From positions 6,538,709 to 6,602,708 of the forward strand of contig CP043547.1 of assembly GCA_009664345.1 (NCBI GenBank): DNA of 64,000 nucleotides, in the 5' to 3' direction. Numbering within the stretch: position 1 is the stretch's first letter; every line of letters starts with the position of its first letter. Below are positions 1 to 64,000 of the stretch, in pieces. The translations under genes were made by a program, and so were the position numbers. Origin of the DNA: Planctomycetales bacterium 10988. GTDB taxonomy: Bacteria > Planctomycetota > Planctomycetia > Pirellulales > Pb10988. The notes beneath the pieces were generated by a model. The model did no database searches and was not told where the DNA came from. It saw only the letters and a list, made by a program, of their open reading frames with translations.

Positions 1-640
1 GTGGGGCTTCGACCACCGTATCTTTACAAATCTTGATTTACCTTATAATTATCTTTTGGCTGCTGACTGGCCCAGAGAAAGTTGTCTTGAATCGTTTTCA
101 AAGGAACTTGCCGACAAGAATTTGAAAACGTTTTCATTATTGGGATGGTCTCTTGGGGCACTTTATGCCATCGAACTTGCCAAAAATTTTCCAGAGAAAG
201 TAGAAGTGTTAGGGCTTGCTTCCGCTCGACCAAATTATACAGAACAAGAAATTGAAACACAAAAACAACAAGCTCATGAAGATCGAACTCAAACACTGCT
301 TCACTTTTATCGAAGATGTTTTCTTGGTCAACGTTCGAACTTTCAATGGTTTGAAAAAAAATTGTTACCAGATTACCAAGACAAGTGGACAACAGCCGAG
401 TTATTAGAAGGTTTAAATGTACTCAAATTAAAATCAATCGATGTAGAAAATATCAACGTTCCCCTTTGTTTCTTTCAAGGAACTAAAGATATCGTTGCCC
501 CTGCTCCAATGATTGAAGAGTATTTATTAACTTTACCAGCCGCCGAAAGAGCAAAGCATCTGATTGTTAAAAATGCCGGACATTTACCTTTTTTGAAACA
601 AGAATTTTCTGAAGTCTGGCATTCTGCCTGGAAACAATAA
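1..640 (+). CDS. Alpha/beta hydrolase, BioH-like esterase (5' partial)
   Basis: The reading frame is already open at base 2 and ends with TAA at 640, so the start lies outside the window. The first visible residues, WGFDHRIF, match the region just after the oxyanion strand in BioH-type alpha/beta hydrolases. The nucleophile elbow is GWSLG, and the acid (GTKDIV) and histidine (NAGHLPF) of a Ser-Asp-His triad are visible. The next gene, 34 bases downstream, is bioC. In the BioC-BioH route the esterase cleaves the methyl ester of pimeloyl-ACP in the cytoplasm, so I infer that job here. Hydrolases of this fold are hard to separate by sequence, so another carboxylesterase role is possible. The gene is visibly AT-richer than the ABC operon that follows bioC. 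Confidence 0.75.
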   Translation, partial: WGFDHRIFTNLDLPYNYLLAADWPRESCLESFSKELADKNLKTFSLLGWSLGALYAIELAKNFPEKVEVLGLASARPNYTEQEIETQKQQAHEDRTQTLLHFYRRCFLGQRSNFQWFEKKLLPDYQDKWTTAELLEGLNVLKLKSIDVENINVPLCFFQGTKDIVAPAPMIEEYLLTLPAAERAKHLIVKNAGHLPFLKQEFSEVWHSAWKQ

Positions 641-674
641 ATAGAGGAAGACACGACTCGAGGAGAGGAGGAAC

Positions 675-1505
675 ATGCATTATTCTACCCCAGAACGTAA
701 CGACCGAAATCTATCTGAAATGACCATCTCTCCCTATAAAAAACGTGTTGAGGAGGCATTCTCCCAGGCAGCTTCCACCTATGAAGATCGGGCGAAACTT
801 CAGCAAACAATCGCTTCTAGTTTACTGACACTTCTTCAAAGTGAACTAAAAAGTACCCCGAGAACGATTCTGGAAATTGGCTGTGGCCCAGGGAATTTTA
901 CTCGATTGTTAGCCCAACAGTATCCAAAGAGTAAGATCGAAGCGATCGACCTTTCTCCTCAAATGATTGAAGTAGCAAAAGAAAAATCACAAGACTTCTC
1001 CAATATAGAATATCGAATCGCCGATGGTGAAGACTCCCTTGCTTCTAAATTCGTTCCTTTTGATTTGATTGTTTCAGGGAATACGTTTCAATGGTTTGAA
1101 GATTTAGATGCGGCTTTTCAAAACTACCAAACTTTATTAACTGAAGAGGGAAAGCTTTTTTATTCCACCTTTGGCCCTCGAACCATGTTTGAATTGTCAG
1201 AAGTCCGTAAAGCTTTAAAGATTCAACCTTGGAAAATTCCTGCCAATTCTTTCTTTAATGATGGACAACATCAAACGTTATTGGATCAAGCATTTTCCAA
1301 TACAAAGATCAATACATGGTCAACGAAACTAACGTTCTCGACACTTCTTGAATTGTTACGCTATTTAAAATCCACCGGAACACAAGGTTCCACGCATCGA
1401 GGATTGTTAACACCCTCGCGGATACACATGATGGAAGAGTTGTATCGAGAACGTTTTGGAAAAATTGAATTGACCTACGAAGTCTATTTTTGCCGAGCTT
1501 GGTAA
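675..1505 (+). CDS. bioC: Malonyl-ACP O-methyltransferase BioC
   Basis: This is a 276-residue class I SAM-dependent methyltransferase. Motif I is ILEIGCGPGNFT (about residues 65-76), followed by the acidic strand-2 end IEAIDLS and the post-motif SGNTFQWFEDL. That last stretch corresponds to the SN-x-x-QW segment typical of BioC. BioC methylates the malonyl carrier at the start of pimelate-moiety synthesis for biotin. The start ATG is preceded by a strong GAGGAGAGGAGG ribosome site. The gene follows a BioH-like esterase, which supports the pathway call. It ends 13 bases from the convergent ABC ATPase gene with no obvious terminator between. A generic methyltransferase is the main alternative. 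Confidence 0.8.
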   Translation: MHYSTPERNDRNLSEMTISPYKKRVEEAFSQAASTYEDRAKLQQTIASSLLTLLQSELKSTPRTILEIGCGPGNFTRLLAQQYPKSKIEAIDLSPQMIEVAKEKSQDFSNIEYRIADGEDSLASKFVPFDLIVSGNTFQWFEDLDAAFQNYQTLLTEEGKLFYSTFGPRTMFELSEVRKALKIQPWKIPANSFFNDGQHQTLLDQAFSNTKINTWSTKLTFSTLLELLRYLKSTGTQGSTHRGLLTPSRIHMMEELYRERFGKIELTYEVYFCRAW

Positions 1506-1518
1506 GTGAGGATTGTTT

Positions 1519-2316
1519 TCAAGTTGCTGGGCTTCGCAGAGACGTGAGTGGGGCGATGAGCGGGGTTTGATAGACAGGATGTTTGGTTACTGTGACGGGC
1601 ACGCCATAAATTTTTTCTATTCGTTCGGCGGTTAACACTTCTTCTGGAGTGCCGACGGAGAGAATCGATTGCTCTCCTAAAAGGGCAATGCGATCCGCAC
1701 ACAATGCCGCTTGATTGAGATCGTGCATTGTTAAAATCACAATCAACTTTTCCTCACGTGCCAACTCCTGGACCATGGCCAGCATTTCGGTCTGATATTT
1801 AAGATCGAGTCCCGCGATGGGTTCATCCAAGAGCAACGCTCGGGGTTGTTGGCACAAGGCCCGAGCGAGGACGACTCGCCGCCACTCGCCTCCAGAAAGT
1901 TCGGTAATCGGGCGATCACGAAGTGGCACCAATCCGGTTCTTGTCAACACCTCTTCGACGAGTTGATGATCTTCCTTGGAATAAGGCATCAACCAGCCGC
2001 GGTGGGCGGCCCTCCCTAAACGAATCGCAGCATCGACCAAGAGCGGCCATTCACGCTGTTCCGATTGCGGCGCGACTGCCATTTGCCGGGCCAATTCACT
2101 GGGTCGGTATTCCCACAAATCTTTCTCCGCAAGCTGAACCTGGCCACCTTGTGGACGTAACAACCGCGACATCGCCCGCAATAAGGTTGTCTTTCCCGAT
2201 CCATTGGGACCAAGCAGGCCGAGAACTTCCCCTGCCTTGGCCACCAAGCTAAGACGCTCAAGAACCTGCCGCGACCCGTAGCCGCAGCGTAAATCAATCG
2301 CCTGAAGTTCCGTCAT
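1519..2316 (-). CDS. ABC transporter ATPase, BtuD/FecE-like
   Basis: This 265-residue ATP-binding subunit has Walker A GLLGPNGSGKTTLLRA (about 33-48), signature LSGGEWRRVVLARALCQ, Walker B ALLLDEPIAGLD and the H-loop ILTMHD. These match the iron-chelate/cobalamin importer ATPases (BtuD, FecE, FhuC). It would energise uptake at the inner membrane with the permease and binding protein encoded just upstream on the same strand. Its start overlaps the end of the permease gene by four bases, so the two are almost certainly co-transcribed. Substrate (cobalamin, haem or ferric siderophore) cannot be fixed from the ATPase. Confidence 0.92.
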   Translation of the reverse strand: MTELQAIDLRCGYGSRQVLERLSLVAKAGEVLGLLGPNGSGKTTLLRAMSRLLRPQGGQVQLAEKDLWEYRPSELARQMAVAPQSEQREWPLLVDAAIRLGRAAHRGWLMPYSKEDHQLVEEVLTRTGLVPLRDRPITELSGGEWRRVVLARALCQQPRALLLDEPIAGLDLKYQTEMLAMVQELAREEKLIVILTMHDLNQAALCADRIALLGEQSILSVGTPEEVLTAERIEKIYGVPVTVTKHPVYQTPLIAPLTSLRSPAT

Positions 2317-3311
2317 GAGCCTTGCCCCAAGCGATGTTGTTGTGTCTTTAGAAGATAGAGGAAGAAGGGACCGCCCAGCAGTGCGGTGACAACGCCTACG
2401 GGGAGTTCGCCGGGAGCAGCGAGTGTTCGCGAGACATCATCGGCAATCAGCAACAGGGCCGCACCTAAAATTCCGCTGGCGGGAATCAGCACGGAGTGCC
2501 GGGCTCCGACAAAAAATCGGGCAATATGCGGCGAGATTAGACCGACGAACCCCACAATTCCTGCCGCGGCAACACAGGCTCCGGTTGTCAGACTGGCTGC
2601 AATGACTAACAGGGCTCGAAATTGGGAAAGCGGAAGTCCGAGCGTTGTAGCCGCTTCTTCACCGAAAGTCAGTGCGTCCAACGGTCTCGCAAGGAGGGCA
2701 ATGACCATCACTCCGAGGGCAATCAGAGGAGCGGTAGAACCAAGAATCGTCCACGTACTTCCCGAAAAACTTCCCATCAACCAGCTGAAGATCGTCACTA
2801 ACTCTTCACTATTTAAAAACATTAAAAGCGAAACGACGGCCCCGAGAAAGCTACTCACGGCAACACCTGCCAGCAGCAGGGAGATTGTCGGAACAAGACC
2901 TCCGATGGCAGCGATAAGATAAACACAGCTGACCGCTAACAAGGCTCCCACGAGTGCGGAAACGGAGACAGGGGCCAAACCCGCGAAACTGCCGTGCCAA
3001 TCGCCGATCATCGCGACCGTCGCCCCCAACGCGGCCCCGCTAGAAGCCCCAATCACAAACGGGTCCGCCAGTGGATTTCGGAAAAGACCTTGATACCCTG
3101 TCCCGGCAACTCCAAGACCACAGCCGACAACGCAAGCAAGCAGCACTCTGGGTAGACGGAGTTGCCACAAGATCACGGATTCGACTCCGGTTCCTTGCGG
3201 ACCAGTCGTGACAACTTCGGCTAGACTTGACCAAGAGATCGAAACCGCTCCCACGGTCAGACTAAAAAGCATCGCCAACAGGAGCAGTCCGACAAGCCCC
3301 ACTAGTCGCAT
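2313..3311 (-). CDS. ABC transporter permease, BtuC/FecCD family
   Basis: This hydrophobic protein of about 332 residues has the many membrane segments of the FecCD/BtuC family. Family signatures are the early LRLPRVLLACVVGCGLG, GYQGLFRNPLADPFVIG, and the late GFVGLISPHIARFFVG. It forms the transmembrane channel of a vitamin B12 or iron-chelate importer. The frame stays open to 3353, but I prefer ATG at 3311. That start overlaps the stop of the binding-protein gene as TAATG, a typical translational-coupling arrangement, and it begins directly with the first membrane segment. Confidence 0.92.
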   Translation of the reverse strand: MRLVGLVGLLLLAMLFSLTVGAVSISWSSLAEVVTTGPQGTGVESVILWQLRLPRVLLACVVGCGLGVAGTGYQGLFRNPLADPFVIGASSGAALGATVAMIGDWHGSFAGLAPVSVSALVGALLAVSCVYLIAAIGGLVPTISLLLAGVAVSSFLGAVVSLLMFLNSEELVTIFSWLMGSFSGSTWTILGSTAPLIALGVMVIALLARPLDALTFGEEAATTLGLPLSQFRALLVIAASLTTGACVAAAGIVGFVGLISPHIARFFVGARHSVLIPASGILGAALLLIADDVSRTLAAPGELPVGVVTALLGGPFFLYLLKTQQHRLGQGS

Positions 3312-4336
3312 TACCACGTTACCTTGCTCACTTCCGCAGGTCGTGCATTCCAAGAGACGGAGGGGATTTGCATACTAGGAGGCCCCCCAGGGGGATCGAA
3401 ATGTTCAGGATAAAGTGCGTGGGCGATCGCTTCCAAACCTAAAATGATCCGTGGACCAGAACGTGAAATCCAGTCACCATTAAGATAATAAAGCCGATTC
3501 TTCCGAACCGCGCTGATATTTTCCCATCCTGGTGCGGAAAAGGAAGGCTTTGCTCCTTCTTCTTTCGCATGGCTGGGAACAAGAATTACTTGGGGATCGC
3601 GGGCCAATACCGCCTCGACACTGACATAAGGATATTGCTGTTTCACTTCGCCAAAGATATTGATTCCGCCAGCGGTCTCGATGAGATTACCGATCAAACT
3701 TCGCGGCCCCGCCGTTTGCAGCGGATCATCCCACGTCTGATAGAAGACTCGCACACGCTCTGCTTCAGAAATCTTCGCAACCTTTTGATCGATGACCAGC
3801 TTTCGCTCGCGAATTTCAACCACCAATGCCTTTGCTTCCTTCGCTTTCCCGACAAGTTTTCCGACCAACTCCAGGGCCTGGTAGAGTTCCCGAAAGTTAT
3901 TCGGCTCTACAGAAAGCACATTGAGATTGAGACGATCCAATTGCTGAGCGAGCGTAGCGTGCATCCCGCCAGCAGTTAAAATCAAATCCGGCTGAAGCCC
4001 GACGATCTTCTCCAGATTCAAACTTTTCCCTTCGAAGCCGCCGACTTTCTCCTTGGACAAGGCTTCCTCGGGATAATTGGCATAGCTCGTCACGCCGACA
4101 ATTTTGTCTCCCGCTCCCACGGCAAAGAGCATCTCTGTGACCGAAGGAGAAAGCGAAACGATTCGCGTCGCGGGCTTCTCGATCGTCACCTCTCTGCCCA
4201 AAGCATCCTTCAGCTTCATCGGAAACGAATCCGTATTTCCCTCAAAAGCGTCCGGTTTCAAAGGCGTACAGGCGAGCATCAGCAGGAAGCATCCCCCGAG
4301 CACCCAGAGGCTGAAGGTCCGAAATACTGCGACCAT
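3311..4336 (-). CDS. Substrate-binding lipoprotein, BtuF-like
   Basis: This 341-residue protein has a hydrophobic leader and a lipobox-like MLAC with the modified Cys at about residue 23. It continues with the class III binding-protein fold: DALGREVTI, PATRIVSLSPSVTEMLFAVG, VGGFEGKSLNLEKIVGLQPDLIL, and a late QTAGPRSLIGNLIETAGG. It would capture a metal chelate or cobalamin in the periplasm and hand it to the adjacent permease. It is the first gene of the three-gene operon, with AAAGGA about ten bases before the ATG. The 228-base leader region shows no recognisable B12-box, so riboswitch control of the cobalamin type is not supported and an iron or haem substrate stays open. Confidence 0.88.
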   Translation of the reverse strand: MVAVFRTFSLWVLGGCFLLMLACTPLKPDAFEGNTDSFPMKLKDALGREVTIEKPATRIVSLSPSVTEMLFAVGAGDKIVGVTSYANYPEEALSKEKVGGFEGKSLNLEKIVGLQPDLILTAGGMHATLAQQLDRLNLNVLSVEPNNFRELYQALELVGKLVGKAKEAKALVVEIRERKLVIDQKVAKISEAERVRVFYQTWDDPLQTAGPRSLIGNLIETAGGINIFGEVKQQYPYVSVEAVLARDPQVILVPSHAKEEGAKPSFSAPGWENISAVRKNRLYYLNGDWISRSGPRIILGLEAIAHALYPEHFDPPGGPPSMQIPSVSWNARPAEVSKVTW

Positions 4337-4564
4337 GCCTTCATTTCCTTTGTAGAAAGCATACTAAAAACGACGAGCAACAGCCTTCAAAATAACGAAT
4401 TACTCTGATTTCGACTAGTCGCCCTCCTTCTTTCTGTTTGATCTAGATTCCGAGACAGCTGCTTTTGATCCTCCCTCAAGGTGTAGTTTTCACCCGATGC
4501 AACAGAAAGTATGATCAAAATAGTTACGCTTGAGTTTATTTCGGCCTTGAAATGCTGTTGAGGA

Positions 4565-5389
4565 ATGATGACGCTTTCCGAGAAAACCGACCAGCCACCG
4601 ACAACGAACACTCCAGCCGCTGCTAATTCGGCGATCGGACGAGCAAGCATTTTGGTTGAAGTCGGAAACTTTCTTTGGTTTCTGCTTCAAGTCCTGGCCT
4701 CGTTGCCGGGATCGTTTCTCCGGCTGTCCAATCTAATGGTGCAATGCGAACGCATTGGGATCGGCTCGCTTCCCCTGGTTGTGGCGGCCGGTGCCTCAGT
4801 CGGAGCCGTGAGTTGGTTGCAAACCCGGTCCCTTCTGGAACGATTTGGAAGTGAATCGCAGCTGCCGGGGATCGTGGCCATCTTCGTGGTGATCGGATTG
4901 GGGCCTGCCATGACGGCCCTTGTTGTCGCTGGACAAGTCGGAGCAAGATTAGGAGCGGAACTCGGCTCAATGATGATCAGCGAACAAGTCGATGCCTTGC
5001 AAGCGATGGGGCTTTCACCGCTACGTCAATTAGTCGCCACGAGAGTCATGGCATGTGTGCTGATGCTACCGCTGTTAACGATTGGGCTTCATGCCAGTGC
5101 GCTGATTACAAGTTGTATGGCGGAAGTATTGGGAGGATCGCTTACGTTACAACAGTATTTAGTATCCTCGTTTGAATTTTTAAAATTTCAACAAACACTG
5201 TTGGTAAACACTTCCACTCTGTTCTTTGGTTTTTTAATTGGAACTACTTCTTGTTGGTTCGGTCTTCGCCCCGGGGAGGGAACCGAAGGAGTAGGGCGAG
5301 CAAGTACCTACAGCGTGGTCGGCTCGATGCTCTTTGTTTTAATTGCCAATGTCATTTGGGTCCAGTTAACAAATTTATTCACAAGTTAA
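4565..5389 (+). CDS. MlaE/YrbE-family ABC permease
   Basis: This 274-residue protein has about five membrane segments and the MlaE core: a central GLGPAMTALVVAGQVGARLGAELGSM, followed by ISEQVDALQAMGLSPLRQLVATRV. MlaE permeases work with an MlaF ATPase and an MlaD substrate-binding protein to move phospholipids between the inner and outer membranes. None of these partners is adjacent here. The upstream neighbour is the divergent BtuF-like gene and the downstream gene is convergent. The start follows TTGAGGA; a second ATG one codon later is also possible. The N-terminal 25 residues are polar and not typical of the family. Confidence 0.88.
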   Translation: MMTLSEKTDQPPTTNTPAAANSAIGRASILVEVGNFLWFLLQVLASLPGSFLRLSNLMVQCERIGIGSLPLVVAAGASVGAVSWLQTRSLLERFGSESQLPGIVAIFVVIGLGPAMTALVVAGQVGARLGAELGSMMISEQVDALQAMGLSPLRQLVATRVMACVLMLPLLTIGLHASALITSCMAEVLGGSLTLQQYLVSSFEFLKFQQTLLVNTSTLFFGFLIGTTSCWFGLRPGEGTEGVGRASTYSVVGSMLFVLIANVIWVQLTNLFTS

Positions 5390-5411
5390 AGTGACATAAC
5401 AACGCTAAAAA

Positions 5412-6488
5412 CTATTCCGCGGACATCAAACGACTCAAGAATTTTGTTTGTTCAATATTCTCCAAAACAATTTTTAACATGACCGTAAAAGGTACCGCGA
5501 GCACCATCCCGATAAAACCCCAATAAAGCCCCCAAAAAGCTAAAAAGATTAACAAGGCAAGGGGACTAATTCCTAAGGTCTTACCAGTCATCCGTGGTTC
5601 AATTACATTTCCGGTTACTTGATGAATGATGATCAATACCACTGCAAGTAAACTCGCCCACCATAAAGATTCAAATTGAAAGTAAGCTAAAATGATTGGA
5701 AGCGCGCAGAGGACTAAGCTGCCGACATAAGGGATGAAGTTGGCGAAGAAAGTTAAAATCCCCCACATTAAAGCAAAGTCTAATCCGAAAGCCCACAATG
5801 TAACAGTCACCGGAGTTGCCAATAAAAGACTTGCTTTTGTTTTGACCCATAAATAGTCCGACATGGCCTGACTAATGGAATCAATCACCCCTAAGATCTT
5901 TTCCGCTCTTTCTTGTGTAAAAGCTTGACGAATTCGACTCTCGACAGTCGAGGCTTCCATTAACAAAAAGAATAAATAAAAAGTAATCACCGCCGTCGAC
6001 GTAATCGCTCCGACCGAATAGCCGACGGCCCCGCCTATCCATTGCCGGAGTTTTGTCAGGTCTACTTTTTCTTCACTCGTCGGTGCCCAAACTTCATCCG
6101 CTTTAATCTCTGGATAGTAGCTGGCGAGCATTTCTTGCCCACGTTGAAGCATTTGTGTCGCACGCTCTTCATAGAGTGGAATTTTTTCGCTGAGTGAAAC
6201 TAAGTTTTCATAAACTAAAATTCCAATGGTATAAACAAGGATCGTCATAATTCCTACAATAAAAGCAATCGAGAGATACCAAGGGATTCCCCATTGCGTG
6301 AATCGACGATGAATCGGCAAGATGATATAACTTAAAAAGAGAGCAATCATCAGCGGTTGCAGGATGCCACCGAGTTCTTTGATCAAGAAGAGAATTGCCG
6401 AGAGAATGATGAGAAAGAGCGCTAACAGATAAAGAGATTCAATCGGGCGAGCATTGGGAAGCGGTGACTCGGAAGGTTGCGTTGACAT
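5412..6488 (-). CDS. AI-2E family transporter (PerM/TqsA-like)
   Basis: This 358-residue multi-pass membrane protein matches the AI-2E transporter family. Membrane segments are grouped at both ends around a soluble helical insert (about residues 85-145). The family-typical C-terminal half is present, with FFANFIPYVGSLVLCALPI, a GNVIEPRMTGKTLGISPLALL motif region, and a final FWGLYWGFIGMVLAVPFTVMLK. Members export autoinducer-2 or, in other cases, act as Na+/H+ antiporters, so the substrate is open. The gene is convergent with the MlaE-type gene (22 bases apart) and is AT-richer than most of the window. ATG 6488 follows a GGAGGA site. Confidence 0.9.
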   Translation of the reverse strand: MSTQPSESPLPNARPIESLYLLALFLIILSAILFLIKELGGILQPLMIALFLSYIILPIHRRFTQWGIPWYLSIAFIVGIMTILVYTIGILVYENLVSLSEKIPLYEERATQMLQRGQEMLASYYPEIKADEVWAPTSEEKVDLTKLRQWIGGAVGYSVGAITSTAVITFYLFFLLMEASTVESRIRQAFTQERAEKILGVIDSISQAMSDYLWVKTKASLLLATPVTVTLWAFGLDFALMWGILTFFANFIPYVGSLVLCALPIILAYFQFESLWWASLLAVVLIIIHQVTGNVIEPRMTGKTLGISPLALLIFLAFWGLYWGFIGMVLAVPFTVMLKIVLENIEQTKFLSRLMSAE

Positions 6489-6648
6489 GAATCCTCCGCC
6501 AGTTCAATCAAAAGTTAAATTGATAAAGCTAAACTCGAAAAGCACTTTTTGGTGACGCTCGGTCGAAAACTTTCTATATATGACAAAGCTGCTTACGTTT
6601 ATGTTTTTGCCATTTTTAAATCAGTCTTGACAGAGTTTTTTAAGATAA

Positions 6649-7152
6649 ATGGATCATCAAGAATTAATCACGTATTTTGCTTATGGCTCCAATATGAATC
6701 CCGCCAGGATGCACGCTCGAGGGGTTACCTTTCTTCAGCGGCAACGTGGAACCTTGCAAAACTATTGTCTGCGATTTAACAAAATCTCCCGACTTTATCC
6801 CGGCACCGGAGTGGGGAATGTCGTTCAAGAAACCGGAAGTATGGTAGAAGGGATTCTCTATACACTACCGATCTCGGAACTGTTGAAACTCGATCATCAC
6901 GAAGGCTATCCCGATCATTATTTACGAGAAAAAGCGGAGATTCAAATCGCGCCGGCTGATCAGATCAACCAGGTTGAATTGAATTCCGCTTGGATTTATC
7001 GAGCCCCTCCCGAAAAAGTCAATGAGGAACTTGCTCCTTGCCAATCTTATTTAGATCACTTGCTTGCCGCTTGTGAAGACTTATCCCCCAGTTATTTTGA
7101 ACGACTCTCTCAAACCGAGTGCGATCCAAACGATTATAAGGATAAAAACTAA
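6649..7152 (+). CDS. Gamma-glutamylcyclotransferase-like protein
   Basis: This 167-residue protein has the fold signature FAYGSNMNPARM (YGSN at residues 12-15). The candidate catalytic glutamate lies in DHHEGYPDHY (Glu85), where family enzymes place it. Such proteins remove gamma-linked glutamyl groups as 5-oxoproline from gamma-glutamyl amines or peptides; the exact substrate cannot be read. The upstream DNA gives only a weak ribosome site. The gene is convergent with the PfkB kinase gene. A link with the gamma-glutamyl hydrolase-type gene near 58 kb is speculative. Confidence 0.85.
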   Translation: MDHQELITYFAYGSNMNPARMHARGVTFLQRQRGTLQNYCLRFNKISRLYPGTGVGNVVQETGSMVEGILYTLPISELLKLDHHEGYPDHYLREKAEIQIAPADQINQVELNSAWIYRAPPEKVNEELAPCQSYLDHLLAACEDLSPSYFERLSQTECDPNDYKDKN

Positions 7153-7198
7153 AGGAATAGAAGTCAGGGATCAAACAAGAACTTTTGGACCACAAACG

Positions 7199-8101
7199 TT
7201 AAAAAGTTAACATTTGTTGATAGGCTTTGAAGCGGCTGTCAAGTTCATTGCGATTGATTTTCTTAAGCTGATCGAGACTAAAATCTTCCACGGTGTAACT
7301 TGCTAAAACAGTTCCATAAGCCAGGGCCTTTTTCAAGGTCACGGGTTCATAATTTTTCTGTTCTGCAAGATAACCCATCATTCCACCTGCAAAGCTATCG
7401 CCGGCACCAGTAGGATCATTGACATCCGGGGTGGGGAAGGCCGGAAGCACATAGACTTCATGCTCGCTAAAGAACATCGCACCGTGTTCGCCTTTTTTCA
7501 AAACAACAAACTTTGGCCCCATCTTTAAAATTTGTTGACCGGCTTCCACAAGGTTTTCGGTATCGCAAAGTAGCTTGGCTTCCGAATCATTTAACACAAG
7601 CCCGTCAAGTTTTTTCATCAATGTATTTAATTCGTCGCGTTGTGTTTCAATCCATAAATCCATGGTATCGGCAACAACGAGTTCCGGACCGCCTGCTTGA
7701 CTTAAAACATCAAGTTGTGTTTGCGGAGAGCCGTTGGCAAGAAATAAATACGGGGTACGCTTGGCTTGTTCAGAAAGTTGGGGACTAAATTTTTCTAACA
7801 CATTTAAATGAACTTCCAGTGTGTCCCGGTCATTCATATTGGTGCGATATTTTCCACGCCAGCGGAAGGTTTTTCCACCTTCTTGGATGTCTAATCCGGA
7901 AGTGTCAATGCCTCTCGCTTCTAACATTTCCGTATGTTCTTGTGGCCAATCCTCTCCGACGACTCCGACCAATTGCACATCTGTAAAGAAACTGGCAGCA
8001 TAGGAAAAGAAGACCGACGACCCCCCTAATACATTAGTCCGTGTGGTCGTTGGTGTTTCAATATCATCAAGTGCAATGGAACCGACTACTAAAAGCGACA
8101 T
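7199..8101 (-). CDS. PfkB-family carbohydrate/nucleoside kinase
   Basis: This 300-residue kinase has the N-terminal PfkB pattern (SLLVVGSIALDDI, then GGSSVFFSYAASFF). The C-terminal catalytic signature is NDPTGAGDSFAGGMMGYL, whose Asp in GAGD is the conserved base. It would phosphorylate a sugar or nucleoside with ATP in the cytoplasm. The substrate-binding region does not match ribokinase, fructokinase or adenosine kinase well enough for me to name one. A GAGG ribosome site lies just before the ATG. No sugar-utilisation genes flank it. Confidence 0.9.
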   Translation of the reverse strand: MSLLVVGSIALDDIETPTTTRTNVLGGSSVFFSYAASFFTDVQLVGVVGEDWPQEHTEMLEARGIDTSGLDIQEGGKTFRWRGKYRTNMNDRDTLEVHLNVLEKFSPQLSEQAKRTPYLFLANGSPQTQLDVLSQAGGPELVVADTMDLWIETQRDELNTLMKKLDGLVLNDSEAKLLCDTENLVEAGQQILKMGPKFVVLKKGEHGAMFFSEHEVYVLPAFPTPDVNDPTGAGDSFAGGMMGYLAEQKNYEPVTLKKALAYGTVLASYTVEDFSLDQLKKINRNELDSRFKAYQQMLTF

Positions 8102-8211
8102 TCAAACCTCGTGAAAACCAAAACTATAAAAAGAGAAAAGAGTTTCATTTTAGAAATTTAAAAATTTAAAATACGGTTATACTTCGAAACCGGAATTTTT
8201 CACAATGCGAA

Positions 8212-9636
8212 TTATTCTTCCTCGACCGCAGTGATTTCTTCAACTGCAGCTTCCGGTTTTTGCCAAGGGATCAATCCCCCTCGTTGGACATGTGCTTGAA
8301 AGAGTTGACCCATTTCGCGGGCGATCTTGGGGGCCTTTTCCATAAGATCGTTCTCTTCTTGAGGGTCACGTTTCAAGTTATAAAGTTCCAATGGCGAGAA
8401 CGGGGTGTTTTGCAGAATTTTCCACTCCCCTTGGATGACGGCATCAATGGTTTTCCCCAAGAATTTCCCTCCCCCTTCACGACGGATAAAATAAAGCGTC
8501 CGTTCGGGCTTAGGCTGTTCTTTTCCTAGCAAGGTTGGCAAGAAGGAAACCCCATCAATCTCGGGATCGGCTGGAGCCTGAGCCGCTTCCAACAAGGTTG
8601 GATAGATATCCATCGTGAGTACCGATCGGTCCGTGGTACTGCCGGCTTCGATTTTTCCTGGCCAAACCGCACAGCCCGGCACACGCACCCCCCCTTCATA
8701 CATGGAACCTTTTCCGGATCGCCAGGGACCATTATTTGCTCCAACATTGACCTGACCCCCATTGTCCGAGGTGAAGATCACCATCGTGTTTTCTTCCAAC
8801 CCTGCTTTCTTGAGGGTATCGAGAAACCTCCCGATTCCGGCATCCATATGTTCAATGAGGGCGACCAGCGATGCCCGTTGGTCGTCGATCTCGGGTTGGC
8901 GTTGTTTGACCTTTTGCACCCAATCCTCTGGCGGTTGGATGGGCGTGTGGGGGGCATTGTAAGCAAGATAAAGGAAAAACGGCTGCGGCTGATCGGCTCG
9001 GGATTTGACATATTCACAGGCCCAATCGGTGAAGACCTCGGTGGCGTGCCCTTCCGGCTCAATCACTTCCTCATTCAACCGCATGTAGTTATTGCCGAAC
9101 CGGAGATGGTCATAATAGTCGTCCATCATATCTCCGAGGAAGCCATGAAAATGGTCGAAGCCGCGATCATTAGGGCGATTGGGGGCTTCCAAGCCGAGAT
9201 GCCATTTCCCAACGATTCCCGTATGATAACCCGCTTTTCCCAAAGGTTGGGCGATTAACGTGGCGTCTTTGGCCAGATATCCCCAGTTACTCTCTGGATG
9301 CGTGCGAATCACCCCGGGGACCCCGACGCGTTCAGGATAACAACCCGTCAGCAAGGACGCCCTCGTTGGAGAACATACACAACAGTTGGCATAAAAGTTT
9401 TCAAACTTCATTCCTCGGGAAACTAATAGATCAATCTCCGGAGTCAGCAAGTCCTCCGCTCCGTAGCTACTCAAATCGCCGAAGCCAAGATCATCCACCA
9501 GGATCACGACCAGATTCGGTGGGGATTCCGCGGAGAGGGAGCTTGTCGAAAGTCCACTCCAGAAGAGAGCGAATCCTCCAAGGATTACGCTGATTTTTGC
9601 AAGGAAACTCAAAGCTTTAGGTCGTCTGTTTTGCAT
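8212..9636 (-). CDS. Secreted sulfatase (arylsulfatase A type)
   Basis: This 474-residue sulfatase has an N-terminal hydrophobic signal segment ending near residue 36. It has the metal-binding VDDLGFGDLSSYG and the formylglycine motif CSPTRASLLTG, with the modifiable Cys at residue 88. Further family blocks are VGKWHLG, APHTPIQPP and FTSDNGGQVNVG. It would hydrolyse sulfate esters, probably on an algal or animal polysaccharide, in the periplasm or outside the cell. It needs a formylglycine-generating or anaerobic maturation enzyme, which is not in this window. A second sulfatase gene lies directly upstream on the same strand; the two could be co-transcribed, but a strong hairpin separates them. 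Confidence 0.93.
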   Translation of the reverse strand: MQNRRPKALSFLAKISVILGGFALFWSGLSTSSLSAESPPNLVVILVDDLGFGDLSSYGAEDLLTPEIDLLVSRGMKFENFYANCCVCSPTRASLLTGCYPERVGVPGVIRTHPESNWGYLAKDATLIAQPLGKAGYHTGIVGKWHLGLEAPNRPNDRGFDHFHGFLGDMMDDYYDHLRFGNNYMRLNEEVIEPEGHATEVFTDWACEYVKSRADQPQPFFLYLAYNAPHTPIQPPEDWVQKVKQRQPEIDDQRASLVALIEHMDAGIGRFLDTLKKAGLEENTMVIFTSDNGGQVNVGANNGPWRSGKGSMYEGGVRVPGCAVWPGKIEAGSTTDRSVLTMDIYPTLLEAAQAPADPEIDGVSFLPTLLGKEQPKPERTLYFIRREGGGKFLGKTIDAVIQGEWKILQNTPFSPLELYNLKRDPQEENDLMEKAPKIAREMGQLFQAHVQRGGLIPWQKPEAAVEEITAVEEE

Positions 9637-9703
9637 CGCTATCGATCCTTCACGAAACCGAGGGGGGAGTCTGGGAGGTCATCGCTAGACAGCATAAACC
9701 ATG

Positions 9704-9738
9704 AAGGACGATTCGAAAACCAGCAACGAATCGTCCTT
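9704..9738 (-). terminator. Hairpin between the two sulfatase genes
   Basis: A perfect 12-base-pair inverted repeat (AAGGACGATTCG / CGAATCGTCCTT) with an 11-base loop lies about 50 bases after the stop of the upstream sulfatase gene (9790-11211). No T-run follows it, so it may attenuate or protect the transcript end rather than act as a full intrinsic terminator. Confidence 0.5.
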
Positions 9739-9789
9739 CAAAGTGATTCGAGGATGGAGCGATCTTTCCTCGATTGATATTAACTAGGC

Positions 9790-11211
9790 TTAGAGTTTCT
9801 CAATGGGTTCCGCTTTTTGTGGAGTCGCATCGGCCTCTACTTCCTCTTTCCAGCGGCGGAGCGATCGTGTCATGTGATTCACCCGATCCGGGTATTCTTG
9901 GGCAAGATTGTTCGATTCGCCTAAATCTTTGCCGAGATGATAGAGTTCCGGTTCCGAATTTCTCTTTGGATAGAGGAGTTTCCAAGGCCCTTTTCGCATG
10001 GCCATCTTCCCGTTGGTGGTCCAATAGATGGCTCGATTGGGCAATTTTTCTTTGGTAAAGAGGTGGGATTTGAGGGAGATCCCATCCAATTGATGGCCTT
10101 CTGGAACTTTCGCCCCGGCGATTTCCAGTATCGTCGGCATGAGATCAATGCTGATAGCGGTCGCTTTGGAAACGGTGCCGGCTTCGATCTTCCCCGGCCA
10201 TTTCGCCATCGCACAGACGCGATGCCCTCCTTCCCAGAAGGTTCCCTTCTTTCCGCGAAGCGGGCCGTTATTGGAATCCGCCGTGCCGCCGTTATCTGAA
10301 AGGAAGAAGACAAAGGTATTCTCTTCTAGGTTAGTCTCTTGAAGCGTTTGCATCACCTGACCGACGGTTTTATCCATCGCTTCGATCATCTCTTTCAAGG
10401 CCATTTGGGAATCGGTACGCGAGGGACGAATTTGTCCCTTCTTCCCTTCCGCACGAACAGGCACGTCGTTCGGTCCTTGATAGGGAGTATGAGGGGCCTC
10501 GTGGGCGATGTATAAACAGAAAGGTTGATCTTGGTTGTCCTTAATAAATTCACAGGCGTAGTCCCCAATTAAGTAGGTAGAATAACCCGGCTCATTTTCA
10601 ATTCGCAAACCATTCCACCAGTCGAGCACGCCCATCCGATCAACGTGCGAATGATAATCGACATTGCCGCTGACATATCCTCGAAAGAGATCAAACTGAT
10701 GGTGAACGGGATTGAATTCTTTCCGATAACCTAAATGCCATTTTCCAATGCAAGCGGTGGCATAGCCGGTTTCTTTGAGAACTTGAGAAAAGGTGATTTC
10801 ACTGGGGTAAAGACCATGATGGCGATTTTGCTGCGGATCGGCAAAGATTACCCCATCCACTCCGGCCCGCTGTTGATACCGTCCCGTCAGCAGCCCCGCC
10901 CGCGTTGGACTACACACGGCTCCACTCGAATGAAAGTCGGTGAACTTCATCCCCTCTGCGGCCAACTGGTCTAGATTTGGGGTCTTAATCACCTCATTTC
11001 CATAACAAGACAAATCCCCATAGCCCAAGTCATCCGCCATAATCACGATGAGGTTGGGTTGAGGGGGTGAATCTGCTTTTGTAGGCAGAATCATGACTGA
11101 GGAGAAAACGAGTCCTAAAACGAAAACAAGGAATGTGTTTAATTGGTGTCGAAAAGGAACTCGAAAGAAAACGGTCGGGGATGGAATGTGCGAGCGTCGA
11201 GGGATCATCAA
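9790..11211 (-). CDS. Secreted sulfatase
   Basis: This 473-residue sulfatase has an N-terminal extension and a hydrophobic signal segment (about residues 27-46). It has the metal site MADDLGYGDLSCYG, formylglycine motif CSPTRAGLLTG (Cys100-Arg104), IGKWHLGY, EAPHTPYQGP and LSDNGGTADSNNGPLRG. It is clearly diverged from the neighbour at 8212-9636, so the two are not a recent duplication and probably act on different sulfated sugars. Another ATG at codon 2 is equally possible. The product is predicted to be exported to the periplasm or surface. Confidence 0.93.
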   Translation of the reverse strand: MMIPRRSHIPSPTVFFRVPFRHQLNTFLVFVLGLVFSSVMILPTKADSPPQPNLIVIMADDLGYGDLSCYGNEVIKTPNLDQLAAEGMKFTDFHSSGAVCSPTRAGLLTGRYQQRAGVDGVIFADPQQNRHHGLYPSEITFSQVLKETGYATACIGKWHLGYRKEFNPVHHQFDLFRGYVSGNVDYHSHVDRMGVLDWWNGLRIENEPGYSTYLIGDYACEFIKDNQDQPFCLYIAHEAPHTPYQGPNDVPVRAEGKKGQIRPSRTDSQMALKEMIEAMDKTVGQVMQTLQETNLEENTFVFFLSDNGGTADSNNGPLRGKKGTFWEGGHRVCAMAKWPGKIEAGTVSKATAISIDLMPTILEIAGAKVPEGHQLDGISLKSHLFTKEKLPNRAIYWTTNGKMAMRKGPWKLLYPKRNSEPELYHLGKDLGESNNLAQEYPDRVNHMTRSLRRWKEEVEADATPQKAEPIEKL

Positions 11212-11515
11212 TCTATTCCTTGCTGGGAGTGACTTTGAGCCAAAAGAATGGCCTCAGCGACTTGGTAGATGAAATTGGCGAACCAAGTCAAGCGTTTGTG
11301 AGGTATAGGGAGGTTCGCTTAACGCGACCTATTGTCATGGCATGAAAAGCTGAAGTCAATCCGACCCCACGTCCTAGGCCGGTAGGAAAGTGCCTGTCCT
11401 CGATCGGTCAAAGAATGTCACCGCCAGACGAAAAGATAAGAATGGGGAGATGTCCGAAGCGGTGAAGTTGGCTAGCTCTCGACGCAGAACGAGGTGGATA
11501 TCCAGAACGCCGGGG

Positions 11516-11962
11516 CTACGATCCTGGAGGAGGGTCCGTCTCGGGGGATTCGCCATCTTGTTGCAGGTCCGCCAGGGTCAATTCCGCGAGATCGGTCAGG
11601 AGTTGTTGATAATGCCGACTAATCATGGCATTGATCTCTTCGAAGGAAGCTTGGTGTTCCGGATCGAGCGGAAGCAAGGAAACCGCGATGAAGGGGAAGC
11701 CGACCGCTTGGAAAATTTCTCTTAAGGCGATCTCGTGGGGAGCTCTGGCGAGGAGGTATCCTCCACCGGGACCCACGCTACTTCGTAATAAACCGGCATC
11801 GACCAAGCTACGTAAAATTTTATAGCGAAACTTGCGTGGAAGGGGAGAGCCCTCCGCGATCTGGGGCGCAGGAAGGGGGCCGCGTTGATAACTCATCTTC
11901 AAGCAGAGAAGAATGGTTAACGCATATTCAATGGTACGGGATTCGCGATTTCTTCCGTTCAA
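11516..11962 (-). CDS. Rrf2-family-like transcriptional regulator without Fe-S cysteines
   Basis: This 148-residue protein carries a winged-helix pattern of the Rrf2 family: TIEYALTILLCLKM, PRKFRYKILRSLVDAGLLRS, GPGGGYLLARAPHEIALREIFQAVG. In IscR and NsrR the region after this holds three cysteines that ligate an Fe-S cluster. Here that region has none, so the protein, if a regulator, should sense something else or nothing. The frame is preceded by 443 bases of apparently non-coding DNA and followed by the divergent sulfatase region. The start ATG is the only good one. The target genes are unknown. Confidence 0.75.
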   Translation of the reverse strand: MNGRNRESRTIEYALTILLCLKMSYQRGPLPAPQIAEGSPLPRKFRYKILRSLVDAGLLRSSVGPGGGYLLARAPHEIALREIFQAVGFPFIAVSLLPLDPEHQASFEEINAMISRHYQQLLTDLAELTLADLQQDGESPETDPPPGS

Positions 11963-12405
11963 CGGTCGGTCCTAGTCTATTAGGAGAGAATCAAAGCCAA
12001 AGAGCCCTCAAAATCCTGATTGGGGAAAGCAGTTGGATAGTTGGCACCCAAGAGCAAGACCCTTCACCCAGATTGAATGGTTCAAAATTGGAGAAGGCGT
12101 CTGAATGGTGAATGCTACAACTACCGTCAACCACAAAGACTTCTATGGTGAATTTCGCCAGTCTAATCAAATTTCATCAAAGAAAAATCACTCAAAAAGA
12201 AAACTTCCCGATAAATTTTCGCTGTATCGATCATTTTGTTTCGGTAAATCGTCCTTTAAGCCGAAAATTGACATTATTGATTTACCAATTCCTATTTTGG
12301 ATGTCCTAAGTCCAAAAAGAGAAATGCCTTAAATCAGGAAGCCTTAGACAACAGGAAAGGGACTCGATCGTTAGGTTCTCACGAAACGAAGGTTGAATTG
12401 ATTTC
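11963..12405. other. Intergenic region, no gene recognised
   Basis: Short open frames on the plus strand (for example 12105-12332) have no ribosome site, no family resemblance and compositions unlike neighbouring proteins. The stretch probably holds the promoter of the Rrf2-like gene and the 3' end of the Hsp70 transcript. I see no hairpin with a T-run. Confidence 0.5.
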
Positions 12406-14385
12406 TTAAAAGTAAAGAATGCCGACAAGAATCCCTGCCAACATGGCAAGCAAGATGACGACTCCTAAGAGGATCAAACCAAGGTAATTCGAGAGGGGAA
12501 ACGAAGGACCAAGGTCCGACGGTTGCAAATGGTTCGGTTGCTGGGCGGCTGTGGGAGAGGGGGGGATCGCAGATTCCGGTTGGGGGTCGAACTGAGGAAC
12601 CTCCTCGCTGGGGGGAGCGGTTACCGGGTTTGGCTCGACGGGAGTCGGCCTCGTTGGGGGAGCGGGAGAGGACGGCTTGACGGTTTCTACAAACTCTTGG
12701 CTTTCTTGAGCAGCCGGTACGGTGTCGGTACTGGGCTCTGGCGCTTTTTCAGAGACAGGAGGCGCGGAGGCCTTTGCTTTGGCCCTTGAGAGAGTCTTCG
12801 TTTTGCTTCGTTTGGGGACTTCTTTATTCTTTAGGAACGAGGCACATAACGTGAGTCCGGCTCCATGATCGACAAGCTTTCGCCATTTTGAAATCAGGGC
12901 ACTCGAAAGTGTCCCTTCGCGTTCAAGTTCCAAACGGACTTCATTCTCGGTTTCTTCTAGTCGAGCGGTCACACTCAAGCGGCCATTCGTTCCATATTCA
13001 TAAGTCACCCAAATCGGCCAGCCGGCGGGCAAGTCCTCTGGTAAATTGCGAATGACGGTTTTTCCAATCGGAGTACATTCTTCCGGGGAGGAACTTTCGC
13101 CTTCAAGGACTTTCAGAACAACCGAGTGTTGTCCTTTGCGCTTGGTTTCAAATCGTTTTGTCTTCTGAGCAGGGAGCGGAGTGTTCTTTTTAATCAGAAT
13201 GTTGTTCCCTTTTCGCCCTGTGCGAGGATCGACTCCTTCGATGCCCAGGCTATGCGAATTAACATTCGTGACATGGAAACGATTCCGCTTTTCCGAATCT
13301 TGGCTGGCAAGCAGATGATCGGCAAAGACTGCCGCCCCGCGAGCAACGGCTTCGTCGGGATTGATGGTGTGATCGGGTTGAATGCCGGTGCGTTCCAGCA
13401 ACATTCGCGAAACCATCGGCATCCGCGTGGAGCCACCGACCAAGATAATGCGATTGAGATCACTCCATTGCAGGCCCGAGGTGGTCAAAAGTTGCCGCGT
13501 GACATAGGCCGTTCGTTCCAGGAGATGTTCGGATTCCTCTTCGAATTGATCGCGTGTGATACGGATTTCGTGCGTTTGATCTTCGACAGTCAATTTTAGC
13601 GACGCGCTTTTGCGAACACTCAGGGTGTGTTTGACTTCCTCGACATGATTAATGAGCCGTTGATGCAAGATCGGGTCGTTGACCGGGTTGGAACCGATCA
13701 TCTCTTGCAGCCGAAAACCGGCGTGATCGACAAGAATCTCATCCCAATCACGTCCGCCGAGTTGGACATCTCCATCCGTGGCGATCGTGCGGAGATTCCC
13801 GGCTTTCATTTCAATCAAAGTCGCGTCGAAGGTTCCGCCTCCGAGGTCATAGACCAGGACATTGATGGTATCTTCAGGGGATTCTTTCGATTGTTTTAAA
13901 TAGCCGAGGACTTCCCCAAAGGCCAAGGCCGCCGCCGTTGGTTCGTTGACAATGTCGATGACTTTCAGTCCGGCGATCTGGGCCGCATCAATGGTGGCTT
14001 TCCGTCGTGGCTCATCAAAAAAAGCTGGCACCGTAATGACCACGGAGAAATCGTCTTTTACGACCGAAGCCAAGTCATTCGCCAGCTTTTTCAGCACATA
14101 GGCTTGAATGACCTCCGGCGGGAGTTCCAGGCCGCCGACTGATTTATGAAATTTAGGCTTGCCCATATCCCGCTTAACGCATTCGGCCAAGCGGTCCGGC
14201 TCATAGACACCTTGCTTTTTGGCTTCTCGGCCAACGAGGACTTCCTCGTCTCGGAACAGGATCGTTGTAGGCGTTAAAAGGTCGCCTTCGGCATTCGGGA
14301 TAAGGACACTCTGTCCGGTGTCGTCAACCCAAGCCATGGCCGAATAGGTCGTTCCTAGATCAATCCCGACCGCACGTTCCTGCAC
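12406..14385 (-). CDS. Hsp70-family protein with C-terminal membrane anchor
   Basis: This is a DnaK-like chaperone of about 659 residues. The ATPase domain shows VGIDLGTTYSAMAW, VPAFFDEPRRKATIDAA, NEPTAAALAFG, VYDLGGGTFDATL and VGGSTRMP. A substrate-binding beta domain follows (around NNILIKKNTPLPAQKTKRF). Instead of the DnaK lid helices there is a Pro/Ala/Ser-rich linker and a single hydrophobic segment at the very C-terminus (about the last 25 residues), so the chaperone should be tail-anchored in a membrane. The frame is open to a TTG at 14418, but GTG at 14385 has a well-placed GGGGAG and starts right before the first ATPase strand. No DnaJ or GrpE gene is adjacent. Confidence 0.9.
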   Translation of the reverse strand: MQERAVGIDLGTTYSAMAWVDDTGQSVLIPNAEGDLLTPTTILFRDEEVLVGREAKKQGVYEPDRLAECVKRDMGKPKFHKSVGGLELPPEVIQAYVLKKLANDLASVVKDDFSVVITVPAFFDEPRRKATIDAAQIAGLKVIDIVNEPTAAALAFGEVLGYLKQSKESPEDTINVLVYDLGGGTFDATLIEMKAGNLRTIATDGDVQLGGRDWDEILVDHAGFRLQEMIGSNPVNDPILHQRLINHVEEVKHTLSVRKSASLKLTVEDQTHEIRITRDQFEEESEHLLERTAYVTRQLLTTSGLQWSDLNRIILVGGSTRMPMVSRMLLERTGIQPDHTINPDEAVARGAAVFADHLLASQDSEKRNRFHVTNVNSHSLGIEGVDPRTGRKGNNILIKKNTPLPAQKTKRFETKRKGQHSVVLKVLEGESSSPEECTPIGKTVIRNLPEDLPAGWPIWVTYEYGTNGRLSVTARLEETENEVRLELEREGTLSSALISKWRKLVDHGAGLTLCASFLKNKEVPKRSKTKTLSRAKAKASAPPVSEKAPEPSTDTVPAAQESQEFVETVKPSSPAPPTRPTPVEPNPVTAPPSEEVPQFDPQPESAIPPSPTAAQQPNHLQPSDLGPSFPLSNYLGLILLGVVILLAMLAGILVGILYF

Positions 14386-15136
14386 AATGTATCTCCCCGT
14401 AAGTTCCCTCGACCGCAACTACCACAGCACGGAGACCCGAGAAGATCGTCCTTCTCATTTACTTTGGACGAGCCTAAAGCGTGTGCGACCTGAGGAATGA
14501 CTTGTTTGCCCAAATTCTCTATTGACCAAAGGACCGGATAAGAAGATATCACGATCTCTTGGAAGTGCTATTCTAACGACCAATTCCCTCTCGCGGGAGA
14601 CCCTTCTTAAGAACAGTTTCACGAAACCTTTTTTAACCCGTTTCTTAAAGAATTATAAAATCCTCGGCTGGGCCACTTCAGGTTTCTTACCACGATTTCT
14701 TTCTCTGTTGATGAGGTTGGACTGTCCAAGTCAGCTCGCAAGGAAGGATCGACCTTCGCCGAGCTTTTCTATTTAGAAAAAATGGGGCAGTTTCGACTAT
14801 TGTTGCGTGCCTATCCCGTCGATAAGTCTATTAGTGATGTTTTCTTGACCTGTAGCGAATGCATGGAAATCAATGAGTGTCGTTGATTTTTCACTAGCCA
14901 ACGTCAAGAAAAGGCGTCATGGAACGTCCTTCACTTCCCTTCTGCCTACAGCGTTCTCCTTTGATTGAAGAGACGATTTTTCTCATTAGGCGGCGTTCTT
15001 TGCAGGAGTGTGAATAGGGAGAGGTCTCACCAGGAGTGGGCAATCCTCGCGGATTTTCTCTTCAGTACGGACTGATCGTTTCTATTTTTCAAACGAATCT
15101 TGCATCGATTCAAGGCAATCGGGAGGCGAACGTAAC
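14386..15136. other. Intergenic region between divergent Hsp70 and barrel genes
   Basis: About 750 bases with no supported gene. A 34-codon frame at 14782-14886 contains three cysteines (CSECMEINEC) but has no ribosome site. The region must hold the divergent promoters for the Hsp70 and outer-membrane barrel genes. I cannot point to a convincing promoter or RNA structure. Confidence 0.5.
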
Positions 15137-16120
15137 ATGAGGGGAACTCATTGGATGACCCTTGTGTTATTCGCGGTACTCGTCTGCGAATGCACGATCC
15201 CGGCATCTGCTCAAATCACTTGGACGCACTTCCAAGCGGATACGCTGATTCTCCAGCGATCGCGTGCGCGAAATGATGTCTTGCTCAATGCCGATAACGG
15301 CACCGCCGGGTATCTCAATTCGGCGGATGATATCGCTTTGGTCAGTGCGAAAGACTTTGATTTCGAGTACGAAGCGAATATCCGTTTCGCAATCGGTTTT
15401 GATGTATTCCCCGGCACGAACACCGAACTCTCTTATTGGGGAACCGGTTTTTGGGAGGATGAGATCGTCGTAGATCGGGGGCTGACTTTTGACTTGATTG
15501 CCCCGTTTGATACCGCGACGGTCAATTATACCTCGGCCAATGTCGCCATCTTGGGCTATGCCACGCGTTCCCATAATGCCGAAATCAACAATATTTGGAA
15601 CCTCAATACCGAGCTAAGTATGCTCGCCGGGGTTCGCTTTTTTAATCAAGCCGAATCCTTCAGCCTCACGATGGGACAAAGTGGGGGCATCCTCGCGGCG
15701 ACGAGTACTTATAAGGTCGAAACCGATAACTATCTGATCGGTCCGCAAATTGGATTTGGCTACCGTGTCCCGGTGACGCCTCGCTGGTCGATTGCCGGAA
15801 CGGCCAAAGGTGGCTTTCTGTTTAATATTCACCAGCAAAATTCTTTTCTGCTGGATGTCGGTAATACAAGCACCTTGGCGACTTTCGAACGCTCCGAACT
15901 CGAACCTTCCTTTATCGGCGAGATCGGGCTTTCGACATTCTATCGTTTCTCCAAAGGGATTACCTTCCGCCTCGGGTATGAAGTGATGTTCGTCAATGGC
16001 CTCGCTTTAGCGCCCGAACAATTTGATCGAGGACCGGGGCTTTCCGCTGAAGGTCGCGATAATCATTCCGGCAGCATTTTCTTCGATGGGCTTTTAGTTG
16101 GGATTGAAATTCTTCATTGA
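15137..16120 (+). CDS. Outer-membrane beta-barrel protein, probably BBP7-like
   Basis: This 327-residue protein has a signal peptide (cleavage likely after ASA near residue 25). It is followed by alternating hydrophobic/polar beta strands rich in aromatic residues, such as DFEYEANIRFAIGFDV and WSIAGTAKGGFLFNI. It ends in a strand (FFDGLLVGIEIL) typical of an outer-membrane porin-like barrel. The layout resembles the BBP7 family expanded in Planctomycetes, but I cannot be certain of the family. It is expected in the outer membrane; no ligand can be inferred. It is convergent with bioF, four bases away. Confidence 0.7.
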   Translation: MRGTHWMTLVLFAVLVCECTIPASAQITWTHFQADTLILQRSRARNDVLLNADNGTAGYLNSADDIALVSAKDFDFEYEANIRFAIGFDVFPGTNTELSYWGTGFWEDEIVVDRGLTFDLIAPFDTATVNYTSANVAILGYATRSHNAEINNIWNLNTELSMLAGVRFFNQAESFSLTMGQSGGILAATSTYKVETDNYLIGPQIGFGYRVPVTPRWSIAGTAKGGFLFNIHQQNSFLLDVGNTSTLATFERSELEPSFIGEIGLSTFYRFSKGITFRLGYEVMFVNGLALAPEQFDRGPGLSAEGRDNHSGSIFFDGLLVGIEILH

Positions 16121-16123
16121 GCT

Positions 16124-17302
16124 TTAAGCTGGTGGAGTTCCCAAAGCATCAAGTAACCCGTCGATCATTTCCTTTGTGTGTTCAGAAGTCAGGCTTAGCC
16201 GGAGTCGGGCCGTATTTGGCGGCACCGTCGGGGGGCGAATCGCCGGAACCCAGAAACCGGCCTCTTGGAGACTTTCCGATAAGCTGACCGCCCTTTCGGC
16301 ATCTCCTACCATGATCGGAATGATTTGCGTGGTACTAGGGCCGATCTCCCAGCCTTGTTCCGTCAGACGATTCCGCACGCTTTCCGCGAGGTTTAAGAGT
16401 CGTTCGCGTCGAGAAATTTCAAGGCGAGCGATCTTCACCGCCGCTCGGGCGGCCGCTGCGTTGGCTGCCGGGAAAGCGGTTGAGTAAATATAAGGTCGGG
16501 CGTTGTTCACCAGCCAATCGATGCACGTCTGTGGCCCAACCACAAACCCACCGACACAACCGAGGCCCTTGCTCAAGGTTCCGACTCGAAAAGGAATGTG
16601 TCCGCGAAGGTCCGGCTGATCGGCCAAGCCACTACCATGCTCGCCAAAAACCCCAGTTGCGTGGGCTTCATCGACGAGCAGCATGGCATCATACCGCTCG
16701 GCCAAGTCGGCCATTTCCTGAAGTGGGGCACAATCGCCATCCATACTGAAGAGACTATCCGTCACGATCAGCCTGCGGCGAAAGCCAGATTCTCGTTTGA
16801 GAAGATGTTCCAAACGCGAAAGATCGGCATGGCGGTAAGTACGAAACCTGGCCCCACTCAAGCGGCAGCCATCGATCAAGCTGGCATGGTTGAGATGATC
16901 GCCTAACACCAAATCTCCCGCCCGTACCAAAGCCGGAATGATCCCCAGATTAGCCGCGAAGCCCGAAGGAAAGACCAAGGCGGCTTCAGTATGTTCCCAC
17001 TCCGCCAGGTCTTGCTCTAAGGCGGCGACCTCTTGTTGATACCCCGTCACGAGCGGGCTGGCCCCGGAACCCCAGCTCTCGGTCTCTAACGCCAATCGGG
17101 CTGCTTCGAGAACCTGGGGATGATGGGCAAGGCCGAGATAATCATTTGAGGCAAAGTTGATAAGCGCTTGGTCATCCAAGGAAATCGTCGTGGTTTGCGG
17201 TCCGCTGCGGACTTTTCGTTGGCGGAAGAGATGCGTTTCTTTGCGCTCGTCAAGTTCGGTCTGCATCCAACCGAAGGGATCGCTTTTGGTCTTTGGGGAC
17301 AT
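16124..17302 (-). CDS. bioF: 8-amino-7-oxononanoate synthase BioF
   Basis: This 392-residue PLP enzyme of the alpha-oxoamine synthase family shows NFASNDYLGLAHHP, GSGASPLVTGY, VDEAHATGVFGEHG, the PLP-lysine motif VGTLSKGLGCVGG and the C-terminal AIRPPTVPPNTARLRLSL. The last is characteristic of BioF rather than of 2-amino-3-ketobutyrate ligase. It condenses pimeloyl-ACP (or -CoA) with alanine, the first step of biotin ring assembly. It begins six bases after the stop of the EVE-domain gene, so the two are likely co-transcribed. BioA, BioD and BioB are not in the window; bioC lies 15 kb away. Confidence 0.9.
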   Translation of the reverse strand: MSPKTKSDPFGWMQTELDERKETHLFRQRKVRSGPQTTTISLDDQALINFASNDYLGLAHHPQVLEAARLALETESWGSGASPLVTGYQQEVAALEQDLAEWEHTEAALVFPSGFAANLGIIPALVRAGDLVLGDHLNHASLIDGCRLSGARFRTYRHADLSRLEHLLKRESGFRRRLIVTDSLFSMDGDCAPLQEMADLAERYDAMLLVDEAHATGVFGEHGSGLADQPDLRGHIPFRVGTLSKGLGCVGGFVVGPQTCIDWLVNNARPYIYSTAFPAANAAAARAAVKIARLEISRRERLLNLAESVRNRLTEQGWEIGPSTTQIIPIMVGDAERAVSLSESLQEAGFWVPAIRPPTVPPNTARLRLSLTSEHTKEMIDGLLDALGTPPA

Positions 17303-17308
17303 CTGATT

Positions 17309-17794
17309 CTAAGCTTTCTTCCGATTGCCACGCTTGACAATCCATTGAAAATGTTTGGCATCGACGGGTTGGACAGAGAGACGACTTCCTCGCTTGAGGA
17401 GCATCATCCCTTCGAGGGCATCCGTTTCTCGCATCTCGGGCAAACTGACCGGAAAGTTGAATTCTTTCTCCGCCTGAATGTCGACCATTTGCCAAATCGG
17501 GTTCTCTTCCGAGGCCCGTTTATCGAAATGTTTGTTTCCTTCTTCCCAAGCGGTGTCATCCGGATAACTTTCCTTCACAATCACCGCGGTTCCCATCACC
17601 ACGGGCGGCTTGAGTTGGGAATGATAAAACAGCACCCGGTCGCCCTCTTTCATTTCATCCCGGATCAAATTGCGGGCTTGATAATTCCGGACACCATCCC
17701 AACATGCCGTTTGGTCGGGCGATTCGAGCAAATCTTGCCAGGAAAAATCATCCGGATCACTTTTGAAGAGCCAATATTGTTTCTTTTTTGCCAT
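17309..17794 (-). CDS. EVE domain protein
   Basis: This 161-residue protein starts KKKQYWLFKSDPDDFSW and has CWDGVRNYQARNLIRDEMKEGDRVLFYHS, the signature of EVE domains (thymocyte nuclear protein 1 type, PUA-like fold). It also has a conserved GTAVIVKESYPD strand. EVE domains bind modified bases in DNA or RNA; the bacterial partners vary. It is the first gene of a likely two-gene unit with bioF. No restriction or modification gene is near. The role is open, and the family call is firm. Confidence 0.9.
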   Translation of the reverse strand: MAKKKQYWLFKSDPDDFSWQDLLESPDQTACWDGVRNYQARNLIRDEMKEGDRVLFYHSQLKPPVVMGTAVIVKESYPDDTAWEEGNKHFDKRASEENPIWQMVDIQAEKEFNFPVSLPEMRETDALEGMMLLKRGSRLSVQPVDAKHFQWIVKRGNRKKA

Positions 17795-18053
17795 GGACTT
17801 TCGAACTCGATTTCTGGAAATACGTAAAAGACGCGTCTTTCTTTTTTAACAGAAGCCTCTTAAAAACATAGTGAAAGTAGGTTCAAAATCCACCAGAAAC
17901 CTTGAAGAAGCATTTCGGATGGAAGGGAAATCCCAAACGCATAATGCCTTTCTCTTTGCTTCTTCAATATCCCTTCGCTGGTTTTCCTCGAAAGAAAATT
18001 CTTGATTTTTCTGCAAGATATCCGCACCCGAGGCAACCCCTCCATAAAGACGC

Positions 18054-18635
18054 ATGAATCAAAAACCTCGCGAGCAACCCGAAGATTCTGCCGAAACCAT
18101 TGATTGGACGGCTCGTCTTGCGGAACACGAACCGTGGCTGCGAACGATCATCGGGGCACGCTTGGGAGAACCGCAGGCCATCGATGAGGTGTTGCAAGAG
18201 GTTTCTTTGGCAGTGGTGAAAAGTAAGTCTCTGCCGACCGACCCGGAAAAAGTGGCCCCTTGGCTGTATCGGGTGGCGGTCGCTCAGACGATGCTCTATC
18301 GCCGCAAAGCCGGACGCCGCAGGAAATTAATCAATCGTTATGCCGAGCAAGTGCCTGATCGACCAAGTGTAACGCCGAGCCGATCGCCGTTGCAAAGGAT
18401 GCTCGCCGAAGAACGACAAGAGCAGGTCCGCAAAGCGGTCGCCCAGCTCTCGCGGAGAGATTCGGAAATCCTCCTTTTGAAATATATGGAAAACTGGAGT
18501 TATCGCGAGATTGCCCAGAAGTTGGGAGTCAGCGAGAGTGCCGTAGAGGCCAGGTTGCATCGGGCACGAAAACGCCTCCGTGATCAAATTGCCTCCCTCG
18601 ATCAACCGCCGCCCTCCGAACCAACACAATCTTGA
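18054..18635 (+). CDS. ECF-type RNA polymerase sigma factor
   Basis: This 193-residue sigma-70 family protein has a region 2 helix set (IDEVLQEVSLAVVKS, APWLYRVAVAQTMLYRRKAGRRR). Region 4 is a helix-turn-helix (LSRRDSEILLLKYMENWSYREIAQKLGVSESAVEARLHRARKRLR, about residues 135-180). Such factors redirect RNA polymerase to envelope or stress regulons. The following gene, 42 bases downstream, encodes a membrane protein with an anti-sigma-like N-terminus. That argues for an ECF/anti-sigma unit and probable autoregulation. Confidence 0.92.
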   Translation: MNQKPREQPEDSAETIDWTARLAEHEPWLRTIIGARLGEPQAIDEVLQEVSLAVVKSKSLPTDPEKVAPWLYRVAVAQTMLYRRKAGRRRKLINRYAEQVPDRPSVTPSRSPLQRMLAEERQEQVRKAVAQLSRRDSEILLLKYMENWSYREIAQKLGVSESAVEARLHRARKRLRDQIASLDQPPPSEPTQS

Positions 18636-18677
18636 CTGTATCCAAAACTGCCTCCGAGCGAGTTTAGAGAAACTGTT

Positions 18678-19541
18678 ATGGCTGAAAATCTTGACAACTT
18701 GTCCCTCCCCAATCGGGTTCACTCCGGCGAACTCAGCGACCACGAACTGTTGGATTTATTGGTCGATGATGAACTTTCCGCCGACGAAGTGCATTCGCTC
18801 TTAGAACGCATGGAAGAAGAACCTTCGCTGTGGAAAGAATGCGTTCACGGATTTTTGGAAGCCCGTTGTTGGCAACAAGGTCTGCATCGTGATGGTTGGG
18901 AGACCCTTTGCCAAGAAATCTACGCGACGTGGGAAGAACATCCTGAGGAGATCCCCCAACAACTGAAAGCGGCTGCCTCGGCCTCGCTCCCTATTGCCCC
19001 AAGGGAGCCGGTGCCTACAGCGGAAGACTTTCAGGATCGGGGAACTCCTCAGGATGCAACCCAACCGCACACCAAGTTGAGATGGACTTGGTTTGCCACG
19101 GCGGCGAGTTGGCTCTTTTTGGCTTTTGGACTTGGCTGGATCGGAGCGAATTCCGCCTTATGGCTGGGCTGGAATCCCTTCGGAACTTCTCCTTCTCAAA
19201 TTGCTGAAGAAAAGAAAGCCGCTTCGCCACTTCCTGACGAATCTGCCTTAGCGAAAGAATCTTCTCAACCCCGACGATTGCGAGAGCGTTCGGAAAGTCG
19301 ATTCGTCAACGATGCCCAACGACCCGCCACTTGGCCTCCGGCCTCTCGATCGCGGATGCTCACGCCGCAAGAATTTAATCAAATGCTGCCACCGGAGCGA
19401 TTGCAAGACTTGCAAGAAGCAGGGCATTCCGTGGAAAAACGCCGCCGCTATATCACCGTGGAATTGGAGAACGGCAAACGGCTGTTTGTCCCCATTGATC
19501 AAATTCAAGTCACTCCGCAAGTGCCTGCCGGTTTACAATAG
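18678..19541 (+). CDS. Putative membrane anti-sigma factor
   Basis: This 287-residue protein has an acidic helical N-terminus (SDHELLDLLVDDELSADEVH, about 20-39) of the kind found in anti-sigma and zinc-finger-related ASD domains. A single hydrophobic segment follows at about residues 137-160. Then comes a basic, Pro/Arg-rich extracytoplasmic part ending in a short folded region (NGKRLFVPIDQIQVTP). It lies directly downstream of the ECF sigma gene. I infer that it holds the sigma factor at the membrane until a signal arrives. No HxxxCxxC zinc motif is visible, so the family assignment is tentative. Confidence 0.65.
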   Translation: MAENLDNLSLPNRVHSGELSDHELLDLLVDDELSADEVHSLLERMEEEPSLWKECVHGFLEARCWQQGLHRDGWETLCQEIYATWEEHPEEIPQQLKAAASASLPIAPREPVPTAEDFQDRGTPQDATQPHTKLRWTWFATAASWLFLAFGLGWIGANSALWLGWNPFGTSPSQIAEEKKAASPLPDESALAKESSQPRRLRERSESRFVNDAQRPATWPPASRSRMLTPQEFNQMLPPERLQDLQEAGHSVEKRRRYITVELENGKRLFVPIDQIQVTPQVPAGLQ

Positions 19542-19607
19542 TCCTTGAATCAGACCTTCGCCGTGTGCGTGCTACCAGGATTTTCAATCAGTCAAAGGAA
19601 AGTCAGG

Positions 19608-20540
19608 ATGTGCCCCTCTCTCACAATTCGATCGATGGCCCTCTTGGGGGGATGGATGCTTTCGCTGGCGATGTTGCCGCTCTTTTCTTGGGCTCAAGCT
19701 CCTGATGCTCAACCGAACCGTGATCTTCCTCGCTTGGCACAAAAAGAGAATGACAACCAGCAAAACACTCCAAATCAGCAAGGTTTCACCGAACGAAAGC
19801 AATATTACCTTGGCATCGAAGTGGAGCCGATTCCCGCCGAACTGACCGAAAAATATTCACTTCCAGCCGACAACGGTTTTCTGATCCAGAAAGTGACCAA
19901 GGAAGGTCCGGCCCACAAAGCAGGCGTGCAACGCTTTGATATCCTGCAAAAAGTTGATGGCAACAATCTCCCTGACATCGGTTCCTTGGCCAAATTGATT
20001 CAATCCTCCGAAGGAAAGGCTTTAACGCTGACAGTCCTTCGCTGGGGAGAATCGCAAGAAATCAAGGTCGTTCCCCAAGTTGGAATCACCTTGGAATATT
20101 CCGGCTATGGCCCGGTTCCGCAGTTTTGGGAAGTGTTCACACCCGGTGCCGTGCGAGAACTGCCTCAGGATGACACGCAGGAACTTCCCGAGGATGTGAC
20201 GATCTCCCTGTCCAAGACCGGAAAGAATCCTCTTCAGATCGAAGTTACGCGAGGGAAAGAAAGCTGGAAGCTCTCGTCGGACGAATTAGAAAAACTCCCC
20301 GAGGACCTGTTGCCGATCGTATTGGAATTTCTCTCCAATCCGATGGGGGATCAACTTCATCATGTGCCCCGTCTTCCAGGTGGAAAGGCTTCAGCTAAGC
20401 CGGATTTCGACCTCGAAAAGAAGATGGAGGAGATGCGGAAACAGCTCGAAAAACGGCAGCGAGAAATGCAAGACGAGTTAAAGCAATTGCTCGAATCACA
20501 TCGCAAGATGATCGAAGAAAATAAGCAAAAAACAGAGTAA
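19608..20540 (+). CDS. Exported PDZ-domain protein with C-terminal coiled coil
   Basis: The frame opens at TTG 19545, but ATG 19608 follows an AAGGAA site and gives a proper signal peptide (cleavage after SWA near residue 30). The mature protein of about 280 residues has one PDZ domain: YYLGIEVEPIP, GFLIQKVTKEGPAHKAGVQ, FDILQKVDGNNLPD, LTLTVLRWGESQEIKV. A charged C-terminal coiled coil covers the last 45 residues. No protease domain is present. Its position behind the ECF sigma and anti-sigma genes suggests a periplasmic sensor or scaffold of that system. A PDZ regulator of site-1 proteolysis is a reasonable guess, but only a guess. Confidence 0.8.
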   Translation: MCPSLTIRSMALLGGWMLSLAMLPLFSWAQAPDAQPNRDLPRLAQKENDNQQNTPNQQGFTERKQYYLGIEVEPIPAELTEKYSLPADNGFLIQKVTKEGPAHKAGVQRFDILQKVDGNNLPDIGSLAKLIQSSEGKALTLTVLRWGESQEIKVVPQVGITLEYSGYGPVPQFWEVFTPGAVRELPQDDTQELPEDVTISLSKTGKNPLQIEVTRGKESWKLSSDELEKLPEDLLPIVLEFLSNPMGDQLHHVPRLPGGKASAKPDFDLEKKMEEMRKQLEKRQREMQDELKQLLESHRKMIEENKQKTE

Positions 20541-20673
20541 AACAAGCCTGACTTTAACCAAACTGATACCCCAGAAATACCCCGGTGTTGCATTGGCAAA
20601 GCCTGGTGGATGGAGTAGGATAACCTACTTCGATAAGCCAAAATTTTATTGAGAATCTTAAGCGAACTCGAAA

Positions 20674-20706
20674 ACGTCGTTCCACTATTGGGCGGCGTTT
20701 TTTCGT
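20674..20706 (+). terminator. Probable intrinsic terminator after the PDZ gene
   Basis: AACGTCG pairs with CGGCGTT (one G-T pair) around a 13-base loop and is followed by a run of six T residues. It closes the ECF sigma/anti-sigma/PDZ unit before the sulfatase-like gene starts at 20752. Confidence 0.65.
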
Positions 20707-20751
20707 CCTTCCCTCCTACGATCTTCCTACCAAAAATAAGTAATCACCCCC

Positions 20752-22098
20752 ATGACGCACGCATCTGGAACACAACGAGTCGTCTGTTTCGTCATTGATC
20801 ATCTGCAAGCCGGATACCTGGGGACCTACGGAAATACCTGGTTTTCCACTCCTCAAATCGACCGATTGGCGAGTGAGTCGGTCGTTTTCGATCAGGCGTT
20901 TCTGAACAGTCCCCATCTACAAGATTTCTACCATGCCCTGCAAACCGGCAATCCATTTGCCTTTTCGAAACAACCCAATCACACCGAGAAACTTCTGCCG
21001 ACTTGGCTGAGTGAACAAGGGGTTCAAAGCTGTTTCTTGACCGATGAGACGAAACTTCGAGAAGCTTCTCCTTGGGCGGATGCTTGGCAGAATTGGATTG
21101 AAGTGGACCTGACCGCCTCGACCGCGCCGGCTGAATCTTGGGAAGAGACCGAGCTTTCCCAATTCTTCGCTATTGCGACCGAGACCCTCTTGGAACAAGA
21201 CCGGGAAGCTGGAGACACGCCGCTCCTGTATGGGGTTCATTGCGGGGCATTAGGCCGCTGTTGGGATGCCCCGCTTGCCGATCGCGAGGCCTTCCTGGAC
21301 GATGCCGAAGATGAAGAGGAATTGATTTCCGATGTCTTCGAAGCCCCTTCTTTTCACTTTGCCAAAGACTTCGATCCCGAGGAACGCCTCGCCTTGCAAC
21401 GGGCGTACGCTGCCCAAGTTCGAGTCTTGGATTCGTGCCTCGGCTACTTTGTCGATACGATTCAACAACTGGATCAACAGCGTCCAACGCTCTTTCTTTT
21501 CCTCAGCCCTCGCGGTTATCCACTGGGCGAACATCAAGCGGTAGGCATGCCGGCAGGTCTTCATGAAGAGTTGATTCATCTCCCTTGCTTCCTGCGGTTG
21601 CCCGCGGCAGAGAAAGCCCTGACCCGCTCGGATCAATTCATTCAACCGCACGACTTCGCCGCGACGATCGCCGAGGCCTTGGCTCCTTCCGAAAAGCACT
21701 TTTTGGAAAAAGGGATCAATCTCCTTCAAGCTTTGGAGCGTCCCGAGTACGAACTCCGCGATCGCGTCTATCTCCAACAAGCCGAGAACGAAGCCTCCCT
21801 GCGAACCGCCGGCTGGTACTATCACGAGACTCGTCAAAACGTCGAAGCATCTGTATGCGATCCGCAGCCGACTTCCCTTGCCGGCGATATCACCCCGCCT
21901 GACCGAAGCGACGATCCCCCGATACGTGAACTCTATGTCAAACCGGATGATCGCTGGGAGGTCAACGATACTCTCGACCGGGCACATGAGGAAGCCGAGG
22001 CCATGCAAGAACTTGTTTTAGAGCATCAGGCCTATCTCCGAGGAGAGGGAAACTCCTTGAGAAAACTACCGGAAATCTTGCGGATTGAAGTATTTTAA
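20752..22098 (+). CDS. Sulfatase-superfamily protein lacking catalytic residues
   Basis: This 448-residue protein keeps the sulfatase layout (VVCFVIDHLQAGYLGTYGN, then STPQIDRLASESVVFDQAF). The formylglycine motif is gone: where C-x-P-x-R should stand it reads NSPHLQDFYHAL. The paired metal aspartates are reduced to IDHL, and the later S-D-N-G block reads LSPRG. No signal peptide is visible, so it is probably cytoplasmic, unlike the true sulfatases here. It is most likely a pseudoenzyme with a binding or structural role. It sits between the ECF operon and the tandem giant paralogues on the same strand. Confidence 0.75.
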   Translation: MTHASGTQRVVCFVIDHLQAGYLGTYGNTWFSTPQIDRLASESVVFDQAFLNSPHLQDFYHALQTGNPFAFSKQPNHTEKLLPTWLSEQGVQSCFLTDETKLREASPWADAWQNWIEVDLTASTAPAESWEETELSQFFAIATETLLEQDREAGDTPLLYGVHCGALGRCWDAPLADREAFLDDAEDEEELISDVFEAPSFHFAKDFDPEERLALQRAYAAQVRVLDSCLGYFVDTIQQLDQQRPTLFLFLSPRGYPLGEHQAVGMPAGLHEELIHLPCFLRLPAAEKALTRSDQFIQPHDFAATIAEALAPSEKHFLEKGINLLQALERPEYELRDRVYLQQAENEASLRTAGWYYHETRQNVEASVCDPQPTSLAGDITPPDRSDDPPIRELYVKPDDRWEVNDTLDRAHEEAEAMQELVLEHQAYLRGEGNSLRKLPEILRIEVF

Positions 22099-22237
22099 GG
22101 ATTGTCTATATCGGATCAAGCAATTAGATTGGTAATACGAGAGGCTCTTTTCTCTTCCCCTCCAGCGTAGTGGATTGTGCTGGGTTCGGTTCTTTTCTGA
22201 AGACCCTCTTCCTCCCTTTGGAACACGGGATGTTACC

Positions 22238-25200
22238 ATGACCCCCTCTGACTTGCCGGAATTTCCTTTCCAGCCCCGCCCGAATCGCAACGCGGGACCT
22301 TCCGAATCGCAACCCTTTCCTAAGTCGGGCCTCACTCCCAAGCCCAGACGAAGGGCAACGCAGCAAACGCCTCAAGCTCCTCCAAGCCCAAGGAAAGCCC
22401 CAGGGCCGCAACCCTCAGCAACTCCTCAGGCTCGACAAAGACCTGCCGGACCTTCGAACCTGCCGGATCCTTCCTTCGTCCCCCATCAGGAGAAAAGAAA
22501 TATATTCAGCGGGGCTTTTGACCTCGTTGACTGGATGAAAGGGCTCCTCCGCGGCAGATCAAAGATTATTGTAACTACCCTGGTGATTCTCTTCATTCTT
22601 TGGAGTGGAATCTTCGGCGTTTATAGCAGACTCGCCTGGATATTTCCTAGTCTCCGACCGTCCATTTCGAAATCCTTCACCCGTCCCGATACCAGCGAGA
22701 AGAAATCGTCCGAGACCAAAGAGATCGTCATTACTCCTGAGATGCGTCAGCAGGCAATTGACCTTGGGATACGCCCGACCGATGAAGAGATCTGGGAAGA
22801 AATTCGGGAGATAGAAGCTGAAAATGATAGGAAAAGGGCCGAAGATCCAGTCACTCCTGTTATGTATAATACTCATTCAAATCGAGAGGATTTTCTCGAT
22901 AAAATTCATGAGAAATATCTTCAAAATCGTAACGATTTTGAAGCCATCACGTTTTTGGAAAAATTCAATCCTCTGGCTGAGAAACTGTTTCAGGAATATG
23001 CTCGTCACGGTCAGACAGAAGTTTTTTCTTCTTTGAGGGACTCAATCCTTGAGGATTCCAGGCAAGTAGTGGAGAATTATCGTGAAGAATTACTAAAGGA
23101 GGTGGAACGACTCCCAGATGCCTCAAGTTCTCAACGACTAAGAAACTTTCAACGACTAAGAAACTTTGGAATTGTTCCATCCAGAATAAACGACTCGACA
23201 GAGGCTCCGTCAATAAAGTTTTACCCTGTGCTTTACGAATATGGCAAGATCATCGAAATGCTCGCCCTTGGAAAGGAAGTACCTGAATTAGCAATTTCGT
23301 GGCAACCAGACTCTGAGCCGGGAATTCTATCTGCCAAAGTTAGTTTTCCAGTACTTCAGGGGTATAGTTATGAGACACCGGCCATGCAGGAAATATGGCT
23401 TTATAAACCGATGGGAGATCATGAAGATCATTCTTTGTCAACGGTTCTGATCCCGAGTTCCTCAGCCACGGATTCGCACGGTGGTGCCTTAAAGGAAGCC
23501 CATCGAAAGGAACATTTGCCCTTTGTAAAGGCAGGTTTTCTCGTTGCGGCCTATAGTGTTACCGGAGCATTACCAGAGGAATATTATGCAGATAAGAAAA
23601 GAGAAGAGCTTGATTCTAACAAAGAAGAAGAACTATCCTACCTAGATGCTCAATTGAGTTTTTCTGATTCGGATAATGGGGCTCTTAATGGTCAAAAGAC
23701 ATTAGCCTTTCTCAAAAAGAATCTCTCTGAAATTCATCACCGAAAGGTATATTCTGCTGGGATCGGTTACGCTGCAACCATCGCAGCGAGTTTAGAAAGA
23801 AATATCTACGGAAAGAATCCCGAAGTAAGAGGAGTCTTAGCCTTTTCTCCCCATTTTTGGAACAGCGGCGCCCAGGAGCAGGCTGAAGAAGATGATCGTC
23901 TAGCTAGGGCTAGTACTCGCCGATATATACTCAAGAACGACCTACTCGGTATCACCGGTAATATTGATCTGTGGGTGAGAAGGGATCGGAGTCTCTTTTT
24001 TTATTATTCCCCTGACGATCCTCGGTATGAAATTGTTGATTTTGATTTGATTCAGCGTGAGCTGGGGAAACGCTCAGTACGCACGATCCACTCTTATAGC
24101 CCTCAACCTAGCGACGATCTTTCGATTTTTTTTGAAGGAGTTGATAAGGGAATTCAATTCTTGAAATACCTCGATGAGATACTCGTTTTACAGGACGAGA
24201 AAGAGAGAAAGAACTATTTAAGCAACTTCGAGCCAAAAGATTTTCCTGTCGTTCCTTGGCTCGATCACACCAATCGAGATTCAGAAACTCTTTTGGAGGA
24301 ATTTCGAAGCCAGCTCTCTCCGAGTAGTCCGTTACAATCATGGCCATTGCCCGATCTTCTCCCGCTCTACGACACCGCCAATCTTCATGAAAAAAGCCAA
24401 GCCATCCCGAACCACTTGGGATTGGAGTACTGGCATCGGGCAAAAGAGTTTTCGGAAGACTCGAATCCATCCGAGGAATCCGCTGATCGTCTGACCTTTT
24501 CCAAAGAAATGTCACTTTCTGTAGATTATGCGGAACGAGTCGTCTTTTCGAGAAAAGCTTCTTCTCCGTTTATCGCTCTTTTAGCGAAAAGATGGGAAGA
24601 AGACGGAAGCAACCTCTACTATCAAGTTTGGAACCTGTCCGACTCCAAGATGATGGTAGATTCCTCAGTGAAGCTCCATGCGAGGCTCGAGACGACAACG
24701 CTACTGAATCATGGAACCCTGTTAGCTGGAACTCCAGGCTATAGTTATGATAAGCCCAAGCCAGTCAAGTTCTTGCTTGATGTAAGGTCCGGAGAGGTAG
24801 AATTATTCCAGGATACAGAAGCGTTCGATTCCGCTGTAGATGAAAAAAGTCAAACAAATCCGTTTCGAGAGAGTAGATATTCCTTTCGTTTCGAAAGTCC
24901 TTATGAAAGCAAAGATATACTTCAAGATTTTCAAGTACATGCTTTCGACAGAAATACTGAGGAGCAGATCGGGTTATTTAACGTTCCTGCTTTCGAGAGA
25001 ATGACTTTCGAAGAAAAAAATTGGATAAGCGTTTCACCAAACAGAAAATGGTTAGCTGTAGGATCTACGGCATCCACTGAGGGGCAATACGAACTTGTTA
25101 TCGCATACTGGAATTTGCAAGACGGTCAATTTCATCGGTATTTACGCTTCAAAATTCCCAGTTATGCAGACTCTGCTATCTATAGCTACCAAGGAAAGAT

Positions 25201-25540
25201 GCTTGAATGGCTTCCGAATAACCAAGGCTGGTTATTTGCAGGCTGTTTTGTGATCTATTTACGACATAACGATGATCCTCGTCCTCTCTCTGATTATCCC
25301 GATTGTATTTTGCCTGTGCCAAGTAGTCAGGAATATGACTATTTTGAGCGAAGATTGATCAGTAACGATCAATTGCTTGTGATTGCGGACGGAGAGTCTG
25401 GCGAGGTTCTGGTGCCGTATCCGCTGATGGAGCCTTTGTTTTTGAAAGAGTCGTTTGATCCGGATGCTCCGCCTACCGAGGTGGTCGAAGAGGAGGAAAC
25501 GGCCGAGGTAGAGGAGGTTCCGCTGGAAGCGATCCCTTAA
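22238..25540 (+). CDS. Large membrane-anchored protein of unknown function, paralogue 1
   Basis: This is a protein of about 1,100 residues with four parts. It has a Pro/Arg-rich N-terminus, one hydrophobic segment (about 108-130) and a hydrolase-like middle with YKP...TVLIPSSSATDSHGGALKE and EHLPFVKAGFLVAAYSVTG. The nucleophile-elbow position reads GIGYAAT where a serine would be expected, then FFYYSPDDPRYE follows. The long C-terminal beta-rich region ends in FHRYLRFKIPSYADS and YPDCILPVPSSQEYD. The next gene is a paralogue sharing every part. I start it at ATG 22238; the frame opens at 22175. An 18-base tandem duplication lies inside (23132-23167). The DNA is AT-richer than the paralogue. 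Function is unknown. Confidence 0.8.
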   Translation: MTPSDLPEFPFQPRPNRNAGPSESQPFPKSGLTPKPRRRATQQTPQAPPSPRKAPGPQPSATPQARQRPAGPSNLPDPSFVPHQEKRNIFSGAFDLVDWMKGLLRGRSKIIVTTLVILFILWSGIFGVYSRLAWIFPSLRPSISKSFTRPDTSEKKSSETKEIVITPEMRQQAIDLGIRPTDEEIWEEIREIEAENDRKRAEDPVTPVMYNTHSNREDFLDKIHEKYLQNRNDFEAITFLEKFNPLAEKLFQEYARHGQTEVFSSLRDSILEDSRQVVENYREELLKEVERLPDASSSQRLRNFQRLRNFGIVPSRINDSTEAPSIKFYPVLYEYGKIIEMLALGKEVPELAISWQPDSEPGILSAKVSFPVLQGYSYETPAMQEIWLYKPMGDHEDHSLSTVLIPSSSATDSHGGALKEAHRKEHLPFVKAGFLVAAYSVTGALPEEYYADKKREELDSNKEEELSYLDAQLSFSDSDNGALNGQKTLAFLKKNLSEIHHRKVYSAGIGYAATIAASLERNIYGKNPEVRGVLAFSPHFWNSGAQEQAEEDDRLARASTRRYILKNDLLGITGNIDLWVRRDRSLFFYYSPDDPRYEIVDFDLIQRELGKRSVRTIHSYSPQPSDDLSIFFEGVDKGIQFLKYLDEILVLQDEKERKNYLSNFEPKDFPVVPWLDHTNRDSETLLEEFRSQLSPSSPLQSWPLPDLLPLYDTANLHEKSQAIPNHLGLEYWHRAKEFSEDSNPSEESADRLTFSKEMSLSVDYAERVVFSRKASSPFIALLAKRWEEDGSNLYYQVWNLSDSKMMVDSSVKLHARLETTTLLNHGTLLAGTPGYSYDKPKPVKFLLDVRSGEVELFQDTEAFDSAVDEKSQTNPFRESRYSFRFESPYESKDILQDFQVHAFDRNTEEQIGLFNVPAFERMTFEEKNWISVSPNRKWLAVGSTASTEGQYELVIAYWNLQDGQFHRYLRFKIPSYADSAIYSYQGKMLEWLPNNQGWLFAGCFVIYLRHNDDPRPLSDYPDCILPVPSSQEYDYFERRLISNDQLLVIADGESGEVLVPYPLMEPLFLKESFDPDAPPTEVVEEEETAEVEEVPLEAIP
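23132..23167 (+). repeat. Exact 18-base tandem duplication in a coding region
   Basis: The 18-mer CAACGACTAAGAAACTTT occurs twice head to tail (23132-23149 and 23150-23167). It encodes QRLRNF-QRLRNF and is in frame, so the reading frame is preserved. The paralogue downstream has no such repeat. Confidence 0.9.
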
Positions 25541-25683
25541 TGACAGTGAGTTTCAAGGGCATTCCGCCCGTTATTGAATCAACCATCAAGCATTCGTGGC
25601 AGTTCCCACGGATTCGCTCTTCTTGAAAAAGTCGATCCAGAGTGATCCTTTTCTTTGTTCCTTTTTCGCATTCTGGACCAGCC

Positions 25684-28600
25684 ATGGAACCTTCAGATTT
25701 TCCGGACTTTCCCCAAAAACGCCAACCGAAGAAGAACTTTCCCGGCCCAAAACCAAAGCAGGGACCGTTTCCGAAACCGGAGGCCCCACTCTTTCAACCT
25801 TTCGGTTCCGAAGGGGGGGCTGCTCCCAAAAAGCCGCAGCCTCCATCTCCTGGAACCCCACCCCCGCGAAGACCGATGCCGGGGCAACAACCTCCCGGAG
25901 CGGCCAGAAAAGCTCCACAATCGCGAGCCGCCTCTCCGCAACATCAGCCTCAGATGCCTGAGGAATCCTATGCGAAGTCACAACTGTTTCAGTGGGGAAT
26001 CATTGCCTTCGCAGGGGTCTTCCTCACGGGGGCTGTTGCAATGGGAATGATTTTCGCCATCGGCCTTCTCTCGGGAGGAAGTTCAAACGATACGCCTTCG
26101 ACCCTCGTTCAGAACTCTAATCAAGAGTCAAGTGAAGAGAAGCCTTTTCAAAAAAACGCCGCTTTCCGCCAGTTATCCGAGGAACAAGTCCGAATCTACA
26201 CCGCTCTGTTTCACCGTGCGATCTATCAAGAGCCAGTCGCTCTTGTGAGTATTGCATTGGAACTTCCGATGCGGGGGCATTCGCATCTTTCCCCCAGGGA
26301 GCGATCCAAGATTCTCGAAGGTTATGACGATCTGCTCGAAAAATATTCCTCCGAGGCCTCCGAGCGTACAGAAAAGTTGTTCAAACGCCCAAGCCCGACC
26401 CGTCCTTCCGAGCCGCGACGTCCCGAACCGCTCGCCGATTCGCAAAGGCCCCCCTCCTCGCGACCGGCTCCACCTAGTATCCCCAAGGTCGAGCGGGCAA
26501 GGTCCAAGGAAGATCAGGTTCCTAAGATCGACATTAAGCGGAATCAATCCGAAATCCGTGGGGCGGACTTGGCTGAAATCACCTTTAAGACTAAGCCGTA
26601 TGCCATTTCTCATTCCTTCGAACAGGAAATTTGGATCTATCTCCCTCATCGGGTGGATCGTGATAAGCCGCTCTCTTGTGTCTATATTCCTGCTTCCGAT
26701 ATGACTTACATGCATGGTAGCCGGCTCAAGCCGAAGCATCGAGCGGAACATCTTCCTTTCGTCGAAGCGGGGTTTGCGGTCATCGCGTTCAGTGTTTCGG
26801 GGCAAGTCCCGGAGGTTTACCAAGACCAAATCACTCCGACATGGCTTGACCAGAGCCTTCCTCCAGGGGATTGGCTTTCCGAGGTGTATGCCGAATATTC
26901 CAAGGTCAACTACGGCTTGCATAACGCGGAAATCGCGAAATTGTTCGCCGAAAAGAATTTGCCAAAGATCGATGAAAAGCAGCAATATACCGTCGGATTT
27001 GGCTTCGCCGCGAACTTGGCCTTTGCCATTGCGAAGGAGCAACGCCTTCGCGGCTGCCTGTTATATTCACCAACTCTCTCGCTACAAGATCGAATTCGCG
27101 GCTTGGACAGTATCGTGGAGTTGCTCGATAAGGTCGAAGATTTCGACTCGAAGGTTACGCATCCCTATTCGGACCTTGATCCCATGGAGTCCTTGACTTC
27201 CTATGGGATACCAGGAACGTACCTCTATGTTTCTCCGGATGACCCTGCTGCGACCCCCTCATTCATCGATCCTTTCGTCAAAAAAATGCGAAAAGACAAT
27301 CGGCAAATCACTTTCAAGCTGGCGTCGGCTCCGGGAAATCAAGCGGAGCTATTCGACAAGGCCATTCCCGAAGGGGTTGAGTTCCTCCAAGCTCTTAATC
27401 GACAAATCCCATTGGAGGAGTTCAATCTCGCCCCGGAAGAGATCCTCGGGGAAAAGCTTGAACAGAGCTTTGCCGCCAATCTGACCCATCAACGAGACGT
27501 AAAGGCTCGGCTGAGCGGACAACTGCGGAGAGAGATCCCTTCGGTCAGTCCCCTCCGGATTTGGCCGGTTCCTGATCCGTTGCCGTTGAAATACACCGAT
27601 CATGGGAAAGAGACAAACCCCGCCTATCCTTATCCCGCCGGCATTGAAGCTTGGAATCCAACGCAAACAGAGCCTTACGAAGGGGCGGCAGACGAGCCTC
27701 GCTCAATCCGTCCGGTGGCGAAAAACCTTCTGATCGAGATGAAGCAGTTCGATTACGTCGTCTTCCCCGAGGACCCTAGTTCCCCTTATGTCGCCTTTAT
27801 AGGAAGGCCCGCTTCGAACTCGCTTTCCGGACTCCGGGGTGATGGGACTGCCTACGAGGTCTGGGATAGGCAAAGGAATTGGAGGGTCGCCGTTGGGTCG
27901 TCCGATGTGAAGCTGGATTTCAAGACGTGCGTGCTGAGCGATAATGGGAGAGAGTTAATCGGATATCCAGAACTCCTTTCTCAAAAATCCTCGATCGTGA
28001 TGATCGAATTAGGTTCCAGCGTAGTGAATCAGTTTACCTTTCCTGCTCAGCAAGGTTACCGCCTGGATGCCTCCAATCCACTTGTGTTCTGGGGAGACGA
28101 TTCCATCGGAGTCCTCCTGCCACCTCCGGATTTCGGCGTTGAGGAAACACATTGTGTTTTGATCAACAAAAGAACTAAGGAACTCGATGTCTATCGCCTG
28201 CCGGGCCGCAGTGAAACGAGGGCGGTCAAGGCCATCGAGCCGAAGCGAGGTTGGATTGCCCAACGGAGGGATGTGCGGGTCACGGGCCTCAATGATAGTC
28301 AGAAGATTGTGGAACTCTATGATGTCCAGGAAGAGCGGCAGTTCGCTCAACTCCTGCTCCCGAATTTTGGCGACTTGGGACATGTCGAATCCGAAGGGCT
28401 TCAATTCTCCCATGATCGAAAGTGGCTTGCTTATGCCGTGAAGATGAGCGGAGACGTCCTGTCGGATTCAGGTGGGGAGCTGATCGTTGTTTACTGGAAC
28501 CTCGAAACTGGCGAGCTCCATCGTTACCTTCGTTTTTATCTGCCTGAGTACCTCCGCCACTCCATTGATCGATATCAAGGTCCGTTTATTCAATGGATGC

Positions 28601-28860
28601 CAAACGACCGAGGTTGGCTCATCTCGGGATGCTACTTGGTTCATTTTCGCCACAATGGAGATTCTCGGAATGTCGTCGATTATCCCGACTGCATTTTGCC
28701 GGTGCCGAAAGAGCAGGAACTCCATTTCCCCGCACGAAAGTTTGTCGGCCAAGGCCAAATCCTGCTGGTGTACGGCGACGAAGAAAAGCGGCTCACGGTT
28801 TATCCGATTGTCGATAATTTGCAGATTCATCATCCTTTTGAGCCGGAAGCCAACAAATGA
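25684..28860 (+). CDS. Large membrane-anchored protein of unknown function, paralogue 2
   Basis: This protein of about 1,058 residues begins MEPSDFPDFPQKR and continues with a Pro-rich segment, one membrane segment (about 103-132) and a second Pro/Arg-rich stretch (about 235-275). The hydrolase-like middle has EIWIYLPHRVDRDKPLSCVY, EHLPFVEAGFAVIAFSVSG and YLYVSPDDPA; the nucleophile elbow reads GFGFAAN. A C-terminal, probably propeller-like region contains LHRYLRFYLPEY and YPDCILPVPKEQE. The frame opens at GTG 25642, but ATG 25684 matches the paralogue's start (MTPSDLPEFPFQ). The missing serine suggests both proteins bind rather than hydrolyse. No family name can be given. Confidence 0.82.
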   Translation: MEPSDFPDFPQKRQPKKNFPGPKPKQGPFPKPEAPLFQPFGSEGGAAPKKPQPPSPGTPPPRRPMPGQQPPGAARKAPQSRAASPQHQPQMPEESYAKSQLFQWGIIAFAGVFLTGAVAMGMIFAIGLLSGGSSNDTPSTLVQNSNQESSEEKPFQKNAAFRQLSEEQVRIYTALFHRAIYQEPVALVSIALELPMRGHSHLSPRERSKILEGYDDLLEKYSSEASERTEKLFKRPSPTRPSEPRRPEPLADSQRPPSSRPAPPSIPKVERARSKEDQVPKIDIKRNQSEIRGADLAEITFKTKPYAISHSFEQEIWIYLPHRVDRDKPLSCVYIPASDMTYMHGSRLKPKHRAEHLPFVEAGFAVIAFSVSGQVPEVYQDQITPTWLDQSLPPGDWLSEVYAEYSKVNYGLHNAEIAKLFAEKNLPKIDEKQQYTVGFGFAANLAFAIAKEQRLRGCLLYSPTLSLQDRIRGLDSIVELLDKVEDFDSKVTHPYSDLDPMESLTSYGIPGTYLYVSPDDPAATPSFIDPFVKKMRKDNRQITFKLASAPGNQAELFDKAIPEGVEFLQALNRQIPLEEFNLAPEEILGEKLEQSFAANLTHQRDVKARLSGQLRREIPSVSPLRIWPVPDPLPLKYTDHGKETNPAYPYPAGIEAWNPTQTEPYEGAADEPRSIRPVAKNLLIEMKQFDYVVFPEDPSSPYVAFIGRPASNSLSGLRGDGTAYEVWDRQRNWRVAVGSSDVKLDFKTCVLSDNGRELIGYPELLSQKSSIVMIELGSSVVNQFTFPAQQGYRLDASNPLVFWGDDSIGVLLPPPDFGVEETHCVLINKRTKELDVYRLPGRSETRAVKAIEPKRGWIAQRRDVRVTGLNDSQKIVELYDVQEERQFAQLLLPNFGDLGHVESEGLQFSHDRKWLAYAVKMSGDVLSDSGGELIVVYWNLETGELHRYLRFYLPEYLRHSIDRYQGPFIQWMPNDRGWLISGCYLVHFRHNGDSRNVVDYPDCILPVPKEQELHFPARKFVGQGQILLVYGDEEKRLTVYPIVDNLQIHHPFEPEANK

Positions 28861-28890
28861 TTCCTCTTTTTTTTCCGTAGGAGGCGAGCC

Positions 28891-29772
28891 ATGCTAAGAA
28901 GGATGGATATGCAAAAAGTACTTTTAGAAATTGGGTGGATGATCCTCGTGATCGCCTGTCCGATGAATCTCTTTGCTGCCGGGTTGCCTGAGATTTCTGC
29001 CTCGGTTGGCAAAGAGGGAGAGAATCGGCCGAAAGATGTTTTTATCGTGCAGGGGATGCTCAATCATGTTCCCTATCGTAGTGGCGGCCCTAAGGAACCC
29101 CTTCCAATCGATGGAATCCTTGGTTCGAATACGATCGCAGCGATCGAACGTTTTCAAACCATTCAATTGGGTTTTCGAGATGGTCTTGTTGAGCCGGAGC
29201 AGCGAACCATCAAGCGATTGCAAGAGTTTTTTCTCTTCGCCGCCCAAGATCGTTCTGGTCCAAAAATCGCCTGGGGTGCCCAAGTCACCGGGCCGTTCAA
29301 GCAGAAAGTCTTGCAAGTGGCGACGGAACTCGGCCTCGACCCGAATCATCTTATGGCGGCTATGGCCTTCGAAACGGCTGGGACTTTTAGCCCAGCGATT
29401 AAGAATGCCGCCGGGAGCGGAGCGACGGGACTTATTCAATTCATGCCGTCTACGGCCAAAGGGCTCGGCTTGACGACTCAGGCACTTCAACGAATGAACG
29501 CGGTCGAGCAAATGGATATCGTTAAAAAGTACTTTTTGCCTTATCATCAACGGATTGAGACCTTGAGCGATCTGTACATGGCCATTCTATATCCAGTCGC
29601 GATTGGAAAACCGGAGGAATATGTCCTCTTTGGTCAAGAAAAATCCCCACGGACTTATCAAATGAATGCCGGCCTGGATCGTGACGGAGATGGCAATGTC
29701 ACGAAGGCCGAAGCCGCCGCGAATGTCCAAGCTTCTCTTGATCGCGGACTTCAACCGGAAAATCACGGCTAG
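28891..29772 (+). CDS. Lytic transglycosylase-like protein with EF-hand loop
   Basis: This 293-residue exported protein has a signal peptide (ending near residue 30) and a peptidoglycan-binding-like helical domain (VFIVQGMLNHVPY, IDGILGSNTIAAIERFQTIQLG). It is followed by a lysozyme-like domain with AMAFETAGTFSPAIKNAAGSG and GLIQFMPSTAKGLG; the Glu in FETAGTF is the likely catalytic acid. The C-terminus has one calcium-binding loop, LDRDGDGNVTKAE. It should bind or cleave the glycan strands of peptidoglycan in the periplasm. GGAGG sits seven bases before the ATG. It follows the giant paralogue by 30 bases, so co-transcription is likely. Confidence 0.85.
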   Translation: MLRRMDMQKVLLEIGWMILVIACPMNLFAAGLPEISASVGKEGENRPKDVFIVQGMLNHVPYRSGGPKEPLPIDGILGSNTIAAIERFQTIQLGFRDGLVEPEQRTIKRLQEFFLFAAQDRSGPKIAWGAQVTGPFKQKVLQVATELGLDPNHLMAAMAFETAGTFSPAIKNAAGSGATGLIQFMPSTAKGLGLTTQALQRMNAVEQMDIVKKYFLPYHQRIETLSDLYMAILYPVAIGKPEEYVLFGQEKSPRTYQMNAGLDRDGDGNVTKAEAAANVQASLDRGLQPENHG

Positions 29773-30037
29773 GCGTGCTTTCTTTGGCTGTCGCCGTTTG
29801 GCTGCCATTTCTTGAATCAAAAATCTGCTCTAGGGAAATGACCGCAACTCGGGTAGACTTCGACTTCTTCAAACGTCCTCTTCACGCCGTCATGACGATG
29901 GTCGGAGGCCGTTTGCTTGCCGGAACTGCGTCGCTTCTCGGTCTTGATGGCCGCTTTCTTGAACGACGAACTGGCAGCAAGTGAAACTTACAAGTCAACC
30001 TCAACGAGTTCGCAAGGATGAAATCCGGAGAGGAAAA

Positions 30038-31021
30038 ATGTTCAAATCTCATCGCTACGGCGATTTACGACAATGGGTTCTCAGTGGAGGACTCTTGCTA
30101 AGCTGTGCCGCAGGACTCTTTGCCCAACAGCAACCCGGCACGCGAGTGAATCCCCCGCAGTATCAAACCAACCCTGGTCAAGCACCTCCACAACAACAGA
30201 ATCAGCCCGCTTTTTCAGTTCCTGCTTTGACCCCAGGGGAAGCCGCGGAGCTGGATCGAATTTTGGGTGCCTGGGAAGCCCAGTCTTCGCAAATTCAAAA
30301 TGTCAGTTGCGTTTTTACCGTGTGGGAAGATGTTCCTGCTTACAATAAAAAAATCGAACGCACCGGACGAATGCTCTATGAATCGCCCGATCGCGGGGCA
30401 TACGAAGTTCAATTTGAGAAAGTCAGCAACCCCGAAACGGGTAAGGACGAGTGGCAAAGTAAGAAAACCCTCGACCATTGGGCCTGTGACGGAGAAGCCG
30501 TTTATCGGGTTCTTCATCATGAAGAGACGGTCATGGTTCATCCTTTGCCGGAGAATCTCAAAGGAGAATCCATTCGTAACGGTCCGCTTCCCTTCTTGTT
30601 TGTGGCCAAAGCACGCGACTTGAAACAACGTTATTTCTTGCGACCGATCCGCCCGGAAGAACGAGCCAAAGGTCAAGTCTGGTTGGAGGTTTATCCCCGT
30701 TATCAACAAGATGCTGCGAATTTCAGCCGAGCCGAAGTGATTCTCACAGAGGGGCAATGGCTGATTTTGGGATTGAAAATGTATCCTCCTGGCGGAAATA
30801 CAACCATCACCCATGTTTTCACGGAATACAAGATCAATGAAAACGGCGGCTTCATCGATTCGTTGAAAAAAGCCTGGGGCGGAAACCCTTACGCCCCGCA
30901 TCCTCGCGGCTATTCGAAAAAGGTCCAACCTCCAGCCGAAGCAGCCATGGCGGAACGCCCCGAAGAAGAAAAGGCCGCTCCCAAGCCAACGATGCCTTTC
31001 AATCTCTTCCGTAAACGCTAA
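30038..31021 (+). CDS. Exported protein resembling the TIGR03009 planctomycete family
   Basis: The frame opens at 29981, but ATG 30038 has a strong GAGAGG site and leads into a signal peptide (cleavage likely after GLFA near residue 30). The mature part of about 295 residues has a Gln/Pro-rich stretch and then a beta-rich domain: LDRILGAWEAQSSQIQNVSC, ERTGRMLYESPDRGAYEV, DHWACDGEAVYRV, PLPFLFVAKARDLKQRY. The layout recalls LolA-like folds and the Planctomycetes-restricted TIGR03009 family; I cannot confirm either without a profile search. It ends with a Pro/Ala/Glu-rich tail. The function is unknown and the predicted location is periplasmic. Confidence 0.7.
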   Translation: MFKSHRYGDLRQWVLSGGLLLSCAAGLFAQQQPGTRVNPPQYQTNPGQAPPQQQNQPAFSVPALTPGEAAELDRILGAWEAQSSQIQNVSCVFTVWEDVPAYNKKIERTGRMLYESPDRGAYEVQFEKVSNPETGKDEWQSKKTLDHWACDGEAVYRVLHHEETVMVHPLPENLKGESIRNGPLPFLFVAKARDLKQRYFLRPIRPEERAKGQVWLEVYPRYQQDAANFSRAEVILTEGQWLILGLKMYPPGGNTTITHVFTEYKINENGGFIDSLKKAWGGNPYAPHPRGYSKKVQPPAEAAMAERPEEEKAAPKPTMPFNLFRKR

Positions 31022-31080
31022 GCATTGTTAAGAATCGTTCGTTAACACCTAGGCTTCTCGCCTACGAATCAATAATAAAG

Positions 31081-31113
31081 AAAGCCGGAGGATTCTATCA
31101 TTCTTCCGGCTTT
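31081..31113 (+). terminator. Hairpin after the TIGR03009-like gene
   Basis: AAAGCCGGA and TCCGGCTTT form a nine-pair stem with a loop of about 14 bases, 60 bases after the stop codon. The T-run is short (TTT, part of the stem), so it is a modest terminator candidate. Confidence 0.6.
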
Positions 31114-31310
31114 CATGTTGCGCTAGGCTCAATTACTCGCTGAGTTCGTTGAGTTGGGGAGATTCTCTTGGGTTGGTTCTTGGAGCTGGTTCCAATCGAA
31201 GTGTGTTTGGCTTATTGTAACTTCCGCCAAGGAGTCCTCACTTATTGGCGAACTTCTGTTGAGCATTTCGGAACCTTGATTGGGTTACCCAAGCTTAGGT
31301 TCGAAGCGCA

Positions 31311-31344
31311 TAAAAAACGAGCCTGTGAAGAAATCACAAGCTCG
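31311..31344 (-). terminator. Intrinsic terminator of the DUF1559 gene
   Basis: Read on the minus strand, CGAGCTTGTGA and TCACAGGCTCG form an eleven-pair stem (one G-T pair) around a short loop, immediately followed by TTTTTT. It lies 34 bases after the stop of the DUF1559 gene. Confidence 0.85.
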
Positions 31345-31377
31345 ATGATCGTGTTCCGTTGTCGTCAGATCGAAGGT

Positions 31378-32445
31378 TTAACGAATTCGATCTTCATCAA
31401 CCAAAGTACCACCACGGTATTTCCCGTGCATTTCGCGTCCCTTTTGGACATTTTGCGGATCAGAGAAATCTCGCGGTCCCCCGAATTTCGGCGTACGGGC
31501 ACCGGCGGGAGAGAACAAAGCATTATACGTAAACCAATCGATTTCATCCGGAATGAACTTCGTGTGTTGATCACAGAAGACGACATTTGCTCCACCTGGG
31601 TGACGGCTTCTCGGACGAGCAGCACGCCCACGTCCTCCTTGACGTCCATTAATTCGCATGGTGAAAGTAGTTTCATTAAACTCGGCAGGAGCGGAGCCTT
31701 CGGCATCGGAATAGAAGCAGACACAGACATCCCCTTCAACGACGGTCGGGTCTGTTCCACCAGGACGTGACCAGAAACCGGCATCAAGATTTTCGGCAGC
31801 CATAATCGTGGTCGCGGTTCCATCATCCGCGCTGACCATACTTAACGACATGCGGCGTCGACCTTGCCAAAAAATTGTTTTGTTATTGTAGGGATTTACG
31901 ATCAGATAGGCATTGTGAAAGAGAGAAGAGCTTGGACGTTCTCGCCAGTAAGATTCCGCCCCATTTTGGTCGGCTCGCTCAACGCGTTGACCGTTATCAT
32001 CTTGCATGTTCCGCATCCCACAATTTACCGCGTAGGTCATCTCTCGACCGGTCTGAGCAGGATCGTTTGGGCAAAGCAAAACTTTAATGGTTTGACCAGG
32101 CAATTTACCACGGGCTCCCCCAGCATTGGCATTGTATCGGTTATAAATATCATTACGTTCCATAAAGGGCAGCGTCGGAAAGACCCACCCAATCGGGCTT
32201 CCGCCATCGACGGTATTATAGTCGGGGTCCTGTGAGACGGCCCAGCCAGGAAGTGTCGCTTTGGCGGCATCGTGTTGCATGAGAGCGATCCCGACGTTCC
32301 GAATTTGATTCGTACATTGCGTTCGTCGAGCAGTTTCGCGAACGGCATTGACCGCCGGCATTAGCATTGCCGCAAGAATGGCAATGATACTCATAACGAC
32401 TAGTAATTCTACTAAGGTAAAGCCAACTCGGCTATTGCGTTTCAT
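31378..32445 (-). CDS. DUF1559 prepilin-like protein
   Basis: This protein of about 355 residues begins MKRNSRVGFTLVELLVVMSI, a type IV prepilin/pseudopilin signal with predicted cleavage after Gly8 and a methylated Phe. It is followed by RRTQCTNQIRNVGIALMQHD and ends with HPGGANVVFCDQHTKFIPDEI, both hallmarks of the DUF1559 family that is hugely expanded in Planctomycetes. ATG 32445 has GGGAG six bases upstream; the frame opens slightly earlier at 32463. It is probably exported and may assemble at or near the cell surface. The actual role of DUF1559 proteins is unproven. Confidence 0.93.
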   Translation of the reverse strand: MKRNSRVGFTLVELLVVMSIIAILAAMLMPAVNAVRETARRTQCTNQIRNVGIALMQHDAAKATLPGWAVSQDPDYNTVDGGSPIGWVFPTLPFMERNDIYNRYNANAGGARGKLPGQTIKVLLCPNDPAQTGREMTYAVNCGMRNMQDDNGQRVERADQNGAESYWRERPSSSLFHNAYLIVNPYNNKTIFWQGRRRMSLSMVSADDGTATTIMAAENLDAGFWSRPGGTDPTVVEGDVCVCFYSDAEGSAPAEFNETTFTMRINGRQGGRGRAARPRSRHPGGANVVFCDQHTKFIPDEIDWFTYNALFSPAGARTPKFGGPRDFSDPQNVQKGREMHGKYRGGTLVDEDRIR

Positions 32446-32753
32446 AAGATCTCCCATCGACAAAAGTAATTCCAGATATTCTGGACCCTGTAGTGATTTC
32501 AGGATTTAATAACGCAATGTCCGTTCCAAACGATAAGCAATGAATAGCATCATAACACATAAGTATATAATATTTATAACTTTAAAAAATATAGACAGAT
32601 TGCAGAAGAGGTGATTCCACAAAGAATAATGAAATTCCACAAGAAAACTTACATTAATTGACGACTGTAAAAAATACAGTACATAGAGAGGAATGGCATT
32701 ATATTTTACCGTACCGTAAGTTATTACTTGTTTTATCTTCCGTGACAAAATTT
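32446..32753. other. AT-rich intergenic region upstream of the DUF1559 gene
   Basis: Just over 300 bases, notably AT-rich around 32550-32700, and presumably carrying the DUF1559 promoter. Short open frames here have no ribosome site. No convincing promoter boxes or hairpins stand out. Confidence 0.5.
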
Positions 32754-33566
32754 TTAAGGAGCGGGCCTATCCTTTTCTTTAATCGGCTCCATTTGATTGC
32801 TGATCAAGTTGCTGAACCAAGTCTGGGGCAGCCATTGGCAGAGGAAAATAAATAGCTTGTTTTTCCAACCTGGAACGACCAAAGCTTTCTTGGCGAGCAT
32901 CGCCTTCATCCCGATCTCGGCGACTTCTTGGCTTGTCATCATATAAGGCCCTCGATTGCTGATATCTTGTCCGGCATGATCAAAGAAAGAGGTTGCCGTC
33001 GGGCCGGGACAAAGCGTCGTGACGAAAACTCCGTGGGGTTTCAGCTCTTCGCGAATCCCCTGCGAGAACGAAAGCACATACTGTTTGGAGGCCGAATAGA
33101 CGGCGTAATCCGGCATAGGGAGAAAGGAAAGGATCGATCCTAACTGCACGATGTGGCCAAAGCCGCGTTGTTTCATCTTCTCCGCAAGGGACCAAGTGAG
33201 ATGGGTGAGCGAACGGATATTCAAGTCGATCATCTGAAGCTGTTTTTCACGAGATTGTTGAAGAAAACTGCCATAAGAACCGAAGCCGGCGTTGTTCACG
33301 AGGTAGTCGATTTGAACCTCATGCTCGTTCAGCACTTGTAGCAACTCCTCGATCCCGTCAGGTCGGCCCAAGTTGCAAGAGATCACGATCGCCTCGCATT
33401 GATGCTTTGTCTTCAAATCCTCTTTCAAAGAATCCAGCGACTCCTGACTGCGGGCGACGAGGACGACCTTCGCTCCGCGTTCAGCAAAGAGAGTCGCAAA
33501 GTCACGGCCAATCCCCCTCGAAGCCCCGGTCACCAAGGCCCACCGATTCTTCATCTCTTCGGTCAT
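32754..33566 (-). CDS. Short-chain dehydrogenase/reductase
   Basis: This 270-residue SDR has the cofactor motif TGASRGIG (14-21), the NNAG block (VNNAGFGSYG), a catalytic Ser in LGSILSFLP and the YxxxK pair in YSASKQYVLSF. The residue after the second strand (VLVARSQESL) with Arg suggests NADP(H). The family resembles DltE/DHRS-like reductases with a hydrophobic C-terminal stretch (WKNKLFIFLCQWLPQ) that may touch the membrane. The substrate cannot be named. It is probably transcribed alone, because a terminator stands upstream of its start. Confidence 0.92.
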   Translation of the reverse strand: MTEEMKNRWALVTGASRGIGRDFATLFAERGAKVVLVARSQESLDSLKEDLKTKHQCEAIVISCNLGRPDGIEELLQVLNEHEVQIDYLVNNAGFGSYGSFLQQSREKQLQMIDLNIRSLTHLTWSLAEKMKQRGFGHIVQLGSILSFLPMPDYAVYSASKQYVLSFSQGIREELKPHGVFVTTLCPGPTATSFFDHAGQDISNRGPYMMTSQEVAEIGMKAMLAKKALVVPGWKNKLFIFLCQWLPQTWFSNLISNQMEPIKEKDRPAP

Positions 33567-33635
33567 GAACGTCCCTTCATGGTAGAGTCGAGGTTACAAC
33601 AGTTCGATAATCCCTCAAACAACTTTGAGCGCATA

Positions 33636-33661
33636 AGAAAAGCGACCTACCGGAGGCCGCT
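33636..33661 (-). terminator. Intrinsic terminator after the small hypothetical gene
   Basis: On the minus strand AGCGGCCT and AGGTCGCT form an eight-pair stem (one G-T pair) around CCGGT, followed by TTTTCTT. It lies 30 bases downstream of the hypothetical gene's stop and before the SDR gene. Confidence 0.75.
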
Positions 33662-33690
33662 CTCAATGGGTGATGCGTGTTGATCACAGA

Positions 33691-34053
33691 TCAGGAAGTC
33701 GAAGCGGAAGGAAGTTCCGCCAGCGATTCCGCACATTTATTCAACTGTTCCTCGATAGCGATGATCACCTGAGGTTTGTCCGTTGATTCGGAATCGGGAT
33801 TGATGGTCAGGAAGGCCGTTCCTTGTTGATAGGCTTTGATGAGATAGTCGAACGTCGAAAGCCCGGAAAGTTCCGCAACTTCATCGGAATCTTTCCAGCC
33901 TTGCTCATTGATATACTTTTGAGCTTGCTCCGAACTGGTGAACAGCAGGACCGCTTCGGCCATCTCCTCCTCAGGGGTGTCCTCTTCGCCGAGACTCATA
34001 ATCGGTGTGGCGAGTTCTTCCGAATTTTTCTGCGAAATAACAAAATAAGGCAT
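33691..34053 (-). CDS. Small hypothetical acidic protein
   Basis: This 120-residue protein (MPYFVISQKNSEELATPI...) has an acidic loop, a helix rich in Glu/Ala and VLLFTSSEQAQKYINEQGWK. That last pattern is also seen in SseB-like or DUF-type small proteins with alternating strand-helix layout. I do not recognise a named family. No signal peptide or membrane segment is present. It has its own terminator and a clear start context, so I regard it as a real single-gene unit. Confidence 0.65.
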   Translation of the reverse strand: MPYFVISQKNSEELATPIMSLGEEDTPEEEMAEAVLLFTSSEQAQKYINEQGWKDSDEVAELSGLSTFDYLIKAYQQGTAFLTINPDSESTDKPQVIIAIEEQLNKCAESLAELPSASTS

Positions 34054-34505
34054 CGTTTATCCTCTTGAGGTTAGAAATAAAGTAGATGTTTTATTTAGAA
34101 GCAATTTGCTTGCCAAACGGATCTGGGAAAGCGAATTCAAGCTAAATCAAAGTGGAAAAGTCGGGGAACCCTTGCTTTTCCTGACTCTTCATACCCGTTC
34201 GCCCTCATTATAGCAACGCATTCGCTGGGAGATTTTTTAAAAAGGAGACGATTGCCTTGGCTAATCATCAAAGAGTGGCAGTTCATGCTCCAGGTCGGCC
34301 GGATTGCAAGCGAAGAGCGACCTGCGAACCGGAGACATGAGCGAACCAAATCTAAAAGAAACACCGGGAAATTCTCTCAAAGAGCCTGTTTCGCTTCGAC
34401 CTTGATCGGCCTATGATAGAAGTTGCAGCTCCTATTCAAGGAGGGAGAAGGTAACAAGCGCTTCTCCTTTGGCTCCCCCGATGTCTTCAAAGAAGAGGTA
34501 AAAAG
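34054..34505. other. Divergent intergenic region upstream of the aldehyde dehydrogenase
   Basis: About 450 bases with no supported gene. Close to the aldehyde dehydrogenase start, GGAGAAG (34444-34450) can pair with CTTCTCC (34461-34467). This small hairpin in the leader could affect translation, though this is weak evidence. Confidence 0.45.
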
Positions 34506-35999
34506 ATGGCGACCGTTTCTAATGTCGAACTATTGCCAGAAGTCAGTGCATTTCTAGATCGTGCAGTCTTGCCGGGTTATGTCGGCGGTGCCCCGATCAC
34601 GAATTCGAACAATGAAACCTTCGATACCCTCGATCCAGGTTCCGGCGAAAAATTGGCAACGGTGACCGCTCTGAGTGCGGAAGAAGTCGATACCGCCGTG
34701 AAAGCAGCTCAAAAGGCCTTTGACCAAACCTCTTGGGCGAAGATGGCTCCCAACGAACGCGGGGCTTTGTTGCATCGTTTGGCCGATGCCGTTGATCAAC
34801 ACAAGCATATTATTGGTCAGCTCGAAGCCCTTGATGCCGGTAAGATTCAAGCCCAAGCCGTGGGCGATGTCAGCAATTTTGTCGCGACGATCCGTTATTT
34901 TGCGGATATGGCTCAACATATTCAACGGCGTAGTGCCTTGGCCGTGGCTGGACATGAAGCCTTTACCGTTCGTCAACCTTGGGGTGCTTGCGGGTTTATC
35001 TTCCCGTGGAACTTCCCCTTCCTGTTGATTGGTTGGGGGATTGCTCCTGCCTTGGCTGCCGGAAATACGGTCGTAATCAAACCGGCGGAAGATACCCCGA
35101 TGTCCGCGATCTACTTGGCGGAATTGGCCATCGAAGTGGGGCTTCCCGAAGGTGTGATCAATGTCATTCCAGGAACCGGACCCGAAGCCGGTGCCGCCCT
35201 GTCCTCGCATCCCGGCTTGAAGCGGATGTCCTTCACCGGATCGCCGGAAGTCGGCCGTTTGGTCGGAGAAGCCTGCGGTCGGAACCTTGTTCCTGTCAAA
35301 TTGGAACTTGGTGGAAAAGGGGCCGCGGTCATCTTTGATGATGTCGATGTTGCCGACACCGCGGAGAAACTCGCTCAAGCGATTACCTTCCATACCGGGC
35401 AAGTTTGCTGCGATGCCACACGTTGGATCGTTCACGAATCGATCTACAACAAGTTCGTGGATGAATGCCTGACTCGCTTGCAAAAAGTACAAATTGGATA
35501 TCAGATGAGCGATAGCTCGCAAATGGGTCCAGTTGTCAATAAGAAGCAGCAAGAACGCGTGCTTGGCTACCTTGAAAAAGGGAAATCGTCCGGGGCCGAT
35601 CTGGTCCTCGAAGGGGGCGTGGCCAGCGTGGAAGGAAAGAACGGTTTCTATGTGAAGCCAGCTCTGCTCGCCGGTTCCTTGGATAATGTCGCGGCTCAAG
35701 AAGAAATCTTCGGCCCGGTCGCTTACTTGGCTTCTTTCCAAGACGAAGCTGAAGCGATTCAACACGCCAACAACACGGAATATGGCTTGGCAAACAGTGT
35801 TTGGACGTCGAATCTGGAACGAGCCTACCGCGTGGCCGAATCGCTTTCTGCCGCCAATAGCTGGATCAATGCCCATAACGTCTTCCCGCATGGCGTGCCT
35901 TACGGCGGGGTCAACAAGAGCGGTCTCGGCGGCGGGGTCAACTCTGTGGAAACCCTCTTCGACTACTGGCGAAGCATGTCGGTCGTTCGACCCCTCTAG
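34506..35999 (+). CDS. NAD(P)-dependent aldehyde dehydrogenase
   Basis: This 497-residue ALDH superfamily enzyme has a cofactor-binding WNFPFLLIGWGIAPALAAG, the SFTGSPEVGRLV turn, the general-base glutamate in LELGGKGAAVIF (near residue 266) and the catalytic cysteine in GQVCCDATRW (near 301). The layout is that of betaine-aldehyde/retinal-type dehydrogenases (ALDH1/2/9). It oxidises an aldehyde to the acid in the cytoplasm; the substrate is not evident and no choline or alcohol dehydrogenase gene is adjacent. GAGGTAAAAG precedes the ATG. It forms a single-gene unit ended by two hairpins. Confidence 0.95.
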   Translation: MATVSNVELLPEVSAFLDRAVLPGYVGGAPITNSNNETFDTLDPGSGEKLATVTALSAEEVDTAVKAAQKAFDQTSWAKMAPNERGALLHRLADAVDQHKHIIGQLEALDAGKIQAQAVGDVSNFVATIRYFADMAQHIQRRSALAVAGHEAFTVRQPWGACGFIFPWNFPFLLIGWGIAPALAAGNTVVIKPAEDTPMSAIYLAELAIEVGLPEGVINVIPGTGPEAGAALSSHPGLKRMSFTGSPEVGRLVGEACGRNLVPVKLELGGKGAAVIFDDVDVADTAEKLAQAITFHTGQVCCDATRWIVHESIYNKFVDECLTRLQKVQIGYQMSDSSQMGPVVNKKQQERVLGYLEKGKSSGADLVLEGGVASVEGKNGFYVKPALLAGSLDNVAAQEEIFGPVAYLASFQDEAEAIQHANNTEYGLANSVWTSNLERAYRVAESLSAANSWINAHNVFPHGVPYGGVNKSGLGGGVNSVETLFDYWRSMSVVRPL

Positions 36000-36004
36000 A
36001 AATC

Positions 36005-36043
36005 AAAAAGTAGTTTTTAGTAGATTCGTCAAAACTACTTTTT
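36005..36043. terminator. First hairpin after aldehyde dehydrogenase gene
   Basis: AAAAAGTAGTTTT and AAAACTACTTTTT form a perfect 13-pair AT-rich stem. It ends in a T-run on either strand and lies six bases after the dehydrogenase stop codon. Confidence 0.7.
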
Positions 36044-36064
36044 ACAATTTCAGCGCATAAGCAA

Positions 36065-36096
36065 AGGCAGGGTACTTCGGTATCCTGCCTCTTTTT
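36065..36096 (+). terminator. UUCG-capped intrinsic terminator
   Basis: AGGCAGGGTAC-TTCG-GTATCCTGCCT forms an eleven-pair stem (one G-T pair) capped by the very stable TTCG tetraloop, followed by CTTTTT. It separates the dehydrogenase gene from the convergent response-regulator gene. Confidence 0.9.
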
Positions 36097-36127
36097 GCTA
36101 GGTTCGATGGTGTCCAAAAGCGATGGC

Positions 36128-37720
36128 TTATTCGTCGTCCTGGTCGACTTTGACAATATGATCGATGGAAAGCCCGAGGGAATCGATTTTGAATCGCAAG
36201 CTTCCCCGCGTGATCCCCAACATTTCAGCAGCCTTGGTCTTGTTCCCAGCAGCTAATCGAAGAACCCGCGAGAGCAAATAACGCTCCATCATTTGTAGCG
36301 TCTCTTCGTAGAGATTGTTCGAATTTTCTGAGAGCCGTTCATTGACGAAACTTGCCAGATCGCTATCGGAATGTGCTTTCTCCGGAGTCGCCGTTTCTTC
36401 CGCAGGGGCCTCAGCACTTTCCAGCAAGGTTTCTTCTACCTCTGAGAAGCTGGCTTCGGCAGGTGCAGCGGAAGCCGGGCGTTGTTGCGTAGTCGTGGCT
36501 TCGTTGGTTGGCGGTCCGCCTGTCTTCAGGCGGTGTTGGTACTCAGCCTGAATGTTTTCCGGCAGAAACTCGGGGATAATCACCGACCCGGTGGCGATCA
36601 AAAGCGTATGGCGAACCGCACTCTGCAACTCTCGGATATTCCCGGGCCAAGAGTAGTTCAGCAGCATCTTCATGGCTTCCGGGGAGATGGTTTGTGTCTT
36701 CTTTCGCAACTCTTTCGAGATTCGGCGGAAGAAGTAATCCATCAATAGAGGAAGGTCTTCTTCCCGTTCTCGTAGCGGCGGTAGTTCAATGGTGAAGCCG
36801 TTGAGACGATAATAAAGGTCGCCGCGATATTCGCCTTCGTCGATCATCTTTTCGAGATCGCGATTCGTTGCCGCGATAATGCGAACATCGGTATGGATAG
36901 TTTTGTTGCCACCGACTCGCTCGAAGGCTTGTTGTTGCAAGAGCCTCAAGACCTTGCTTTGCACAAGCGGGGCCATATCGCCAACTTCATCAAGGAAAAT
37001 CGTCCCGCCGTTACATTGTTCGAACTTACCAATGCGTTCACGATCCGCTCCGGTGAAGGCCCCTTTTTCGTGGCCGAAGAGTTCACTCTCAAGAAGTTGA
37101 TCGGGCAAAGCGGCACAGTTGACGGCGAGAAACGGCTTCTCCGAGCGACCACTGTGGTGATATAACGCCCGGGCGACGAGTTCCTTCCCGGTACCACTTT
37201 CTCCACGAATGAGAACCGTTACGTCTTGCTGAGCGACTCGGCCAATCGCTTTATAAACATCTTGCATGGCCGTACTGCGACCGACCATTTGATCGCCGGA
37301 TTCATCCGAAAGGGTATCCGGGCTTTCATCCGAAAACTCAACGGACTCTTGCATCAGCCGCCGAATTTCCAAAGCCTGCTGAACTTGCTGATGGACCTCA
37401 TCAAGGTTGAGCGGCTTGAGGAGATAGTCGTGAGCGCCTAGCTTCATGGCTTCGATCGCCGTGTCACTATTTCCCCCCGCAGTGATGAAAATAACCGGGA
37501 GTTTCGGATCGTGGGCATTGATTTGTCGACAGACTTCCAAGCCATTGGTTTGAGGCAGCATCACATCGAGCAACACCACATCGACACGTTGTTGTTTGAG
37601 AAGTTTCAAGCCATCGTCCGCCGATTGAGCGGTTAATACAAGCAGAGGGTCTTGTTCAAAAGCTGCTTGAATCATGCGCAGGATCGAACGATCGTCGTCA
37701 ATGACCAGGACGGTTGCCAT
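36128..37720 (-). CDS. NtrC-type sigma-54 response regulator
   Basis: This 530-residue protein has three parts. The receiver domain has acidic pocket IDDDR and phosphoacceptor Asp52 in LLDVMLPQ. The AAA+ sigma-54 activator domain has Walker A GESGTGKE (173-180) and GAFTGA (220-225), which contacts sigma-54. The C-terminal Fis-type helix-turn-helix has NKTKAAEMLGITRGSLRFKIDSLG. An unusually long Ala/Glu/Thr-rich linker (about 400-460) joins the last two. No histidine kinase gene is adjacent, so it is an orphan regulator in this window. It activates sigma-54 promoters after phosphorylation. Confidence 0.95.
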   Translation of the reverse strand: MATVLVIDDDRSILRMIQAAFEQDPLLVLTAQSADDGLKLLKQQRVDVVLLDVMLPQTNGLEVCRQINAHDPKLPVIFITAGGNSDTAIEAMKLGAHDYLLKPLNLDEVHQQVQQALEIRRLMQESVEFSDESPDTLSDESGDQMVGRSTAMQDVYKAIGRVAQQDVTVLIRGESGTGKELVARALYHHSGRSEKPFLAVNCAALPDQLLESELFGHEKGAFTGADRERIGKFEQCNGGTIFLDEVGDMAPLVQSKVLRLLQQQAFERVGGNKTIHTDVRIIAATNRDLEKMIDEGEYRGDLYYRLNGFTIELPPLREREEDLPLLMDYFFRRISKELRKKTQTISPEAMKMLLNYSWPGNIRELQSAVRHTLLIATGSVIIPEFLPENIQAEYQHRLKTGGPPTNEATTTQQRPASAAPAEASFSEVEETLLESAEAPAEETATPEKAHSDSDLASFVNERLSENSNNLYEETLQMMERYLLSRVLRLAAGNKTKAAEMLGITRGSLRFKIDSLGLSIDHIVKVDQDDE

Positions 37721-38039
37721 TAGCTAACTATCTTTCCAAGAATCAAAAAACTAGGCTAGAATCTATGAGAAAACAGCAAGGTTTCGGAGGTACAGAAGCA
37801 TCCATTAGCATACTCATTTAGAACAGGTTATGCAATCCACACAGCGGCATCCCCAACGGGGGGGAGAACCGCTTCCTTACTGTATATTAGATAAGTATGA
37901 CGAAGAACCGGAGATGGAAAAGGGCTTCATCAGAAAGGAATCGCTGAAGTCTACTTAGGAGAAATTCCGAAGATTAGACTTTCATTTATAGTCTATAAAG
38001 ATCATGTTTATATAACCCAAGTTATTACTGGCCACCCCG
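37721..38039. other. Intergenic region upstream of the NtrC-type gene
   Basis: About 320 bases with no gene. An imperfect GC-rich hairpin (AGCGG...CCGCT with CCCC-AAC-GGGG inside, 37843-37873) is the only visible structure and may lie in the regulator's leader or end the stress-protein transcript. Confidence 0.45.
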
Positions 38040-38618
38040 TTAGTCAAGGGGCGGGTCGAGAATTTCTTGGGATTCAGAACTCGTCCCTTCAAACAGATGA
38101 ACCTCTTCGACTTCTTCTTCCTGCATGACTTCCTGGGCGGTTGCCACGGCTTGCGGTTCTCCATGAACAATTAGAAGGGATTTTCCTTGTTCGATTAAAG
38201 ATTCAAAGTACGAAGTTTGATCTTTAGGCACCCCCCAACCATTCATGGCTCCCAGGAGTCCCCCCACAATGGAGCCGGTAACGGCCAAATTAACCGCCGT
38301 AGCGATACCCATTGCGATGGGGCCTACCGCTAGGATCTGTCCGACTCCGGGAATCGTGAAGACCGCGGCTCCCATCAAGGCGCCAACAAGGCCTCCAAAA
38401 AGTGCCCCTTTTTCCGCTTGAGAGATCGTTTGATCTTGCGGGAATTCTTGCTTGTTTCCTTGCATTTGCCCCCGATGGGTCAATGCGGAGATTTGCTCGG
38501 TCGGCAGGCCATTGGCCTTCAAATTTTGAATCAACCGTTGTAATTCTCGGATGTCTTCAAATACGCCAACAACACAATGCGTTGGGCAAACTGCTTTTAA
38601 ATTAACGTCCGTAGCCAT
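38040..38618 (-). CDS. Glycine-rich stress-type protein (DUF1269/YflT-like)
   Basis: This protein of about 192 residues has an N-terminal alpha/beta region (VVGVFEDIRELQRLIQNL, predicted ligand- or protein-binding) and then a Gly/Ala-rich hydrophobic hairpin. That hairpin (GALFGGLVGALMGAAVFTIP ... GSIVGGLLGAMNGWGVP) is typical of general-stress proteins of the YflT/DUF1269 kind. A C-terminal alpha/beta half ends in an acidic tail. The frame stays open to 38882 inside the next gene, but ATG 38618 has AAGGGG seven bases upstream. It is likely co-transcribed with the site-2 protease gene 50 bases upstream. Confidence 0.75.
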   Translation of the reverse strand: MATDVNLKAVCPTHCVVGVFEDIRELQRLIQNLKANGLPTEQISALTHRGQMQGNKQEFPQDQTISQAEKGALFGGLVGALMGAAVFTIPGVGQILAVGPIAMGIATAVNLAVTGSIVGGLLGAMNGWGVPKDQTSYFESLIEQGKSLLIVHGEPQAVATAQEVMQEEEVEEVHLFEGTSSESQEILDPPLD

Positions 38619-38668
38619 GATCATGCCCCTTAAAAAGAAATGAGTATCACGAGTAATCGATAACTGCC

Positions 38669-39793
38669 TTACGCTACGTGGACTAATTTTTCCGGGTCTT
38701 TCGTCGGTGGACCTGCTTGCTCTTCCAAAGCGGAACGCACCATGATTAGTTCCCCAATATTTTCGGCGGAGATCAACCCAATTAACTGGTCCTCTTCCAT
38801 GACAGGGAAGGTTTGGCAGCGGGAGGAACGCATCCTCGAAAGGATTTTCTCCAATGGTTGCGTCGGGGAAATCCGGTCGCAATCTTCCATCATGACGACT
38901 TCAACCAGGGAGTCCTTGCCATGGTCTTTCAATCCTCTAATCAAATCACTCCGCTGCAGGAGTCCCATCCATTGTCCATCTTGCAAAACAGGAAAGTCGT
39001 GTTGATCCCCAGCTAAAAGTAAGTCAACGGCCTCGTTCAGTGTTTGCTGCGGCGATAATGTTTCGTAATCGGTCAGCATCGCATCCCGAACGGTTAGCCC
39101 TTGCACCATATGTTTAACATGCACCGATTGCCGTTCACTTTCCGCACCTAAAAAGACAAACAAAGCGATCAGTACCAAGAGTGGATTGAAGAATAGGCCG
39201 GCAATCCCGAAGAGAATCGCCATCGCTTCTCCAGTCCAAGCGGCGATGTTCGTTGCCTTGACATAATCCATCTTCATCGCCAGCCATGCCCGAAAGACTC
39301 GGCCTCCATCCATCGGAAAGGCCGGGAGGAGATTAAAGACAACTAGGAACAGATTCAGCCACATTAGAATTAGAAGGGATGAACTGCCGATGAGTTGTCT
39401 AGGGACTAGTTGTGTAAAGCCGGACATAATCCCAATGGCACATGCCAGCACAATCGCGATGACGACATTCACCGCAGGACCAGCGATGGCGACCATCATT
39501 TCTTCTTTGGGTTTTTCAGGAATCCGGGCCAACTGAGCAACCCCACCGATCGGCAACAGCGTGATGTCCCTGGTAGGGATTCCATAATGTCGTGCCATGA
39601 GGGCATGCCCCAATTCATGCAACACCACACAGGCGAAAATGGCTAATACCATGCCGACGCCATAGAGTGCCGCAGCCACGCTTTCACCGGCTATGAGGTA
39701 GCTGACCGCTACCCACAATAAGATAATGAGAAAAGTCCAATGGACCTTAATATCAATTCCAGCGATCCGACCTAATCTCCACGACCAACTCAT
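38669..39793 (-). CDS. Site-2-type zinc protease with CBS pair
   Basis: This 374-residue intramembrane metalloprotease (peptidase M50) has zinc motif HELGH (59-63) and the third ligand in FPMDGGRVFRAW (Asp162), with about six membrane segments. Two CBS domains fill the C-terminal 150 residues (VRDAMLTDYETLSPQQTL, EVVMMEDCDRISPTQPL). CBS pairs bind adenosine nucleotides and would gate the protease. Its substrate is not known; membrane anti-sigma factors are classic targets. It heads a probable unit with the downstream stress-type gene. Confidence 0.93.
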   Translation of the reverse strand: MSWSWRLGRIAGIDIKVHWTFLIILLWVAVSYLIAGESVAAALYGVGMVLAIFACVVLHELGHALMARHYGIPTRDITLLPIGGVAQLARIPEKPKEEMMVAIAGPAVNVVIAIVLACAIGIMSGFTQLVPRQLIGSSSLLILMWLNLFLVVFNLLPAFPMDGGRVFRAWLAMKMDYVKATNIAAWTGEAMAILFGIAGLFFNPLLVLIALFVFLGAESERQSVHVKHMVQGLTVRDAMLTDYETLSPQQTLNEAVDLLLAGDQHDFPVLQDGQWMGLLQRSDLIRGLKDHGKDSLVEVVMMEDCDRISPTQPLEKILSRMRSSRCQTFPVMEEDQLIGLISAENIGELIMVRSALEEQAGPPTKDPEKLVHVA

Positions 39794-39879
39794 TCTCGAT
39801 CTCCTTCACAGCTTCTTGTTTTTGGCAAAAGCGAAGTGAAAGAGCCTCCTATCTCCTTAACTCCTGTGCGTTGTTTTGA

Positions 39880-40917
39880 CTATGGATTCGACGCTTGAAA
39901 AGAAGACGAATCTTTTGAGCGATTGGGCTCTTCCGCGTTCTTCTCTGCGGAAAGACTTTGAAGAAAGGAAGACCCCCGGTTCCGGTCTCGCTCTTTTCCA
40001 GCTCGGCGAGCCACATTTCTTTGTAATCGAGCAACAATCAAGCTGAAATTCTCGGCGGATTCTTTCTTTTCAGCAGCCTGGTGGAAGAGTCGGCAACATT
40101 CCTCCGCCGAGTTTCCTTGACGCAAGATCGCGGCAATCTCTGATTCGGAGAAAGAACCAAGCAACCCTTCAGTACAACAGAGAATAGTATCTCCGGAGAG
40201 TTGTCGGTGATGCTTCACTTCCAATTGGACGGGCTTTCCCTCTCCCCCTAACACATTGTAGAGGGCGTTCTTCCAGCGGGAAGTCTTAGCCTGATCTGGG
40301 CTGAGAATCCCTTCTTCTACCATCTTTTGGGCAACCGTATGATCCTTCGTCAGTTGGCGAATGCGAAGATGACGATGAACATAACAGCGAGAATCCCCTG
40401 CATGAACGACATTCATATAGGGCCATTCCAGATGCACCAAAGTGACGACAGCGGATAAGGGCCGATTAAGTCCTTCTCGATCCGTCTCCTCTCGAAGTGC
40501 CAAATCGCAAGATTCCAGCACGCGACTCAGCCGACTCGAAGCTGAACCCACTTGCATCTCAGAGGCAGCATTCCCCGCCTGCTTCATCATGAACGAAGAG
40601 TCCTGCTGAGAAAAATAGTTCTTTAACTGAGAAAGAATCGTTTCCATAATGCGTTGACTACAGCGCTTGGACCATTCATCCTCTTCGGTATTTCCGATCA
40701 CTACGAGAAATTGCCCCTGAAATTGTTCTCGGTGGCGATATTCCTTTTCCAACATCTCCGGCAGATTTGTTTCAAATCGTAATTGCGGAGTCGAAAAGTC
40801 GAGCAGCAGATAATGACACGATCTGATGGACTCTTCGGACTGTTGGAAGCTGGTTCCACAGCAGTCGACGATTTCTCGGTAGCTTCCTTGGCTTGAAGTA
40901 ATCATGGCTTCACTCAA
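39880..40917 (-). CDS. PP2C-like protein with altered metal ligands
   Basis: This 345-residue protein has the PP2C fold in its middle and end: VTLVHLEWPYMNVVHAGDSRCYVHR, LTKDHTVAQKMVEEGILSP, LCCTEGLLGSFSESEI, AENFSLIVARL. Several metal-binding positions are changed. The early DGxGG block is replaced by VVIGNTEEDEW, the late S-D-G block reads TEGL, and the closing D-N reads ENF. Ser/Thr phosphatase activity is therefore doubtful, and a pseudophosphatase or a diverged enzyme is likely. There is no membrane segment. The C-terminus is basic and Ser-rich. Confidence 0.7.
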   Translation of the reverse strand: MSEAMITSSQGSYREIVDCCGTSFQQSEESIRSCHYLLLDFSTPQLRFETNLPEMLEKEYRHREQFQGQFLVVIGNTEEDEWSKRCSQRIMETILSQLKNYFSQQDSSFMMKQAGNAASEMQVGSASSRLSRVLESCDLALREETDREGLNRPLSAVVTLVHLEWPYMNVVHAGDSRCYVHRHLRIRQLTKDHTVAQKMVEEGILSPDQAKTSRWKNALYNVLGGEGKPVQLEVKHHRQLSGDTILCCTEGLLGSFSESEIAAILRQGNSAEECCRLFHQAAEKKESAENFSLIVARLQRNVARRAGKERDRNRGSSFLQSLSAEKNAEEPNRSKDSSSFQASNP

Positions 40918-41541
40918 TTCTCAAACAGCTTCTTGCGAAGTATTTGAAGTGTCGAGAGTCGAAAAGTTAAATCCTTTAGCACCTCTCGTAAGTTTTATTT
41001 TTATGTCAAGAGCCCAACCGAAGTCAGGCAACTTTTAGTACCGTTTTTGGGAAGTGTTAGTAGTCAGAGCAACAACCATTCCAAACGGAACTCAAATCAC
41101 TGACTTATTAAACGAATATTTAAATAAAGGTAGGTTCGCAGGTGATTTGCCAAGGAAAAGTGGACTTCAGAAGAACCTTGGGATTACAAGCATTTCACGA
41201 CAAGAAATGGTAAAGTGCCGTTAAATCAAGAAATATAAATAGCTTACGCCACGTCGAAAGGCTGAGGAAAACCCAAGAAAAAAGGAAGAGAGAAAAAAGG
41301 AAGTGTCCGGGGGGAAGAATAGGAAATTTACCGAATGCTCGAAAAGAAAATCGGAAAAAAGGAAAGGACTTTATGTCGATCTTTTAGCTGGACTTTAAAA
41401 GAGCATTCATCGACTTGAAAGCGGTGGTTAACGCACCGGAAAATGTCCCGATCGGGCGCTGAACAACCACTATTTGTGCCAAGGATTTCCTGGACACCCA
41501 AGGATGGGGTTGAGCGTTAGTTAAAGGGATTTATGGAAGAA
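40918..41541. other. Intergenic region with purine-rich tract
   Basis: About 620 bases without a supported gene. Bases 41270-41330 are almost purely purine on the plus strand (repeated AGAAAAAAGGAAG). No known RNA gene pattern such as RNase P, tmRNA or SRP RNA is recognisable. Confidence 0.45.
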
Positions 41542-44500
41542 TTAGGAAGATTCCGATTCGGTGATCGGTTGCTGGAATCGTTCCTTGGCAATCCGGCGAG
41601 CTTCCCCCAAGGCTATCTTTCCGCTACCTAACATGGGAATTTCTTCAATCAGTAAGAAACTATCGGAACTAGGAATCCAGAGATTGGGAATGTCGTCTTT
41701 CTTCAACGCGGCTCGGATGTCATTTGGAGTGATCTCGGTAGGAAGATGAAGCACGACGATCCGTTCGCCACGTTTCTCGTCGGGAACGGCGGTCACGACT
41801 GCCAGGATATCCTCGCCACTTTCGAGAATTGCGTTGATTTTCTCTTCTAAAACCACATGAGGGACCATTTCCCCACCGATTTTTGAGAACCGGCTCTGTC
41901 GTCCGGTAATCTTAATGAAGCCATCATCATCGATTTGAGCCAAGTCCCCGGTGATATACCAACTTCCGTCGTACATCTTCTCCGCAGTTAACTCGGGGGC
42001 ATTCAAATACCCTTTCATGACACTCGGGCCGCTGATGAGCATCATGCCGGATTCTTTGGATTTCAGGGGTTCGAAAGTCTCTGGATGAACGATTTTAATC
42101 GCTAGGTTATGGAATGGCCGCCCGACGGTTCCTTCTTTATTCGAGATCTGAACATAACCATTTTTCGAGCGAATGTCGGGAAGATTCACGGCCACCAGTG
42201 GGGAAAGTTCGGTCGCTCCATATCCTTCATAAGGTCGCTTGCCGAATTTCTCTTCAAAGGCATCCGCCAGGTCTTCATGTAATTTTTCCGCACCGACAAT
42301 GACCAAGCTAAGTGACTCAAATTGTTCTGCGGTACAGCGACGAAGGTAATTCCGCAAGAACGTCGGCGTTGCCAAGAGGATCGTTGGTTTATATTTCTCG
42401 GCAAGTTTCCCGATCAGTTTGGCATCCAGCGGAGAGAAATGGTACAGCCCACGAATATCCAAAGTAAGGACCGACCACATCGTTGCGGTATATCCAAACG
42501 AATGAAAAAACGGCAGAATCCCCAAGACAAGGTCATCCGAGGTGAGTTCCACCATCTGGTCAAAGCCCTGGATGTTTGCCCCTATATTATGATAAGTCAG
42601 GACAACCCCTTTGGGATTTCCGGTCGATCCCGAAGTGAAAATGATCGTCAAAGGATCGTCATGATCAATCTTATGCAAACCGAGGAGGCGTTCGGTTAAA
42701 AAAGCAGGCGAAAGATAGGCCAAACTAAAACCAACGAATTTATCGAAGAAAGTAACTTTATCCTTGAGGTCTTCGAGATAGACCAACTCCCCATCGAGGT
42801 CCATGCCGAGCTTTTCGACGAACCTTCGACTCGTGAGAATGTGCTTGAGATCGGCTTTGTCCGAACAATAATTCAGGACTTGGGCGGAAGCGGAATAGTT
42901 TAAGTTGACGGAAACTTTTCGCATGATCGAAAGGGCGGTATTAACCGTGACCGCGCCCAACGATGGCGGCAGCAAGACGCCGACGCGTTCTTCCTCTTTG
43001 CTCAGAATCTCTCGTTCCAGCAAACGTTTGAGGATGATCACACGCATCAGGAAAGTACCGCCGGTTGCCTTCTGCCCGGTGGAATCGACGATCTTCTCGC
43101 GGAAGAGGAACTTGCGAAACTTCCGAATGAATAATCGAGGTAACACGATTGCACGTTTCTTACGGGTCTGCACGGCCTGGACCCCCAATGTCTGGACTGC
43201 CTGTCGAACTTGGTAAATGTCTTCCGGATCATCGACCGGAGGACCAAAAAAGATCGAAACTGGGTACGGCCACTGCTTGGGCCATTTCCAGAAAAACTTT
43301 CCACCACGATAGCTGAAGATACTCCCCCACAGCTCGTCAAGATAGACCGGGATCAAGGGAGCATTGGTATTGTGAATGATCCTCGTAAATCCTGGTCGAA
43401 ATCCTTGCAGTTGTCCAGTCCGAGTGATGGCTCCTTCGGCAAAAATACAAACTAATTCTCCCTCTTCAATCGCTTTGCGGGCTTTTCGTAAGGTTCCCAG
43501 AATCGCCTTGGGGCCTTTAGCGGGGTTGATCGGAATGACCCCCAATAGTTTACAGAGCCATTTCACCGGTCGCGAGGAGATATAATCGGCATGGGCAATC
43601 ATGCGAATCGGTCGCGACGAGGAAAGAATCAACATCACCCCATCGATCCAAGAAACATGATTGGCGACTAATAGAGCGCCACCGGTTTCGGGAATGTTTT
43701 CCCGTCCCGTTACTTTCACTTGATAGATCGTATGCGCCGCACACCAAGCCAAAAATCGAGCGGTTGCAAACGGGAGAATCACGACGATATAGATCAACAC
43801 GGGAATCGTCACCAAACCCGCCAGTAGGAAGATCGTCCCCGGCTCCAGCTGGAGGTAGCCTTTGAGGAAATAGAACAAACCCGCGATGATCAACATTCCC
43901 CCAAAAGTGAGAAAATTGACCGCGGCCAGGATCGATCCTCGATTCTTTGCCGGGCTGCGATGCTGAAGAAACGCTGCAATCGGGACTTCATAAAGACCGG
44001 CACTCGTTCCCAGGAGAAACAAGCTAAGACAAGCAAGATAAAAGGTTTGCGTTGCACTCGTATATAATAGGATAGAACTGATGACAATTCCGGCGGTTCC
44101 CAGCGGAGTCAATCCTAACTCAATCCGGCCAGCGGAGAGCCAACCAGCTAAGATGCTGCCAAAGCCGGTTCCCAAACCCAGCACGATCAATAGCGGATAA
44201 TTTTCTTGCGGCTCAAGACCCAAGACATCGGTTCCATAAAGATCGACATTCAGTTGAGAGAGCGAAGCCATCGACCAAAAGAAAGCCGACCCAAACGCCG
44301 CCCGCCGGAGCCCGACATTGCTTCCCAGCATTTTCAGGTCTTTATAAGTATCTTTTGGAAACGACCAAGGGAATTCTCGCTCGGGGTTGGCGACCGGCAA
44401 AGGACGGATGAATAGAGAACCGATCCAACCGCAAGTCGCTAGGGAAATCAGAACCACCCCCGGAAGCCATTCAAGGGCATCTTCTCGATAGCCTTTGTAA

Positions 44501-45018
44501 ACCAAAAACCCGCAAGCGGTCCCGGCCAAAATCGCGATGACGGTGGCCAAACCCATGATTCCGTTGGCACTGGAAATCCGATCGACTCGCAACATTTCCG
44601 GCAGTCCGCCAAGTTTCGCCGGACCATAAAGGGCACTTTGCGTTCCCATCAAAATGAGCGAGAAACAAAGGAGATAAAGGCTCCCTGCCCAAATGGAGAA
44701 AACGGCCAAAATCATGATGGCAATTTCAGCAGCTTTACACCCGACAATCACATTGCGTTTACTAAAGCGATCCGAGAGATAAGCCGCTGGGGCCGCGAAA
44801 ACCAAATAGGGAAGGACAAGCCCGGCAAGGCCCATCGAAAGAGCAAAGGCCTCGTTCTCTTTGCCGACCATCTCTTTGCCCAGCAAAACGACGAGCCACC
44901 TCAGAACATTATCGTTCATCGCCCCGAGGAATTGAGCGACCATCAGCCCAACGTAGCTATAGGACCAGAGGCCGTATTGACCTGTTTCCAGAGGTTGCTT
45001 CGTATCAGCAGCAGGCAC
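41542..45018 (-). CDS. LplT-PlsC-Aas fusion: transporter, acyltransferase and acyl-ACP synthetase
   Basis: This protein of about 1,158 residues has three modules. The N-terminal major-facilitator transporter (about 1-400) resembles lysophospholipid flippase LplT. The PlsC acyltransferase has NHVSWIDGVML and FAEGAITRTG. The C-terminal AMP-binding ligase has TIIFTSGSTGNPKGVVLTYHN, GYGATELSP and TGRQSRFSKIGGEMV. Together these import lysophospholipid, activate a fatty acid and reacylate, the job of LplT plus Aas. The frame is open to TTG 45120, but GTG 45018 has AGAGGAG eight bases before it. A start at ATG 45057 or 45093 is possible. Confidence 0.9.
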   Translation of the reverse strand: MPAADTKQPLETGQYGLWSYSYVGLMVAQFLGAMNDNVLRWLVVLLGKEMVGKENEAFALSMGLAGLVLPYLVFAAPAAYLSDRFSKRNVIVGCKAAEIAIMILAVFSIWAGSLYLLCFSLILMGTQSALYGPAKLGGLPEMLRVDRISSANGIMGLATVIAILAGTACGFLVYKGYREDALEWLPGVVLISLATCGWIGSLFIRPLPVANPEREFPWSFPKDTYKDLKMLGSNVGLRRAAFGSAFFWSMASLSQLNVDLYGTDVLGLEPQENYPLLIVLGLGTGFGSILAGWLSAGRIELGLTPLGTAGIVISSILLYTSATQTFYLACLSLFLLGTSAGLYEVPIAAFLQHRSPAKNRGSILAAVNFLTFGGMLIIAGLFYFLKGYLQLEPGTIFLLAGLVTIPVLIYIVVILPFATARFLAWCAAHTIYQVKVTGRENIPETGGALLVANHVSWIDGVMLILSSSRPIRMIAHADYISSRPVKWLCKLLGVIPINPAKGPKAILGTLRKARKAIEEGELVCIFAEGAITRTGQLQGFRPGFTRIIHNTNAPLIPVYLDELWGSIFSYRGGKFFWKWPKQWPYPVSIFFGPPVDDPEDIYQVRQAVQTLGVQAVQTRKKRAIVLPRLFIRKFRKFLFREKIVDSTGQKATGGTFLMRVIILKRLLEREILSKEEERVGVLLPPSLGAVTVNTALSIMRKVSVNLNYSASAQVLNYCSDKADLKHILTSRRFVEKLGMDLDGELVYLEDLKDKVTFFDKFVGFSLAYLSPAFLTERLLGLHKIDHDDPLTIIFTSGSTGNPKGVVLTYHNIGANIQGFDQMVELTSDDLVLGILPFFHSFGYTATMWSVLTLDIRGLYHFSPLDAKLIGKLAEKYKPTILLATPTFLRNYLRRCTAEQFESLSLVIVGAEKLHEDLADAFEEKFGKRPYEGYGATELSPLVAVNLPDIRSKNGYVQISNKEGTVGRPFHNLAIKIVHPETFEPLKSKESGMMLISGPSVMKGYLNAPELTAEKMYDGSWYITGDLAQIDDDGFIKITGRQSRFSKIGGEMVPHVVLEEKINAILESGEDILAVVTAVPDEKRGERIVVLHLPTEITPNDIRAALKKDDIPNLWIPSSDSFLLIEEIPMLGSGKIALGEARRIAKERFQQPITESESS

Positions 45019-45684
45019 GAATGGGGCTCCTCTAGGATGGGAAAGCCGAAGGTGCATGAGGAAGAGACAGCACCACCAAGGCACTCCTCTCATTCGACGA
45101 AATGAAGTTATATCTACCAAATCTCACAGCAGAGACCCAAGCGGCATTCAGACAGGAAAGCTGTTTCACAAACGTCTCCCGCAAAGAAGTAAGATCGTTA
45201 CCGGGATTGCGATTCATCACTCACGGCATTTTTTTGGATTCTAAAAAATCCCGCGTAGTCCGAAAGTTCTCGATGCGAAATTCGTGTGAAGGTATCACGG
45301 TTCAAGACAAGGGGGAGAGGGAACGAAGCTTGTCTGCCAAGATGGCCGAGTCGGAAACGAAATCCCATCTTTGCTCGGGGGTAACAACGATCCAAACAAG
45401 ATGGAAGATCACAAAAAGTGAGCGAGACACGATTCTCCGCGCATACTAATGAGAAGCCTACCGAAGATCGACCGTTTCGGCTAGACCCTGAGCCTCTTCA
45501 AACCCAAGCGTCTTCCTGGCAGAGGTCTATCGTACTGGATTTTCTACAGGAGGTGAAGACATGCCGGTTTTAAGGAGTGTAAGGTGTCGATAAAAAGAAA
45601 AGCGAGAAGACCCTGAGAAGGACCTCCTCGCGCTGGCAACAAGCGTTTACTGAGTGTGCTGAGAATGTTCTATTGAACGGAAGA
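45019..45684. other. Intergenic region between the fusion gene and the acidic HTH gene
   Basis: About 660 bases, mostly leader and promoter DNA of the fusion gene plus the 3' region of the acidic HTH gene. A plus-strand frame at 45102-45449 has no ribosome site or recognisable protein. The only clear element is the terminator at 45591-45631. Confidence 0.5.
45591..45631 (-). terminator. Intrinsic terminator of the acidic HTH gene
   Basis: Read on the minus strand, GCGAGGAGGTCC and GGGTCTTCTCGC form a twelve-pair stem (some G-T pairs) with a six-base loop, followed by TTTTCTTTTT. It lies about 50 bases after the stop codon at 45685. Confidence 0.85.
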
Positions 45685-47505
45685 CTAGATACGGAACATC
45701 TCCAAAAGACTTCCGGTGAAGCTTGGTCCGCCATCGATCCCAGCGAAGTAGCGGAGCAAGTCCCCCATGAAGAGACCGCAACCAATCAGGAGAAAGAAGC
45801 AAATAAAGAGGAGTGTAACATCAACCCCTTTATAGCTTTGCGTCGGTCCATATTGATACTGCCCTACAGTAATGGGGCCGCGGCTCGGCATCGTTCCGGC
45901 GGCCGCTCCGCTGGACGAAGGGGCAAAACTTGTCGGCATCCCCCCATATTCCGCTTCGGAAAAACTTGGAGCAGGGGGTGCTTCTTCAAAGGCTGGTTCC
46001 GGAGCGGTCGCAAAGGGATCGTCGTCATCATCGGGGCCTAAGGCCGGAGGTAGCGATTCGTCGAATCCACCATCTTCCGCCGGCAGGGCGGGGCCGAAGT
46101 CGTCTTCACCGTCATCCAAGGCAATGACTTCCGAACCAGAATCGTCCTCTTCTTCCTCATCCAGGGAAGAGAGCATGAAATCGCCTTCGACTCCACTTCC
46201 CAAGCTATTGCCTACGCCGGAGCCACTTAGGTCATCTTCCGCTTCAAGTGAAATTCCGGAATCCGCCAAGCCTGCCAGGGCAACGCCACTCTCGCTGGCT
46301 CCAATCCCAATCCCACTTTGGCTAGGTTGCAGGGTAATGTCGCTTCCGCCTCCCGAGCCACCGAGAACGAATTCATCATCCTCATCTTCGCCCAGGGTGA
46401 TATCTTCGCTGGAAGGAGAGGCAGGAAGATCGTTGTCCGCTTCATCCAGCCCTTTCAAGGTGATTTCGCTTCCCGGTTCGGAAGAAGGTTCGTCATCGGC
46501 TAGACTAATGCCACTGATTCCGTCATCCATTCCGATATCACTGACGGATTCTTCATCGAGTGAAAGCTCTAAATCATCAGCAAGTCCAAGGTGATCCGGT
46601 TCCGGGGTATCTTTTTTCAGTCCCAATCCGCGATCGAGCTGGACTCCGGTTTCTTCATCGGTAAAGATACTGACATCCGAGGGGCCAGCTACCGAGTCCA
46701 TCAAATCCAACTCGTATTCATCGCCGGAATCATCTGCTTGTGCGCTGGGCAAATCGGCGGTGAGATCATCTTCGTCTTCAATCCCTTCGAGCGAGAGGTC
46801 CAAACCTAACGCATCGTCGTCCCCACCACTACCCTCTTCAGTGAGTTCCATCGCTTTATCATACGCTTCGTCGAACTCATCAGTGGTTTCATCTTTGGAG
46901 GAGGTTTTGGCCAGGCCTTTAAGATCGAAGTCGGTCAGCGAGATCGTCATATCCGATTCACCATGATCCGATTGATTGAGGTCCCCAAAACCACCGGTTT
47001 CAGAGGACTCTTGCATTTCAAGATCATCGAAGTTAATCGAGAGTTCTCGGTCTTCATACGATTCGATGCGATCAATGTTGAGCGAATCGTCCTCTTCTTC
47101 GCTCATTTCCGGCAGGTCGAATTCGGCGATTTCTTCATCGAGCAATCCGGCAGCCGAGAGGGTTTCTTCCGCACCCAAGACATTACTATTGCCGATACCG
47201 CTGCCATGGAGGTCCAAATCGACTTCTCCAGCACCGATTTGACTATCTTCCATCACGCTGGGACCAAAGGAATCGTCGAGGTTCAAACTGGAACCTTCCA
47301 TCATGGATTCTAAATCAACGACATCATCCGTCGAGGGTTGTCCCTTGATTCGTGCTTCCAGCTTATCGACCGAGGCTGCGTCGAACTGGGGATTGTCGCC
47401 TTCTTCCACCGGCGAAATCATGCCATCGCTAATGGCTTTTCGCAGGCGTGCCTCCGAAATTCCCAACCGTTTCGCAGATTCTGATAGGCTTAAATAATCA
47501 GCCAT
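45685..47505 (-). CDS. Acidic helix-turn-helix protein with C-terminal membrane segment
   Basis: This 606-residue protein has an N-terminal excisionase/MerR-like helix-turn-helix (YLSLSESAKRLGISEARLRKAI, DGMISPVEEGDNPQFDAASVDKL, residues 3-50). A very long Asp/Glu/Ser/Gly-rich low-complexity region (about 55-500) carries recurring short patterns such as SGIGIG, DSGISLE and ISLADDE. It ends with one membrane segment (VTLLFICFFLLIGCGLFMG) and a short tail. It could be a DNA-binding protein tethered to the membrane. A non-DNA-binding role of the HTH cannot be excluded. It has its own terminator. Its function is unknown. Confidence 0.8.
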   Translation of the reverse strand: MADYLSLSESAKRLGISEARLRKAISDGMISPVEEGDNPQFDAASVDKLEARIKGQPSTDDVVDLESMMEGSSLNLDDSFGPSVMEDSQIGAGEVDLDLHGSGIGNSNVLGAEETLSAAGLLDEEIAEFDLPEMSEEEDDSLNIDRIESYEDRELSINFDDLEMQESSETGGFGDLNQSDHGESDMTISLTDFDLKGLAKTSSKDETTDEFDEAYDKAMELTEEGSGGDDDALGLDLSLEGIEDEDDLTADLPSAQADDSGDEYELDLMDSVAGPSDVSIFTDEETGVQLDRGLGLKKDTPEPDHLGLADDLELSLDEESVSDIGMDDGISGISLADDEPSSEPGSEITLKGLDEADNDLPASPSSEDITLGEDEDDEFVLGGSGGGSDITLQPSQSGIGIGASESGVALAGLADSGISLEAEDDLSGSGVGNSLGSGVEGDFMLSSLDEEEEDDSGSEVIALDDGEDDFGPALPAEDGGFDESLPPALGPDDDDDPFATAPEPAFEEAPPAPSFSEAEYGGMPTSFAPSSSGAAAGTMPSRGPITVGQYQYGPTQSYKGVDVTLLFICFFLLIGCGLFMGDLLRYFAGIDGGPSFTGSLLEMFRI

Positions 47506-47954
47506 GGTTGTCTCTCCGCATTTGCGTATTCGTTTGTCACGATCGCCTCAGAAGTCAGATTCCACGACGGGGCGATGGAATTCAGCAGATCGTCGAATCC
47601 GGGCAGTTACTCAGTATTTCACGTGCTGGGAGCCGGGCTCTTCGATTCGCTCTGTCTTATCAAAAGTAAAACGGAGCTCTGAAACAGCTTGTACACACTA
47701 TATTGTTATATACGTCACAAAAACTGCTTTTCGCAGGAAGATAATCTGCAAAAACTTGCCTAGGGCCGAAAATCGAGCAAATTCAGAAGGTCTTCCCTCT
47801 CTTACTCATCGGAACTTTCAAGGGAAGGAATGATAGATTGTCGGCCACTCGGTGGCTTCCTGAATGTTTAAGACCCTTATGATCGCTACAAACTGTGCAA
47901 GTTGCCGGTATTTCGTATGCGGGCTTCTTTTCCTTGTCCACAATTCACTTGCGG
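47506..47954. other. Intergenic region upstream of the acidic HTH gene
   Basis: About 450 bases with no supported gene, presumably holding the acidic HTH gene's promoter. Open frames starting on the plus strand overlap the HTH gene and are not credible. No structure stands out. Confidence 0.5.
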
Positions 47955-48302
47955 TCAGTTGCTCTGGAGCATCTGCTGAATATCAAACGGCTGAGGATCG
48001 TTGGTATTAAAACTTTGCATCTCTAGATCCCAGTTTATCTTACGGACGCTCTTGAGTGCAACTTTTCCTGTAGAAAGTTCGATTTGATACACCGCCATCG
48101 TTTTCTGCTCAGTGTCGACCAGAACAACCTGCTGTTTTCCTTCGACTAAAACGCTATGGCTATGCAAGTGGGGACCAGTCTCTGAACCGAATGTCCCGGC
48201 GGTTTTCGGAGTTGGGACTTGGGAAAAGGCCGGAAGCCCACAAATACCAAAGAGTGTGACAGCGACACCCAACATGACGCCTAAGAGAATTCCCTTCCAC
48301 AT
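47955..48302 (-). CDS. Small exported hypothetical protein
   Basis: This 115-residue protein has a signal peptide (GILLGVMLGVAVTLFGIC, cleavage near AFS) and a short beta-rich mature part of about 85 residues. That part contains HLHSHSVLVEGKQQVVLVDT and YQIELSTGKVALKSVRKI. The layout, a stretch describing a value followed by a comparable strand, recalls small planctomycete periplasmic proteins. No family or function can be assigned. The start has a GGAGAT site just upstream and a clear leader. Confidence 0.65.
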   Translation of the reverse strand: MWKGILLGVMLGVAVTLFGICGLPAFSQVPTPKTAGTFGSETGPHLHSHSVLVEGKQQVVLVDTEQKTMAVYQIELSTGKVALKSVRKINWDLEMQSFNTNDPQPFDIQQMLQSN

Positions 48303-48919
48303 GGTTTATCTCCATTCTTCTCGATAAGAAAAAAAGTGGAATCAATCAAAAGTCCCAAGAAGTAGGGGCAAATCATCCACCGAATTATGAAGAATGGCAA
48401 AATAGCAATTTGGGACAATCTGAGCAATCGCAACTCAGAACAGTGCCAAAAAAGGAGGGGAGCCGAAGAGAAAGGCACTTGAAAAGAAAAATGAGTCTCA
48501 GAAGACAGTGTCCAAGTGGACGGTACATGGAAATCATTCAGGGCGAGTGAAATGATTTCTATCAGGAAGGAAGGGGGTAGTTGGTCCTTGTTACCTGCCT
48601 TCTGAGACGCTGTGGGTAGTTCGTTGTGTCGTTTATCCTTCAAACGACGACAATTTCATTATGCAGATGATAGGCCAAATAATCAGAATCATAACATTTT
48701 CTGTCAGCGAATCTTCGTTAATTCAATTTTTATTAACTTAAATCATTTAATATTAGACATTTAAGTAAAATATTTTTGAGTTTAATTTTTGGAGTAAAAA
48801 TGGATTGAAGTTTGAGAGTTTCAAGGAATAATGGAAATAGCGCCGAATGTCGATTTTTCGGCGCTTGAAAAATTTCCAAGTAGAAAGGATAAGCGCTTTG
48901 TTTTCGGCGCTTTTGGCCA
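48303..48919. other. Divergent intergenic region upstream of the sigma-54 activator
   Basis: This 617-base stretch separates the small exported-protein gene and the membrane sigma-54 activator. It includes an AT-rich segment (about 48715-48790) and, next to the activator gene, the inverted and direct repeat listed separately. No gene is supported. Confidence 0.55.
48844..48913 (+). promoter_or_regulatory. Inverted and direct repeat in the leader of the sigma-54 activator
   Basis: AGCGCCGAA (48839-48847) pairs perfectly with TTCGGCGCT (48857-48865), giving a nine-pair hairpin. TTTTCGGCGCTT recurs as a direct repeat at 48901-48912, seven bases before the ATG, so alternative pairing with the left arm is possible. 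It could be a protein operator or a translational switch. The function is inferred from position only. Confidence 0.45.
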
Positions 48920-51900
48920 ATGAAATCCTGGCTTCGAAACCTCTTATTTTTGATTGGTGTTGCGACGGTTCTCTATTCGATAGCCGTTTTCTTCCATATT
49001 ACTTTTTCCTATGACTTACGGATCTATGCCGCCTTGGGGGACTCTGCTCCTGTTGGAAATCCCATGGGGGTTCGGATTGATGCCGAGGAATTGGATTCCG
49101 AAGATCAGGCTTCTTGGCGTGGGAAAGTTCGCCCTCAGTCTGGTGACTTGTTGATCGAATTGGCGGGGCGTCCAGTTCCTACTTTTGAACACTTTGCCAG
49201 AGAACATGCGAAATTAAAACGGGCTTCGTTTCCGGAAGGGACGCGAGTTCTCTCCGATGGGGCGGACCCCACCGAGCAAACCGACCAAGCCCCGCTCTAT
49301 TTAATCGGCCAAGGAACTCAGCAAGAGCGATGGGTTCGTATCAAGTTTCTTCAAGCGAACGAAGTCGGCGAGAAAGACCCTGACTTTCAAATCGCTTGGA
49401 TCAAGCTGCGTCCTTTCCCCGCCCGGCTGGTCCTTATTTCCTTGGCCTGGTTTTTATTGAAGATGATCATTTTCGTCTTAGGGGCATTTGTGCTTTGGAG
49501 ACGACCTACGGATGGTTCGGCACGCATCTTCTTTTTGCATTGCAGTGTGACCGTGGTTGCCTACATGGGGTGTTTCCATTGGATCAATCTGGCAGGCAAT
49601 CCTTTTCTATTTTATCCCTTTGTGATCTGCGCGATGCTCGTTCCGCCGCTGACGAGTTATCTTTATTTGCGATTCCCTAGTCCGCATGCCTTGGTGGAAC
49701 GCTGGCCCATTTTGACCCCCCTTTTGCTTTTTTCGATTCCGACGGTTTGGATTGTCAGTGTTCTTTCGCAACTCGTTTGGTTGAATCGGCTCATGACCAC
49801 GGATGCCGATCCCGCCTTCGTTTCAGAGACTCTGGCCACAGCGGCATGGCTCGGATATACCTATCTCCCGATGGCGACTTTTTTGTTTGGCACGGGCCTA
49901 CTGGTTCTCATCCATCGTTATTTTACCGCGACCGTTCCTTCCGAACGCAATCAAGTGGCGTGGATTCTAGTCGCGGGCATCTTGGCGTTGTTTCCATTAG
50001 GCATGGTCCTCTACATCGCCTATGCTCGACCGATTGAATTCCGTCTTGGATGGTATACGCAACCGATGATGTTCGTTGCGAGCATTCTTTTTTCTTCGGC
50101 GTATGCGGTCAGTATCACCAAATACAAACTGATGCGAGCGGGACGGTTGCTGAATCGGGGCTTTCTTTACTTCTCCGTCAGTTTCTTGGCGATGGCGTTA
50201 TTCTGCTTGCAATTAGCGCTTTTTACCTTGTGGACCGGAACGGAGAACTTCGAATGGATCAATGTGTTGCTCGTTGGGTTGACCTCCATGTTCCTGTTGG
50301 TTTTGCTTGGCTTTTGGGGGGATCGCTTTCAAAAGCGTTCGGAATTGCGGTTTTATCGCGAAAAATATCAACTCGATCGGGCGATGCGGAAACTCAGTCG
50401 TGCGGTTGATCGTTTGGTGGAGCCTTCCCAACTTTTGGATCAGATGTTGCATTCTGCCCGAGATGCCGTTTCGGCCAAAGGGGGATTGGTCTACTTTCGA
50501 GATGAAGAGGAGGCCATTTATCTTTGTGTTGCCAGAGTCGGAGAAGTCCACGGCCCCGATCAACTTTCGACGGAAGCCCCATTGATCGAACAACTCAACG
50601 AAAGTTCGCTCTTGGATTTTTCTCGCTCCGAGACGAATCTTAGTCCGACACGGTTGCCCTCCTTGCGAGTGCTGGAGTGGGGGCAAATCGCCCTGGCTCT
50701 GGAAGTTCAAGAGAGTTTGCAAGGCATCGTGATTCTGGGAGAGAAAGAAGACGAACTCGGTGAGTACACCACAGAAGACCATAACTTCTTGATTGCATTG
50801 ATTCGAACGACTTGCCTGGCATTGCAAGGGGCTCAAGGACATCGGACGATTGCCGGTTTGCGGGAGGACCTCCAGCAAAAAGTGGAAGAGATTGCCGAAC
50901 AGCGACAGCAAATTCTCTTTTTGCAAGGGGAACTTTCGGGGCGGATGATCGAAGGCGAGAATGCCCCGGAGGAGTTGCTTTCTCAGGAGAAAGATTTCAA
51001 AGGCACCCCGCTTCGGCATGAACTCCGTGGCTCCAGCCCGGCCGTTCGGCGTTTGTTGAACGATATTTCTAAAGTCGCCCAGAGCCAAACGTCGGTGCTC
51101 ATTCGCGGGGAAAGCGGGACCGGGAAGGAGCTAGTGGCCAAGGCCATCCATCAAAATAGTGCCCGGGCGGAAGGCCCCTTTGTTCCGGTGCATTGTGCGG
51201 CCCTCAGTGCGGGGTTGCTTGAAAGTGAACTGTTCGGACATGTGAAGGGTGCCTTTACCGGAGCGGATCAAGAGAAGATCGGCCGCTTTGAATTGGCTGA
51301 CTGCGGGACGCTTTTCCTTGATGAAATTGGGGATATCGACGCTGCCACGCAAGTCAAGCTTCTCCGCGTTCTACAAGAACAGTCATTTGAAAAAGTCGGT
51401 GGTACGAAGTCCATCCGGGTCGATGTGCGTCTTCTCGCGGCGACGCATCGCAATTTGGAACAGCTTATCCGTGAAGGAAAGTTTCGCGAGGACCTTTTCT
51501 ATCGACTCAACGTGATCAGCCTCTGGACGCCACCATTGCGAGAACGGGGCGATGATATCGTGGAATTGGCTTTGCATTTCTTGCGGCTTTATTCTTCGAG
51601 AACCGGCAAGCATATCAGCCGGATTTCGCCACCTGCTTTGGAAGCTTGTTTGCAATATGCTTGGCCGGGTAACGTGCGACAGTTGGAAAACGCCATCGAA
51701 CGGGCGGTTGTATTGGCCGAAGGGGAATCACTTTCCCTCGAGGATTTTCCGCCTGAGATCTTGCGACCTTCGCAGCCGTTAACCCCGGCAGGAACCTCGC
51801 CTCCTGCCGCCGTTCGATCCGTTCAGAATCAGCATCCGGCAGTGACCTCATCAGCAGCGAATCTGACCAATCAAATCGAAGCGGTGGAAAAACAACAACT

Positions 51901-52009
51901 GATGGACGCCCTCTCAAGTTGTCAGGGAAATAAATCGAAAACCGCCCGAATGCTGGGCATTCCCCGCAGCACCTTATTTAGTAAACTCAAGAAACACGGC
52001 ATCGCCTAA
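48920..52009 (+). CDS. Multi-pass membrane sigma-54 activator with GAF domain
   Basis: This 1,029-residue protein starts with a membrane segment (about 5-28) and an extracytoplasmic region of about 130 residues ([18 protein letters not shown] resembles a PDZ core). A block of about seven to eight membrane segments (about 165-470) follows. Next come a GAF-like domain (about 510-650), a coiled-coil linker, a sigma-54 AAA+ domain with GESGTGKE (near 730) and GAFTGA (near 777), and a Fis-type helix-turn-helix ([20 protein letters not shown]). It appears to unite sensing in the membrane with direct transcription activation. No kinase or receiver is needed. The target promoters are unknown. Confidence 0.9.
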
Positions 52010-52109
52010 CCGGCGAGTCGAACCTTTTCCCGCAAAGGAAGCTCTTAAGGATAGCCGCTCTCCTTTCCACTCCTCCTCCTCTCATTCCCATCTATTAAAA
52101 GGATATCTC

Positions 52110-52802
52110 ATGGATGTTTCGCTTGCAGGACCTCGGCCCCAGGCGGTGGTTTTCGATCTTGATGGATTAATGGTTAATACCGAAGAACTCCACCCTTTGG
52201 TAGCAGAAGAGATTTTGCGTGAACGCGGAAAGACCCTCAACCGCACGATTTTAGAGAATATGATTGGTCGGCCACCGCAAGTCGCTTTGCAGCTCTTCAT
52301 CGATGGCCATGAACTGACCGCTACGATTGAGGAATTGATCTCGGAAACCGATCGCCTCTTTGTTCATTATCTCGATACGCAGCTCGCACCGATGCCGGGG
52401 CTGCTTCAATTGCTTGATCATTTGGAAGCTGCCGGTCTCCCGAAAGCAGTTTGCACGAGCAGCCGCCGCTCGTTCATTCAGGATGTTTTAGGGGAAAGGC
52501 TGGGGATTCTCGAACGATTTTCCTTTGTGCTGTCCGCGGAAGATGTTGTCCAGGGCAAACCAGATCCAGAAATTTATTTGACTGCCGCAAATCGATTTGA
52601 TGTTTTACCGGAGCAAATGGTTGTGTTCGAGGATAGCCATCATGGTTTTACCGCGGCCCACCGCGCGGGGGCCGTGGCCATTGCCGTGCCGGGAGACCAT
52701 AGCCGCCATCATCAGTTCGAAGGTGCCCGGTTCGTCGCGAACACCTTGGCCGACCCCCGCATCTATCAAATCTTAGGGTTCACCACGTCATCGGGCGAGT
52801 GA
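52110..52802 (+). CDS. HAD-family phosphatase (beta-phosphoglucomutase-like)
   Basis: This 230-residue HAD hydrolase has the nucleophile motif VFDLDGLMVNTEELH (Asp near residue 14, general acid two on), motif II CTSSRR, the motif III lysine in QGKPDPEIYL and motif IV VFEDSHHG. Subclass I cap helices follow motif I. Members dephosphorylate sugar phosphates or act as beta-phosphoglucomutase; the substrate is not fixed. AAAGGA precedes the ATG. The aldose-epimerase gene follows on the same strand about 150 bases later, so a sugar-phosphate substrate is a fair inference. Confidence 0.9.
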   Translation: MDVSLAGPRPQAVVFDLDGLMVNTEELHPLVAEEILRERGKTLNRTILENMIGRPPQVALQLFIDGHELTATIEELISETDRLFVHYLDTQLAPMPGLLQLLDHLEAAGLPKAVCTSSRRSFIQDVLGERLGILERFSFVLSAEDVVQGKPDPEIYLTAANRFDVLPEQMVVFEDSHHGFTAAHRAGAVAIAVPGDHSRHHQFEGARFVANTLADPRIYQILGFTTSSGE

Positions 52803-52950
52803 TTCAGACCTTCTTCAAGGAAGGGGAGTTCCTTGCGAGGGGACTGTTCGAACTGCCAAAACTTTCCTATCATCGGCCAATGGTCGGCGTTTCGCGAATG
52901 CTGACCCTTCAGGCAGAAAGTCGAAAGATACCACACTAGGAGTTTTGGAT

Positions 52951-53907
52951 ATGAGTCTCGAAATCATCACCCTCTCGGACCCTTCCGGGAAAGCCACCGC
53001 CAAGGTTCTTCCTGGCTTCGGTTTTAATTGTTATTCGTTCCAGGTCGATCTGGATGGGTATTCGCAAGAATTGCTCTGGTCGGGCCCTGAGTTCGAAACC
53101 GGGAACGCCTCGGCTTCGCATAGTGGAATCCCCATCTTGTTCCCCTTCCCAGGGCGATTGGGCGGGACGAGTATGGAGTTCAGCGGGAAGAAATATTCCC
53201 TCTCGATGGCTCCGACTGATCCATTAGGGAATGCCATTCACGGCTATGCCCTTGACCGTGCTTGGGAGGTCGTTGACCAGAGTGCCCATCATGTCGTCGG
53301 ACAGTTCAAGGCATCCAGCCAAGAGCCGCAACTCCGTGACCAATGGCCGACCGATTACCTTTTGCAAGTGACGTACACCCTCAAAGACAATACCTTGCAT
53401 GGCGAGTATCAGATCAGCAACCCAAGTGAATCGACGTTGCCTTTCGGGCTTGGTTTGCATCCTTACTTCCGCGTGCCGCTCGGTCCCAAGGGAGAAGCAG
53501 ATGCTTGCACGGTCATGGTTCCGACCGCGGCGATGTTCGAACTGCTCGACATGCTTCCTTCTGGGGAAATCATTCCCGTCTCAGGCAAGACGGCCTTGAA
53601 TGCGTCGCTGCCCTTCGGAGAAATTGAACTGGACGATGTCTTCACGCAATTGGTTTTCGATGAGAAAGGAGAGTGCGAGGCAAAGATCGTTGACGATGCC
53701 TCGGGGCGGACACTTTCGCTGACCTTCTCCAAAGAGTTCCCCGAATGCGTTGTCTATACGCCTCCACATCGCGAAGCCATCTGCTTGGAACCGTATTCTT
53801 GCCCACCGGATGCTTACAAACTGGAAGAGAAGGGACTCACGACCGGCTTGCAACGACTTGCTCCAGGACAAGAGTTCGTTGGCACAATGGCACTGACGTT
53901 GAAATAG
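52951..53907 (+). CDS. Aldose 1-epimerase family protein
   Basis: This protein of about 318 residues has the galactose-mutarotase beta-sandwich: GIPILFPFPGRLGG, NAIHGYALDRAWEV, LPFGLGLHPYFRVPLG and VYTPPHREAICLEPYSCPPDA. The His in HGYAL and in GLHPYF and the Glu in CLEPYS are the likely catalytic residues. It interconverts alpha and beta sugar anomers, perhaps phosphorylated ones as in YeaD-type members. ATG 52951 lies eight bases after AGGAG; the frame also allows TTG 52945. The gene ends in a strong hairpin. Confidence 0.92.
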   Translation: MSLEIITLSDPSGKATAKVLPGFGFNCYSFQVDLDGYSQELLWSGPEFETGNASASHSGIPILFPFPGRLGGTSMEFSGKKYSLSMAPTDPLGNAIHGYALDRAWEVVDQSAHHVVGQFKASSQEPQLRDQWPTDYLLQVTYTLKDNTLHGEYQISNPSESTLPFGLGLHPYFRVPLGPKGEADACTVMVPTAAMFELLDMLPSGEIIPVSGKTALNASLPFGEIELDDVFTQLVFDEKGECEAKIVDDASGRTLSLTFSKEFPECVVYTPPHREAICLEPYSCPPDAYKLEEKGLTTGLQRLAPGQEFVGTMALTLK

Positions 53908-53965
53908 GACATTCAAAAACTGGAATTTGGATTGAATTCGAAAAGCACTTTTTGCTTTAAGTATT

Positions 53966-54005
53966 AAAAACAGGGGATTGGTCTTTTCGGCCAATCCCCT
54001 GTTTC
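53966..54005. terminator. Bidirectional terminator between epimerase and DUF1570 genes
   Basis: AAACAGGGGATTGG and CCAATCCCCTGTTT form a perfect 14-pair stem with a nine-base loop, flanked by A-rich and T-rich sides. It lies between two convergent genes and can serve both. Confidence 0.85.
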
Positions 54006-54026
54006 TGTATTGGTAGGGAGGTCTCT

Positions 54027-55577
54027 TTAGTGCAAGACACGGCGGTTATCGCCAGCCATCCAGCGAGCGCCGTAACGTTCAGCGAGGGCCTTCGTTTCGA
54101 ATTCGATAATGCGAAAGCTCGCGGACTTCAACTGTTCAGAAGTCAGGTCGGCGATATGTTCCGCTTTCCACTCGGCAATGCTATCTCTCGAAAGCGTGAT
54201 CCCGGCGAATCGCCGCTGCCGCTTTCCTTCAATATATTGGAGGAGCAATAAGTAATGCGTTTCGTCCTGGGCAGGGTCACGATACCGGAGCGAACGGAGA
54301 TGTTCCACCATGCCCATGTGCAATTGGGTCAGCGAGGTATCGATGTTCTCTCCGAAGAGTTCGACATCGTTTTCAATGTCTTCGGCTTGCAGTTCCAAAG
54401 CCCCGCGTTCGAAAGGCTGGCGTTTGGAAATCTCTTTGACGTATTCCCAAAATGCATCAGGGTGGGCGTCAGCCAAATAATGGACCAACCCCCAAGAGAG
54501 GGCATACCCGGTCGAGTCAATGGCCGGTCGCGTGAGAATCTCCGGAATTAAATTATTGGCAGAGGCCACCTGCGAATGGACCAACCCGGCAAGCTGCGAC
54601 ATGCGGAAATCATTGACTTGCCCGACCCCTTTCCAAATCACATCCCGACCCTTCGTCGTTGGGGCAAAGTACTCCGGCAGGCCTTCGCTCAGCCACATCG
54701 GCCACCGCGACATTCGGCGTTGAATCCCTAAGTTATGAAGGGTCTGATGGACCCCTTCGTGGGCGACAGTGCTCAAGACTTGGTCATACGCGAAGATGGG
54801 GGCGTCATCGCTGATATTCGATTTCTCAAACAGCACCACATGATTGGTAATCGTATTGTAATAGGCACCGATGCCGTCGGGAGAACCGGAGAACTCTTGA
54901 AATTCCTTCTGTGTAGGGAAGATCAACACTACGAGCGGGAAGGGGTCCGGCTTGAGTTGAAATCCCTTACGAACCAGGTGTTCGCTGACGCCCATGTGAA
55001 TGGTTTCGAGAATCTTTGCCACCTTCGCGACAAAATTACCGGAGCAATGATAGAGAAAGAGATGATTCTTCGATTGGGCAAACTTCCAACGCTTGAAGCG
55101 ATCATATTGTTGAAGTTCGTCTAAAATCTCTCGGCGAGAAGCGGGGCGAAAAGGAGTGCTTGTCAGTCGCACGTCTTTGGGATCGACGACCGAGAGTTCC
55201 CCGGTCGGCAAGAGAACGACCAGTCTTTCACCGATCAGAGCATAGCTTTTGGCGATCACGCGATCCCCCCACTCATTGCGAACTTCCACGGAATGCCCAG
55301 GGCTTTGGGTAACCGTACCAGAGCCGAAATCAACATGGTTCAGCTTCGCTTCCGGCGAGGGGTCTTTGATTTCGAATTGGGCAAAGACCGCGTCGCACGA
55401 GGCCAAGGCTGCCAAAAAACAACAACTAAACAGAAAGGTTTTCGAAAATAAGTAAAAGGTAGCCTGCGAAAAAGTCGAAATCTTTCGCATTGTCAGTCCA
55501 TGAACGGCATTCGATTGGCGGCAGGCTTGTCGCGAAAGCAGCTTCGGTGTTTTCGCCCATCGGCCAGAATCGCTCAT
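54027..55577 (-). CDS. DUF1570 protein with HExxH motif
   Basis: This 516-residue exported protein has the DUF1570 core: HLFLYHCSGNFVAKVAKIL, PLVVLIFPTQKEFQEFSG, VLSTVAHEGVHQTLHNLG and WPMWLSEGLPEYFAP. HEGVH is a metallopeptidase-type HExxH, with Glu in LSEGLPEYF as a likely third ligand. DUF1570 proteins are widespread in Planctomycetes and are suspected zinc peptidases. ATG 55577 has AAGGATGAGC upstream, but a start at 55490 (MRKISTF) gives a cleaner signal peptide. The substrate is unknown. Confidence 0.85.
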   Translation of the reverse strand: MSDSGRWAKTPKLLSRQACRQSNAVHGLTMRKISTFSQATFYLFSKTFLFSCCFLAALASCDAVFAQFEIKDPSPEAKLNHVDFGSGTVTQSPGHSVEVRNEWGDRVIAKSYALIGERLVVLLPTGELSVVDPKDVRLTSTPFRPASRREILDELQQYDRFKRWKFAQSKNHLFLYHCSGNFVAKVAKILETIHMGVSEHLVRKGFQLKPDPFPLVVLIFPTQKEFQEFSGSPDGIGAYYNTITNHVVLFEKSNISDDAPIFAYDQVLSTVAHEGVHQTLHNLGIQRRMSRWPMWLSEGLPEYFAPTTKGRDVIWKGVGQVNDFRMSQLAGLVHSQVASANNLIPEILTRPAIDSTGYALSWGLVHYLADAHPDAFWEYVKEISKRQPFERGALELQAEDIENDVELFGENIDTSLTQLHMGMVEHLRSLRYRDPAQDETHYLLLLQYIEGKRQRRFAGITLSRDSIAEWKAEHIADLTSEQLKSASFRIIEFETKALAERYGARWMAGDNRRVLH

Positions 55578-56255
55578 AAGTGCTCATCCTTAGTCAAGGT
55601 GGAGAAATTGAAAAGCATGGATCAGACGATTAATTCGAAGGCGTAGAATCTGGGATTGCTGAGAAGATTCTCTAGCGGCGGAACTCTACGAAACCTCTGG
55701 AACCAATTGAAAAAGTACTTTTGTGGAATGGTTCGAAGGAGCAATGCAACGGAACCATCCGTCCCTAGGGAATAGAAGAGAAAGAATACAAGGGACCAAG
55801 AACTTCTAACTCACCTTAAAATGTCACCTCTGACACTGTCAAGGGATCAAGTACGTTTCTCGAAGAAATAATTACATCATCTAGCTTGTATGGCCATGTG
55901 TTCGGGAGGATTGGAATTCTCTACCGCCGAGCAATCACCAAGTGCGGTAACACGGAAACTCGCTCTGAAGCGGCGAAAAGCCCTTGTTTGACAAGCTTTT
56001 GCTGGTTTTTTTGAAATCAAAACAATGAGGATTCAAGCAGGACGTTCTTCCCTGAAATCAGCAAAGGCGGGCCATCAGGCTGGTAAAAACAGCGTTTTTT
56101 AGGGCTTTGAGGGGAAAAAAGCCAAAAATTCTCGGGAAAATAGCTTTTTTTTCGGTTTTCTTATTGGAATTTTTGACTCGGTAAGTTTAAATCACCCCTT
56201 AGAAACCTTACTTTTTTCTCGATAAACTTCGTTCTCGCTCAAAAAGGAACCCTGC
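55578..56255. other. Divergent intergenic region upstream of the HU gene
   Basis: About 680 bases with no supported gene. AAAAAAGC (about 56116) and GCTTTTTT (about 56147) could form a weak stem in the HU leader. A variant of the recurrent palindrome (AAAAAGTACTTTT) occurs near 55710. Confidence 0.5.
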
Positions 56256-56666
56256 ATGGCTAAAAAGAAAGCCGCGACTAAAAAAGCTCCTGTAAAAAAG
56301 GCAGCTACCAAAAAGACAACCACCGCCACTCGCAAGAAGGCTACGGCTAAGAAGCCTTTGACGAAAACGCAAATCATTGCCGCGATCGCTGAAAAAACCG
56401 AACTCAGCCGTCAAGATGTCAATGCGGTCTTCGACGCACTGCATGACGAAATCGTCAAGAGCTTGGCTCCTCGTGGGCCTGGCGAAATCACCATTCCCCC
56501 TGGGATCATCAAGGTTCGCAAGAAGAAGAAAAAAGCGACCCCTGCTGGCAAACGCATGAATCCCTTCACCAAAGAAATGATGACCGTGAAAGCCAAGCCT
56601 GCTTCCACGAAGCTTCAAGTTCGACCTTTGAAGAAACTCAAAGAGATTGTCGAACCTTCAAGCTAA
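56256..56666 (+). CDS. HU-family DNA-binding protein with Lys/Ala-rich N-terminal tail
   Basis: This 136-residue protein has an N-terminal tail of about 33 residues built of Lys, Ala and Thr (pattern KKAATKKAPVKKAATKK, then TRKKATAKK). An HU/IHF core follows: LTKTQIIAAIAEKTELSRQD, VFDALHDEIVKSL, GEITIPPGIIKVRKKKKK, and the beta-arm region around RMNPFTKEMMTVKAKPASTKL, then LKKLKE. It should bind DNA nonspecifically and compact the nucleoid. The tail resembles the C-terminal tails of histone H1 and of mycobacterial and deinococcal HU proteins. GGAACC precedes the ATG. A perfect hairpin follows. Confidence 0.92.
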   Translation: MAKKKAATKKAPVKKAATKKTTTATRKKATAKKPLTKTQIIAAIAEKTELSRQDVNAVFDALHDEIVKSLAPRGPGEITIPPGIIKVRKKKKKATPAGKRMNPFTKEMMTVKAKPASTKLQVRPLKKLKEIVEPSS

Positions 56667-57036
56667 CTCGTATTTTCGCAATCCCCTTGGTTCTCCGTTT
56701 TTGGAGAACCAAGGCGCGAGAGCGACTCCTCCTATTACCCGCCACCTTCTGCCTCCCGGTCGAATCTACAAAGACCACTTTTTGCATTTCCCCCTCTAGT
56801 GGCATCTCTCTGTCAATTCGTGTCCGCTTGGAACCTTCTAACCTTCAGCGTTCCAGTTCGGTAGTCCCCCGCGCGATTCAATCTCTTATCTCATTGGTTC
56901 TGTTGGATTTCCATAAACTTTTCCCCAAAGAAGAGTAGGAAGTATTGGTTGGCCTGCTTTTTGCACAATTTCAAGCAATTCAGTAACGTTCACTAAATCT
57001 CAATTTGCCAACCATTGTTACGAGGATGAGGAGCTT
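56667..57036. other. Intergenic region after the HU gene
   Basis: About 370 bases. A hairpin follows the HU stop (listed separately). An 83-codon plus-strand frame (56687-56938) begins inside the hairpin and has no ribosome site, so I do not call it. The rest probably holds the promoter of the ATP-grasp gene. Confidence 0.55.
56686..56714 (+). terminator. Hairpin after the HU gene
   Basis: CCTTGGTTCTCC and GGAGAACCAAGG form a perfect 12-pair stem with a five-base GTTTT loop, 20 bases after the HU stop. No T-run follows, so it may act as a 3' stabilising structure rather than a full terminator. Confidence 0.65.
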
Positions 57037-58410
57037 ATGATTCAGTCCTCTCCGAACTTAAAGGAACGACCCGCCGGTCGCGTGATTGTCACCCATGGGC
57101 GAAGTATCCAAACCTTGGCCGCCGCGCGGAGTCTCGGTCGCCGGGGTCTGGAAGTCATTGCGTGTGACGAAACCCCGCTGACTTCGACTTCTTTTTCAAA
57201 ATATGTCCAAGAAACGTTTCTGCATCCTCCTGTGGAACAAGATGCGGAGGCTTTTTTACAGGCACTGGAAACGAATATTCGCAAGTTTGCACCTCCGGCG
57301 GATGTGCCGTATGTCCTCATGCCGATCCATCGCCATACGAAACTCATCGCGAAATATAAGGATCGATTTGAGCCGTACCTCAAAGTTGCGGCCCCTGATT
57401 TTGACAAGATTCAGAAGATTCACCCGAAAGACAATCTTGCCAAGACCGCCCGCGAGCTGGGCGTTTCGATTCCGCCGACTTGGCAGCCTCAGTCTAAGGA
57501 AGAAGTTGTGCAACTTGCCAAAGAGTTGCACTATCCGGTCTTCTTGAAGTTACCTGACTCGACGGGTGGCGTGGGCATCGAGAAGGCCAAGGACGCACAA
57601 GCCCTGCTCAAAGCCTATGACTTGATGGAGAAAAAATTTGATCTGAACTCCGGTCGTCGTCCGCTGGTTCAGCAAGGTGTTGGAGGGGAGGACTATTGTG
57701 TGACAGTGCTATTCAACAAGGGGCAATTGGTCAGCTCCATGACGTATTTGAATATCACGACCTTCCCTGGAGAGGGCGGTTTCGGAGTGGTACGCGAAAC
57801 CGTCGAGGCCGATCATTTGGTTCATTTGACCGAAGAAATGCTCGGACCACTCGGTTGGCATGGCGTGGCGGAGATCGACTGGCGATGGGATGGCAAGAGT
57901 GAAGAGGCCCATCTGATTGAGATCAATCCCCGGTTCTGGGGCGGCCTTTTTCAATCGATCGAGTCCGGCATTGATTACCCTTGGCTCTTGTATGAACTCT
58001 TGGTCGAAGGAAAAGTGAAGGAAGTTGCTTCGCCGCAAATCGGTGTTCGTACCAAAGTCCCGCTGGTGAGCCTACTCGGGGCGATTGCCGATGTTTTCGA
58101 TGACGAGAGTGCCTTCGAACGTTTAAAACGAACCGTGCAAGAAGGGGAGAAGTCCCGGCAAGAAACCAGCTTGTGGGATCGATTCCTGGAGCTTTCTCAA
58201 GAGCTGGGCACCCATCTCGATCCACTCGACCCGTTGAAGAAGCTGCATCGCTGGTATCAAGAGAATCGCGGAGCCCGAGCGGAACTCTTCTCCTCCGAAG
58301 ACCCATTCGCCTGCTTGGGAATCCTTTATATCTTTGGCTCCCTCTTTCGTCATGGAAAGTTGCCGGAAGAGTTTCGCCGTTCCGGTGCGCGGCATCCCTC
58401 CGAACAATAA
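57037..58410 (+). CDS. ATP-grasp ligase
   Basis: This 457-residue protein has an N-terminal nucleotide-fold domain (VIVTHGRSIQTLAAARSLGR) and an ATP-grasp domain (about 120-330): YPVFLKLPDSTGGVGIEKAK, VQQGVGGEDYCVTVLFNKG, GVAEIDWRWDG, and the metal-binding HLIEINPRFWGGL. Such enzymes join a carboxylate to an amine through an acyl phosphate. The extra C-terminal region of about 110 residues is unassigned. The next gene begins within a few bases and encodes a gamma-glutamyl hydrolase-type protein, so a gamma-linked amide or peptide metabolite is a reasonable inference. Carboxylate-amine ligases for lipids or peptides are alternatives. Confidence 0.88.
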   Translation: MIQSSPNLKERPAGRVIVTHGRSIQTLAAARSLGRRGLEVIACDETPLTSTSFSKYVQETFLHPPVEQDAEAFLQALETNIRKFAPPADVPYVLMPIHRHTKLIAKYKDRFEPYLKVAAPDFDKIQKIHPKDNLAKTARELGVSIPPTWQPQSKEEVVQLAKELHYPVFLKLPDSTGGVGIEKAKDAQALLKAYDLMEKKFDLNSGRRPLVQQGVGGEDYCVTVLFNKGQLVSSMTYLNITTFPGEGGFGVVRETVEADHLVHLTEEMLGPLGWHGVAEIDWRWDGKSEEAHLIEINPRFWGGLFQSIESGIDYPWLLYELLVEGKVKEVASPQIGVRTKVPLVSLLGAIADVFDDESAFERLKRTVQEGEKSRQETSLWDRFLELSQELGTHLDPLDPLKKLHRWYQENRGARAELFSSEDPFACLGILYIFGSLFRHGKLPEEFRRSGARHPSEQ

Positions 58411-58431
58411 TTGACTCTATTCGAGTGTGTC

Positions 58432-59241
58432 ATGTCTTCACAGAATGTTTCGGGTTCGTTAAAAGTCGAAGAATCAACCCCGTCGGTAAGCCGGCACCGT
58501 CCCAAGATTCTTGTCTCTTTGGATCGCAATTGGATTCACCGATTCGGACTCACGCGGCTGACTTATTCGCGATTGGTCCGCCGGGCAGGGGGCTATCCAG
58601 AGCGTTTGCATTATCAGGAGGCAAACGGCGATCCGGTGGCTTTTGCGAAGCGGTGGATTCCCCAAGTCGATGGCTTGTTGCTCAGCGGCGGCGGGGATGT
58701 CGATCCGAGACTGTATGGCTCTGACGGGACGGGGCTCAATGTCAATCAACAGCGAGATACGTTCGAGCTGACTCTTCTCAAAGAAGCCCGCGATCGGGGA
58801 CTGCCTATCTTTGGGATCTGCCGTGGTTGCCAGTTGCTGAATGTTGCTTACGGTGGGACGCTGCACACAATTCGCAGCCAGCCAACATTCCGGCGTTTTC
58901 ACAATCGCCTCCGTAGTCATGCCGTGCAACTCGCTGAGGGAAGTCGCTTAGCGGAGGTGTTAGGTTCGACTTATTTGGGTTTTATCCGAAGTGTTCATGG
59001 CCAAGCCGTTCATCGACTTGGTGAAGGTTTGCAAGTCGCCGCCCGGGCTGCCGACGGCATTATTGAAGCGATCGAAAAAAAGAATTACAACGAAGCAACC
59101 TCCTGGGTGATGGGCGTGCAGTGGCATCCCGAACTGATGCCCTTTGAAAATCAAGAGCATCGCCTCATCAACGAATTCATCCACCAAGCCCGCCTGGTGA
59201 TGGATAAACGCCAAACGATTGTTCCTTCAATCCATTCGTGA
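58432..59241 (+). CDS. Class-I amidotransferase-fold hydrolase (peptidase C26, PuuD-like)
   Basis: This protein of about 269 residues has the class I glutamine-amidotransferase fold. DGLLLSGGGDVDPRLYG precedes the nucleophile elbow FGICRGCQLLNVAYGGTL, and the His-Glu pair is in GVQWHPELMPFE. This is the pattern of gamma-glutamyl-GABA hydrolase and peptidase C26. It should hydrolyse a gamma-glutamyl or similar amide in the cytoplasm. ATG 58432 lies inside the first codons of a frame that opens at TTG 58411, right at the stop of the ATP-grasp gene. The two genes are almost certainly one unit. Confidence 0.9.
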   Translation: MSSQNVSGSLKVEESTPSVSRHRPKILVSLDRNWIHRFGLTRLTYSRLVRRAGGYPERLHYQEANGDPVAFAKRWIPQVDGLLLSGGGDVDPRLYGSDGTGLNVNQQRDTFELTLLKEARDRGLPIFGICRGCQLLNVAYGGTLHTIRSQPTFRRFHNRLRSHAVQLAEGSRLAEVLGSTYLGFIRSVHGQAVHRLGEGLQVAARAADGIIEAIEKKNYNEATSWVMGVQWHPELMPFENQEHRLINEFIHQARLVMDKRQTIVPSIHS

Positions 59242-59671
59242 CGACTTCAAAAACTGGCGTTGACGGGAGTTGTAAGGTACGGCTATAACCCGCTTCTCCT
59301 AGGCCTCGGTCTATTTCATTTCTGAAAGCACATCTTTTTACCGATCACGACCTAGGACACTTCCGATCTGGGAAAGCCTTGTTGCGAAAACTTTGATGAA
59401 AATCTCTCGTTTTTGCTTTTTTTAATGGTTCCCCTTGAAGGAATGTCCGAAATATAGGCATAGTCGTCTCGAAAAGATCAATCACTCTGATCGTTGGTAT
59501 CGATCGAAGTAGGCGTCTTGACGATCTCAAACTACCCGAAGTAAAGCGATCGAGACTACGGGGGTTCATCATATCGACTCTGGTCTTACGGGATTCGTGC
59601 CGTGCCGATGAGTGCATCGGGGCCGCTTCTGGAGACATATCCTGAATTATGGAAGATAGGGAGCAACGAGA
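59242..59671. other. Intergenic region before the repeat-rich lipoprotein gene
   Basis: About 430 bases. The minus-strand open frame here is an antisense shadow of the lipoprotein gene, with a basic, Arg-rich composition of no recognised family. No gene or structure is supported; it probably contains the lipoprotein promoter. Confidence 0.5.
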
Positions 59672-60583
59672 ATGCGAGTTTCGCCATCGTCGCTGGCCAT
59701 CATGGCCTTGGCCCTCCTGACGACCCTCGGTTGTGCGGGATCGCCGAAGCCAGCCGGCTTTTCGAACGGGCTTACCTCTTGGTGGCCTTGGTCTAAAAAC
59801 AATGACACTATGGTCGAAGTGGCCGATTCCAGCTCGGAATCGAGTTTGACACTGCCTTCGCAGATTGTCCAACAACAAAGAACAGAAACCTCTTCGCCGA
59901 CCGCTACGCCGGGCCAATCGGGTCCTGCCCAAGTCGCCTCGGTTCCGCAATATCAAATGCCATCAACGAGCACCCAAGCGAGTGCCTCTACTCCTACGGC
60001 TTACGCTCAAGCTGGTCAATATACAACTCCGGCTGCTTATAGCTCGACGACACCGTCAACGACCGGATATCCTCAATCGACCGAACAAGCAAGCTACACC
60101 AGCCCGTCGAGCTATCCCTCGACCACGGGTAGCTATCCGCAAAGCACGACGGCTTCTCCTTATGGACCGCCTTCGACCAGTTCGCAAGGTCAAGGAACCG
60201 CCCAAGTTGCTGATAGCCGCTATGGGAACTATCCGACGACCACCACGAGTGCTCCTCCGACGACCAGCTACCCTTCGACCACTACCAGCCCTTATGGAAC
60301 GCCATCGAGCAGCTATCCTTCCACCGGTGAAACGAAGGACCCCGCTCCTTCGTCCTATCGTCCGGCTGGAACCAGCAGCGTCGTTCCTGGATACGGACAG
60401 CCGAACAGTTCTTCGACTTCCTCGTATCCTAGCACGGGCAGCTATCCATCCACCACCACGGGTTCGTATCCCTCGACCAGTTCTTATCCGACGACTGGAT
60501 CGAGTAGCACAACCTCTGGTTACGGCTATCCTTCGACGGGATCGTATCCGTCTACCGGATCGTATCCCACAACCGGACAGTAG
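59672..60583 (+). CDS. Ser/Thr/Tyr/Pro-rich repetitive lipoprotein
   Basis: This 303-residue protein has a short signal peptide with a lipobox-like TLGC (Cys at about residue 21). A short ordered segment (GLTSWWPWSKNNDTMVEVADS) follows, then a long low-complexity region dominated by S, T, P, Y and G. It is built of short units such as SYPSTTTG, GSYPSTG and SSYPTTG. The mature protein should be lipid-anchored, probably in the outer membrane, with a long flexible stalk. The composition resembles linker or adhesive proteins. No catalytic domain is present. It ends in a strong terminator. Confidence 0.8.
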   Translation: MRVSPSSLAIMALALLTTLGCAGSPKPAGFSNGLTSWWPWSKNNDTMVEVADSSSESSLTLPSQIVQQQRTETSSPTATPGQSGPAQVASVPQYQMPSTSTQASASTPTAYAQAGQYTTPAAYSSTTPSTTGYPQSTEQASYTSPSSYPSTTGSYPQSTTASPYGPPSTSSQGQGTAQVADSRYGNYPTTTTSAPPTTSYPSTTTSPYGTPSSSYPSTGETKDPAPSSYRPAGTSSVVPGYGQPNSSSTSSYPSTGSYPSTTTGSYPSTSSYPTTGSSSTTSGYGYPSTGSYPSTGSYPTTGQ

Positions 60584-60650
60584 AATCGTTTGTATCCCTC
60601 TGGTCAGGCGAATCGAAAGTCGAAAACGAGAATACGGTTAAGTCGAAGTG

Positions 60651-60694
60651 AAAAAACCTGTCTCACCTCCTGGGTGCGGCAGGTTTTTTATTTT
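60651..60694 (+). terminator. Intrinsic terminator after the lipoprotein gene
   Basis: AAAAAACCTG-t-CTCACC and GGGTG-c-GGCAGGTTTTTT form a long stem around TCCT, followed by ATTTTT. It stands about 70 bases after the stop codon. Confidence 0.85.
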
Positions 60695-60796
60695 TGTATC
60701 CCGAGCACTTCCCTATTTTGACGGAGCCTTGGGCAGCCAGTATAGTCAGTGCCAAGCGAGATTCTTTCTTCAAATGCACACTAGATAGGGACTGTG

Positions 60797-62206
60797 ATGG
60801 CTTTTTCAAAGGGTTGGCTGGTCGGATGGTTCGGCATTATTTTAGTCGGTGGTATGTTGCTTCCGCCCGCTTGGTCGGCAGAGAAGGCAGCCATTCGGCC
60901 GAACTTTGTTTTTATCTTTGCGGATGACTTGGGCTATGGCGACCTTGCTTGCTATGGACACCCTTATGTGAAGACGCCGAATCTGGATCGGTTGGCTTCG
61001 CAAGGAACACGCTTCACTCAAGCTTATGTCACCGGGATGACTTGTTGTCCCAGCCGAACTGGATTGATGACGGGGAAGTATCCGGCGACCTATGCCAAAT
61101 ACATGTCCGATTTTGGTTTCGGAAATCGTACGACGGTCACCGAGTTACTGCATCAACATGGCTATTCGACCGGGCATTGTGGCAAGTGGCATATCGGCCC
61201 CAATGAAACGCCGGGAACTTATGGCATTGACGAAATCGCCGCCAAGCCAAATCAACCAAGTAATTCGAAGGACCAAAGCCGGGATTCTTCACTCTTCCAA
61301 GCGGCAATTGAATTTCTAGAAGCGAACGCCGACAAGCCTTTTTATCTCAATGTTTGGGGGCATATCAGTCATTTTCCGGTCAGCGGAGCCGAGGACTTTT
61401 TGCCGCTCTACGAAGATTTGGAGCTGAACGAGTCGGAATGCCCACCGGGTTTACAACTCAAGTTCGAGCAATGCCGCAGCTTGCAGGGAGAGGCCGAAGC
61501 CTCTTTCAAAAATTATCTCAGTGAGGTTACTGCCCTGGATGCGGAGGTTGGCAGGTTATTAAAGAAGCTCGATGAATTAGGTCTGAGCGAGAATACGATT
61601 GTCGTTTTCTCCAGCGATCATGGTCCCGCTCCGGTGGTCTTGGGGGTGAAGAAAGATTCCAAGAAAGACAATCGCCGGCCGGAGCGAATCACCTTTGCCC
61701 GCAATATGCTCGGTTCACCGGGTCCGTTCCGTGGAGGCAAGCACACCTTCTTGGAAGGGGGCGTGAGGGTGCCGTTCATCATTCGCTGGCCCGATCACAT
61801 TCCTGCGAATGTGGTCAATGAAAATTCGGTCATTTCCTTCATTGATTGGCTGCCTTCGATCTGCCAGTTGGCCGGCATTTCAAGTCTTCCCGACGACCTC
61901 GACCAGGATGGTGAAGACATTTCGGATATCTGGCTCGGAGCGGATCGTTCGCGAACACTACCACTTTTCTGGCGGACGAATGCGAACAATGCTTCTTCCG
62001 TGGTTCGATTTGGGAACTGGAAATATTTTGCTTCCAACCGCCGACGTGGAACGGTGGAACTCTACGATCTTTTGGCAGATCCAAGAGAAGAGAATAATCT
62101 GGCGGAAGTCGAGACGCGGATCGTCGAGCTATTGCAAGCCATGGTCGAAAAGTGGGAAGCGACTCTTCCAAAAGATTACGTGAAGGGGAAGAGTCGCGAA
62201 GATTGA
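60797..62206 (+). CDS. Secreted sulfatase
   Basis: This sulfatase of about 469 residues has a signal peptide (cleavage likely after WSA near residue 28). It has the metal site FADDLGYGDLACYG, the formylglycine motif CCPSRTGLMTG (Cys83 modified, serine at the third variable position), CGKWHIGP and FSSDHGPAP. The motif block reads SDHG, not SDNG, which is tolerated in some families. ATG 60797 follows a GTG at 60794; either may start. It is the third true sulfatase in the window, not adjacent to the other two, and is predicted to act in the periplasm or outside. Confidence 0.93.
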   Translation: MAFSKGWLVGWFGIILVGGMLLPPAWSAEKAAIRPNFVFIFADDLGYGDLACYGHPYVKTPNLDRLASQGTRFTQAYVTGMTCCPSRTGLMTGKYPATYAKYMSDFGFGNRTTVTELLHQHGYSTGHCGKWHIGPNETPGTYGIDEIAAKPNQPSNSKDQSRDSSLFQAAIEFLEANADKPFYLNVWGHISHFPVSGAEDFLPLYEDLELNESECPPGLQLKFEQCRSLQGEAEASFKNYLSEVTALDAEVGRLLKKLDELGLSENTIVVFSSDHGPAPVVLGVKKDSKKDNRRPERITFARNMLGSPGPFRGGKHTFLEGGVRVPFIIRWPDHIPANVVNENSVISFIDWLPSICQLAGISSLPDDLDQDGEDISDIWLGADRSRTLPLFWRTNANNASSVVRFGNWKYFASNRRRGTVELYDLLADPREENNLAEVETRIVELLQAMVEKWEATLPKDYVKGKSRED

Positions 62207-62219
62207 GGGTGCCGCGTTC

Positions 62220-63521
62220 TTATTTGTTGCGGCGGATGGCAAGAATCGTCAGATCGTCCGGAGGGTTTTCTCCAACGAAGTGAGCTTCGACCTCCCGGCC
62301 GATCTTCTTCACTAGTTGATCGATGGGGGATTCGGCATGTTGGCCGATCATCTGTTGCAGGCGTTCGAGGCCGAACTGTTCTTCTCGCTCGTCCATTGCC
62401 TCGACAATGCCATCGGTGCAAAGAACGACTAAGTCCCCGCATTCAAGATAAATCGGCGGCCCTTGCGGATATTCTGGTCGATCCAAAACTCCCAGGGGCA
62501 TTCCGGTCGCATCGAGGGAACGGAATTGTTTTTCCGAAGCATCGTAATGAATGGCAGGGGAATGCCCAGCGTTGGCGAACTCGACGTTGTGTTTTTTCGG
62601 ATCGAGTGCAGCGAGAACCATCGTAATAAAGCGGCCATCGCGAAGATCGTCGGCCATTGAATGCCCGAGCAGTCCCAGCAAGATTTCCGGGGCCGAATGA
62701 TCCAGGAGCAAGGCACGCAGCCCCGCCCGGACCGAGGCCATAATCAAACTTGGGCCAAGTCCGTGACCGCTGACATCCGCGATAATGAGAGCAGTCCGAC
62801 TATCCGAAAGGCTAATGACATCACAGTAATCCCCGCCGACGGCTTCATTGGGAAACCACCACGTTGCGACTTCATAACCGGGGATCTCTGGAAGATGATT
62901 CGGCATGAAGCTCCGTTGAATCTCCCGAGCGACATTCAGAGACATCTCCATCGCACTTCGACGACGAACTTCATAGATCAACCGAGCCCGGTGAAAGGCC
63001 ACGGCTGCGTGTTGGGCAAATGCTTGAATCAAGGCTTCGTCATAAGCATCGAAGGGGCCGCCATGTTTGTTAAGCATCTCCAGCACGCCTAAGAGACGGC
63101 TCTCGTCCGGCGAGAGAATCGGAACGGCGAGAATGCTTTCGGTTTGAAAGCCGGTCTGATCATCGAACGTACCGTTCCAACGGGAGTCATTGGCTGGATC
63201 GGTGATGTTGGCCAGCTTCCGGGTTCGAGCGACATGTCCGGTGATCCCTTGGGAAAGCTTGATCCGAATCTCTGGGATTTCCAAGGCATTGAAAGCCTTA
63301 GAGACGAGCTCTTTACTATCTTCTTCGTATTGAAAGACCGTGGCACGTTCGCAGCCGATTCCGCGGCACGCTTCGCGCGCAATGCTGGCTAAGATCTTTT
63401 CCAGATCGATTTCCCCAGCCAAATCGCGTGTCACTTCAACTAAGGTACTTAGCGAGATCAGTCGTCGCCGAAGTTCCTCAGGGGGGAGATCCTCACGTGC
63501 ACTATCGATCAAAAATTCCAT
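62220..63521 (-). CDS. GAF-SpoIIE serine phosphatase (RsbU-type)
   Basis: This protein of about 433 residues has a GAF domain (about 35-180: EIDLEKILASIAREACRGIG, GITGHVARTRKLANI). A SpoIIE/PP2C domain follows, with GGDYCDVISLSDSRTALIIA, DVSGHGLGPSLIMASV, FANAGHSPAIHY and LCTDGIVEA; the metal aspartates are all present. Such proteins dephosphorylate anti-anti-sigma factors in partner-switching pathways. No anti-sigma or kinase gene is adjacent here. The frame opens at TTG 63557, but ATG 63521 is a more usual start; neither has a clear ribosome site. The gene is convergent with the sulfatase gene. Confidence 0.9.
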   Translation of the reverse strand: MEFLIDSAREDLPPEELRRRLISLSTLVEVTRDLAGEIDLEKILASIAREACRGIGCERATVFQYEEDSKELVSKAFNALEIPEIRIKLSQGITGHVARTRKLANITDPANDSRWNGTFDDQTGFQTESILAVPILSPDESRLLGVLEMLNKHGGPFDAYDEALIQAFAQHAAVAFHRARLIYEVRRRSAMEMSLNVAREIQRSFMPNHLPEIPGYEVATWWFPNEAVGGDYCDVISLSDSRTALIIADVSGHGLGPSLIMASVRAGLRALLLDHSAPEILLGLLGHSMADDLRDGRFITMVLAALDPKKHNVEFANAGHSPAIHYDASEKQFRSLDATGMPLGVLDRPEYPQGPPIYLECGDLVVLCTDGIVEAMDEREEQFGLERLQQMIGQHAESPIDQLVKKIGREVEAHFVGENPPDDLTILAIRRNK

Positions 63522-64000
63522 AGCGATCAGTTTAGAGAGGTTTGTCCAAATTGACAATCCAAGAAATCGAGCTTTTTCATTTCAAACTCAACTGAAGAAC
63601 CAAAACCTTCCCCAATCTCGGAAACTACGTAAGTTCCTTTCTTTCTTAATTCTATGTAATCCGAATGACCCGGATTAGTAAAACTTTCGGCAATTTTTAT
63701 GACCGAAACAGTCGATGTTCAGAGTAAACGGGTTTTCCATGCCTTCGCGACTGCCGGGAACAGTCCGCCGCTGCCTGCGAAAAAGACTTGAGGAAAAATT
63801 CCTAGAAGTCACAAAATCTTTCCTTTTTCCTCCTTATTGAAACGGCTAGGAAAGAGAATCGCAAAAAAGAGGCACACCGCGGCCTTATTTTAGGAAAAGT
63901 GCGGGAAATAGTTTGCCTGCGCAAGAGTTACCGGCAATGTTTGCGTGGAAGAAGTGAAAAACGAAACGAGGCAGGTCCCTCCATGGAGTCCTTTTCATGG
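63522..64000. other. Intergenic region at the right end
   Basis: About 480 bases with no supported gene, probably holding the SpoIIE phosphatase promoter and the leader of whatever lies beyond the window. No RNA gene or strong hairpin is recognisable. Confidence 0.5.

What the first reader, a model, noticed from the sequence alone, without database searches (positions are those of the whole stretch)
22238..28860. Tandem pair of ~1,050-1,100-residue membrane proteins with a broken hydrolase centre
Seen: two adjacent genes share the same start (PSD-PEF), Pro-rich region, membrane segment, hydrolase-like middle and C-terminal beta region. The nucleophile position reads GIGYAAT or GFGFAAN where G-x-S-x-G is usual. 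They lie in one strand run between the sulfatase-like pseudoenzyme and a lytic transglycosylase, and I know no named family. Inference: a paired surface or envelope complex, perhaps recognising polymers rather than cutting them.
Basis: partly seen in the sequence, partly recalled or inferred. Interest (0 to 1): 0.65.

Follow-up and report, generated by a model that had tools for sequence, protein, structure and literature searches.

The report
Paired dead hydrolases with propeller domains
Two neighbouring planctomycete genes encode membrane-anchored copies of an ordinary esterase/peptidase-like enzyme that have lost their cutting machinery but kept the enzyme's fold and an attached propeller domain, so they probably bind rather than cut; a third copy with an intact active site sits elsewhere in the same genome.

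Summary
A (22238-25540, 1100 aa) and B (25684-28860, 1058 aa) are tandem paralogues (27% identity, E 1e-83): Pro-rich tail, one membrane helix, alpha/beta-hydrolase domain, C-terminal WD40-type propeller. "No named family" needs correction. A third paralogue, C, lies 2 Mb away in the same genome with an intact GHSSAG...DD...GGH site; it matches Pfam Peptidase_S9 and ties A and B to a family present in 79 of 398 sampled genomes of the class. In 56 active members the oxyanion glycine, H-S-S, Asp and His are invariant; A and B changed all but the Asp, the Ser becoming Gly. The hydrolase part of a predicted model of B matches acylaminoacyl peptidases (Z 21). On the tree A and B are sisters, next to C, and triad loss needs five changes. 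In a sister family another dead copy is under purifying selection (dN/dS about 0.26). Best explanation: a pseudoenzyme pair working like DPP6/DPP10, as periplasm-facing binding scaffolds. The cluster with pseudo-sulfatase and lytic transglycosylase is not conserved. The hydrolase-propeller architecture was found only in this genome. Partner and ligand are unknown.

The parts
22238..25540 (+). Protein A, 1100 aa: catalytically dead alpha/beta-hydrolase plus propeller, single-pass membrane protein
25684..28860 (+). Protein B, 1058 aa: tandem paralogue of A, same architecture
22238..22543 (+). A: N-terminal Pro-rich tail (22% Pro, net positive), inferred cytoplasmic
22544..22642 (+). A: membrane helix, aa 103-135
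   Evidence: hydropathy peak 2.54
23273..24184 (+). A: alpha/beta-hydrolase domain
   Evidence: profile match
23759..23779 (+). A: former nucleophile elbow GIGYAAT (GHSSAGT in active kin)
24008..24022 (+). A: SPDDP, retained catalytic-acid position
24101..24115 (+). A: PQPSD, catalytic His replaced by Asp
24308..25471 (+). A: C-terminal WD40-type beta-propeller
25244..25306 (+). A: Cys1003 to Cys1023, the only two Cys of A, both matched in B (Cys983/Cys1003), absent in C; candidate disulfide
25684..25983 (+). B: N-terminal Pro-rich tail (28% Pro), inferred cytoplasmic
25984..26079 (+). B: membrane helix, aa 101-132
   Evidence: hydropathy peak 2.27
26479..27408 (+). B: alpha/beta-hydrolase domain
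   Evidence: model mostly at pLDDT 80-97 with dips to 55-65, Z 21 to acylaminoacyl peptidase
26995..27015 (+). B: former nucleophile elbow GFGFAAN
27328..27342 (+). B: APGNQ, catalytic His replaced by Asn
27541..28854 (+). B: C-terminal WD40-type beta-propeller

Best explanation
A and B are a tandem pair of pseudoenzymes. An ancestor resembling paralogue C of the same genome (Pro-rich tail, one membrane helix, S9/dienelactone-hydrolase-like domain, WD40-type propeller) was duplicated. The copy lost its oxyanion glycine, nucleophile and His, then duplicated again to give A and B. The dead hydrolase fold and the propeller now most likely serve as a periplasm-facing binding scaffold or regulatory subunit, as the inactive S9 proteins DPP6 and DPP10 do. 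Shown: homology, architecture, loss of catalytic residues, phylogenetic order. Inferred: topology, that the loss came before the A/B split, that the two proteins act together, and that they bind a ligand or partner (unknown).
For: Paralogy of A, B and C. C keeps GHSSAG, DD and GGH, and matches Peptidase_S9 at 4e-10. A+B are sisters (100/99), and A+B+C form a clade (100/93). Gly263, His353, Ser354, Ser355, Asp431 and His463 (C numbering) are invariant in 56 active members; A has S, I, G, Y, D, D and B has D, F, G, F, D, N. Scaffold positions Glu279, Pro282, Gly287, Gly297, Gly325 and Gly352 are kept in both. The B model has a well-predicted hydrolase fold, Z 21.2 to 4hxg_J. The profile of the C-terminal domain matches WD40 proteins at 1e-17. 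A-B identity is highest in the C-terminal part of the propeller (38%, against 24-31% elsewhere), and the only two Cys of A are matched in B, which suggests that constraint has moved there. A-B differences by codon position (0.52/0.31/0.69 there) show constraint on the protein. Triad loss needs five changes on the tree, and another dead copy is held by purifying selection. DPP10: inactive S9B protein, type II membrane protein, propeller plus alpha/beta-hydrolase, Ser to Gly in GKGYGG, a Kv4 channel modulator (PMC4350108).
Against: No species close enough to this genome is held, so selection on A and B themselves could not be measured, and A has a very long branch (2.8 changes per site). No partner or ligand is known. 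The propeller was modelled with only moderate confidence, from an alignment in which the WD40 rows were misplaced. Joint action rests only on adjacency and shared motifs. An unrelated chemistry in the altered pocket cannot be excluded.
Confidence: 0.7

Rival explanations
1. A and B are enzymes with a rearranged, non-Ser catalytic centre (for example using the retained Asp pair and new residues), acting on a substrate related to that of C.
For: Catalytic-acid DD kept in both (SPDDP). The hydrolase fold is kept in the B model.
Against: Nucleophile, oxyanion glycine and His are all replaced, with different residues in A and B at several of these positions. The two columns flanking the nucleophile became hydrophobic or aromatic (I/Y, F/F).
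Confidence: 0.12
2. A and B are decaying copies on their way to loss, without function.
For: Fast branches (A 2.78, B 1.07). In genus g15 of a sister family, remnants of the active and of the dead copy are decaying (G078 and G097). The low GC3 of A (0.43) sets it apart from its neighbours.
Against: Two frames of about 1,100 codons without a stop or frameshift; 38% A-B identity and a matched Cys pair in the C-terminal part; second codon positions least changed between A and B.
Confidence: 0.08
3. A and B form a dedicated functional module with the pseudo-sulfatase 20752-22098 and the transglycosylase 28891-29772, a polymer-recognising envelope complex.
For: Same strand and adjacency (gaps 139, 143 and 30 nt); three degenerate hydrolases in a row.
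Against: In 15 of 20 order loci the pseudo-sulfatase is instead beside a GHL10-like protein of about 1,300 aa, which in this genome lies elsewhere. No A/B or transglycosylase homologue in the 20 loci. C is not clustered with them.
Confidence: 0.1

Closest known systems
Pfam PF00326 Peptidase_S9 / PF01738 DLH-like alpha/beta-hydrolases (reached through paralogue C and its kin)
   Same: Fold, nucleophile-elbow position, catalytic-acid position and scaffold glycines; C and the active kin scanned pass the Peptidase_S9 cut-off
   Different: A and B match no Pfam or NCBIfam model themselves; Ser, His and oxyanion glycine are lost; the propeller is C-terminal, not N-terminal as in classical S9 enzymes
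DPP6/DPP10 (inactive S9B, Kv4 channel subunits; PMC4350108)
   Same: Single-pass N-in membrane protein, alpha/beta-hydrolase plus propeller, nucleophile Ser to Gly (GKGYGG in DPP10, GIGYAA in A)
   Different: Reverse domain order; WD40-type propeller; A and B also lost the His, which DPP10 keeps; no channel partner known; inactivation was independent (inference)
Tandem active + dead hydrolase pair of G014 (L023 9631-11034 and 8281-9585) and the dead copies of G093, G329 and G176
   Same: Same hydrolase family, catalytic residues and oxyanion glycine lost in a paralogue
   Different: No propeller of this kind; separate inactivation events on the tree; G014 keeps an active partner next door

Membership tests
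Peptidase_S9/DLH-like alpha/beta-hydrolase superfamily (as a fold) | alpha/beta-hydrolase fold | tested here: met
   B model: Z 21.2, rmsd 3.0 over 246 residues to 4hxg_J; family profile A3 matches A and B at E 1e-81 and 1e-89 (A and B are rows of A3, so this is partly circular)
Peptidase_S9 (Pfam PF00326) | Match to the Pfam model at its cut-off | tested here: not met
   No Pfam hit for A or B at E 1; paralogue C does match, 40 bits against a cut-off of 22.6
Active S9/DLH-like serine hydrolase | Ser-Asp-His triad and oxyanion hole | tested here: not met
   Ser to Gly, His to Asp/Asn, oxyanion-region Gly to Ser/Asp; Asp kept
Prolyl oligopeptidase architecture (S9A/S9B) | N-terminal propeller capping a C-terminal hydrolase | tested here: not met
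   The propeller follows the hydrolase in A, B and C
WD40-type beta-propeller (C-terminal domain) | Sequence and fold match to WD40 propellers | tested here: met
   A/B/C profile finds planctomycete WD40 proteins at up to 1e-17; Foldseek match to WDR91 at E 5e-7. The model is moderate there and blades were not counted
DPP6/DPP10-like channel subunits | Descent from S9B DPP4-like peptidases and modulation of Kv4 channels | not testable with these tools
   Used only as an analogy for mode of action; the reversed domain order argues against membership

The most novel reading that the evidence does not exclude
A and B are subunits of one heteromeric periplasmic receptor in which two dead hydrolase domains bind the ligand class that C still hydrolyses and pass the signal through their Pro-rich cytoplasmic tails: a bacterial sensor built from a pseudoenzyme pair plus an active paralogue.
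Probability: 0.15. Interest if true: 0.7.

Novelty: new variant of a known kind. Interest (0 to 1): 0.42.

Why it matters
The best-studied inactive S9-type hydrolases are animal proteins (DPP6/DPP10). Here one planctomycete hydrolase family has lost its catalytic residues in extra paralogues about five separate times, in the window as a tandem pair with a reversed domain order. It offers a bacterial system, with an active paralogue as a control, to test what dead alpha/beta-hydrolases are selected for.

Tried and rejected
(1) Direct family look-up of A and B in Pfam and NCBIfam: nothing. (2) AlphaFold of full-length A with three sequences: mean pLDDT 44.6, not used. (3) The second alignment, A4, placed the WD40 rows across both domains, noticed after submission; the hydrolase part of the model is well supported, the propeller part only moderately. 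(4) Conserved cluster with sulfatase and transglycosylase: rejected. (5) Fusion of this hydrolase with this propeller elsewhere: none in 397 order and 398 class genomes; the WD40 hits found there lie on other contigs or far from the hydrolase hits (compare). (6) Plasmid and viral collections: no relatives. (7) Promoter and terminator scans: no more sites than in shuffles. (8) No second species of the window's family is held, so pair conservation in close relatives and dN/dS of A and B could not be tested. (9) Two profile searches with the full-length alignment failed on the server.

Full report
Observation. The two frames are real and intact: A, 22238-25540, 1100 aa; B, 25684-28860, 1058 aa. 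They share 27% identity over 821 columns (E 1e-83) and the same layout: a Pro-rich, net-positive N-terminal tail of about 100 residues; one strong membrane helix; an alpha/beta-hydrolase-like domain; a beta-rich C-terminal domain of about 400 residues. A long, positively charged tail before a single helix suggests N-in topology, with hydrolase and propeller in the periplasm (inference; no signal-peptide program was at hand).

What it is. A and B alone match no Pfam or NCBIfam model. The key was a third paralogue, C, at G000:C1:4497.4-4499.6 kb (L004, 937 aa), with the same tail, helix, hydrolase and C-terminal domain but intact GHSSAG, DD and GGH motifs. C matches Peptidase_S9 (4e-10), with weak WD40 propeller hits in its C-terminal part. 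Its hydrolase domain is mostly 35-44% identical to a family of planctomycete hydrolases found in 29 of 247 sampled genomes of the order and 79 of 398 of the class, with single loci in genomes labelled Armatimonadetes, Lyngbya, Obscuribacterales and Alphaproteobacteria. One locus is shared between the named collection (Pirellulaceae, L012) and the same-order genomes (L053), so the window's order is that of Pirellulaceae (inference).

How dead. Across 56 active members the oxyanion-region Gly263, His353-Ser354-Ser355, Asp431 and His463 (C numbering) are invariant; the set was chosen to hold Ser and His, so for those two the invariance is partly by construction. A reads Ser, Ile-Gly-Tyr, Asp, Asp; B reads Asp, Phe-Gly-Phe, Asp, Asn. 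Only the Asp survives. Scaffold positions such as Glu279, Pro282, Gly287, Gly297, Gly325 and Gly352 are kept in both. The predicted model of B (residues 270-1057) has a well-predicted hydrolase domain with Z 21 to acylaminoacyl peptidases, and a propeller of moderate confidence. The C-terminal profile of A, B and C finds WD40 proteins at E 1e-17.

History. A careful tree puts A with B (100/99), then C (100/93), against 63 others. Loss of the catalytic residues needs five changes on that tree: A+B; the dead copies of G014 and G093; one in G176; two in G329 (one of which keeps its His). In G014 the dead copy lies next to an active one; in G093 the dead copy is whole and no active one was found; in G097 and G078 only fragments remain. 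The two whole dead copies of G014 and G093 differ with NG86 dN 0.35 and dS 1.35, a ratio of 0.26 (active pairs 0.14-0.25), so that dead lineage is held by selection, with the caution that dS is near saturation. For A and B no close relative is held. Their mutual constraint is visible only indirectly: second codon positions are least changed, and the C-terminal part of the propeller is the most alike (38%), with a Cys pair (A 1003/1023, B 983/1003) that makes up all the cysteines of A and is missing from C.

Surroundings. The neighbouring sulfatase-like gene is degenerate too, but its homologues in 82 of 118 order genomes are a story of their own: the 11 aligned lack the CxPxR site, and in 15 of 20 loci it lies beside a GHL10-like protein of about 1,300 aa, which in this genome lies elsewhere. 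None of the 20 loci has a homologue of A, B or the transglycosylase near it; two weak sigma-factor matches and one weak PDZ match lie kilobases away. C is surrounded by unrelated metabolic genes.

Mechanism. Best reading: membrane-anchored pseudoenzymes whose dead hydrolase and propeller present binding surfaces to the periplasm. The closest working analogue is DPP10, an inactive S9B protein with one membrane helix, a propeller and an alpha/beta-hydrolase, in which Ser is replaced by Gly (GKGYGG); it modulates a channel rather than cutting (PMC4350108). The domain order is reversed here and A and B also lost the His, so this is a likeness, not membership. Ligand, partner and joint action are not shown.

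Verdict. A real, well-founded pseudoenzyme pair; a new variant of a known kind, of moderate interest.

Noticed in passing
window 20752-22098 and L118-L128, L129-L148: Order-wide conserved pseudo-sulfatase: hits in 82 of 118 order genomes, almost always one per genome; the CxPxR site is replaced (NSPHLQDFYHALQTG here, SPDLAAQY... in kin) in all 11 homologues aligned. In 15 of 20 loci it lies beside a GHL10-like protein of about 1,300 aa. Possibly more interesting than the given pair.
   Followed up: partly
L149 (G000:C1:1407620-1411465): The GHL10-like partner of the pseudo-sulfatase exists in the window's genome but not beside it: 5.15 Mb apart by contig coordinates.
   Followed up: partly
L023 8281-11034: G014 (same order) has a tandem active + dead pair of the same hydrolase family with zinc-ribbon N-termini.
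   Followed up: yes
L012, L013, L024: Active members of the hydrolase family are fused to other C-terminal parts: HEAT repeats (L012, L013), and a weak CsgG-like match (L024).
   Followed up: no
window 22238-25540: A has a lower third-position GC (0.43) than B (0.57) and other neighbours (0.52-0.56).
   Followed up: no
window 8212-11211: Two ordinary full-length sulfatase genes lie about 10 kb upstream of the pseudo-sulfatase.
   Followed up: no

Follow-up and report, generated by a model that had tools for sequence, protein, structure and literature searches.

A planctomycete family of membrane-anchored helix-turn-helix proteins with a long acidic arm and a conserved upstream partner gene

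The gene under study is located in a stretch of 64,000 nucleotides of Planctomycetales bacterium 10988 (contig CP043547.1), hereafter the window, and encodes a protein of 606 aa with a helix-turn-helix (HTH) head, a long acidic arm and a C-terminal membrane segment. Its ATG is preceded by GGAGAG, and its features are collected in Table 1 together with those of its surroundings. The hydropathy maximum, 2.55, falls at residue 563 and a tail of 25 residues follows the membrane segment; the anatomy of the preliminary description, consisting of HTH, acidic region, recurring units and C-terminal membrane segment, is confirmed. No match was obtained in the Rfam search, nor in the NCBIfam search with the 606-aa protein. 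Further ORFs on the minus strand were annotated by eye: 41542-45120 resembles an MFS-type transporter fused to an acyltransferase and an AMP-dependent ligase, and 39880-40917 a PP2C-like phosphatase, for which Pfam returns only SpoIIE at E 0.0022, under the cut-off. The ORF at 38669-39793, 6 kb from the anchored HTH gene, is site-2-protease-like with CBS-like domains, and is a possible candidate for a protease releasing the anchored HTH protein.

Table 1. Features of the anchored HTH gene and of its surroundings (window positions)
Feature	Position	Strand	Basis or remark
HTH–acidic arm–membrane anchor gene	45685..47505	minus	ORF, ATG start, 606 aa
Winged HTH head, residues 1-58	47332..47505	minus	family profile, AlphaFold2
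Recognition helix, residues 18-27 (EARLRKAISD)	47425..47454	minus	basic here; acidic in most relatives
Wing, residues 34-42 (EEGDNPQFD)	47380..47406	minus	acidic in window copy
Acidic, probably disordered arm, residues about 59-561	45823..47331	minus	composition; relative's model
Densest S-D/G-I-x-L cluster, residues 387-420	46246..46347	minus	motif count
Conserved SGS(E/Q)VIALD motif, residues 456-464	46114..46140	minus	sequence comparison
Membrane segment, about residues 563-581	45763..45819	minus	hydropathy; helix in relative's model
C-terminal tail, residues 582-606, predicted outside cytoplasm	45688..45762	minus	topology inferred
Upstream partner gene UPS, 115 aa	47955..48302	minus	ORF and family survey
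Terminator-like hairpin 3' of HTH gene	45602..45631	minus	hairpin search

The identity of the head was established with a profile of the family: against an HTH profile built from 77 relatives, with the window excluded, residues 1-58 score 27.4 bits, whereas the best of 10,000 shuffles reaches 9.9. In Pfam the window protein shows only weak matches to HTH_17 (PF12728; 11.7 bits, E 0.33, below the cut-off of 27) and to Rv2175c_wHTH (E 0.27). Among the relatives, every one of the 58 HTH rows has an HTH_17 match with E no higher than 0.1, the first row having 27.1 bits and several family genes lying above the cut-off, and 57/58 match TIGR01764 at E up to 0.01; weak profile matches were also found for the chaperone modulators DafA (E 0.032) and CbpM (E 0.72), Trans_reg_C was absent among the best 25 of 30 families for the HTH rows, and a large HTH profile compared with PDB sequences retrieved mostly designed repeats and chance matches. 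The AlphaFold2 model of the window HTH is a winged helix (mean pLDDT 86.6), whose closest solved fold is CbpM (Foldseek E 2e-3; VIA Z 8.0, rmsd 2.6, 58 aligned), followed by MerR-family regulators, RacA, BldC, phage Xis and terminase heads. The ranking does not separate CbpM from the DNA-binding MerR proteins and, since rows within Z 1 are tied, sets the fold class and not the partner. Profile score, modelled winged helix and MerR-type PDB neighbours agree with the excisionase/MerR-like HTH first read from the letters.

The arm is composed of 27.7% D+E and only 2.4% K+R over about 500 residues, and the net acid fraction of the 606-aa protein is 0.22 in comparison to 0.096 for the highest of the 32 other ORFs of the window; the acidity proposed at the outset is real, and the length, which had been put at 450 residues, has to be revised upward. 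The recurring SGI-type units are likewise borne out, as the window protein contains 7 units of the form S[DG][IVLM]x[LIV] against 0.61 in shuffles (p about 0.0005), and 25 relatives drawn at random from the 77 contain 170 against 13.4. The D+E content of the arm ranges from 17.6 to 33.3% across 77/77 relatives, and the head and the short motifs of the family are better conserved than mere charge. In the model of a typical relative (L041) the head (5-54) is confident and the arm (60-385) is mostly under pLDDT 50, with no coiled coil or long helix; beyond the arm come a helix in the membrane (391-419) and a short one outside it (430-439).

The distribution of the family was evaluated with profiles, the whole-protein search in 39 genomes having given matches in only 4, own genome included, because the acidic arm swamps the alignment. 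The full-length profile detects the family in 128/138 genomes of the class sample and 192/392 of the phylum sample, and the profile of the C-terminal part in 190/297 genomes of the class; the plasmid search gave no match. A set of 80 family loci belongs nearly entirely to Planctomycetota MAGs, many of which are labelled Pirellulaceae, Pirellulales, Pirellula or Blastopirellula. The HTH is present in all 29 relatives chosen without regard to it (set L011-L040, which overlaps in source genomes with set L041-L120) and in 20/20 further loci chosen by family-profile match, 12 of them outside the class; in the latter the membrane segment is recognized by hydropathy in 19/20, the exception (L188) running into masked bases. 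Conservation of HTH, acidic arm and membrane anchor in homologues, for which a survey had been proposed, is thus found. The tail after the membrane core measures 25-34 residues in 77 relatives, and some distant members apparently have two membrane segments; two of these (L182, L183) end, by eye, in a Lys-rich tail, an arrangement that fits a cytoplasmic N terminus. No description of an HTH–acidic arm–anchor family was found in the titles and abstract starts of the papers listed, and the available portions of PMC10632474 and PMC12283558 do not name it.

Outside the window the genome encodes one further member, a protein of 1296 aa (L006:7902-11792, minus strand) whose N-terminus is of HTH_17 type (E 0.0052) and which also has the long acidic arm and the membrane segment; its arm contains recurring blocks around IFGxxL and [TS][VI][VM]G. 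The HTH of this protein scores 17.3 bits with the family profile, the highest value among 10,000 shuffles being 10.3, and does not match at E 0.01 the profile from which it had been excluded. In the tree of the C-terminal part the window copy and the 1296-aa protein are sisters with support 98/94, so the duplication looks lineage-specific, and the branch of the window copy is long (1.62). Within this planctomycete family the window protein is thus a divergent member.

A pairing missed in the preliminary description is that of the HTH gene with UPS, an ORF directly upstream on the same strand, whose product has a hydrophobic, signal-like stretch at its N-terminus as well as a small conserved domain, and has neither a Pfam or NCBIfam family over cut-off nor a PDB match. 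In the window the two genes are separated by 449 bp, a gap longer than in most relatives; in the L011-L040 set UPS is upstream in 29/29 relatives with gaps of 7-279 bp, and in the 80-locus set it precedes the family gene in 49/77 loci and is undetected in 28/77, many of which are labelled Pirellula (in 71/77 loci the upstream sequence exceeds 1 kb). In the class sample UPS is detected in 68/138 genomes, including 32/32 of the order, and is undetected in 70/138, among them the f22, f23 and f25 genomes listed without a match; 67/68 copies are on the same strand and upstream of the family match, a count limited to the matches listed and in which three HTH places (G044, G055, G120) derive from the C-terminal search, and the remaining genome (G130) has no family match to compare. 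In the phylum sample UPS occurs in 105/392 genomes, and 92 genomes outside the class have it; there UPS and the HTH gene are adjacent in 29 of the 34 genomes with both, among the matches listed, this count drawing on 88 genomes with an HTH place among those matches. The UPS profile was built from matches in 51 loci and the window, so that detections in those genomes are partly by construction, which does not apply to adjacency. The failures to detect it in 70/138 class genomes and 28/77 loci indicate that UPS is not indispensable. Tandem pairs of UPS are seen in some genomes outside the class (G436:C60, G312:C271, G343:C108, G317:C10). In the window genome UPS is single-copy and located beside the window copy, not beside the 1296-aa sister. 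The hairpin that follows the HTH gene fits a transcription unit ending there, although terminator-like hairpins are not above shuffle counts in the region. Other neighbours were considered as clues to function and discarded: a ResB/CcsA-type (CcsBA) gene lies downstream of the family gene in 34/77 loci and one for an OmpA-type lipoprotein in 19/77, TolQ occurs in 19/77, and none of the three is beside the window gene. Also downstream in 34/77 loci, and likewise not next to the window gene, is a gene for a protein of about 400 aa that has no name.

The DNA-reading capacity of the head was considered by comparing the heads of the 77 relatives with a control set of 30 ordinary HTH_17 domains taken from 12 genomes of planctomycetes. 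The net charge of the relatives is on average -2.1 (-5 to +1) versus +3.9 (-3 to +8) in the controls, with a Mann-Whitney p of 1.8e-14 that is only a guide because the rows are related. Within the recognition helix, an acidic residue occupies column 19 in 61/77 relatives versus 2/30 controls, of which 17/30 are basic at this position, and column 25 is acidic in 67/77 versus 6/30. Column 15 is acidic in 72/77 relatives versus 1/30 controls and is the weakest sign, since genuine excisionase-type domains can also have an acidic residue there. The basic DNA-reading surface of HTH_17 is therefore not found in the relatives, which have D/E where ordinary domains carry R/K; their wing keeps RDGxxWKFK, with basic residues usable for contacts to the DNA backbone. 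The 77 relatives were selected by the pattern RDGxxW[KR][FY], with R or K in first position (3/80 loci, L044, L070 and L104, were dropped), and for this reason the conservation of the wing columns in this set is circular, the helix columns being unaffected; in the L011-L040 set, chosen by the C-terminal profile regardless of the HTH, [RK]DGxxW is present in 29/29. A covariation test in 49 relatives, whose rows are not independent, gave no support for head-to-tail pairing between the charges of helix and wing (rho -0.27, p 0.057). The charge pattern of the family argues against base reading by typical heads, which, with an acidic HTH, should repel DNA even without the arm. The window copy is atypical, as its helix is basic, its wing acidic and the [RK]DGxxW motif lost, and the net charge of its head is -3 over 47 residues and -2 over 58; with helix and wing charges reversed, its own ligand may differ, and the basic recognition helix, despite the acidic wing, may allow DNA binding by this copy alone.

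The anatomy, conservation, gene pairing and charge pattern of the module are best explained, in a reading that we hold tentatively and at somewhat less than even chances, by a two-gene planctomycete membrane module in which a putative protein-docking head is carried on a disordered acidic arm and accompanied by an exported partner. UPS would be the small exported protein, and the HTH protein would be anchored at its C-terminus with the MerR/excisionase-type winged helix in the cytoplasm, at the end of the arm. In most family members the head would most likely dock onto a cytoplasmic protein, or onto its own kind, rather than read bases, because their DNA-reading helix has turned acidic whereas RDGxxWKFK is kept in the wing. 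CbpM, the closest solved fold, is a published precedent for such a protein-binding MerR-like domain (PMC4063869); the tied fold ranking, the basic residues of the wing, the basic helix of the window copy and the loci in which UPS is undetected count against the module. The arm would give reach and hold the head off nucleic acid, the repeated S-D/G-I-x-L motifs may be further docking sites, and the short outer tail could couple to the exported partner. Head, acidic arm and anchor are the constant elements, the exported partner being present in about half of the class sample. A more elaborate form of this docking module, which we regard as rather unlikely, would be a planctomycete-specific envelope scaffold. 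Its head, with an acidic face on the helix and a basic one on the wing, would dock or self-assemble at the end of an acidic brush of many motifs anchored in the inner membrane and coupled to the exported partner; in the lineage of the window, one duplicate would have reversed both faces.

The main rival is a membrane transcription regulator of the ToxR/ToxS type, in which the exported partner would modulate the anchored protein, the winged helix would bind promoters and the arm would give reach; it is a possible explanation with roughly one chance in four. As judged from the sequence, an HTH joined to a membrane segment corresponds to the definition of transmembrane transcription regulators given in the accessible part of PMC10269533, that is, a DNA-binding-type domain with at least one membrane segment; the conserved partner gene, the HTH_17 matches of 58/58 rows at E up to 0.1 and the basic recognition helix of the window copy are also in its favor. 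However, the heads and recognition helices of the family are acidic, the outer tail has only 25-34 residues in 77 relatives, and the acidic arm would repel DNA. The last difficulty and the negative charge of head and recognition helix also concern a RocS-like tether of chromosome to membrane, the link first suggested for this protein, which is unsupported given the D/E of the relatives' HTH in place of the R/K of ordinary HTH_17. An N-terminal MerR-type winged helix combined with a C-terminal anchor as in RocS, the basic residues retained in the wing of relatives and RacA among the structural neighbours are compatible with such a tether; because the heads are acidic and the L041 model shows no coiled coil, it is less likely than the ToxR/ToxS-like regulator and is considered improbable.

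A sensor of salt or calcium built on the acidic arm, also put forward in the preliminary description, could account for the strong acidity in 77/77 relatives, but the motifs DxDxDG and GGxGxD are absent from the window protein and occur in only 2 and 14 of 77 relatives respectively, and conservation is stronger in the head and the short motifs than in charge as such, which leaves this reading unsupported and very improbable. The window copy could instead be a decaying or repurposed duplicate devoid of the family function, as its sister in the genome (98/94), its long branch and the loss of the wing motif of 29/29 relatives would allow; this is a doubtful explanation, held slightly less probable than the chromosome tether, as the copy retains an open frame of 606 codons, the C-terminal motifs and the membrane segment and, in contrast to its sister, keeps the partner gene. 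The first interpretation consequently stands in part: the conserved combination of HTH, arm and anchor is supported, the chromosome link and ion sensing are not.

Many conserved planctomycete genes are unnamed, and the essential proteins of Planctopirus limnophila include 108 phylum-specific ones with no known function, as reported in the accessible part of PMC10632474. The family described here is a widespread membrane protein of Planctomycetota, usually found at one locus only and accompanied by a conserved partner gene, and is for these reasons directly testable in a laboratory planctomycete. It is a new variety of HTH protein tethered to the membrane, common throughout one phylum, to which a docking function may be ascribed, and its excisionase-type HTH with a sign-changed DNA-reading face invites caution in calling DNA binding from the fold alone.

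In comparison to known systems, the family shares with HTH_17/excisionase-type domains (PF12728, TIGR01764) the fold and the profile match of the relatives' heads, the window protein alone being far below the Pfam cut-off, and differs from them in the acidic helix, the net negative domain, the long arm and the membrane anchor. ToxR/ToxS, as described, pairs a winged HTH anchored in the membrane with a partner, exported or periplasmic, whose gene is adjacent, and both features are found here; in ToxR the HTH is an OmpR-type winged HTH and the ToxS gene is downstream, whereas in the window family the HTH is of the HTH_17/MerR type, the head is acidic, the outer tail is short and the partner gene is upstream. 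RodZ is described as a membrane protein with an HTH in its cytoplasmic portion, which contacts MreB; its HTH is involved in the contact and belongs to another class, and its periplasmic domain is folded. Unlike the window protein RodZ has no long acidic arm, and no folded periplasmic domain is found in the family, whose tail has 25-34 residues in 77 relatives. RocS has an N-terminal MerR-type winged helix and C-terminal membrane association, according to the accessible text of PMC11500499; the MerR-type winged helix is found here as well, but RocS binds DNA and contains both a coiled coil and an amphipathic helix, whereas here the acidic arm is probably disordered, with no coiled coil in the model of L041, and the anchor is a membrane-spanning segment. 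CbpM, which belongs with DafA to the chaperone modulators, is small, soluble and provided with a coiled coil, unlike the window protein, and the likeness observed is that of the fold, with weak profile matches besides: the MerR-like winged helix, which in CbpM is devoid of DNA-binding residues and, as described in the available part of PMC4063869, is used to bind protein with the help of an acidic patch.
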